A DNA stretch of 34,642 nucleotides, taken from Oceanospirillaceae bacterium (GTDB lineage Bacteria > Pseudomonadota > Gammaproteobacteria > Pseudomonadales > Balneatricaceae). The notes under the pieces are model-generated. The model made no database searches, had not been told where the DNA came from, and was given only the letters and a program-made list of their open reading frames with translations. Location of the stretch: assembly GCA_029938085.1 (NCBI GenBank), contig JAPYOS010000007.1, positions 89,376 through 124,017 on the forward strand, in the 5' to 3' direction. The translations under genes and the position numbers were made by a program. Positions 1 to 34,642 of the stretch are shown here, in pieces (position 1 is the first letter of the stretch; every line of letters begins with the position of its first letter).

Positions 1-56
1 TGGTTAGATGGTTAGATGGTTAGATGGTTAGATGGTTAGATGGTTAGATGGTTAGG
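1..56. repeat. 8-bp tandem repeat (TGGTTAGA)n
   Basis: Six perfect head-to-tail copies of TGGTTAGA, plus a seventh ending TGGTTAGG, run from the first base to position 56. The array is cut by the window edge, so the true copy number is unknown. The unit is 8 bp, not a multiple of three, so copy changes inside a coding region would shift frame. I see no ORF crossing it within the window, so it could equally be a non-coding microsatellite that alters promoter spacing for a gene to the left. Confidence 0.9.
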
Positions 57-77
57 CTACACGAACAGGGCATAGCT

Positions 78-257
78 CTATTTACACCTATAACTCACCA
101 TATCTACCGACATTACTTGCCCATTTCCACATTCTTTTACAGCGGCTACTCCATTAACATATACAGCCAGTGGAGGATAAGCTACGTAGACCGCCCCCGA
201 AAGGGCAAATACAACTAGCAAAGTCTTAACATAAATATGAGCATTTAATTTTTTCAA
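78..257 (-). CDS. putative small membrane or exported peptide (59 aa), TTG start
   Basis: I do not recognise this protein. Read on the minus strand from a TTG at 257, it gives 59 residues: a lysine-containing N-terminus (LKKLNAHIYVK), a hydrophobic stretch around residues 12-34 that could be a signal peptide or one membrane helix, then a short polar tail with two cysteines (KECGNGQ...SYRCK). The TTG overlaps the TGA stop of the small ORF upstream (TTGA), as in translationally coupled genes, but no good ribosome site lies just before it. The composition looks protein-like, yet length and start codon make this tentative. Confidence 0.3.
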   Translation of the reverse strand: MKKLNAHIYVKTLLVVFALSGAVYVAYPPLAVYVNGVAAVKECGNGQVMSVDMVSYRCK

Positions 258-376
258 GCGATTGAATAACCCAAGCCTGAATAACCTGGGGCACCCTCCT
301 CTTTAATTACACGAAAAGCCATTTGTACTGACAGATTTAACATTTTCAGAACCACCACAAATGCTAAACGAGGCAT
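254..376 (-). CDS. putative small peptide (40 aa)
   Basis: I do not recognise this ORF. It starts at an ATG at 376, just after an in-frame TAA, with a weak GTGGA-like ribosome site. It encodes 40 residues: a hydrophobic N-terminal half (MPRLAFVVVLKMLNL) and a Gly/Tyr-rich end (GAPGYSGLGYSIA). Its TGA overlaps the TTG of the next small ORF by the four bases TTGA, so the two could be coupled or be two parts of one frameshifted gene. A longer ORF in another frame (303-560) overlaps it. I prefer this one because of its sensible composition and the coupling, but confidence is low. Confidence 0.25.
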   Translation of the reverse strand: MPRLAFVVVLKMLNLSVQMAFRVIKEEGAPGYSGLGYSIA

Positions 377-597
377 ATAAAATCCACTTTACGATGCGTT
401 TTAGTATTAAACCACGGACAATACCCACTAGGGAATTAAAAATAGATCGATCCTGACGCCTTTGGTCCTCTGTATTCGGAAGGTTCAAGTATTGATATCC
501 GCATCTTGTTAGCCTACCCAAAACCTTTGTCGTCCGACAATGATGGGGCCTAGGCCGCAAAATTCAGTCAATCCATTACATCGGGGCACGGATCAAC

Positions 598-632
598 GGG
601 GTAAGCTATGGAGTCTGACCCCTTTGATTTCG
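598..632. repeat. possible REP-like palindromic element
   Basis: GGGGT (598-602) and ACCCC (618-622) can form a 5-bp stem. On the minus strand the segment reads AAAGGGGTCAGACTCC, resembling the GGGGTCAGA-type motifs often found near REP-associated tyrosine transposases in gammaproteobacteria. Only one copy is visible here and no transposase is present, so this rests on motif recall. Confidence 0.3.
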
Positions 633-690
633 TTTATCACGTTTGGGCTGGAAGCCAAATTCAGCTAAAGAACATTTTTTACATAGGGCT

Positions 691-719
691 GTGGCAAAAG
701 TCATTTTATATACTACAAT
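691..719 (+). promoter_or_regulatory. candidate sigma-70 promoter for the microcin precursor
   Basis: GTGGCA (691-696) and TACAAT (714-719) are separated by 17 bp, about 75 bp before the precursor start. The -10 matches 5 of 6 consensus bases and the -35 matches 4 of 6. The AT-rich surroundings make chance matches likely. Confidence 0.3.
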
Positions 720-793
720 TATATTCGAAGGTCGCAATTTTGCAGACTTTCTTAGTAGTAACATTCTAATATTAATTACATGGAGTTATTAAA

Positions 794-1003
794 ATGAATG
801 AATTAACAATGAATGAAATGCAGCAAGTTGGTGGGGGGCGTCTTCCTAAACACGCCGGTAATAGTCAAAAAAAAGAAAGTAAAGGCTTCCAGAACTCGAG
901 CATTTCTAGAGCTTGCTTTGGGGCCGCAGCCGTAGTGACAAGTGTAATGGGGCCTATAGGTTTAGGAATATCTGCGGTGCTTGCCGCTGTGTCCACCCAG
1001 TAA
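794..1003 (+). CDS. microcin/class II bacteriocin precursor with double-glycine leader
   Basis: This 69-residue peptide starts MNELTMNEMQQVGGG, a classic double-glycine leader of the type cut by C39-peptidase ABC exporters (compare the MRTLTLNELDSVSGG leader of microcin V). Cleavage after Gly14 would release a core of about 55 residues. The core has a Lys/Ser-rich basic first half (residues 16-40) and a hydrophobic, Gly/Ala-rich helix-like second half (42-66, GAAAVVTSVMGPIGLGISAV) that suits membrane insertion. There is a single cysteine (Cys41), so no internal disulfide. GGAG at 782-785 sits eight bases before the ATG. Immediately downstream are a probable immunity gene and a full secretion system with a matching peptidase domain. 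I do not recognise the core sequence itself. Confidence 0.8.
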   Translation: MNELTMNEMQQVGGGRLPKHAGNSQKKESKGFQNSSISRACFGAAAVVTSVMGPIGLGISAVLAAVSTQ

Positions 1004-1017
1004 TGCCAGTATAAATC

Positions 1018-1063
1018 GGCCGCATGATGTTTGATTTTTGTCAAAAAAAGACATCATGCGGCC
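1018..1063 (+). promoter_or_regulatory. 13-bp perfect hairpin between microcin precursor and immunity gene
   Basis: GGCCGCATGATGT (1018-1030) pairs perfectly with ACATCATGCGGCC (1051-1063) around a 20-base loop, in which TTGA and TCAA can pair further. No T-run follows on either strand, so it is not a standard intrinsic terminator. The right arm contains the ATG at 1056, the best start of the downstream gene. The structure could therefore protect the precursor mRNA end or hide the immunity start codon. Confidence 0.75.
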
Positions 1064-1274
1064 ACTTAAAAAGAATTCTAAAATAATGAAGTTTTTCTAT
1101 CGCTGGATCTTCCCCCCATTCTATACTTTAGGCGTTTTGCTACTTTTAAATACTTTTAAAATCACTGATTTAGATTACAAATATATTGTATTGTTGATAC
1201 TGCTTTTTGTTTTTTTATTTCCAGCACTTTATTGGTACGTAGGTCAAAGGTTTCAGCTGCTAAAGGTTCGCTAG
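1056..1274 (+). CDS. small two-helix membrane protein, probable microcin immunity protein
   Basis: I recognise no named family. The product has 72 residues from the ATG at 1056 (78 from an in-frame TTG at 1038). It has a lysine-rich cytoplasmic-type N-terminus (MRPLKKNSK) and two predicted membrane segments: WIFPPFYTLGVLLLLNTF, and a very hydrophobic stretch starting IVLLILLFVF and ending near YWYVG. A short basic tail follows. Size, topology and position directly after the bacteriocin gene are what is expected of a self-immunity protein, so the role is inferred from context. No strong ribosome site precedes either start, and the ATG lies in the right arm of a strong hairpin. A third possible start is the ATG at 1086. 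Confidence 0.6.
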   Translation: MRPLKKNSKIMKFFYRWIFPPFYTLGVLLLLNTFKITDLDYKYIVLLILLFVFLFPALYWYVGQRFQLLKVR

Positions 1275-1407
1275 GCCGACTAGCTAGTTCACAGATAAGT
1301 ACATAAGTATAAGTGCCTTATAAGCGATAGTGCCAAAACTAATCAAGTGTAAAATTATTTATTATTTAACGTTTTATTAGTATATTCTGAAGGTAGTCAG
1401 GGGATTT

Positions 1408-2661
1408 ATGGAACAAGGACTGTTTCGTCAACAAGCCGTTAAAAAGCAACAGGTTCGCTTATATGGCCCGGTATTATTACGTCAACCTGTATCGTATTTA
1501 GTGGTTTTCTCTTGTTTATTTTTGTTTTCAATTCTAGCCTTTATTTTACTGTTCTTTGGTGAACTCGCCCGCAAGAAAACTGTATCTGGTTACTTAGTGC
1601 CCCAAGCAGGCCTACTAAAAGTGAAGTCTTCTCGAGCAGGCTATGTTAGTCAATCACTCGTTGTTCAAGGCGCTTTGGTGGCTAAAGATCAGCTTTTACT
1701 ATCACTACACGACCCTAATCAGCTTTTATCTGGCACTTCTGTGGGCGCTCAATTACTAGACAAACTTTCTGACCAAGAAGCTTTGCTACATCAGCGCCTT
1801 GCTGGCTTGGTGTCTATTAGCTTAAATCAAAACGCTGACATTGACGCCAAACTGACTAGCCTTGATTTAGAGCGCAAATCGCTGGTTTTGCAAGTGGGTA
1901 TTACCCAACAACGTTTGCAGCTTGCCAAGCATCAAGTAGAACGCATGGAGGCCTTGGCAAAAGCTCACGTTGCTGCACGGATTAAAGTAGACGACGCGCG
2001 CAACTTGTTGTTGCAACTTCAGTCAACACAAGCTGAATTCAAAAGGGCCGTACAAACTAACAAAAGCCAAATCACCCAATATAAACTACAACAACAACGC
2101 CAACAATTACAGGCTAGCAATGACCAAGCCCAATTGAGTTATAACCTGTTAGATATTGAACAAAGGCGTTTGCAACTACAAGGCGAACAACAGTCCCTCA
2201 TTAAAGCGCCACGGGACGGGGTGGTCACTCAAGTTTTAGTGAAAACCAATGAATTGGTTCAGCAAGGCCAAGTGGTGATGCATTTGATGCCCACAAATAG
2301 CTTGTTACTTGCACAGCTATTAGTGCCCACCCAAGCCATGGGCTTTATCACCGAAGGGCAAACAGTGAACATTCGTTATACTGCCTTTCCATACCAAAAA
2401 TTTGGCCTGTATAGCGGTGTGGTGTCACAAGTATCGCAAACTACACTCACCCCTAACGAAACTCGCGACCTACCCTTTCCTGTTCAAACTGCTGCCTACA
2501 AAGTGATGGTGAGGTTAGATACTCAATCTGTAGACGCTTACGGTAGATCAATGGCACTAAAACCTGGCATGCAGGTAAGCGTAGATATTCGCTTAGAAGA
2601 GCGTTCTTTGTGGGAGTGGTTGCTAGAACCCTTATTGAGTTTAAAAGGACGTTTTTCATGA
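1408..2661 (+). CDS. HlyD-family periplasmic adaptor of a microcin type I exporter
   Basis: This 417-residue protein belongs to the HlyD/CvaA membrane-fusion family, which links an inner-membrane ABC exporter to an outer-membrane channel. One membrane helix lies at about residues 29-50, after a short cytoplasmic N-terminus. A biotinyl-lipoyl-like half follows (KVKSSRAGYVSQSLVVQGALV). Next is a long Gln/Leu-rich coiled coil (about 120-265), then the second lipoyl half (IKAPRDGVVTQVLVKTNELV) and a beta-barrel region. The length is typical for CvaA-like adaptors. AGGGGA sits just before the ATG. Its TGA overlaps the ATG of the ABC exporter gene (ATGA), so the two are translationally coupled. A weak promoter-like pair (TTTATT, 17 bp, TATATT) lies just upstream. 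Confidence 0.92.
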   Translation: MEQGLFRQQAVKKQQVRLYGPVLLRQPVSYLVVFSCLFLFSILAFILLFFGELARKKTVSGYLVPQAGLLKVKSSRAGYVSQSLVVQGALVAKDQLLLSLHDPNQLLSGTSVGAQLLDKLSDQEALLHQRLAGLVSISLNQNADIDAKLTSLDLERKSLVLQVGITQQRLQLAKHQVERMEALAKAHVAARIKVDDARNLLLQLQSTQAEFKRAVQTNKSQITQYKLQQQRQQLQASNDQAQLSYNLLDIEQRRLQLQGEQQSLIKAPRDGVVTQVLVKTNELVQQGQVVMHLMPTNSLLLAQLLVPTQAMGFITEGQTVNIRYTAFPYQKFGLYSGVVSQVSQTTLTPNETRDLPFPVQTAAYKVMVRLDTQSVDAYGRSMALKPGMQVSVDIRLEERSLWEWLLEPLLSLKGRFS

Positions 2662-4766
2662 GCCAGGTAGATACCAGTAATCTTGTTAATTCGGGGGGTC
2701 TCGGTTTAAGCGCCAAACTACCGGTGATTTTACAGGCCGAGGCTTCGGAATGTGGTTTGGCCTGTTTGGCCATGATTGCAGGTTACCATGGTTTTGAAAC
2801 GGACTTAAATCAGCTCAGGCGGCGTTTCTCCATGTCCATGCACGGCGTCAACCTGAAGCAATTGCGGGATATGGCCACCCGCATGCACCTCAATGGCCGC
2901 GCCTTACAGTTGGAAATAGAACACCTTAAAGACCTGCAATTACCCTGTATATTGCATTGGGATATGAACCATTTTGTGGTGCTTAAGTCTGTGCGCAAGG
3001 GTCGTATTACCATCCATGACCCAGACCAAGGCGTACGCCATTTTAACCAGGCGGAGTTTGCAGAACATTTTACCGGCATTGCCATGGAGCTCACACCCAC
3101 CCAAGCGTTTAGCGTTAAGTCTGACAAACAATCGATTAGCCTTACCAGCTTGTGGTCTAAGTCGTCTGGTATTGGCCGTAGTTTGTTGGTGATCTTGGGT
3201 TTATCCATTCTATTGCAGGTTTTTGGCATTGCTGCGCCCTTTTATATGCAAGTGGTGGTGGATGACGTGGTGCAACGGGCCGATGTGGATTTGTTATTGG
3301 TGCTGGCCTTGGGGTTTGGTTTATTAATGATTATGGAAACCTTAACCCAAGGTTTACGTGGCTTATTGATTTTGCATCTAGCCAGCCATTTAAGTTTGCA
3401 AATGGCCAACAACCTGTTTCGCCATTTGATTCGTTTGCCTTTGCAGTTCTTTGAAAAACGTCACATGGGCAACATATTGTCTCGTTTTGGCTCCCTTGAA
3501 CAAGTACGAGAGCTTATTTCTAGTGGTTTAGTGGCCGCCGTGGTGGATGGTATTATGGCCATCATCACCTTAATGATTATGTTTATTTATAGCGTAAAAC
3601 TAGCATTAGTAGTGATTGGTGTAACTGTGCTTTATTTTTTACTACGTTTAGCTTTATATCGCCCGTTTCGCACCCGTACAGAAGAAAGTTTGGTGGCCGA
3701 TGCCAAACAACAATCCCACTTTATGGAAAGCATTAGAGCTATTCAAAGCATTAAAGTGTTTCAGCAAGAAAACGAACGTCACAGCCGCTGGCAAAATCAT
3801 TATGCCGATACCATTAACACCGGCATTCGTATAGGCCACTGGAACATTGGTTACACCACTCTTAACCAGTTGTTATTTGGTGTAGAGAACATCGTTATCA
3901 TCTACTTAGCGGCCAACGCCGTGATTGATTCGGTGATCTCGTTAGGTATGTTGTATGCCTTTATGAGTTATAAGCAGCGCTTTATCAGCAGTATGGATTC
4001 GTTTATCACCCAAGTTATTGAATTTAAAATGCTAGGTCTACATCTTGAGCGGCTTAGCGACATTGTATTAGCTAAGGCCGAAGAAGACCCAGAAACTGGG
4101 TTTGCTGTTGTTGATGGCAACCAACTTCAGTTACAAGGCTATTTTAAAGTGGAAAATGCTAGCTTTCGTTATTCTGAAGCCACCGAGCCCGTATTTAGCC
4201 AACTCAACTTCGACATTGCCAGCGGTGAATCAGTGGCTTTAGTCGGCCCTTCGGGTTGTGGCAAAACCACACTGGTTAAATGCCTTATGGGGTTATTGCC
4301 TTTAGACGAAGGCCAAATCTATATTGACGATAAACCCATAGAGCAATCCACGCTATTTAGAGGCCGTATAGGGGCGGTAATGCAAGACGACCAACTAGTG
4401 TCTGGCTCTTTGGCAGACAACATCAGTTGTTTTGACCCAATTATAGATGAAGCTCGGATTGCTCAAAGTGCCGCCATGGCTAACATTCACGATGACATTA
4501 TGGCGATGCCCATGAACTACAACACCTTGGTAGGCGACATGGGGGCATCTTTGTCTGGCGGTCAAAAACAACGTGTATTGTTGGCAAGAGCGCTCTATCG
4601 CAAACCGGACGTGCTGTTCTTAGACGAAGCCACCAGCCATTTAGACATTGCCGGAGAATCCATTGTTAACGAACATATAAAACAACTTAAGATCACCCGT
4701 ATTATGGTGGCCCACAGGCCAGAAACGATTGCTACGGCGGATAGGGTGATTGACATAGGACGTTAG
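2658..4766 (+). CDS. peptidase C39 ABC transporter, microcin leader-cleaving exporter (CvaB-like)
   Basis: This 702-residue inner-membrane protein should cut the double-glycine leader from the precursor at 794 and pump out the core using ATP. The N-terminal C39 peptidase has its oxyanion glutamine (QAEASECG) and the triad Cys32 (ECGLAC), His105 (NHFVVL) and Asp121 (HDPDQG). A six-helix membrane domain spans roughly 170-470. The nucleotide-binding domain has Walker A GPSGCGKTT (from 530), signature LSGGQKQR (632), Walker B VLFLDEA (652) and an H-loop (VAHRPE). All catalytic residues are present. I chose the ATG at 2658, which overlaps the adaptor stop and has AAGGA upstream. An earlier in-frame ATG at 2610 lies inside the adaptor gene and would add a meaningless extension. 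Confidence 0.94.
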   Translation: MSQVDTSNLVNSGGLGLSAKLPVILQAEASECGLACLAMIAGYHGFETDLNQLRRRFSMSMHGVNLKQLRDMATRMHLNGRALQLEIEHLKDLQLPCILHWDMNHFVVLKSVRKGRITIHDPDQGVRHFNQAEFAEHFTGIAMELTPTQAFSVKSDKQSISLTSLWSKSSGIGRSLLVILGLSILLQVFGIAAPFYMQVVVDDVVQRADVDLLLVLALGFGLLMIMETLTQGLRGLLILHLASHLSLQMANNLFRHLIRLPLQFFEKRHMGNILSRFGSLEQVRELISSGLVAAVVDGIMAIITLMIMFIYSVKLALVVIGVTVLYFLLRLALYRPFRTRTEESLVADAKQQSHFMESIRAIQSIKVFQQENERHSRWQNHYADTINTGIRIGHWNIGYTTLNQLLFGVENIVIIYLAANAVIDSVISLGMLYAFMSYKQRFISSMDSFITQVIEFKMLGLHLERLSDIVLAKAEEDPETGFAVVDGNQLQLQGYFKVENASFRYSEATEPVFSQLNFDIASGESVALVGPSGCGKTTLVKCLMGLLPLDEGQIYIDDKPIEQSTLFRGRIGAVMQDDQLVSGSLADNISCFDPIIDEARIAQSAAMANIHDDIMAMPMNYNTLVGDMGASLSGGQKQRVLLARALYRKPDVLFLDEATSHLDIAGESIVNEHIKQLKITRIMVAHRPETIATADRVIDIGR

Positions 4767-4857
4767 TCTGCAAAGCTAAGTAAAGCCAATAGCGCTGAGC
4801 GCAAGGTTTGGTTACACTGTGGCCTTACCGTGTTAAACCCACACATAAGGAATACCC

Positions 4858-6126
4858 TTGGCCTATTCACCGCGTCTTGCCGCCCTTTTCGTCACTCTTA
4901 TTGCCACCAGCGGCGTCCAAGCCAGCCAACTGCAAGACCTATATCAACAAGCCCAAGCGAATGACGCAAGCTATTTGGCCGCACAACATAGCCTCAATGC
5001 TAAGCTACAGATCATTCCTCAAGCCCAAAGTGCGCTCATGCCTCAGGTCAGTGCCAACTTTAACCAAAGCCTGCCATTGGACGCCCGTGCAGACAGCCAC
5101 AACTATAGCGTACAAATTGCCCTACCGTTAAGGTTGGATGCCTATTACGGTATGAAAGTTGCCCAACAAAGTGCGGCAAGTGCCCGCACCAGTTTTGAAA
5201 AATCTGAGCAAAACCTTATTTTTTCGGTGATAGAACGTTATTTTGCCGTGTTAAAACAGCAACGCCAACTCACCTCTAGCCAAGCAGAGCTAAAAGCCAT
5301 TCAACAACGGCTCAAACAAACCCAGCAACAAGTAGACGTGGGTTTAGCCAGCAACATACAGTTGCAAGACATGCAAGCCAACGTACAGCAGCTTCAGGTC
5401 GCCTTGCTGCAGGTACAGCAGAACCTAAACCTAGCGCGCGCAGACGTAGAAAACCTGACCAACCAACCGCTGGCTGAGACACTGGCTAACTTATCCGCAG
5501 ATTTTGGCCCACACCTTATTGATAATCAAAACTTACAAGCATGGTTTCAACTGGCCAATACCAATAACCTAGACATTGTTAGCAATGGCTTTGGCACCCT
5601 GCAGGCCTACCACAACTACCAAGCCAAGGACGTTGGACTGTATCCCAAAGCCACCATAAGCTTAGCGCAAGCCTTTAACAGCGCCCTGCCAACTAAAGAC
5701 TCTACCAGTTTTAGCATTGCGGTTTCTGGCACCTTGTACGATGGTGGTTTAAATAAAGCCCAAACCATGGAAGCGCAAGAAAATTGGCATGCCAGCCAAC
5801 AACAAGGCGCTGCAATACAGCGAGCCACGCATCATCAAGTCAGGCGCTGGCACCAAGCCTTAGAAACCAACCGCCAACAAATTCAAGCCTACACTCAGCT
5901 ATTAGCTTCTGTGCAGTCATCTTTGTCTGGCAAGACTAAAGAGTATGAACTGGGTTTACGGGACGTTAGCGACCTGTTAGATGCTGAGAAACTGGTATTT
6001 TCAGCCCAAAGAAATTTAGCCAACGCCCGCTTGGACTTAGTATTGAACCAACTCCGTTTGAAGCAAGTGAGTGGTGTATTAAGCAGCGATGACTTGGTGC
6101 AGCTCGATAGCTGGCTTAACCAATAG
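4858..6126 (+). CDS. TolC-family outer-membrane channel of the microcin exporter
   Basis: This 422-residue protein is a TolC-type outer-membrane efflux protein, with the repeated Gln/Leu/Ala-rich helices that form the periplasmic tunnel (for example LQDLYQQAQANDASYLAA near residue 25, and KEYELGLRDVSDLLDAEKLV near the C-terminus). A signal peptide covers the first 22 residues, ending SGVQA before SQLQ. The start is TTG, supported by AAGGA six bases upstream and by the signal peptide beginning directly there. It lies 91 bp after the ABC exporter on the same strand and completes the three-part secretion system. Its last 11 bases overlap the end of the convergent ATPase gene. Confidence 0.9.
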   Translation: MAYSPRLAALFVTLIATSGVQASQLQDLYQQAQANDASYLAAQHSLNAKLQIIPQAQSALMPQVSANFNQSLPLDARADSHNYSVQIALPLRLDAYYGMKVAQQSAASARTSFEKSEQNLIFSVIERYFAVLKQQRQLTSSQAELKAIQQRLKQTQQQVDVGLASNIQLQDMQANVQQLQVALLQVQQNLNLARADVENLTNQPLAETLANLSADFGPHLIDNQNLQAWFQLANTNNLDIVSNGFGTLQAYHNYQAKDVGLYPKATISLAQAFNSALPTKDSTSFSIAVSGTLYDGGLNKAQTMEAQENWHASQQQGAAIQRATHHQVRRWHQALETNRQQIQAYTQLLASVQSSLSGKTKEYELGLRDVSDLLDAEKLVFSAQRNLANARLDLVLNQLRLKQVSGVLSSDDLVQLDSWLNQ

Positions 6127-7339
6127 CCGCAATCAGCTGGGCCACATCGGCCTGTGGGTTTTGCTCACTAACGGCGAGTAAATCGAGCATGGTTTTTATC
6201 GCCAGGCGTGGATTCAAAAAGTACTGATTGCCATACACAGTACGGCACTGAAGCAACAGTGCCCACAGCTCCATGTCATCTATTAAGTAATCTTTAGCAT
6301 TGCCGTAAGCCTGCAGATCTCGCAGCTTGTGGAGCAGATCATCCATCTCCATCTCTTGCAAAGGCTGCAATTCGATAACCGGGCCCGACACGTCTTTTAA
6401 GCCGTTTTTTGCCATCACGTTAAGCGCCAATCGACTCTTCAAGGCGGGCATACTAAACAGACCTTTTTTCTCGTCGTAAACAAACTCTGGGGTTCCCAAA
6501 AACACAAACCCCATACCATGCACCTGCCCTTGAAGGCAGTCATTTACAATATTTAAAATTTCATTAAAATTGTTAATGCGCGACTGCTTATGGCTCAGTT
6601 CATGTAGCGCCACCATTTCGTCTAGACAAATAAGTAGCCCAGAATAACCTGCCATGCGCACAAACTGACAAAGCATTTTTAAGCCGCTAAAAAAGTTACG
6701 GTAATCAATAATACTACGCACGCCTAACGCCGCCTTTGCATCAGCCAGACTACTAAACTCGCCTCTGAGCCAACGTAAGGCTGTACTTTTTAAGCCATCA
6801 TCTTGATTTTCGAGCCCTAACCAATAGCGTTGAATCACTTTGATAAAATCAAAGCCGCCGGCTAACTCTTCAAAGTCGCGTAATCGATGGGCAATATGTT
6901 GCTCTGGCCCCACGTTACTGACATGAGCTTCACGTAACGTGGTTAAAATAAAACGCTCTACAATATTCACCAAAGCCGTACCGTCTGGCCTAGTCTTGGT
7001 ACTAAAGGATCGCACTAAAGCCGAGTAGAGGTTACGTGTTTCCCCTGTGCGGGCTTGTAGGCGCTTGTCTGGTGACAATGCTGCGCTAGCCACCACCAGG
7101 CCTTGCTTAATACCCTGCTGGCGTGTCAATTCACCAATGAAGGTCTTTCCCGTACCATAGGCACCAGTGACAAAACGCACACTAGAACCGCCCTTACTGA
7201 TGTGCAATATGTCTTTAGCCAAGGTCGCTTGCTCGCCAGCCCGACCCACTTGGATCAAATCGATATGATCAGCTGGCACAACACCCGCTCTAAGGGATTT
7301 GAGTACCTGATCACTTTGCATGGTCGAAACTTGGGTCAT
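6116..7339 (-). CDS. orphan P-loop ATPase of the BrxD/DUF2791 type
   Basis: This 407-residue protein looks like the ATP-binding proteins of the DUF2791/BrxD group, known from BREX phage-defence loci and TerB-associated loci. Visible features are a Walker A motif TGAYGTGKT (residues 58-66), a family-typical segment NFFSGLKMLCQFVRMAGYSG, a Walker B LLICLDE (235-241) and a sensor-like FLGTPEF. No other BREX, Ter or DISARM gene is in the window. Instead it is the last gene of the trmA-mrp-dcd run, 15 bp after dcd. The start has a poor ribosome site (GAGCC before ATG). The biological role is unknown. It may be a stand-alone housekeeping paralogue or a captured defence gene. The family call is from motif pattern and should be confirmed by a profile search. 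Confidence 0.75.
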   Translation of the reverse strand: MTQVSTMQSDQVLKSLRAGVVPADHIDLIQVGRAGEQATLAKDILHISKGGSSVRFVTGAYGTGKTFIGELTRQQGIKQGLVVASAALSPDKRLQARTGETRNLYSALVRSFSTKTRPDGTALVNIVERFILTTLREAHVSNVGPEQHIAHRLRDFEELAGGFDFIKVIQRYWLGLENQDDGLKSTALRWLRGEFSSLADAKAALGVRSIIDYRNFFSGLKMLCQFVRMAGYSGLLICLDEMVALHELSHKQSRINNFNEILNIVNDCLQGQVHGMGFVFLGTPEFVYDEKKGLFSMPALKSRLALNVMAKNGLKDVSGPVIELQPLQEMEMDDLLHKLRDLQAYGNAKDYLIDDMELWALLLQCRTVYGNQYFLNPRLAIKTMLDLLAVSEQNPQADVAQLIAAIG

Positions 7340-7354
7340 AAGTTAAAAGGCTCG

Positions 7355-7939
7355 TTAACTGTCTTGGTCTATACGGCTAGCAACAGCGCTACGCTGGTTT
7401 TTGTACTTGGCATCAACCCGCTTGTTGTAAGGTCGTAATGCGGGGCTAGATAGGGTTTCAAAGTTAATCGCGCCAATGGTCATCTTGGGCTTTAAGGCCA
7501 ACGGTAACTTACCACTATTAAAACACTCTAACACTATAGCACCACTCCAACCCGGATCGATCCGGTGAGCAGTGACATGCACCATCAACCCAAGCCGGGC
7601 TAAGGACGAGCGGCCGTCGAGCCAGCCCACATGATCATCCGGTATAGTCACCGACTCCAAGGTAACCGCTAGGGCGAGTTCTCCTGGATGTAAAAAGAAG
7701 CTCTCACCTTCGGCGATAGTGATTTCATCACTCATAATCGCTTCAAGCGTATCGTTAATTTCCTCACGACTAGCGCTGACGTCCACAAAAGGCCGTGCAT
7801 GGTCTTTAAATACACGAAAACTGTTACCCAAGCGTAAATCTACGCTCACACCGGTAATAACGCTATTGTCCGGGCGCGGATCGATGGCGAGTTTACCGCT
7901 GTCTAAGGCGGCGATGATGTCTTTGTCACTGAGTCGCAT
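7355..7939 (-). CDS. dcd: dCTP deaminase
   Basis: Dcd converts dCTP to dUTP, feeding thymidylate synthesis. The 194-residue protein matches the family length (193 in E. coli). It has the core motif [20 protein letters not shown], followed by [10 protein letters not shown] with the catalytic glutamate at residue 138, the same position as in E. coli. The start MRLSDKDI is also the canonical one. It sits 6 bp after mrp and 15 bp before the orphan ATPase, so all are probably co-transcribed. Nothing is missing or unusual in the enzyme. Confidence 0.97.
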
Positions 7940-7945
7940 AGGGCT

Positions 7946-8773
7946 TTAATCTTCGTCAATAGAAATACTAGGCATCACCTGAGCAACACCGTCTAGCTTT
8001 AATACTAACGCATTAGCCAGAAGTTTGTAGGTGTGGGTTGCGGCGGCCTGTGGGCTTGACACTACCGTGGGTTTACCGCTGTCCACCTGCTGCCTAATGG
8101 CCATACTTAACGGCAAACTAGCCAACAACTCAGTGCCATACTGCTGGGCTAAAGCAGCACCGCCGCCAGCACCAAAAATAGCCTCTTCGTGGTTACAGTT
8201 GCTACAAACGTGGGTACTCATATTCTCCACTACGCCCAACACCGGCACGTTAACCTTGTTAAACATCTCAATACCTTTGCGTGCATCGAGCAAGGCCAAA
8301 TCTTGTGGCGTAGTAACAATCACACTGCCTGAAACCTGTGCTTTTTGACACAAGGTTAATTGGATATCACCGGTGCCAGGAGGCATATCAACAAATAAAT
8401 AGTCTAACTCGCCCCATTGGGTTTGCAACAACATCTGTTGTAGCGCGCCAGCAGCCATCGGGCCACGCCACACCATCGGTGAATTGGCATCCACCAAAAA
8501 CGCCATGGACATGACTTTAATCCCATAGGCATCAATAGGCACAAACCACTTTTCGTCCATCGTTTCTGGGTGAGTGCCTTCGGCTATGCCCAGCATCAAG
8601 CCTTGACTGGGGCCATAGATATCGGCATCTAAAACACCCACTTTATGGCCCGCTTGAGCCATAGCTAAGGCCAAGTTAACGGTAGTTGTCGATTTACCTA
8701 CGCCACCTTTGCCAGAAGCGACTGCGACGATGTGTTTAATCTGTTGTAAGCCTTCAGGCCTAGAGTCGGTCAT
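7946..8773 (-). CDS. apbC: iron-sulfur cluster carrier protein Mrp/ApbC
   Basis: This 275-residue cytoplasmic P-loop ATPase of the Mrp/NBP35 family carries Fe-S clusters to target proteins. The deviant Walker A GKGGVGKSTT is at residues 21-30 and the cluster-binding pair CSNC at Cys190 and Cys193. The motif PPGTGDIQLT (131-140) is also typical. Unlike E. coli Mrp (about 370 residues), it has no N-terminal DUF59/MIP18 domain, so it is the short form common in several proteobacteria. Its ATG overlaps the trmA stop by four bases and dcd follows 6 bp later. Confidence 0.94.
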   Translation of the reverse strand: MTDSRPEGLQQIKHIVAVASGKGGVGKSTTTVNLALAMAQAGHKVGVLDADIYGPSQGLMLGIAEGTHPETMDEKWFVPIDAYGIKVMSMAFLVDANSPMVWRGPMAAGALQQMLLQTQWGELDYLFVDMPPGTGDIQLTLCQKAQVSGSVIVTTPQDLALLDARKGIEMFNKVNVPVLGVVENMSTHVCSNCNHEEAIFGAGGGAALAQQYGTELLASLPLSMAIRQQVDSGKPTVVSSPQAAATHTYKLLANALVLKLDGVAQVMPSISIDED

Positions 8774-9900
8774 GATACTGCCTTTTTGTTATGTTTGTGG
8801 AGCACCACACCACATTCGGCGTGGTGGGTATATGGGAATTGATCAAACAACGCCATACGCTTCAGATCGTGGGTTTGTTTGAGGTGCTGCAAGTTATCTA
8901 ACAAGGTTTCAGGATTACATGAAATATAGATCACTTGATCAAATTGCTGCACCAACGCCAAGGTATCTGGATCCAGCCCTGCACGTGGGGGATCCACCAA
9001 AATGGTACCGAAATCGAAACTGCTTAAATCAACATCAACCAAACGTCTAAAGGGCCGTACACCGGCCAATGCCTGCGTCATCTCTTCGCTTGATAAGCGT
9101 ACAATCGTGACATTATCAATGTTGTTTTCGGTTAAGTTAAAGTGTGCTGAATTGACTGATGACTTGGCTATTTCGGTGGCCATCACCTTGCGGAATTGGC
9201 CCGCTAAAGGCAAGGTGAAATTGCCATTACCGCAATACAGCTCTAACAAATCCGGTTTAGTAATTTGTGGAAAATTCTTCACACTCTCACATGCCCAAGC
9301 AATCATCTGCTCGTTAACGCTGGCGTTGGGTTGAGTAAAGGCGTTCTCAACTTGCTGATAATGAAATTTCTGCGCACCCACTTGCAAGGTTTCCATGATG
9401 TAACCTTGGCCTAACACGTGTTTTTGTTTACGTGCACGGCCAATAATATTGATGCCCAGCTTTTGCCTTAAGGCTTCTGCTTCGGCAAGCCAATCGTCGC
9501 CCAACTGCTTGTGGTACAACAGACTGACTAGTATTTCACCACGTTGACTACTGAGAAAGTCCATCTGAAACAGTTTATGTCGCAACGCAGTGGAGGCTTT
9601 AACTTCGACCAGTAAGGGCTGCATAAGGGCATTAATAGATTCACTGGCCTGAGGAAAGGCTTCGATACGAATAGGGTCGCGCTTATTGCCCACGGCAAAC
9701 ATGGCGTAAAACAAGTCGTCGTTTTCATGCCACAAACGAAATTCGGCCCGCATTCGATAGTTCTTCGGCTTAGACGGATACACTTCCAAGGGCATGCCTG
9801 AGGTGAAATCCCCTAGTTCATCAAAGCACGCTTGAATGTGGGCCGTTTTGGCCTCCAGCAATGCTGGGTATTGCTGCGTCTGTATCGGCTCAAGGGCCAC
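8770..9900 (-). CDS. trmA: tRNA (uracil-5)-methyltransferase
   Basis: TrmA methylates U54 in the T-loop of tRNAs using S-adenosylmethionine. The SAM region LLELYCGNGNFTLPLAG, the catalytic cysteine in YISCNPETL (Cys328) and the base glutamate in HAECG (about 362) are all present. I chose the GTG at 9900 (376 aa). The strong AAGGAG lies seven bases before it, but only one base before the upstream ATG at 9906. From the GTG, the sequence MALEPIQTQQYPALLEAK lines up residue for residue with the start of E. coli TrmA. It is the first gene of the trmA-mrp-dcd-ATPase run and overlaps mrp by four bases. Confidence 0.95.
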   Translation of the reverse strand: MALEPIQTQQYPALLEAKTAHIQACFDELGDFTSGMPLEVYPSKPKNYRMRAEFRLWHENDDLFYAMFAVGNKRDPIRIEAFPQASESINALMQPLLVEVKASTALRHKLFQMDFLSSQRGEILVSLLYHKQLGDDWLAEAEALRQKLGINIIGRARKQKHVLGQGYIMETLQVGAQKFHYQQVENAFTQPNASVNEQMIAWACESVKNFPQITKPDLLELYCGNGNFTLPLAGQFRKVMATEIAKSSVNSAHFNLTENNIDNVTIVRLSSEEMTQALAGVRPFRRLVDVDLSSFDFGTILVDPPRAGLDPDTLALVQQFDQVIYISCNPETLLDNLQHLKQTHDLKRMALFDQFPYTHHAECGVVLHKHNKKAVS

Positions 9901-10018
9901 AGGCATACTCCTTAAAGGTTTACCTTTTGAGGCATTTTAATTGGCGAGGATTATAGCAGGGCAAGGCTATGTTTTGTACAATAGCAGCTGAATTGTATAA
10001 ACCACTTGAAGCGACCAC

Positions 10019-12070
10019 ATGACACATACTCCAGCACGCGAAATACTTGTAACTAGCGCCCTTCCCTATGCCAACGGCTCCATCCACTTGGGCCACATGC
10101 TGGAGTATATTCAAACCGATATTTGGGTACGTTTTCAGCGCCACATCGGCAATAAGTGTCATTATGTTTGCGCCGACGATGCCCACGGCACCGCCATAAT
10201 GCTACGGGCTGAACAAGAAGGTATCACGCCCGAACAATTGATTGCCAAGGTACAAGCAGAGCACGAGCAAGACTTTGCTAACTTTAAAGTGTCGTTTGAT
10301 AATTTTTACTCAACTCACTCTCCAGAAAACCGCGAGTTTTCGGAATACATTTATAAGGCCTGCGAAGCCAAAGGCCACATTGCCACGCGCACCATTACCC
10401 AAGCCTTTGACCCCGAAAAACAGCTCTTTTTAGCCGACCGCTTTATCAAAGGCACCTGCCCTAAGTGTAAAACCGAAGACCAGTATGGCGACAATTGCGA
10501 GGCCTGCGGCGCAACCTACTCTCCGACCGATTTAATCAATCCTAAATCGGCTATTTCTGGGGCCACACCGGTGCAGAAAGACTCAACCCATCTGTTCTTT
10601 AAGCTGCCAGATTTTGAAGCCATGCTTAAAGATTGGACTCGTAGTGGTAGCTTACAGAGTGAAATTGCCAACAAATTAGCCGAATGGTTGGATTCTGGAT
10701 TACAAGAGTGGGATATCAGCCGTGACGCGCCCTATTTTGGATTTGAAATTCCAGGCCAAGAAAATAAATTCTTTTACGTATGGTTAGACGCCCCTATAGG
10801 CTACATGGCAAGTTTTAAAAACCTATGCGAGCGCACAGCAGAACTCGACTTTGATCACTACTGGAATAAAAACTCCAGTACCGAGCTGTACCACTTTATT
10901 GGCAAAGATATCATCAATTTCCATGGTTTGTTTTGGCCCGCCATGTTACACGCTGCAGAATTTCGCACCCCAACAGCTGTATACGCCCACGGTTTCCTTA
11001 CGGTAAACGGCCAGAAAATGTCCAAGTCTCGTGGCACATTCATTAAAGCTGGCACCTATCTACGCCACTTGCAGCCGGAATACTTACGTTACTATTTTGC
11101 CGCTAAACTAAATAACAAGGTCGACGATCTAGACCTAAATTTAGAAGACTTTATGCAGCGTGTAAACTCAGACTTAGTAGGCAAAGTGGTTAACATTGCG
11201 AGTCGTAGTGCCGGCTTTATCAGCAAAAAATTTGACGGCCAACTCAGCAACACGGTGAGCGAACCGGAACTGATCGCAAGTTTTGCTAATGAGCAACACA
11301 ATATTGCCGCATTTTACGAAAACCGTGAATTTAGCAAAGCTATTAAAGCTATCATGGCATTAGCCGACCAAGCCAACCAATACATTGCCGATAAGGCACC
11401 GTGGGTATTGGCAAAGCAGGAAGGTAGCGAACAAGAAGTGCAGGATGTTTGCTCTACTGGCCTCAACCTGTTCCGTATGCTAATGATCTATTTAAAGCCT
11501 GTTTTGCCGACAATGAGCGACAATGCGTCCACTTTCCTTAATGATAACCTTGCGTGGTCTGGCCTCAACGAGCCTCTTATCAGCCACGGCATCAACAAGT
11601 TCAAACCCTTGATGACACGGATCGAAGCCAGTCAGATAGACGCGATGTTAGAAGACTCCAAGGTTGAAGTCGCCAACGAATTGGCGCTCAAGGAAAAGCA
11701 AAACCCAACCGCTAAAGCCACACCGCTTGAAGCAGACCCAATCGCCGCAGAGATTGATTTTGACGATTTCTCAAAGGTCGATTTGCGGGTAGTACGCATC
11801 GTCAAAGCCGAAGCCGTTAAAGGTGCCGACAAGTTATTACGTTTAGAGTTGGATTTGGGTGGCGAAACCCGCCAAGTCTTATCGGGCATTAAGTCGAGCT
11901 ACAAGCCAGAAGACCTGACTGACAAAATGACCATTTTAGTCGCCAACCTGGCACCTAGAAAGATGAAGTTTGGTGTTTCTGAGGGCATGATTTTGGCCGC
12001 TGGTGGCGATGAAGGTATTTATCTACTCGAGCCAGACCAAGGCGCAGTGGCCGGCACTCGCGTTAGTTAG
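10019..12070 (+). CDS. metG: methionyl-tRNA synthetase
   Basis: MetG charges tRNA-Met in the cytoplasm. The class I signature is HLGH (residues 23-26) and the KMSKS loop is at 333-337. The zinc-binding knuckle has cysteines 147, 150, 160 and 163. The 683-residue length and the C-terminal region (from about 575, [20 protein letters not shown]) show the appended Trbp111-like tRNA-binding/dimerisation domain found in the long E. coli-type enzyme. It diverges from trmA with a 118-bp gap and ends at a strong terminator shared with sucD. Confidence 0.97.
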
Positions 12071-12082
12071 TGCCCAAACGCA

Positions 12083-12108
12083 AAAAGGCCACCCGAAGGT
12101 GGCCTTTT
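12083..12108. terminator. bidirectional intrinsic terminator between metG and sucD
   Basis: AAAAGGCCACC (12083-12093), loop CGAA and GGTGGCCTTTT (12098-12108) form an 11-bp perfect hairpin with A-runs and T-runs on both sides. It can stop transcripts of both convergent genes. Confidence 0.93.
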
Positions 12109-12134
12109 GTTTAAAGAGTATAATTAACTAAAGC

Positions 12135-13010
12135 TTAGCTCCAGCCAGTTACTTCTTTAAGTGCGGCGCCAATGTCGGCTAAAGAACGTACGGTTTTAAC
12201 ACCGGCATCGTTCAAGGCTGCAAACTTCTCGTCTGCAGTACCTTTACCGCCAGAGATGATGGCGCCAGCGTGACCCATACGTTTGCCTTCAGGTGCAGTT
12301 ACACCAGCAATGTAAGATACAACCGGCTTAGTGACGTTAGCTTTGATGTAAGCTGCAGCTTCTTCTTCTGCAGTACCACCAATTTCACCAATCATAACGA
12401 TCGCTTCAGTAGCTGGGTCTTTTTCAAACAACTCCAGTACGTCAATAAAGTTAGTACCTGGAATTGGATCACCACCAATACCCACACAAGTAGACTGACC
12501 AAAACCAAAGTCTGTAGTCTGCTTAACGGCTTCGTAAGTCAAGGTACCAGAACGAGATACAATACCAACCTTACCTGGTAAGTGAATGTGACCAGGCATA
12601 ATGCCGATCTTACATTCACCCGGTGTAATCACACCCGGGCAGTTAGGTCCAACGAGGCGAGCGCCAACTTGGTCACAAACAACCTTACACTCCAACATAT
12701 CTAAAGTTGGGATACCTTCGGTAATAGCAACAATAAACTTAATGCCGGAATTAGCGGCTTCAAGAATAGAATCTTTACAAAAGGCAGCAGGTACATAAAT
12801 TACGGAGGCTTCTGCGCCTGTAGCTTCAACCGCTTCTGCAACGGTGTTGAATACTGGCAAACCAAGGTGTGTAGTACCACCTTTGCCCGGTGTTACACCG
12901 CCGACCATTTTAGTGCCATATTCAATGGCTTGCTCAGAGTGAAAAGTACCCTGACCACCAGTGAAACCTTGGCAAATCACCTTAGTGTCTTTGTTAATTA
13001 AGATGCTCAT
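12135..13010 (-). CDS. sucD: succinyl-CoA synthetase alpha subunit
   Basis: SucD pairs with SucC to convert succinyl-CoA to succinate with GTP or ATP formation in the TCA cycle. The 291-residue protein has the CoA-binding Rossmann part ([19 protein letters not shown]), the conserved [18 protein letters not shown] and the phosphorylated histidine in GHAGAI (His247). The length is normal. Its ATG overlaps the sucC stop by four bases, and it is the last gene before the metG/sucD terminator. Confidence 0.98.
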
Positions 13011-14176
13011 GCTTCACCTCCAGCTGCAGCAACCACTTGTTGGGCTGCACCAGCCAAGCTGGTGGCGGCAATAATATCAAGGCCACTCTCGGCCAATTTC
13101 TGACTACCTAGTTCAGCGTTATTACCTTCCAAGCGCACAACGACGGGTACACTTACGCCAACTTCTTTAACAGCGCCAATGATGCCTTCAGCAATCAAAT
13201 CACAACGTACAATGCCACCAAAAATGTTAACCAATACTGCTTTAACACGTTCATCAGATAAAATAATCTTAAACGCTTCGGTAACGCGCTCTTTGGTTGC
13301 ACCGCCCCCTACGTCCAGGAAGTTAGCCGGGAAGCCACCGTGGGTAGCAACAATATCCATGGTACCCATGGCTAGGCCTGCGCCGTTCACCAAACAACCG
13401 ATGGTGCCGTCTAGGGCCACATAGTTTAGCTCCCAAGATGCCGCATGCGCTTCGCGTGGGTCGTCTTGGCTTGGGTCGTGCATGGCTTGAATGTCTTTGT
13501 GGCGATACACAGCGTTGCTGTCAATCACTACCTTAGCGTCCAAACAGTGCAAGTCACCTTGCTTAGTGACTACTAAAGGGTTGATCTCTAGCAATGCCAA
13601 ATCTTTGTCTTGGAACAATTGCGCCAAACCGATAAAGATTTTGGTGAACTGTTTAACTTGGTTGCCCTTAAGGCCCAATTTAAACGCCAAGTCACGAGCC
13701 TGGTACGGCTGCGCGCCAGTTAAGGGATCGATTTCGGCCTTAAGAATTTTCTCAGGTGTCTCTTCAGCCACCTTTTCAATTTCTACGCCACCTTCGGTAG
13801 ACGCCATAAATACAATGCGCTGACTGCTACGGTCAACAACTGCACCAAGGTACAATTCTTGATCGATATCGGTACAAGGCTCAATGTAAACTTTAGAAAC
13901 GGGTTGACCGTCTGCATCAGTTTGGAAAGTAACCATACGGTTGCCTAACCATTTATTAGCGAAATCAGCCACTTCCTGCTTAGAGGAAACGAGCTGAACA
14001 CCGCCTGCCTTACCGCGACCACCTGCGTGTACCTGGGCTTTAATAACCACGGTATCACCCGGAATTTGATCAAAAGCCGCAATGGCTTCTTCGGCTGTAT
14101 CTACGGCGATGCCCGTAGATACGGGCAAGCCGTATTGGGCAAACAGTTGTTTGCCTTGATATTCATGAAGATTCAT
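13007..14176 (-). CDS. sucC: succinyl-CoA synthetase beta subunit
   Basis: SucC supplies the ATP-grasp and nucleotide specificity domain of succinyl-CoA synthetase. The 389-residue protein begins [19 protein letters not shown] as usual. It has [15 protein letters not shown] (ATP-grasp region), the metal-binding LLEINPLV, and [11 protein letters not shown] near the C-terminal subunit interface. It lies 40 bp after lpdA, with an AT-rich palindromic gap (ATTTAAATTTAAAT), and overlaps sucD by four bases. Confidence 0.98.
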
Positions 14177-14216
14177 TCTATTGCCTGTTTATTTAAATTT
14201 AAATTTGAGTTAATAG

Positions 14217-15671
<1,455 letters not shown>

Positions 15672-15680
15672 TCAAATAGA

Positions 15681-15727
15681 AAGCCCGCGCTGGATCACAG
15701 CGAGGGCTTAGGTTTAAACGCGGGCTT
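15681..15727 (-). promoter_or_regulatory. mutually exclusive hairpins between sucB and lpdA
   Basis: On the transcribed strand, AAGCCCGCG overlapping the sucB stop (15719-15727) and AAGCCCTCGCTG (15698-15709) can both pair with CAGCGCGGGCTT (15681-15692). The nearer pairing makes an 11-bp stem with one mismatch and a 5-base loop. The longer pairing makes 9 perfect bp. No U-run follows, so read-through to lpdA is expected. The structure may instead be a processing or stability element. Confidence 0.6.
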
Positions 15728-16931
15728 AGATCTCAAGCAATATACGCGCTGGGTCTTGCAGCAATTCCTTAATGGTAACTAAGAACTGAACTGCTTCCTT
15801 GCCATCAATCATCCGGTGGTCATATGACAAGGCTAAATACATCATTGGACGAATTACCACTTGGCCATTTTCGGCAACCGGTCGATCTTGGATAGTGTGC
15901 ATACCTAAGATGGCCGTTTGTGGTGGGTTCAAGATGGGGGTCGACAACAAAGAGCCGAAAATACCACCATTAGTGATGGTAAAGGTGCCACCTTGCATCT
16001 CTTCCATGGTGAGCTTACCTGCTTTGGCCTGAGTGGCCAAACCAACAATACCTTTTTCGATATCTGCCAGGCTCATGGCGTCAACATCACGTAACACAGG
16101 TACAACTAGGCCACGCTCGGTAGAGATTGCAACACTGATGTCTTGATAGGCGTGGTACACCATGTCATTGCCGTCTAGCGAGGCGTTGACTGCAGGGTAA
16201 CGCTTTAACGCTTCTGCTGCGGCCTTAACAAAGAACGACATAAAGCCTAAACGGGTACCGTTATGCGCTTTTTCAAACTGTGCCTTGTACTGCTTACGCA
16301 AGGCCATAATGGGAGACATATCCACTTCGTTGTAGGTGGTCAACATGGCCGCATCATTTTGCGCCGACACCAAACGTTTAGCGATGGTAGAACGCATACG
16401 TGTCATAGGCACACGACGCGAGGTACGATGTAATGAGCCAGTTGAGGCGTCTACGCTCTGCGTTGGTGCTGTTGCTGGCACTGGAGTCGCTACAACAGCA
16501 GCTTTCAAATGGTTCAACACGTCTTCTTTTAATAACCGGCCATCTTTGCCAGTGCCTGTAATTTGGCTAGCATTGAGGTTGTTTTCGTGTAGCAATTTAC
16601 GTACTGCTGGACCGCTCACATCTGAGTGATCCGCTACAGACGCTTGCGCTTCTTCTGGTGCAGCTGCGGGTGCAGTAGCTGCAGTCCCGGCGGCGCCTGC
16701 ACTAAATCGAGCAATCAATTGGTTGCTTAATACCGTACTGCCTTCTGGCATAACAATTTCTTCTAAGCTACCATCGGCAGGCGCAACCACTTCCATCACC
16801 ACCTTGTCGGTTTCGATATCAACGATTAGTTCGTCGCGTGTACACGCCTCACCTGGCTGCTTGTGCCATGTAGCAATAGTGCCATCAGCCACAGACTCAG
16901 GAAAAGATGGGGCTTTAATTTCAATAGACAT
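15726..16931 (-). CDS. sucB: dihydrolipoyl succinyltransferase (E2 of 2-oxoglutarate dehydrogenase)
   Basis: SucB transfers the succinyl group to CoA and forms the core of the 2-oxoglutarate dehydrogenase complex. The lipoyl domain carries its lysine at residue 43 ([10 protein letters not shown]). An Ala/Pro-rich hinge (about 80-100) leads to a peripheral-subunit-binding domain (about 107-144, [10 protein letters not shown]). The catalytic domain ends with [12 protein letters not shown], placing the active His and Asp at 372 and 376. The 401-residue length and single lipoyl domain match the SucB type rather than AceF. It follows sucA by 50 bp. Confidence 0.97.
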
Positions 16932-16981
16932 GGTTTATCTCTTCGCTCTAATGATAATGTGGGTATAGTTGATCAACCCAT

Positions 16982-19819
16982 TCATGATTCTAAACCCAAG
17001 GCTTGGGCCACTAAGTGCTGCTGTTCTTCGAGGTGCACGGACATATAGCCACATGCAGGTGCTGCCGAGGCAGGTCTAGATGCCACAATTAAGTCCAACT
17101 GCGGTTTCACCTTGTGAATAACCTTACGCATATGGTGCTGGCTACAATACCAAGCACCCTGGTTAAGTGGTTCTTCTTGACACCAAACAGCTAGTTCCAA
17201 ATTTGGATACTGCGCTAAAACTTCTTCCAAACGCTGCTCTGGGAACGGATACAGTTGTTCAATGCGCACAATGGCAACATGATCTAGCTTGCCTAAGCGG
17301 CGCTGCTCCAACAAGTCGTAATAAACTTTACCACCGGTTAGAACCAAACGCTTAACGTCTACTTTACTGTGGTCGTCAATATCGTCGATCACTGTTTGGA
17401 AGGCACCTTCGGACAAGTCTTCTAAACTAGACACTGCTACTTTATGACGCAACAAACTCTTAGGCGTCATAACGATCAAGGGCTTACGCATCGGACGAAT
17501 AGCTTGGCGGCGTAACAAGTGAAATATTTGAGACGGAGTGGTGGGCACACAAACTTGAATATTATGTTCAGCACACAACTGTAGGTAGCGCTCTAGGCGT
17601 GCAGAGGAGTGCTCTGGACCTTGGCCTTCGTAGCCATGGGGTAACAACATAGTAAGGCCACACATGCGCCCCCACTTATGTTCGCCACTGGTAATAAACT
17701 GATCAATGACCACTTGGGCACCGTTAGCAAAATCACCAAACTGCGCTTCCCAAACGACTAACCCTTCAGGAGCAGTCGAGGCATAACCGTATTCAAAGGC
17801 TAGCACTGCCTCCTCGGACAACAGGGAATCAAAAATCGTAAATTCTGGTTGCTGTGCAGATAAATTGCGTAGCGGTACGTAGGCACCACTACCCTTTTGA
17901 TCATGCAAAACTGCATGTCGATGAGAGAAGGTACCGCGGCCAACATCCTGGCCCGTTAAACGGATTGGATAACCTTCTTCTACCAGCGAGGCATAAGCCA
18001 TCACTTCGGCAAAACCCCAGTTAATTTCCGCCGCACCTGCAGCCATCTTCATACGATCATCAAGAATCTTTTTAACTTGTCGCTGTACCACAAAACCGGC
18101 GGGCACCTGATCAAGGCGCTGACCAAGATCTTTAAGCACTTCACAGGCAACACGAGTGTCCCCTGGAGCGGTCCATTCGTGACCTAGGTAAGGTTTCCAG
18201 TCTACAAACGAGCTAACATCGGGCACGGTTACTAGCGCCTTAGCCACATGTTGGCCGTTGTCTAATGCATCCCTATAGTCGTCTTGAAAAACAGAGATAT
18301 CGGCGGCGGTAAGTACACCTTCCGAAACCAACTGCTGGCCGTATAGAGTCGCCACTGTTTTACGCGCTTTGATGGCGCTATACATGAGCGGCTGGGTACC
18401 CGAAGGTTCATCCGCTTCGTTGTGACCACGACGTCGGTAACACACCAAGTCGATGACGACATCGCGTTTAAATTCATTGCGGTAATCAAGCGCCAATTCA
18501 GACACAAAGGCCACCGCGTCAGGGTCATCACCATTAACGTGGAATATAGGTGCGTCAACAAACTTAGCCACATCAGTACAATATGGCGTTGAGCGGGCAT
18601 CTTCTTTTTTACTGGTGGTGAAACCCACTTGGTTGTTTATCACAATGTGGATGGTACCGCCGGTTTTATAAGCACGGGTTTGAGACATTTGTAATGTCTC
18701 CATTACCACGCCCTGACCTGCAAACGCCGCATCACCATGTAAACAAATGGGTAGCACTGTGTCGCCTTCAGTATCTTTACGTCGATCTTGACGCGCGCGT
18801 ACTGAGCCTTCAACAACTGGGTTGGCAATTTCTAAGTGCGACGGGTTAAAGGCCAAAGCCATGTGCACTTCGCCACCAGGGGTATTTACGTTGGTAGAAA
18901 AACCTTGATGGTACTTTACATCGCCCGAGGTATTGAGTGGGCGCTTACCTTCAAATTCCTCAAACAAGTCGACTGGGTTTTTACCAAAAATATTGATTAA
19001 TACGTTAAGGCGACCACGATGAGCCATGCCGATAACGATTTCTTTGGCTTTGCTGCTACCCGAGCGTTGGATAATATTATCCAGCATAGGAATGAGCGTT
19101 TCACCACCTTCTAAACCAAAGCGCTTGGCTCCAGCAAAGCGAGATCCAAGGTATTTTTCCAGGCCTTCTGCCGCAATTAAGCGTTCAAAAATATGCGTGC
19201 GCTTTTCGGCCGTATGTTTAGGGTGGCTACGAACCGACTCTACACGTTGGCGGATCCACAACTTTTCGTCGGTATTAACGATGTGGCTGTATTCACAACC
19301 TACCGTTGAGCAGTAAGTGTCTTCAAGTCCAGCAATAATCTCAGACAAAGGCATTTCGTCTTTGCCTAAGTATGACGCGCCCACTTGGAATACAGTGTCT
19401 AAGTCGGCGGCTGATAACTCGTGGAAATGTAAATCGAGTGTGGGCACAACTTCTTTAGGCTTAAGCTCTAACGGGTCTAAGCTAGCAACTTGGTGACCAT
19501 GTACGCGATAGGCGTTAATTAAGCGTACGACGCGCACTTGTTTGCGCTCATGATCGCTACTTAAACTCGCGGTTTGAATAGGGTGAGACTTGCTTTGATT
19601 CTTACCTAAAAGAAGAAAGTGTTCTTTAACGGTGGAGTGAGGCACGTCACCAGCGATGGCATCGGGCACTCGGGGTAATTGATCAAACTCTTGTCGCCAT
19701 TGCTCAGGTACAGCATTGGGATCACGCAAATAAATTTCGTACATTTCTTCCATGTACGCAAAGTTTCCATCAGAAAAGTGAGACTCGCGCCTCTGCAGCT
19801 CCATCATGCTGTCTTGCAT
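16982..19819 (-). CDS. sucA: 2-oxoglutarate dehydrogenase E1
   Basis: SucA is the thiamine-diphosphate enzyme that decarboxylates 2-oxoglutarate. From the ATG at 19819 it has 945 residues (933 in E. coli). It has the N-terminal E2/E3-binding helix typical of this family (FAYMEEMYEIYLRDPNAVPE), GMAHRGRLNVL, the ThDP region LHGDAAFAGQGVV followed by INNQVGFTTS, and the C-terminal motif GYEGQGPEHSSARLERYL. A TTG 45 bases earlier would add a meaningless extension, so the ATG (MQDSMMEL, like MQNS in E. coli) is preferred. It follows sdhB by 162 bp and has its own promoter. Confidence 0.96.
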   Translation of the reverse strand: MQDSMMELQRRESHFSDGNFAYMEEMYEIYLRDPNAVPEQWRQEFDQLPRVPDAIAGDVPHSTVKEHFLLLGKNQSKSHPIQTASLSSDHERKQVRVVRLINAYRVHGHQVASLDPLELKPKEVVPTLDLHFHELSAADLDTVFQVGASYLGKDEMPLSEIIAGLEDTYCSTVGCEYSHIVNTDEKLWIRQRVESVRSHPKHTAEKRTHIFERLIAAEGLEKYLGSRFAGAKRFGLEGGETLIPMLDNIIQRSGSSKAKEIVIGMAHRGRLNVLINIFGKNPVDLFEEFEGKRPLNTSGDVKYHQGFSTNVNTPGGEVHMALAFNPSHLEIANPVVEGSVRARQDRRKDTEGDTVLPICLHGDAAFAGQGVVMETLQMSQTRAYKTGGTIHIVINNQVGFTTSKKEDARSTPYCTDVAKFVDAPIFHVNGDDPDAVAFVSELALDYRNEFKRDVVIDLVCYRRRGHNEADEPSGTQPLMYSAIKARKTVATLYGQQLVSEGVLTAADISVFQDDYRDALDNGQHVAKALVTVPDVSSFVDWKPYLGHEWTAPGDTRVACEVLKDLGQRLDQVPAGFVVQRQVKKILDDRMKMAAGAAEINWGFAEVMAYASLVEEGYPIRLTGQDVGRGTFSHRHAVLHDQKGSGAYVPLRNLSAQQPEFTIFDSLLSEEAVLAFEYGYASTAPEGLVVWEAQFGDFANGAQVVIDQFITSGEHKWGRMCGLTMLLPHGYEGQGPEHSSARLERYLQLCAEHNIQVCVPTTPSQIFHLLRRQAIRPMRKPLIVMTPKSLLRHKVAVSSLEDLSEGAFQTVIDDIDDHSKVDVKRLVLTGGKVYYDLLEQRRLGKLDHVAIVRIEQLYPFPEQRLEEVLAQYPNLELAVWCQEEPLNQGAWYCSQHHMRKVIHKVKPQLDLIVASRPASAAPACGYMSVHLEEQQHLVAQALGLES

Positions 19820-19872
19820 TTTGGTATCACCAAATAATCTTTGTTTGTGGTCAAACTTAACCAAACGCGTCC

Positions 19873-19902
19873 ATTATAACCCGCTACGCGTCACAGGGTT
19901 AA
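19873..19902 (-). promoter_or_regulatory. sigma-70 promoter before sucA
   Basis: On the minus strand, TTAACC (19902-19897), an 18-bp spacer and a perfect TATAAT (19878-19873) lie about 54 bp before the sucA start. A second AT-rich TATAAT (19920-19915) lies upstream but has no good -35. This suggests sucAB-lpdA-sucCD can be transcribed independently of sdhCDAB. Confidence 0.5.
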
Positions 19903-19981
19903 GCAATAAAACTAATTATATATACAAATGCCTGAGCTAGAGCCCCTTTTAACGAAGCCCCAGCTCAAGCGCAGGTATCAA

Positions 19982-20686
19982 CTAGGTTGCTCGTGCTAAC
20001 AACATATTGCGGATATGACCAATCGCTTTAGTTGGGTTTAAGCCTTTAGGGCATACGGTGACACAGTTCATTATACCGTGGCAACGGAACACACTAAACG
20101 GGTCATCCAAGTCAGCCAAACGCTCTTCCGTTGCCGTATCGCGGCTGTCCGCTAAAAAGCGATACGCCTGCAACAAGCCTGATGGGCCGATAAACTTATC
20201 GGGGTTCCACCAAAAAGAAGGACACGCTGTAGAACAACAGGCACACAAGATACACTCGTATAGACCATCGAGCTTCTCGCGCTCTTCCGGAGATTGCAAA
20301 CGCTCAATGGCAGGTGCCGGGGTATCGTTCAACAAGAAAGGCTTCACTTTTTCGTATTGCTTATAGAACTGATCCATGTCAATAACCAAGTCACGAATGA
20401 CAGGTAATGCAGGTAACGGACGCAAAACCAGCTTATTGTTTTTTACACAAGCAGAAAGCGGTGTAATACAAGCCAGGCCATTAACACCGTTGATGTTCAT
20501 ACCGTCGGATCCACACACACCTTCTCGGCATGAGCGACGATAGGCCAAACCACTGTCTTGGACCTTAAGCATGTTCAATACATCCAACACCATCAAGTCT
20601 TTACCACCGGTATCAACTTGGAAGTCTTGCATATATGGTTTTTTGTCTAGCTCTGGGTGATAGCGATATACACTTACTGTTAACAT
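19982..20686 (-). CDS. sdhB: succinate dehydrogenase iron-sulfur subunit
   Basis: SdhB carries the [2Fe-2S], [4Fe-4S] and [3Fe-4S] clusters passing electrons from SdhA to quinone. The first cluster uses Cys53, Cys58, Asp61 and Cys73 (SCREGVCGSDG). The Asp ligand is the same substitution seen in E. coli. CILCACCSTACP and CHGIMNCVTVCPKGLNP give the other two clusters. The length of 234 is normal. AAGGAG precedes the ATG, and sdhA ends 11 bp upstream. Confidence 0.98.
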   Translation of the reverse strand: MLTVSVYRYHPELDKKPYMQDFQVDTGGKDLMVLDVLNMLKVQDSGLAYRRSCREGVCGSDGMNINGVNGLACITPLSACVKNNKLVLRPLPALPVIRDLVIDMDQFYKQYEKVKPFLLNDTPAPAIERLQSPEEREKLDGLYECILCACCSTACPSFWWNPDKFIGPSGLLQAYRFLADSRDTATEERLADLDDPFSVFRCHGIMNCVTVCPKGLNPTKAIGHIRNMLLARAT

Positions 20687-20697
20687 GTCACTACTCC

Positions 20698-22473
20698 TTA
20701 ATAAGTACGAATTTTAGGTGGGAAAGCGTCAACGGTCTTAGGTGAGAAGTTCACCTCGCGCTTACCAATTCGCTCTTCTGTAGGATAGTACACAGAATGC
20801 TTCAACCAGTTTTCGTCGTCACGTTCAGTAAAGTCATTACGTGCGTGAGCACCTCGACTTTCCTTACGTTCTTCTGCCGCGATCGCCGTAGCAAACGCCA
20901 CTTCAAATAAATTTTGCAGCTCAAGAGCTTCGATACGGTCGGTGTTAAAGGCACCAGTTTTATCTTTCAGGTACAAATTATCGACCTTCAAACGCAGCTC
21001 TCGCAACAGACCTAAGCCTTTTTGCATGCTCTCGCCTTCGCGGAACACACCAAAATAAAGTTGCATTGTTTTCTGAAGTTCTTCACGTACGTCAGAGATA
21101 TTTTCGCCTGATTCAGATGTATTCAACGCAGTCAATCGCGCCATAGCGGCATCTAAGTTTGCCTGAGTAGCCGACTCAACCTTATAGCCTTCGCGCATTG
21201 ATTTTTCAATTTGAATACCCGCAGCACGACCAAATACAACCAAGTCTAACAATGAGTTACCACCTAAACGGTTGGCACCATGCACCGACACACAAGCCAC
21301 TTCGCCACAGGCATACAAGCCATCAATAACGCGGGTTTCTGTTTCCGACTCTGGGTACAACACCTGACCGCCAATGTTAGTTGGCAAACCACCCATCATA
21401 TAGTGACAGGTTGGTACTACAGGCACAGGTTCGAATACTGGATCGGCGTGAGCGAAGGTACGCGATAGTTCGCAGATACCCGGCAAGCGGCTTTCCAACA
21501 CTTCTTCACCGAGGTGATCGAGCTTAAGGAATACGTGATCGCCATTTTCACCACAGCCACGACCTTCAAGGATTTCCATAACCATGGAACGGGCGACAAC
21601 GTCACGACCGGCAAGGTCTTTAGCATTAGGCGCATAACGCTCCATAAAGCGTTCGCCATCCTTATTGATAAGATAACCACCCTCGCCACGGCAACCTTCG
21701 GTTACCAACACGCCTGCGCCGGCAATACCGGTCGGATGGAACTGCCACATTTCCATGTCTTGCACGGGTAGTCCCATACGCAAGCCCATACCCACGCCGT
21801 CGCCTGTGTTAATCAGGGCGTTAGTGGTAGATTGGAAAATACGGCCTGCGCCGCCGGTGGCTAACACCGTGGCTTTAGCTTCGATATAAACAGTTTCACC
21901 AGACTCAATACAAATAGCAATGACACCGACGATGGCACCATCATCATTTTGCACCATATCTACTGCAAACCATTCATTTAAAAATGTGGTTCCGCCTTTC
22001 AAGTTACCCTGATACAAGGCATGTAGCAACGCGTGGCCGGTACGATCGGCTGCGGCACAAGTACGTGCAGCTTGTCCACCTTCACCAAAATTCTTTGACT
22101 GACCGCCAAATGGACGCTGATAAATGCGGCCTTCTTCAGTGCGTGAAAACGGCAAACCCATATGGTCAAGCTCGAACACGGCTTGAGGGCCTACACTACA
22201 CATATACTCAATGGCGTCTTGGTCGCCAATATAATCCGAACCTTTAACGGTATCGTACATGTGCCAGCGCCAGTCATCATTGGGATCGTTACTAGCGATA
22301 GCACAGGTGATTCCGCCTTGCGCCGATACCGTATGCGAACGGGTAGGAAATACTTTAGTAATACAGGCTGTTTTTAAACCTGATTCGGTAAGCTGCAATG
22401 CGGCACGCATGCCTGCACCACCGCCACCAATTACAATGGCTTCATAAGACATTTTACGTAACGTGTTAGACAT
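20698..22473 (-). CDS. sdhA: succinate dehydrogenase flavoprotein subunit
   Basis: SdhA oxidises succinate to fumarate on a covalently bound FAD. The FAD fold [11 protein letters not shown] is near residue 16, the FAD-linking histidine is His47 ([10 protein letters not shown]), and the substrate motifs [11 protein letters not shown] and [10 protein letters not shown] are present. The 591-residue length matches the family. An in-frame ATG at residue 8 ([10 protein letters not shown]) is a possible alternative start; neither has a strong ribosome site. It begins 3 bp after the sdhD stop. Confidence 0.98.
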
Positions 22474-22476
22474 GAC

Positions 22477-22824
22477 TTATAGACCCCATAACAACTGAAC
22501 ACCCCAAACGGTATAGACGAACATTAATACGCCGATCACCATTTGAAATACAAAACGAAATACAAACGGCTTGATATAATCGGTAGACACCGACCACAAA
22601 CCAATCCAACAATGGGCGCCTAAAGACAATAGCGCCATCAAGCTAAAAATGCGCATGCTAGTCATGCCGAACAAGGCGTCCCACTGGGCATAATCTAACT
22701 GCGGATTAAGCAGCAAATAAACCACCATGAACACAGAGTAAAGTGCCAACACTACAGCGCTGATACGCTGCAATAACCAGTCGTACAAACCACTACGACC
22801 AAAATTAGTAATTGTAGTTACCAT
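22477..22824 (-). CDS. sdhD: succinate dehydrogenase membrane anchor subunit D
   Basis: SdhD is one of the two small heme- and quinone-binding membrane anchors of complex II. The 115-residue protein has three membrane helices. The helix I start DWLLQRISAVVLALYS, the heme-ligand histidine in GAHCWIGLW and the quinone-site Asp-Tyr in STDYIKP are all present. I chose the ATG at 22824 because AGGAG lies seven bases before it; a TTG two codons earlier is less likely. The start overlaps the sdhC stop within ATGGTAA. Confidence 0.95.
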   Translation of the reverse strand: MVTTITNFGRSGLYDWLLQRISAVVLALYSVFMVVYLLLNPQLDYAQWDALFGMTSMRIFSLMALLSLGAHCWIGLWSVSTDYIKPFVFRFVFQMVIGVLMFVYTVWGVQLLWGL

Positions 22825-23195
22825 ACCCAAACTCCTGCTAATACAGCCAATACCACGGTAAGGCCAACAACCATCTTGGCCGCGTTGTTGGCAGAATCCA
22901 GCTCTTCACCAACACCAACATCCATGACCAGGTGCTTCATACCGGCACTAAAGTGAAACCCTAGTGCGCTCAACAGGCCCCACGTAATAAACTGGGCAAC
23001 GAAACTGGTTTGCAAGATGTCTTGGGCAGAAGCAAAACCTGCTGCACCACTCAAGGACGTATCAAACAAACAGAAAAGAAAAATAAGGCCAACAAACAAC
23101 ACCACACCGGAAATACGGTGGCATATAGAAACCACAGAAATAAGTGGATGTTTGAATGTGCCTAAATCAAGGTTAACGGGTCTTTTATCGCTCAC
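22818..23195 (-). CDS. sdhC: succinate dehydrogenase cytochrome b556 subunit C
   Basis: SdhC is the other membrane anchor of complex II. From the GTG at 23195 it has 125 residues, normal for the family, and starts with the conserved SDKRPVNLDLGTFKHPL. The SICHRISGVVLF motif provides the quinone-site Ser/Arg, and GFHFSAGMKHLVMD has the heme-ligand histidine. Three hydrophobic helices are visible. An in-frame GTG at 23243 would add 16 unconserved residues. It is the first gene of the sdh-suc block and diverges from gltA. Confidence 0.93.
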   Translation of the reverse strand: MSDKRPVNLDLGTFKHPLISVVSICHRISGVVLFVGLIFLFCLFDTSLSGAAGFASAQDILQTSFVAQFITWGLLSALGFHFSAGMKHLVMDVGVGEELDSANNAAKMVVGLTVVLAVLAGVWVW

Positions 23196-23290
23196 GGCTA
23201 CCTGCTCTTGGCTGAAATTAGGGTTAACTAAAGATACAATCACTACGTTAAATCGACACTGACTTAGCTGTAAGCGTCACGTAGGGCGCA

Positions 23291-23319
23291 AGTATAGTGA
23301 TTTGGGGCATAGAAAACAA
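23291..23319 (-). promoter_or_regulatory. sigma-70 promoter for sdhCDAB
   Basis: On the minus strand, TTGTTT (23319-23314) and TATACT (23296-23291) are separated by exactly 17 bp. The predicted start lies about 90 bp before the sdhC GTG. It is the best promoter-like match in this divergent region. Confidence 0.6.
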
Positions 23320-23674
23320 CGCAACCTTTAGTCGTATATGAAATCTTTTTTGGTGTTTACAGATAACCCTAAAACCAAGCTGCAAGGGATTATCCGCCAG
23401 CCCCTACGGTCAATAACACTTTACAAAACGCCACAATAAGGGGATCATATAACCCTAGCTTTATAGCAACAGCCCTCTATATCACCAGTAATTATAACTA
23501 CAATCACTATGCCGAATCATTTCTAAGCCCCAACTAAGGTAAGATAGGCTCCAGTTTTTGGATGCGTACGACTTTCGTCCGCTGTTTTTAATTTGGTACT
23601 GACGCTATAGTAGCCCTCGCTATTTGGCACTAACCCAGCCAATACTCCAATTCAACCTTTTTAGGAGCCACGAA
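23320..23674. other. gltA leader and divergent control region
   Basis: About 355 bp without a gene between the sdhC promoter and the gltA start. It holds an imperfect inverted repeat, GATAACCCT (23362-23370) with AGGGATTATC (23385-23394). A further TATAACCCT (23448-23456) has AGGG shortly before it. I find no convincing gltA promoter by eye, which suggests an activated promoter or a long leader. Confidence 0.5.
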
Positions 23675-24952
23675 ATGTCCGACAGAAAAGCCACCCTTCA
23701 CGTAGAAGGTATGGACCCCATTGAATTGCCCATTTATTCTGGCAGCACCGGCCCCGATGTTATCGATGTACGCCAACTGGTAAGCAAAGGCCTATTTACC
23801 TACGACCCAGGATTTGTGTCAACCGCTTCATGTGAATCCAAAATCACCTACATTGACGGCGATAACGGCATTTTGTTACACCGTGGTTACGCCATTGAAG
23901 ATTTGGCCGCCAACTCCAATTACCTTGAAACCTGCTACCTATTGGTGCACGGCGAACTGCCAACAGCCGAGCAGCTAGAAGAATTTACTGCTAACATCAC
24001 CAACAACACCATGGTGCATGAGCAATTAATGCACTTTTTTAATGGCTTCCGTCGTGACGCACACCCCATGGCCATCATGTGTGGCGTTGTGGGTGCTCTG
24101 TCTGCGTTTTACCATGACCAACTAGATAATTCGAACCCAGATCACCGGGAAAAAGCCATTCACCGCCTGATTGCAAAAATGCCGACCTTGGCAGCCATGT
24201 GTTACAAGTACTCCATCGGTCAGCCGTTTATCTATCCACGCGATGATTTAAACTATGCCGAAAACTTCTTACACATGATGTTTGGCAAACCAACAGCAGA
24301 AAGCAACATCGACCCTGTTTTAGCTCGTGCCATGGACAAGATCTTTATGTTGCACGCGGACCACGAGCAAAACGCATCAACCTCGACTGTGCGTTTGGCG
24401 GGTTCTTCGGGTGCGAACCCATTTGCCTGTATCGCCTCTGGCATTGCTGCACTATGGGGCCCTGCTCATGGCGGCGCTAACGAAGCCGTACTAGACATGC
24501 TCGAAGAAATTGGTGATGTATCCAACATCGATGCCTTTGTTGCCAAAGCCAAAGATAAAAACGACCCATTCCGCCTTATGGGCTTTGGCCACCGTGTTTA
24601 CAAGAATTTTGACCCACGTGCGACGGTAATGCGCGAAACCTGCGACGAAGTACTAGAGCTCCTGGGCGTAGAAAACGACCCATTACTTCAAATTGCTAAG
24701 CGTCTAGAGCAAATCGCCTTAGAAGATGAATACTTTATTCAGCGTAAACTTTACCCCAACGTAGACTTCTACTCTGGCATCATCCTCAAGGCTATCGGCA
24801 TCCCAACGTCGATGTTTACGGTAATTTTCGCCCTAGCACGTACGGTTGGTTGGATTTCCCACTGGCACGAAATGCTTAACAGTTCGTACCGTATCGGCCG
24901 TCCTCGCCAGCTATATACAGGCGAACCTCAGCGCTCATACCCTACCAAGTAG
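23675..24952 (+). CDS. gltA: citrate synthase (type II, hexameric)
   Basis: GltA condenses oxaloacetate with acetyl-CoA. The 425-residue protein has the catalytic triad His265 ([11 protein letters not shown]), His306 (GFGHRVYK) and Asp364 (VDFYSG), almost exactly the E. coli numbering. The N-terminal domain [14 protein letters not shown] is that of the NADH-sensitive Gram-negative form. I chose the ATG at 23675 (MSDRKATL) because AGGAG lies upstream; an earlier in-frame start (23624) would add 17 unconserved residues. It is divergent from sdhC and followed by a clear terminator. Confidence 0.97.
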
Positions 24953-24973
24953 CCTGCATTACTTGGCAGCCTT

Positions 24974-24998
24974 AAAACCACCTTCGGGTGGTTTTTTT
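24974..24998 (+). terminator. intrinsic terminator of gltA
   Basis: AAAACCACC (24974-24982), a TTCG tetraloop and GGTGGTTTT form a 9-bp stem. The run of seven T at 24992-24998 begins in the 3' arm and continues past the stem. Confidence 0.95.
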
Positions 24999-25018
24999 AT
25001 GCCTATTCATCGCCCAAC

Positions 25019-25034
25019 TGGCACACTCTTTGCA
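25019..25034 (+). promoter_or_regulatory. sigma-54 promoter of the ammonium transporter gene
   Basis: TGGCAC-ACTCT-TTGCA matches the sigma-54 (RpoN) consensus TGGCAC-N5-TTGCW at every fixed position, with GG at 25020-25021 and GC at 25032-25033 ten bases apart. Transcription should start near 25045, about 115 bp before the amt start. This fits nitrogen control through NtrC, as known for amtB genes. Confidence 0.8.
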
Positions 25035-25076
25035 GTAATAACGGTAACGGCTTACTAACGGCTAATGCGCGCCTTT

Positions 25077-25125
25077 ACGCACCATTAACTACCAGCCAAG
25101 CAGCCCGAACGCACCATTAGAGTGC
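25077..25125 (+). promoter_or_regulatory. direct repeats and NtrC-like palindrome in the amt leader
   Basis: ACGCACCATTA occurs twice (25077-25087 and 25109-25119), 32 bp apart, about three helical turns. The second copy continues into GCACCATTAGAGTGC (25111-25125), which matches the NtrC-type palindrome GCACC-N5-GGTGC at 9 of 10 positions. The sites lie downstream of the sigma-54 promoter, an unusual but workable place for an enhancer. Binding by NtrC is inferred. Confidence 0.45.
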
Positions 25126-25159
25126 ATGCTAATAAAGTCAGCCACATCGAGGAGTTACC

Positions 25160-26368
25160 TTGGATATCACTACTAGTGCAGTCGCCACCCTGGTGCAAAG
25201 TTCCAACACCTTATTCATCTTACTGGGCGCCATTATGGTGCTTGCCATGCATGCGGGCTTTGCCTTTTTAGAAGTAGGCACGGTACGTCACAAAAACCAA
25301 GTCAATGCCCTAGTAAAGATCATGACCGACTTTGGCTTTTCTTGCCTTGCATACTTTTTTGTTGGTTATTGGATTGCCTACGACCAACACTTCTTTGCTA
25401 GTGCCGAAGCACTAAGTGCCAACAACGGTTATGAGCTGGTGAAGTTCTTCTTCTTAATGACCTTTGCGGCCGCCATACCCGCCATAATCTCCGGCGGCAT
25501 CGCAGAACGAGCTCGCTTCTGGCCTTTGTTAGCGGCCTCGGCTTTAACGGTAGGCCTAGTTTATCCCTTGTTCGAAGGTATTGCCTGGAACGGCAATTAT
25601 GGTTTCCAAAGCTGGTTAGAAGCCAGCTTTGGCGCTGGCTTTCACGATTTTGCTGGCTCTGTTGTTGTACACGGGGTTGGCGGCTGGTTGGCATTGGTGG
25701 CTGTGGTGTTGCTAGGTAATCGTAATGGCCGCTACCGCAAGGGTAAATTAATGGCATTTGCCCCTTCCAGTATCCCGTTCTTAGCTCTGGGGTCTTGGAT
25801 ACTCACCATCGGCTGGTTTGGCTTTAACGTGATGTCTGCACAAACCTTAGACGGCATCAGTGGTTTGGTGGCAGTCAACACATTAATGGCCATGGCCGGT
25901 GGCACGATCGCTGCCTTGGTAGTCGGCAAAAACGACCCAGGTTTCGTTCACAACGGTCCACTGGCAGGTTTAGTGGCAGTATGTGCAGGTTCTGACCTTA
26001 TGCATCCCATCGGCGCTTTGGCAGTAGGTTTAATTGCTGGCGGATTGTTTGTATATGCCTTCATCCTCACTCAAAATCGCTGGAAGATCGATGACGTGCT
26101 AGGTGTGTGGCCATTACACGGTTTGTGTGGCGTGTGGGGTGGCATTGCCGCTGGCATCTTCGGTTTGGAAGCCTTAGGCGGATTAGGTGGCGTTAGCTTG
26201 ATGTCGCAACTAATAGGCACGGCACTAGGTCTAACCATCGCAGTCGTCGGTGGCATACTGGTGTATGGCGGTGTGAAGATGGCGATAGGTTTGCGTTTAA
26301 GCGAAGAACAAGAGTTTAACGGCGCCGACTTAAGTATTCATAAAATCGGCGCTACGTCGACTGACTAA
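25160..26368 (+). CDS. amt: ammonium transporter (Amt family)
   Basis: This 402-residue inner-membrane protein belongs to the Amt/Mep/Rh ammonium channel family and has about eleven membrane helices. The twin pore histidines are present in DFAGSVVVHGVGG and WPLHGLCGVWGG, and FLEVGTVRHKN is the conserved early loop. The start is TTG, with GAGGAG six bases upstream. There is no long cleavable signal, and no glnK lies beside it. A perfect sigma-54 promoter upstream points to induction under nitrogen limitation. It ends only a few bases before the convergent rlmKL gene, with no clear terminator between them. Confidence 0.93.
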   Translation: MDITTSAVATLVQSSNTLFILLGAIMVLAMHAGFAFLEVGTVRHKNQVNALVKIMTDFGFSCLAYFFVGYWIAYDQHFFASAEALSANNGYELVKFFFLMTFAAAIPAIISGGIAERARFWPLLAASALTVGLVYPLFEGIAWNGNYGFQSWLEASFGAGFHDFAGSVVVHGVGGWLALVAVVLLGNRNGRYRKGKLMAFAPSSIPFLALGSWILTIGWFGFNVMSAQTLDGISGLVAVNTLMAMAGGTIAALVVGKNDPGFVHNGPLAGLVAVCAGSDLMHPIGALAVGLIAGGLFVYAFILTQNRWKIDDVLGVWPLHGLCGVWGGIAAGIFGLEALGGLGGVSLMSQLIGTALGLTIAVVGGILVYGGVKMAIGLRLSEEQEFNGADLSIHKIGATSTD

Positions 26369-26371
26369 CCG

Positions 26372-28723
26372 CTAGCCTTTATCTAACCAAGGATTAAAGC
26401 TCGCTTTGTCCTTGGTTTCTGGCTTCACTTCTGGCTTAGCAGTCACCGCCTCAAGTCGCGCAACAGGCTTATCAGCCAGCTGAGCGGCTTCCCTAGCCTT
26501 AGCTGCAGGTTGAGACGTTGCATAGTCTGCGTTATAGAATTCCGACTCGACAACCACTTCAGGCTTATACTTTCGAATTTCCCAACAGCGGTGAATTTTC
26601 TTATTACGACCAAAGTCCTTGTCTAAGGTTTGCTCGCTGATATCCACAACATGATTATGCTGCTCAACCTTTTCATCCAGTTCAAAACGACGGTAGTTGG
26701 TAGAGAAGATCAACAAACCATCTTCGGCCAACAAGTCCATCACCTTATGGATCATCCACGCATGGTCACGCTGAACATCTAACACACCTACCATTTTCTT
26801 TGAGTTTGAAAAGGTCGGTGGATCAAGGAAAATTAAGTCATATTCACCTTTATGGCTCTTAATAAATTCCATACAATCGTGCTGCTCAAAACGATGCACT
26901 TGATCGCTAAAACCGTTCAAGGCAAGGTTCTTTTTACCCCAAGACAAATAAGTCGCAGACATGTCCACACTCAAGGACTTATGGGCTCCGCCCTGTACCG
27001 CATGCATGGTTGCTGTGCCGGTATAACAAAACAAGTTCAAGAAACGTTTAGCCTGGGCCTGCTGTTGGATTTTTTGGCGTACTGGGCGATGGTCTAAAAA
27101 TAAACCGGTGTCTAAATAATCATTAAGGTTGACCAGCAGCTTACAGCCACCCTCTTGCACCTGTATATATTCGCCTTTCTCATCGTGAGTCTCGTACTGG
27201 CCCTTACCGGTTTGCTGGCGGCGCTGCTTTAGCACGATACGCTCTGCAGGAACCTGCATGGCCTGGGGCAGCGCCAACATCACTTCTTCTAAACGGCGCT
27301 GGGCTTTTTCTGCGTCGACACTTTTAGGCGCGGCATACTCTTGCACGTGCAACCAATCGCCATATACGTCTATCGCAACAGCGTACTCAGGCATATCTGC
27401 ATCGTATAAGCGATAACACTCAATTTTTTCTTGCTTCACCCATTTACTCAACTGTTTGCGGTTTTTCACCACACGGTTAGCAAACATTTGCGCACCTTCA
27501 CTGAGGGCTTGCAATGGAATTTCACCGGTGGCTTCTCGGCGATCGGCAAATCGGTTAGTTGATTCTAGGTTATACATTAACAACGAACTTTTAATGGCTC
27601 CATTGTAAAAGGCATATTGTTTATGGGAGCGTAAACCCACTGCTTTGCCTAGCTCTAAGTTGCCGGTAAACACACCCAATTGCCAGCCAACAAAATCCTG
27701 ACTTAGGCGCTCACCCAAGTGCTGATATAAATACTGAATGTCGGCCACTTCACTCAACCGCTCACCGTAAGGTGGGTTAGTAATCACCAAACCAACCTGT
27801 TGCTCCGCCTTGTGGGTGAGTGGTTTTAAATCTTTAAGCTCTCGATGACTAACGCGAATACGGTCTGTCATGCCAGCTTGTTTTAGGTTTTCACGACACT
27901 TAGAGACCGCTTTTGGTTGCCCGTCATAACCATGGATTTCGCTGGTAGAAGCGGCTTCGCCTGCTTCTCTGCGTAGCTCTGCAGCGTCCCAAACTTCACG
28001 CCATAGCTCTACATTGTGTTGCTTCCACGTCTGTAGGCCAAAACGCCACCTTAACAAACCAGGCGCTGTGTCAGATGCCATCATGGCCGCTTCGATCAAA
28101 AACGTACCAGAACCACACATAGGATCCATTAGCGGCTTACCAGCGGCCGCCATGGCAGGCCAACCAGCCCGAATCAACAAGGCGGCAGCAAGGTTTTCTT
28201 TGAGCGGTGCCATACCACCTTCACGGCGATAGCCACGCTTGTGTAAACTCTCGCCGGATAAATCGAGGCTAATACGCACTCGGCCTTTGGTAACAAAAAC
28301 GTTAATACGAATATCGGGTTCTTGTTTTGAAATATTGGGTCGTAACTCACCTTTAGCGCGAAATTGATCAACAACGGCATCTTTTACTTTCAGCGCACCA
28401 AAGTGCGTATTATCGATGCCTCGCATACGGCCTGCGTAGTCGACTAAGAAGGTTTGATCACTATCAAAGTGCTCAGTCCAATCCACCTTACCTATGGCGT
28501 CATAAAGCTCGTCTACGCTATCTACGGCTTCATCGTGTAACAACATCAATACACGGTTAGCCAAACGGCTCCACAAACAGGCGCTATAGCCTACCTTTAA
28601 GTCACCATTAAAATAGACGCCACCTTGGGTAAGCTTGAGATCTTCAGCACCTAAGGGGCTAAGTTCATCAGCTAGGATAGACTCCATGGCTTTGGGGCAA
28701 GTGGCAAAAAAGGCGTAGGTCAT
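26372..28723 (-). CDS. rlmL: bifunctional 23S rRNA methyltransferase RlmKL (m2G2445/m7G2069)
   Basis: RlmKL is a two-headed enzyme that methylates G2445 (RlmL half) and G2069 (RlmK half) of 23S rRNA. An N-terminal THUMP region (to about 160) precedes the RlmL catalytic motif NPPYGER (from 316). The RlmK half has LNLFCYTGTATMHAV and DPPTFSNSKKM (from 634). From the ATG at 28723 (MTYAFFATCPKAMESIL) it has 783 residues, about 80 more than E. coli. The excess is largely an Ala/Lys/Pro-rich C-terminal tail ending FNPWLDKG. An earlier in-frame start (28816) gives a Cys/Pro-rich extension that looks untranslated. Confidence 0.94.
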   Translation of the reverse strand: MTYAFFATCPKAMESILADELSPLGAEDLKLTQGGVYFNGDLKVGYSACLWSRLANRVLMLLHDEAVDSVDELYDAIGKVDWTEHFDSDQTFLVDYAGRMRGIDNTHFGALKVKDAVVDQFRAKGELRPNISKQEPDIRINVFVTKGRVRISLDLSGESLHKRGYRREGGMAPLKENLAAALLIRAGWPAMAAAGKPLMDPMCGSGTFLIEAAMMASDTAPGLLRWRFGLQTWKQHNVELWREVWDAAELRREAGEAASTSEIHGYDGQPKAVSKCRENLKQAGMTDRIRVSHRELKDLKPLTHKAEQQVGLVITNPPYGERLSEVADIQYLYQHLGERLSQDFVGWQLGVFTGNLELGKAVGLRSHKQYAFYNGAIKSSLLMYNLESTNRFADRREATGEIPLQALSEGAQMFANRVVKNRKQLSKWVKQEKIECYRLYDADMPEYAVAIDVYGDWLHVQEYAAPKSVDAEKAQRRLEEVMLALPQAMQVPAERIVLKQRRQQTGKGQYETHDEKGEYIQVQEGGCKLLVNLNDYLDTGLFLDHRPVRQKIQQQAQAKRFLNLFCYTGTATMHAVQGGAHKSLSVDMSATYLSWGKKNLALNGFSDQVHRFEQHDCMEFIKSHKGEYDLIFLDPPTFSNSKKMVGVLDVQRDHAWMIHKVMDLLAEDGLLIFSTNYRRFELDEKVEQHNHVVDISEQTLDKDFGRNKKIHRCWEIRKYKPEVVVESEFYNADYATSQPAAKAREAAQLADKPVARLEAVTAKPEVKPETKDKASFNPWLDKG

Positions 28724-28826
28724 AGGAAAGTACTGCAGTGATAAAAGTGGAGGCGCAGTATAACACCAAATGTATGCTGAGGTAGGAGTTCCCGCGCAAG
28801 GCACGGGAACTCGCATCTAAAGGACG

Positions 28827-29426
28827 TTAAGAGATGACTAGAGGCAAGACAGTTGCAGACAATACTACCGCAGTAATTAAAAAACCGACCAATACGCAAA
28901 GGCCTACGGTAACAATCGATATACTGAAGAAGAAACCACGCTCTTCAGAAACGTTCATCATCACTGGTACGCCTACGAACATGAGGTAACAAGACATGGC
29001 TGTGGCTGCCATAATCACGCCCACATCGAGCCACAAAACAGGTAATAGGCCGACAACGCCAGCAATCAACACCGGTGAAGCAACAAATGTAGCCAACACC
29101 ATGCATGTATCAAAACTTGAGCGGGAACCGTAGGTTCGCTCCATCCAATGAATACCAGTGGCTAAACCAGCAACACCCACCAGGATCGCCAAATACATGG
29201 CCACAGCAATAGGCAGAGCGCTGGCAATAGTTAGGGTGTGGTAAGCACTGCCGCCATGACTCCAGCCCATTTGTGTGGTGCCGATAAAGAAAGCAGCTGG
29301 GGGTATCAACGCCAGCCAGATAAGCTGTGCAGTGTAACAGTGTATAAGCGTGTAGTTTTGGCGACGAATTCGACGCCACGCTCGTTGGGGCTGGTATACC
29401 AAGTCCCAAATGTATTCAAAAATCAT
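28827..29426 (-). CDS. Yip1-family integral membrane protein
   Basis: This 199-residue protein resembles bacterial Yip1-domain proteins. It has a short N-terminal part (YIWDLVYQPQRAWRRIRRQN) typical of that family, followed by about five hydrophobic helices (roughly 32-50, 70-90, 108-130, 135-158 and 168-195). The bacterial members have no settled biochemical role. It is a single gene, 103 bp upstream of rlmKL on the same strand and after a 173-bp gap from ctaB. GGA lies shortly before the ATG. Confidence 0.75.
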   Translation of the reverse strand: MIFEYIWDLVYQPQRAWRRIRRQNYTLIHCYTAQLIWLALIPPAAFFIGTTQMGWSHGGSAYHTLTIASALPIAVAMYLAILVGVAGLATGIHWMERTYGSRSSFDTCMVLATFVASPVLIAGVVGLLPVLWLDVGVIMAATAMSCYLMFVGVPVMMNVSEERGFFFSISIVTVGLCVLVGFLITAVVLSATVLPLVIS

Positions 29427-29599
29427 AATTATTCCAATCTGGATTATTTTTATTAGTCAGATATGTAACACAAGCTTATTCACCAAACTTATAATGAACA
29501 TCGCTTATGCCACACCTCTTGTATAGCAAATTTAGCTAAACAAGGAAAGACAAAACTACCCAAATTATGATTTTTATGGCCCTCAACCGCTAACCCAGC

Positions 29600-30490
29600 T
29601 TAAATCGGCAAATAGTGGTCCACAAGCAACAATACAAACAACACCATGAGGTAAATGATTGAAAACCAAAAGGTCTTCATGGCCTGCTGATAGGCGCCAC
29701 GATAGAGCTTCCAAGCCCAATATAAGAAGCGCATATTGAGCAAGGTAACGCCGACCAAATAGATAAATCCACTCATGCCCACGACATAGGGCAACATGGT
29801 GGAAATCACCAATAAGACGGTATACAACAACACCTGCAAGCCAGTAAATTCTAGGCCATGGGTGACTGGCAACATGGGCACTTCCACTTTGGCATATTCA
29901 TCACGTTTATGAATAGCTAAGGCCCAAAAATGGGGTGGCGTCCAGGTGTAAATAATCAACACCAATAACAACGCATTGGGGTCCACAGTACCGGTAACGG
30001 CCGCCCAACCCAACAAAGGAGGCATGGCACCAGCGATACCACCGATAACAATATTCTGCGGTGTGGCTCGCTTCAAGTAAAGGGTATACACCAGCGCATA
30101 TCCCACCGATGAGGCCAGTGTAAGCCAAGCAGTCAAAGGGTTAATCAATACGTAGAGGATGCCCATGCCTAACACCGCTAAAACAGCAGCGAAGATTAAC
30201 GCATGGGCTGGCGCTACCTTGCCTTTTGCCACGGGTCGATTGTGGGTGCGGCCCATTTGGCCATCAATACGGCGGTCGATGACATGATTCACCACAGCTG
30301 CAGACGCAGCGGCCATAGCAATGCCCAAGTTACCCCACACCAGCACATCCCAAGGCACCATAGCGGGCACGGCCATAAACATACCCACCAGGGAAGTCAG
30401 TAGCATCAATAAGACTACGTTGGGTTTGCACATTTCGTAGTAGTCGCGCCAGTTCAACTTAGGCTTAGGGGTAGTAGTTTCAAAACTCAT
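29600..30490 (-). CDS. ctaB: protoheme IX farnesyltransferase (heme O synthase)
   Basis: CtaB/CyoE attaches a farnesyl group to heme B, giving heme O, the precursor of heme A for the oxidase. The 296-residue protein is a UbiA-type prenyltransferase with about nine membrane helices. It has the Asp-rich motif in [19 protein letters not shown] and the second loop motif around [20 protein letters not shown] chose the ATG at 30490, with GAGGA upstream, over the adjacent TTG. Its start overlaps the ctaA end by 11 bases, so the heme O and heme A enzymes are coupled. Confidence 0.96.
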
Positions 30491-31526
30491 CAAGCTGTCC
30501 TCGGCCAGAATGGGCCACGTAATTAAGGCTCACGGCGAGCACAAATAAACATGCACCACCAAAATTGTGCGCCACAGCCACAGGCAAAGGCAATAGATAA
30601 AAGATATTTGCCAAACCTAAGGCAAACTGGAGCATAAATAGTACAATAAAGGCTAACCCGAAGCGCCGTAAACGACGGTCTTTCTGGCTCATCAAACGGT
30701 AGCTACTGAGCAGTAAAAATAATCCCAAAACAATAGCGCCGTAACGGTGTAATACATGAATCGCTTGGCGCGCCTCACTATTCATTAAACCACCAAGGTA
30801 ATTTGGCCCTAGAGATTGTGTCAGGTTAAAGCCTTGTGAAAAGTCCATTTCGGGCCACCAAGAGCCATTACAATCGGGCAAACTCGAACAGGCTAAGGCC
30901 GCGTAATTAGAGCTCATCCAACCACCCAAAAACACCTGTAACACAACCAATAACAGGGCCGTAAACGCCCATAATTTAAGCCGGCCATGGCGCATATTAG
31001 TTAACCGCAAGGGTTTGGCTGCCCTACCCATTCGGCGTAACTTAATGAGCAACACTGTTAACAAACTGGCCGTAATAAAACCGCCAAATAAATGTGCAGT
31101 AACAACCTGGGGCCATAGCTTCCAGGTGACCGTCCATGCGCCAAATGCGCCTTGCAGAATAACCATAGCCAACAGGGCTTGGGTTAATACAAACGGGTAA
31201 TATAAACGCTTACGTTGGCCCCAAGAAAAGGCCGCTAAAATCAATATAACTAAGCCTAATGTGGACGCAAAATAACGGTGCGTCATTTCCATCCAGCCCT
31301 TGGCTGGCTCAACCGGCGCGTCCGGAAATAGCGCTTGAGCCGAGGCTATTTCAGCGGCTGTTTCAGGTACCAATAAAGACCCATAACAGCCAGGCCAGTC
31401 AGGGCAACCCAAACCGGCATCAGCCAACCGTGTCCACGACCCCAAAACAATAACGCAGATCACAAGCGCTAAGGCAATGTAAGTTAAAGACACACTCCAC
31501 TTGGGAGCAATAACCGAGGTATTCAT
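30480..31526 (-). CDS. ctaA: heme A synthase (COX15/CtaA)
   Basis: CtaA oxidises heme O to heme A in the inner membrane. The 348-residue protein has eight hydrophobic helices and the conserved heme-ligand histidines in [24 protein letters not shown] and VAHNFGG. The N-terminal loop [15 protein letters not shown] is typical, with two cysteines, and a second pair is in [10 protein letters not shown]. The ATG at 31526 is preferred over a GTG two codons earlier. It follows the CX3C protein gene by 9 bp. Confidence 0.95.
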
Positions 31527-31535
31527 AGTCACTTA

Positions 31536-32090
31536 TTAACCTATGTTGGAGTTTTTAAGCAGTTTCTTTAAATCTTTAAGCAACTCTTTACCTGCAAAGT
31601 CAAAGCCGTAGTGCATCATTATGTTACCCAAAGGGTCAACCAAATAAATACCATGGCCCTTTATAAAGGTGTCTGGAGCAAGGCTCTCTAGCTGGATCAA
31701 AGCGGGGTAATCTAACGCCATTTGTGTTTTATCTTGGCCTTGTTGGTTAACGATCAGGCGAGTCACTCGGTGCGCTTCTTTGCCCAAAGCCACATGAATT
31801 TGGCGTAATAAGTGAGTCGCTTCCGCACAAGCGGCCAAACACTCGGGCTGCGCCAGGTAAACCACGAGCCAACGTTTATCAGCTTCTTGTTGAGACCAAC
31901 CACTGCTATCTGAGGTCTGTAACTGCGCGTCTTGCAGCTGTTGTGGTGGCAATAATAGCTCACCGAAATTTGTCCTGCCGTCGGGCACTGCCCAAAGGTT
32001 AAAATACATGATCATGGCAATCATTAATGGAATTGCCGTCACTGCAAACACAGCGTACAAGGTAAATCGATTACTTTTATTGGACCTCAT
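31536..32090 (-). CDS. membrane-anchored CX3C thioredoxin-like protein of the oxidase cluster
   Basis: This 184-residue protein corresponds by position to the conserved hypothetical between SURF1 and ctaA in Pseudomonas clusters. One membrane helix (about 10-32) anchors a periplasmic domain. That domain has a CX3C pair, Cys84 and Cys88 (PECLAAC), as in SCO copper chaperones, and a later strand IYLVDPLGNIMMHYG that looks like the end of a thioredoxin/SCO fold. Similarity to SCO is only in pattern, so a role in copper or thiol handling during oxidase assembly is inferred. It is 35 bp after SURF1. Confidence 0.7.
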   Translation of the reverse strand: MRSNKSNRFTLYAVFAVTAIPLMIAMIMYFNLWAVPDGRTNFGELLLPPQQLQDAQLQTSDSSGWSQQEADKRWLVVYLAQPECLAACAEATHLLRQIHVALGKEAHRVTRLIVNQQGQDKTQMALDYPALIQLESLAPDTFIKGHGIYLVDPLGNIMMHYGFDFAGKELLKDLKKLLKNSNIG

Positions 32091-32125
32091 TCATGGGCCT
32101 TTAATTATTTTTTTAATGTCTTTCA

Positions 32126-32833
32126 CTAACGTAATGGCGAATAAAATACTCGATAAATATATAGTAAACAAAGGGTTAAAGCTAGGCCAAACCATTGCCA
32201 CGCATAGCCCAAATGTTTTGCAGAGGTCATGCTGCTGGCCTGCCAGTGAGGCGTTAATAACGCCGGGCTCGGCGCGTCCAACATCAGCACCCAAGGTAAC
32301 AGCGGCAGCTTAAATTGTTGCTGTAACTGAGGTAAATCCAACGCTTGTACCAATTGAGGGTAATCACTGGTATATACATCCGCTGCCAATTGATAAGGGT
32401 TAGCGGTGTTCGGCACTAATCGACCGGTTAAGGTAACATTGCCCTTTGGCCACTGCATGCTTGGCAACGGGTTACGTTGGCCATTGGAGGCAAACCATCC
32501 TCGATTGACCAATAATAACTCAGGCCCAACCGCCACCACACCGATTGCATCGTACCCTACCTTACCCTTTACCACTTGATTATCTCTAAACCAGACATAG
32601 GGCTTGATAAACTGAGCGTTGAGTGTCACCCTTTGATAATCGACCAAAGCAGTTAGGCTGTCGCCAGGTGCCTTATGGAGCGCCTGCTCTAAGGCCGCCA
32701 GACTCAAAGCAAGCTCATCTTTTTGTTGTGCTCGATCAAGTTGCCAAACGCCTAACACCAAAGTCAGCGGCAAAAAAAACAATGTGAATACAGATAAGGC
32801 CCAATGATGCCTTACTTTAGTTACAACCGTCAT
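32126..32833 (-). CDS. SURF1-family cytochrome oxidase assembly protein
   Basis: SURF1/Shy1 proteins help insert heme A into subunit I of cytochrome c oxidase. The 235-residue protein has the family layout of two terminal membrane helices around a periplasmic domain. The first helix carries LVLGVWQLDRAQQK, matching the family GxWQxxR motif, and the last is LGYAWQWFGLALTLCLLYIY (YAWQWF is typical). The conserved LLVNRGWF is also present. The ATG at 32833 is chosen over a TTG at 32845. Only 26 bp separate it from the divergent DUF2909 gene. Confidence 0.9.
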   Translation of the reverse strand: MTVVTKVRHHWALSVFTLFFLPLTLVLGVWQLDRAQQKDELALSLAALEQALHKAPGDSLTALVDYQRVTLNAQFIKPYVWFRDNQVVKGKVGYDAIGVVAVGPELLLVNRGWFASNGQRNPLPSMQWPKGNVTLTGRLVPNTANPYQLAADVYTSDYPQLVQALDLPQLQQQFKLPLLPWVLMLDAPSPALLTPHWQASSMTSAKHLGYAWQWFGLALTLCLLYIYRVFYSPLR

Positions 32834-32859
32834 GAAATACACCAACTGAGGTTCTTTGT

Positions 32860-33075
32860 ATGATCAAAATCGTGATTGCCATAATACTATTATTGGCGCT
32901 AATCAGCCTTACCAGCGGCTTCTTCTTTTTAATCAAAGACGGCGCCAAATCTACCCGCCTACTTACATCGTTAAAATACCGCATCGGGCTTATCGTGCTA
33001 TTAATTGCAGTAGTTATTTACGGCTTTTGGAGTGGCCAATTAGTCACTCATTCACCATGGGCTGCCATTCATTAA
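32860..33075 (+). CDS. twin-transmembrane protein, DUF2909 family
   Basis: This 71-residue protein has two membrane helices (about 3-25 and 42-60) separated by a basic loop (KDGAKSTRLLTSLKYRIG). It matches the DUF2909 small proteins found in cytochrome oxidase clusters of Pseudomonas and relatives. No biochemical role is known to me. It is the only gene of this cluster on the plus strand. It starts 26 bp from the divergent SURF1 start, with GAGG about nine bases before the ATG, and runs into a terminator right at its stop codon. Confidence 0.8.
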   Translation: MIKIVIAIILLLALISLTSGFFFLIKDGAKSTRLLTSLKYRIGLIVLLIAVVIYGFWSGQLVTHSPWAAIH

Positions 33076-33102
33076 AAAAGGCAGCCTTAAAGCTGCCTTT
33101 TT
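33075..33102. terminator. bidirectional terminator between DUF2909 gene and ctaE
   Basis: AAAAAGGCAGC (33075-33085), loop CTTAAA and GCTGCCTTTTT (33092-33102) form an 11-bp hairpin flanked by A-runs and T-runs. It can end both the DUF2909 and the ctaE transcripts. Confidence 0.92.
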
Positions 33103-33119
33103 AGGTTACCCTCTTCTGT

Positions 33120-34007
33120 TTACATTATATAAACGAAGATAAACAAACCCACCCACACCATGTCCACAAAGTGCCAATACCAAGAGGCAGCTTCAAACCC
33201 AAAGTGCTGCTCTGGCGTAAAGTGGCCCTTACAAATACGTAGCAACATTACAAACAAAATAAACGCGCCAATGGTAACGTGAGCGCCGTGGAAACCGGTA
33301 AGCATAAAGAAGGTCGAACCATAAATACCAGAATCTAAAGTTAAACCTAACTCTGTATAGGCTTCAATGTATTCCATCACCTGATAATAAACAAAGATAG
33401 CACCAAGAATAACAGTGAATGCCAACCAAAAAATGGTACGCCCACGCTGCATCGCTCTTAGGGCATGGTGAGCAATGGTTAGCGTGACACTAGATGACAT
33501 CAACAGCACAGTATTGAGTAGCGGGATATGCCACGGGTCAATCACTGCGTTCGGGCCAGGTAAGTCGGCACCTGCTGGGTTATTAAACATAGGCCAAGCG
33601 TAATCAAAGTCGGGCCACAACATATGAGTTACGGCTTTGTCACCTTGGCCATCTAACCACGGACCGGCCCACTGACGCACATAAAGCAGCGCCCCAAAGA
33701 AGGCGGCAAAAAACATTACCTCAGAGAAGATAAACCAGCTCATACCCCAACGGAATGAACGATCCATTTGCGGGCTGTACATACCTGCCCGGCTTTCGGT
33801 AACGACTTTACTGAACCATGTAAAAAGCACATAGGCTAATAACAAAGCCCCTGCAAAAAACACATAATGCGGAAACGCATAACCTGCTACGCCTGCGCTC
33901 ATTTGATTTATCATGCCACCGGCGCCCGATGCCATACCAAACAAACCTAAACTCGCCACTATTGGAAAATGACTGCTCTCTGGTACGTAATAACTGGATG
34001 TTGCCAT
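33120..34007 (-). CDS. ctaE: cytochrome c oxidase subunit III
   Basis: Subunit III of the aa3-type oxidase stabilises proton uptake and the active-site subunit. The 295-residue protein has seven membrane helices and the family motifs RWGMSWFIFSEVMFFAAFFGA, GFHGAHVTIGAFIL and the C-terminal WYWHFVDMVWVGLFIFVY. AAGGAG lies just before the ATG. It follows ctaG by 75 bp, and a terminator lies right after its stop. Subunits I and II are expected beyond the right edge. Confidence 0.97.
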   Translation of the reverse strand: MATSSYYVPESSHFPIVASLGLFGMASGAGGMINQMSAGVAGYAFPHYVFFAGALLLAYVLFTWFSKVVTESRAGMYSPQMDRSFRWGMSWFIFSEVMFFAAFFGALLYVRQWAGPWLDGQGDKAVTHMLWPDFDYAWPMFNNPAGADLPGPNAVIDPWHIPLLNTVLLMSSSVTLTIAHHALRAMQRGRTIFWLAFTVILGAIFVYYQVMEYIEAYTELGLTLDSGIYGSTFFMLTGFHGAHVTIGAFILFVMLLRICKGHFTPEQHFGFEAASWYWHFVDMVWVGLFIFVYIM

Positions 34008-34082
34008 GTATTGCTCCTTGGTCGAAGACTTATTATTGGGCTGTAAAATACAACCTTAAATTTGTTTTAAAAGGCGCGAAGC

Positions 34083-34628
34083 TCACTTTTCAGCAAAGGC
34101 TCCCGCATCAAATATTGTATAAGACATAGTCACCGTACGAATATGCGGTGGCAGCTGCGGATCAAGAGCAAAGATAAGCGGCATTTTGCGCCCTTCTCCT
34201 GCTGCTAACGTTTGCTGACTAAAACAGAAACATTCTGTTTTTTGCACATACTCCGTGGCTTCCGACGGCGATACACTCGGTACCGCTTGGCCTACCATGT
34301 CTTGCAGAGTTGGGTTCAAAGCCCAAAACTCCACCTGCGTCCATGCCCCTGGGTGAACTTCAATTTCCTCTTGAAGTGCTTCAAACTCCCATGGCATACC
34401 CGCATTATTTGTAGTAATAAACTGCACTTTAATGGTACGACTAGTATCTACCCAGTGTTCAACGCGTTCAACAGGACCGGTAACCTTACCGTTGATACCT
34501 GTAAATTCGCAAAACACATCGTACAAAGGCACCAATGCAAAGCCAAAGCCAAACATGGCAACCGCCGCCAACACGAGCTTTAAGGCGGTTTTACCTGCCT
34601 TAAAGCCTGTTTTTGGTGAGTCTGTCAC
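34083..34628 (-). CDS. ctaG: cytochrome c oxidase assembly protein CtaG/COX11 (CuB insertion)
   Basis: CtaG/COX11 delivers copper to the CuB site of subunit I. One membrane helix (about 15-36, ending ALVPLYDVFC) anchors a periplasmic immunoglobulin-like domain. The copper ligands are in KTECFCFSQQTL (Cys133 and Cys135), and VFCEFTGINGKV holds the third conserved cysteine (Cys40). The 181-residue length is normal. The start appears to be GTG at 34628, only 14 bases from the window end, with AAG shortly before it. It begins the visible part of the oxidase operon. Confidence 0.95.
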   Translation of the reverse strand: MTDSPKTGFKAGKTALKLVLAAVAMFGFGFALVPLYDVFCEFTGINGKVTGPVERVEHWVDTSRTIKVQFITTNNAGMPWEFEALQEEIEVHPGAWTQVEFWALNPTLQDMVGQAVPSVSPSEATEYVQKTECFCFSQQTLAAGEGRKMPLIFALDPQLPPHIRTVTMSYTIFDAGAFAEK

Positions 34629-34642
34629 TACTTAACTTCTGG

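Follow-up and report, generated by a model that had tools for sequence, protein, structure and literature searches.

A candidate class II microcin island beside tolC in an Oceanospirillaceae bacterium, with unrelated cores behind a common promoter-leader unit

Genes and features at the locus

The window, as the whole analysed stretch of 34,642 nucleotides is called here (Oceanospirillaceae bacterium, assembly GCA_029938085.1, contig JAPYOS010000007.1, positions 89,376 to 124,017 of the forward strand), carries near its left end a short cassette in which a leader, an exporter and a putative immunity gene stand together, as the original prediction had it, in the form of a double-glycine precursor, a 62-aa membrane ORF, an HlyD-type protein and a C39-ABC exporter. 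The features are listed in window coordinates.

41-630, plus strand: left part of the presumed acquired island, next to the DUF3108 gene and with no clear gene; a 592-bp match, 96% identical, to contig C42 of G011, a genome of the same genus
611-627, no strand assigned: 17-bp element GAGTCTGACCCCTTTGA at the left payload border, present in the genome once exactly and once with 1 mismatch
631-793, plus strand: promoter half of the promoter-leader module; 136 of 166 alignment columns identical to contig C41 of the same genome, with 721-750 identical throughout (30/30)
794-1003, plus strand: precursor ORF of 69 aa, ATG to TAA
794-838, plus strand: double-glycine leader MNELTMNEMQQVGGG, 15 residues, following the -4/-7/-12 rule; 39 of 45 bases as in the second precursor
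839-1003, plus strand: 54-aa core and stop codon, with a cationic Ser-rich N-terminal half and a hydrophobic C-terminal half with Gly-Pro
1018-1063, plus strand: stem-loop between precursor and membrane ORF; -28 kcal/mol, z -7.74, 0 of 200 shuffles as low, 21-nt arms
1086-1274, plus strand: putative immunity protein, 62 aa, one to two hydrophobic segments
1286-1333, plus strand: block A, 48 bp, 94% identical to L005:7407-7453, with no further long match in the genome at E<=0.001
1408-2661, plus strand: HlyD/CvaA-type membrane fusion protein, 417 aa; Pfam HlyD_3 2.1e-18, and TIGR01843 8.8e-41, below the cut-off of that model
2658-4766, plus strand: C39 peptidase ABC exporter, 702 aa; Pfam Peptidase_C39 2.1e-38, ABC_membrane and ABC_tran
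4858-6126, plus strand: native tolC; Pfam OEP 2.7e-38, and TIGR01844 8.8e-55, below the cut-off of that model

The names DUF3108, purM (AIRS), purN (formyl transferase), dcd, mrp (NUBPL type), xerD-like integrase, uvrB and ribosomal L19 follow Pfam, while metG and trmA are names that we presume from the sequence.

An RBS-like GGAG lies just 5' of the precursor start, and the ORF opens with the double-glycine leader that had been predicted. The end of this leader had been put at Gly14 and has to be moved by one residue. Double-glycine leaders are described as carrying hydrophobic residues at positions -4, -7 and -12 from the cut (PMC11494933); a cut after Gly15 brings V12, M9 and L4 to these positions, whereas a cut after Gly14 brings Q11, E8 and E3 there. 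Because the rule fits only Gly15, cleavage is predicted after that residue, and the alignment with the sister precursor of the same genome, which reads MNELTINEMQQVSGG (VGGG aligning with VSGG), leads to the same correction. At 15 aa the leader lies within the 15-18 aa of the double-glycine signals of class II microcins, with their hydrophobic -4/-7/-12 positions, and the residues that it has in common with CvaC15 are M1, L4, T5, N7, E8, V12, G14 and G15 (CvaC15 as given in PMC10231218). A scan for promoter-like sites returned three, against 2.9 expected by chance.

The predicted mature peptide has 54 aa, 5429.2 Da, a net charge of about +4.8, a single Cys and one hydrophobic segment. Residue counts agree with the earlier description of a core that is half basic and Ser-rich, half hydrophobic and provided with one cysteine, since K, R and S together number 11 in the first 24 core residues and 3 in the last 30; the length stated at the time, about 55 residues, was roughly right and becomes exactly 54 once the leader is taken as 15 aa. 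An AlphaFold model of the precursor, of low confidence (mean pLDDT 56), places helices at precursor residues 37-51 and 53-67 around the Gly-Pro, an arrangement that would suit a membrane-inserting hairpin and proves nothing.

The core had also been called unrecognised, and searches against Pfam, NCBIfam, PHROGs, PDB sequences, plasmids and phages agree, having returned no close match and nothing above chance. The Pfam model Bacteriocin_IIc (PF10439) gave 14.6 bits, under its gathering cut-off of 27.1, and the MccV model of Pfam had no match to the precursor at E<=1 and reached the sister precursor only at 0.068. Among 390 genomes of the order, a whole-precursor model built from two sequences (G000, the own genome, and G011) matched over the whole precursor in G011 alone besides G000. 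Some match at E<=0.1 was obtained in 62 of the 390, most of the weaker ones not being inspected singly. The next best whole-length-like matches (4.5e-4 to 1.9e-3; G222, G281, G300 and G398) were set aside as lying in open frames of 287-321 aa, as were some matches in G049, G037, G111, G192 and G412, which are leader-only or belong to other double-glycine precursors.

No T run follows the stem-loop behind the precursor, and no second copy of it occurs among the own-genome matches; it could set the ratio of microcin to immunity protein. The membrane ORF has further in-frame starts at 1056 (ATG, 72 aa) and 1038 (TTG, 78 aa) and gave no match above chance to family profiles; hydrophobic, 62 aa long and near the precursor, it is a putative immunity protein, those of class II microcins being small membrane proteins of 51-216 aa.

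The exporter has an intact catalytic triad, C32/H105/D121, that is invariant in all seven exporters aligned and carries the same residue numbers in CvaB (PMC9746304), and its best PDB sequence match is 4ry2, an ABC-type bacteriocin transporter (5e-96). A C39-ABC exporter with its triad and a membrane fusion protein nearby, together with TolC in the genome, are further features by which class II microcin systems are recognised. At E<=1e-60 the own genome holds one match to the exporter; in the genus it occurs in 2 of 15 genomes, some of them incomplete, and in the order in at least 31 of 293 genomes at E<=1e-130, a lower bound, the scoring having been limited to three candidates per genome and having passed over the cut gene of G011.

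Next to tolC, on the minus strand, lies a BrxC/BrxD-type ATP-binding gene (window 6116-7339, Pfam 9.6e-120) that is found in 7 of the 15 genomes of the genus; it stands beside dcd and mrp in those seven, so that it is apparently resident and no part of a BREX island.

A promoter-leader block in front of unrelated cores

Contig C41 of the same genome encodes a second precursor, of 67 aa (L005:7624-7827), with a 119-aa ORF that has four hydrophobic segments. By blastn, window 631-837 is 86% identical to C41, and the shared block stops one base short of the leader end. Beyond it the two cores agree in 64 of 166 columns, a score that 260 of 300 codon shuffles equal or exceed, and they are thus unrelated; the membrane ORFs differ as well, with 62 aa in the window and 119 aa on C41. 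There is no exporter gene among the ORFs of L005 4000-12000 around the C41 precursor, and its payload very likely uses the exporter of the window. Block A, which lies 3' of the membrane ORF in the window, stands directly 5' of the promoter-leader block on C41, a placement that a tandem array, later split, would explain.

The C41 cassette (L005:7290-8831) sits between a lone CRISPR-like repeat and a mini-array of four repeats and three spacers; the lone repeat resembles type I-F CRISPR repeats. At the equivalent site of G011, between the xerD-like integrase gene and that of L19, there is a single such repeat, and G000 has 1513 bp more. Cas1 was looked for in the own genome and not found. Spacer 2 of the mini-array (L005:8725-8738) has a 14-nt exact match to the second microcin core gene (7795-7808; blastn E 1.0), which may be due to chance.

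Homology breaks at the leader/core junction in other genomes too, namely in two Rheinheimera genomes and in G049. In seven pairs with common upstream DNA, upstream identity ranges from 0.84 to 0.99, six of the pairs have no residual core similarity, and six have their break no more than 5 nt from where the leader ends (in G049, where the leader occupies 301-345 of the query, at +4).

The original prediction had named a lack of homologues next to C39 exporters among the findings that would refute it. In the same-genus genome G011 a related precursor does adjoin an exporter gene, of HlyD type and represented by its start, together with a membrane ORF of 69 aa. The full precursors of G000 and G011 are 42% identical; their cores alone give no BLASTP alignment, and their membrane ORFs match only trivially. 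Of shuffles that preserve the composition of each half, 109 of 5000 and 70 of 5000 score as high as the core alignment, so that homology of these two cores is no more than suggestive. The exporter ends of the two genomes are 99% identical over 115 aa. The G011 microcin may, all the same, belong to another exporter copy: uvrB shares its contig, and its HlyD start, with 89 of 109 bases identical, has diverged further than the ABC end, with 335 of 348.

Some further arrangements were seen in passing. An ORF of G049 (L031:812-1477) begins, by eye, like HlyD and continues as the terminal part of an ABC exporter (Pfam ABC_tran 3e-15); it seems to be what a deletion left beside a precursor that itself looks intact. 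Alishewanella aestuarii carries a duplicated 650-bp unit (L150:5086-5738 and 6224-6879) composed of precursor upstream DNA, leader and core start, in the second copy of which ORF 6276-6737 is an HlyD fragment (Pfam HlyD_3 2.4e-10), and this suggests that payloads multiplied together with a piece of exporter. A scan of viral contigs with the exporter alignment gave six IMG/VR loci (L171-L176) with a related C39 exporter, all of them with one near-identical other double-glycine precursor (MKELNDIEVTCVSGG...) upstream of the exporter.

The leader pattern occurs at exporter loci more often than by chance. A strict form of it (ATG with RBS, 25-120 aa), drawn up after the window had been seen, gave 35 matches in 1.27 Mb of DNA from 80 exporter loci, 25 of which had a match; the loci are not independent and come in many cases from Pseudoalteromonas. 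There were no matches in 12.7 Mb of triplet-shuffled sequence and none in 97.6 kb of native control DNA. A hydrophobic ORF of 40-260 aa lies downstream of 25 of the 35 pattern precursors, as compared with 640 of 5000 random positions. The DNA covered at the other 55 of the 80 loci held no strict-pattern precursor, and a looser pattern gave some more.

Origin and borders of the island

In G004, G005, G006 and G008 the gene order is purM-purN-DUF3108-tolC-BrxC-dcd-mrp, and neither HlyD nor ABC is matched in the DUF3108-tolC interval. These four are all the genomes read that have this interval on one contig; the contig of G014 is without DUF3108, and eight more genomes of the genus, which have no BrxC match at E<=1e-40, fall outside the comparison. 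In G000 the ABC gene stops just before conserved pre-tolC sequence, and the tolC side of G011 is the same. From its absence in four of four relatives it follows that the exporter was either inserted next to a native tolC in the G000/G011 line or lost elsewhere, and insertion is the simpler account. That tolC might be a dedicated part of the cassette was rejected, the gene being native and present without the exporter in the same four genomes.

On the left, the island adjoins DUF3108, and the matching stretch of G011 contig C42 likewise lies downstream of its DUF3108. Identity to G011 stops at 630 and the block shared with C41 starts at 631, so that two independent comparisons place the left payload border at 631. 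The element GAGTCTGACCCCTTTGA occurs twice next to the G011 microcin, and C42 carries a variant of it; as a genome-wide repeat it was rejected, with two sites at <=2 mismatches against one for a reversed control. On the right, the use of G011 as a guide to the payload border was withdrawn in view of the uvrB gene on its microcin contig and the unequal divergence of HlyD start and ABC end given above. An 8-bp tandem repeat, TGGTTAGA, at the DUF3108 gene end (window 1-55; L006:9222-9376) flanks a 100-N assembly gap left of the window, and G011 is without this expansion at the site.

Class assignment, rival readings and known systems

Taken together, the locus is probably a class II (IIa-like) microcin island, in which one exporter would serve core-immunity payloads that are exchanged while the promoter-leader unit in front of them stays the same. 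A new class II microcin, as had been proposed, is the best-supported reading given the gene-level features and the core without a match, and the activity of the peptide is putative. Its predicted mass of 5.43 kDa is within the approximately 5-10 kDa of the class, and its core of 54 aa is short of the 60-90 aa of the ten characterised members (PMC10233263). Glycine makes up 9 of 69 precursor residues (13%) and 6 of 54 core residues (11%), at or just under the 12-26% reported for class II microcin sequences (PMC11494933). Besides the short core and this glycine share, the promoter scan at chance level, the membrane ORF that matches no family and is set apart from the precursor by the stem-loop, the suggestive tie between the window and G011 cores and the possible second exporter copy of G011 count against the reading. 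The Gly/Ser-rich C-terminal motif of class IIb is absent, the C-terminus reading ...AVLAAVSTQ, and the genes between precursor and tolC include none for siderophore modification.

As a rival reading, the same export machinery could carry a double-glycine peptide that is no bacteriocin, such as a signal or biofilm peptide; small proteins with a double-glycine secretion motif serve biofilm development in a cyanobacterium (PMC4997328), and killing by the window peptide is putative. The adjacent small membrane ORF and the hydrophobic core speak against such a role, as does the contrast between precursors that are 42% identical in G000 and G011 and exporter ends that are 99% identical, since a divergent precursor with a conserved exporter end is easier to reconcile with an arms race between toxin and immunity than with a conserved signal, and we regard this explanation as unlikely. 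Slightly less probable still is that the window and C41 precursors together make up a two-peptide bacteriocin, nearly identical promoters ensuring their co-expression and one exporter serving both: their upstream DNA and leaders are indeed nearly the same and both cores are short, cationic and hydrophobic, but each has a different membrane ORF of its own (62 aa and 119 aa), they lie on separate contigs, and the C41 payload is absent from the equivalent site of G011.

The differences between cores might also come from very fast divergence of a duplicated gene under selection and not from exchange, which we hold to be improbable: upstream DNA stays at 0.84-0.99 identity, yet six of the seven pairs keep no residual core similarity, and as many break within 5 nt of the leader end. 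A cassette that has decayed or fallen silent would agree with the octamer repeat expansion and the 100-N gap just left of the window and with a promoter scan that did not exceed chance, but all frames are intact, the catalytic residues are kept and the promoter-leader block is conserved between two copies, so that decay appears very improbable.

For the class II microcin island, the preferred reading, the following course of events may be proposed. The precursor would be made in the cytosol, its leader recognised by the C39 domain of the exporter and cut after Gly15, and the 54-aa cationic peptide would leave via ABC, HlyD and TolC; in the MccV system the leader alone appears sufficient to export varied cargo (PMC10231218). 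By analogy with known class II microcins (PMC10233263), the peptide would probably enter related Gram-negative cells through an outer-membrane receptor, its hydrophobic C-terminal half may insert in the inner membrane and depolarise it, and the 62-aa membrane protein would protect the producer. The exporter, inserted by the native tolC, would be the constant part and the precursor-immunity pair the exchangeable payload, with recombination as the probable cause of the swaps.

Among the closest known systems is microcin V of E. coli (CvaC, Cvi, CvaB, CvaA and TolC), described with the same five-part layout and use of the host tolC (PMC10233263); it also has a leader of 15 aa, eight of whose residues recur here, and the same triad residue numbers, while its core is unrelated and the exporter of the window lies directly upstream of tolC among housekeeping genes. 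Moraxella catarrhalis McbABCI, likewise a double-glycine bacteriocin from outside the Enterobacterales, has a membrane fusion protein, a C39-ABC protein and a 74-aa immunity factor (PMC2761928), but its exporter genes come first and its immunity ORF overlaps the precursor, as compared by description and not by sequence (PMC2761928), whereas in the window precursor and membrane ORF come first, with a stem-loop between them. The pneumococcal blp locus is a known variable bacteriocin-immunity array with its own transporter, differing in being Gram-positive, pheromone-regulated and without an outer membrane channel (PMC6422914). Prochlorosins share a conserved leader ending in Gly-Gly, a poorly conserved core, tandem copies and suspected recombination, and differ in their long Nif11-type leader, an enzyme-modified core and a biological function described as unknown (PMC10783134). 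In polymorphic toxins a constant N-terminal trafficking part is kept and the C-terminal toxin exchanged together with its immunity gene, so that core swapping behind a constant part is already known; these are large multidomain proteins, in contrast to the window, where the constant part is a 15-aa leader with its promoter (PMC3482391). The payload pattern of the window resembles theirs without the multidomain architecture, and the locus is not classed as a member.

A wider proposition, which we consider equally apt to prove right or wrong, is that these Gammaproteobacteria have, in their class II microcin systems, polymorphic-toxin systems in miniature. The fixed promoter and the 15-codon leader would act as a recombination anchor behind which core-immunity payloads would be swapped, and some payloads, such as the one between CRISPR-like repeats in this genome, would lie at a distance from the exporter that they use in trans. 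No description of swapping anchored in this way was noticed for class II microcins among the papers that searches of an open-licence library brought up, a library that leaves most subscription papers outside. The core would add a new sequence type to a class with ten characterised members by 2024 (PMC9746304, PMC11494933), further candidate microcins having been tested since (PMC13101503, PMC13174018). Conservation of the promoter and leader would offer a concrete and testable account of how microcin repertoires change, and the conserved upstream-leader DNA may serve as a search handle for payloads that lie far from exporters and are missed by exporter-proximity searches.
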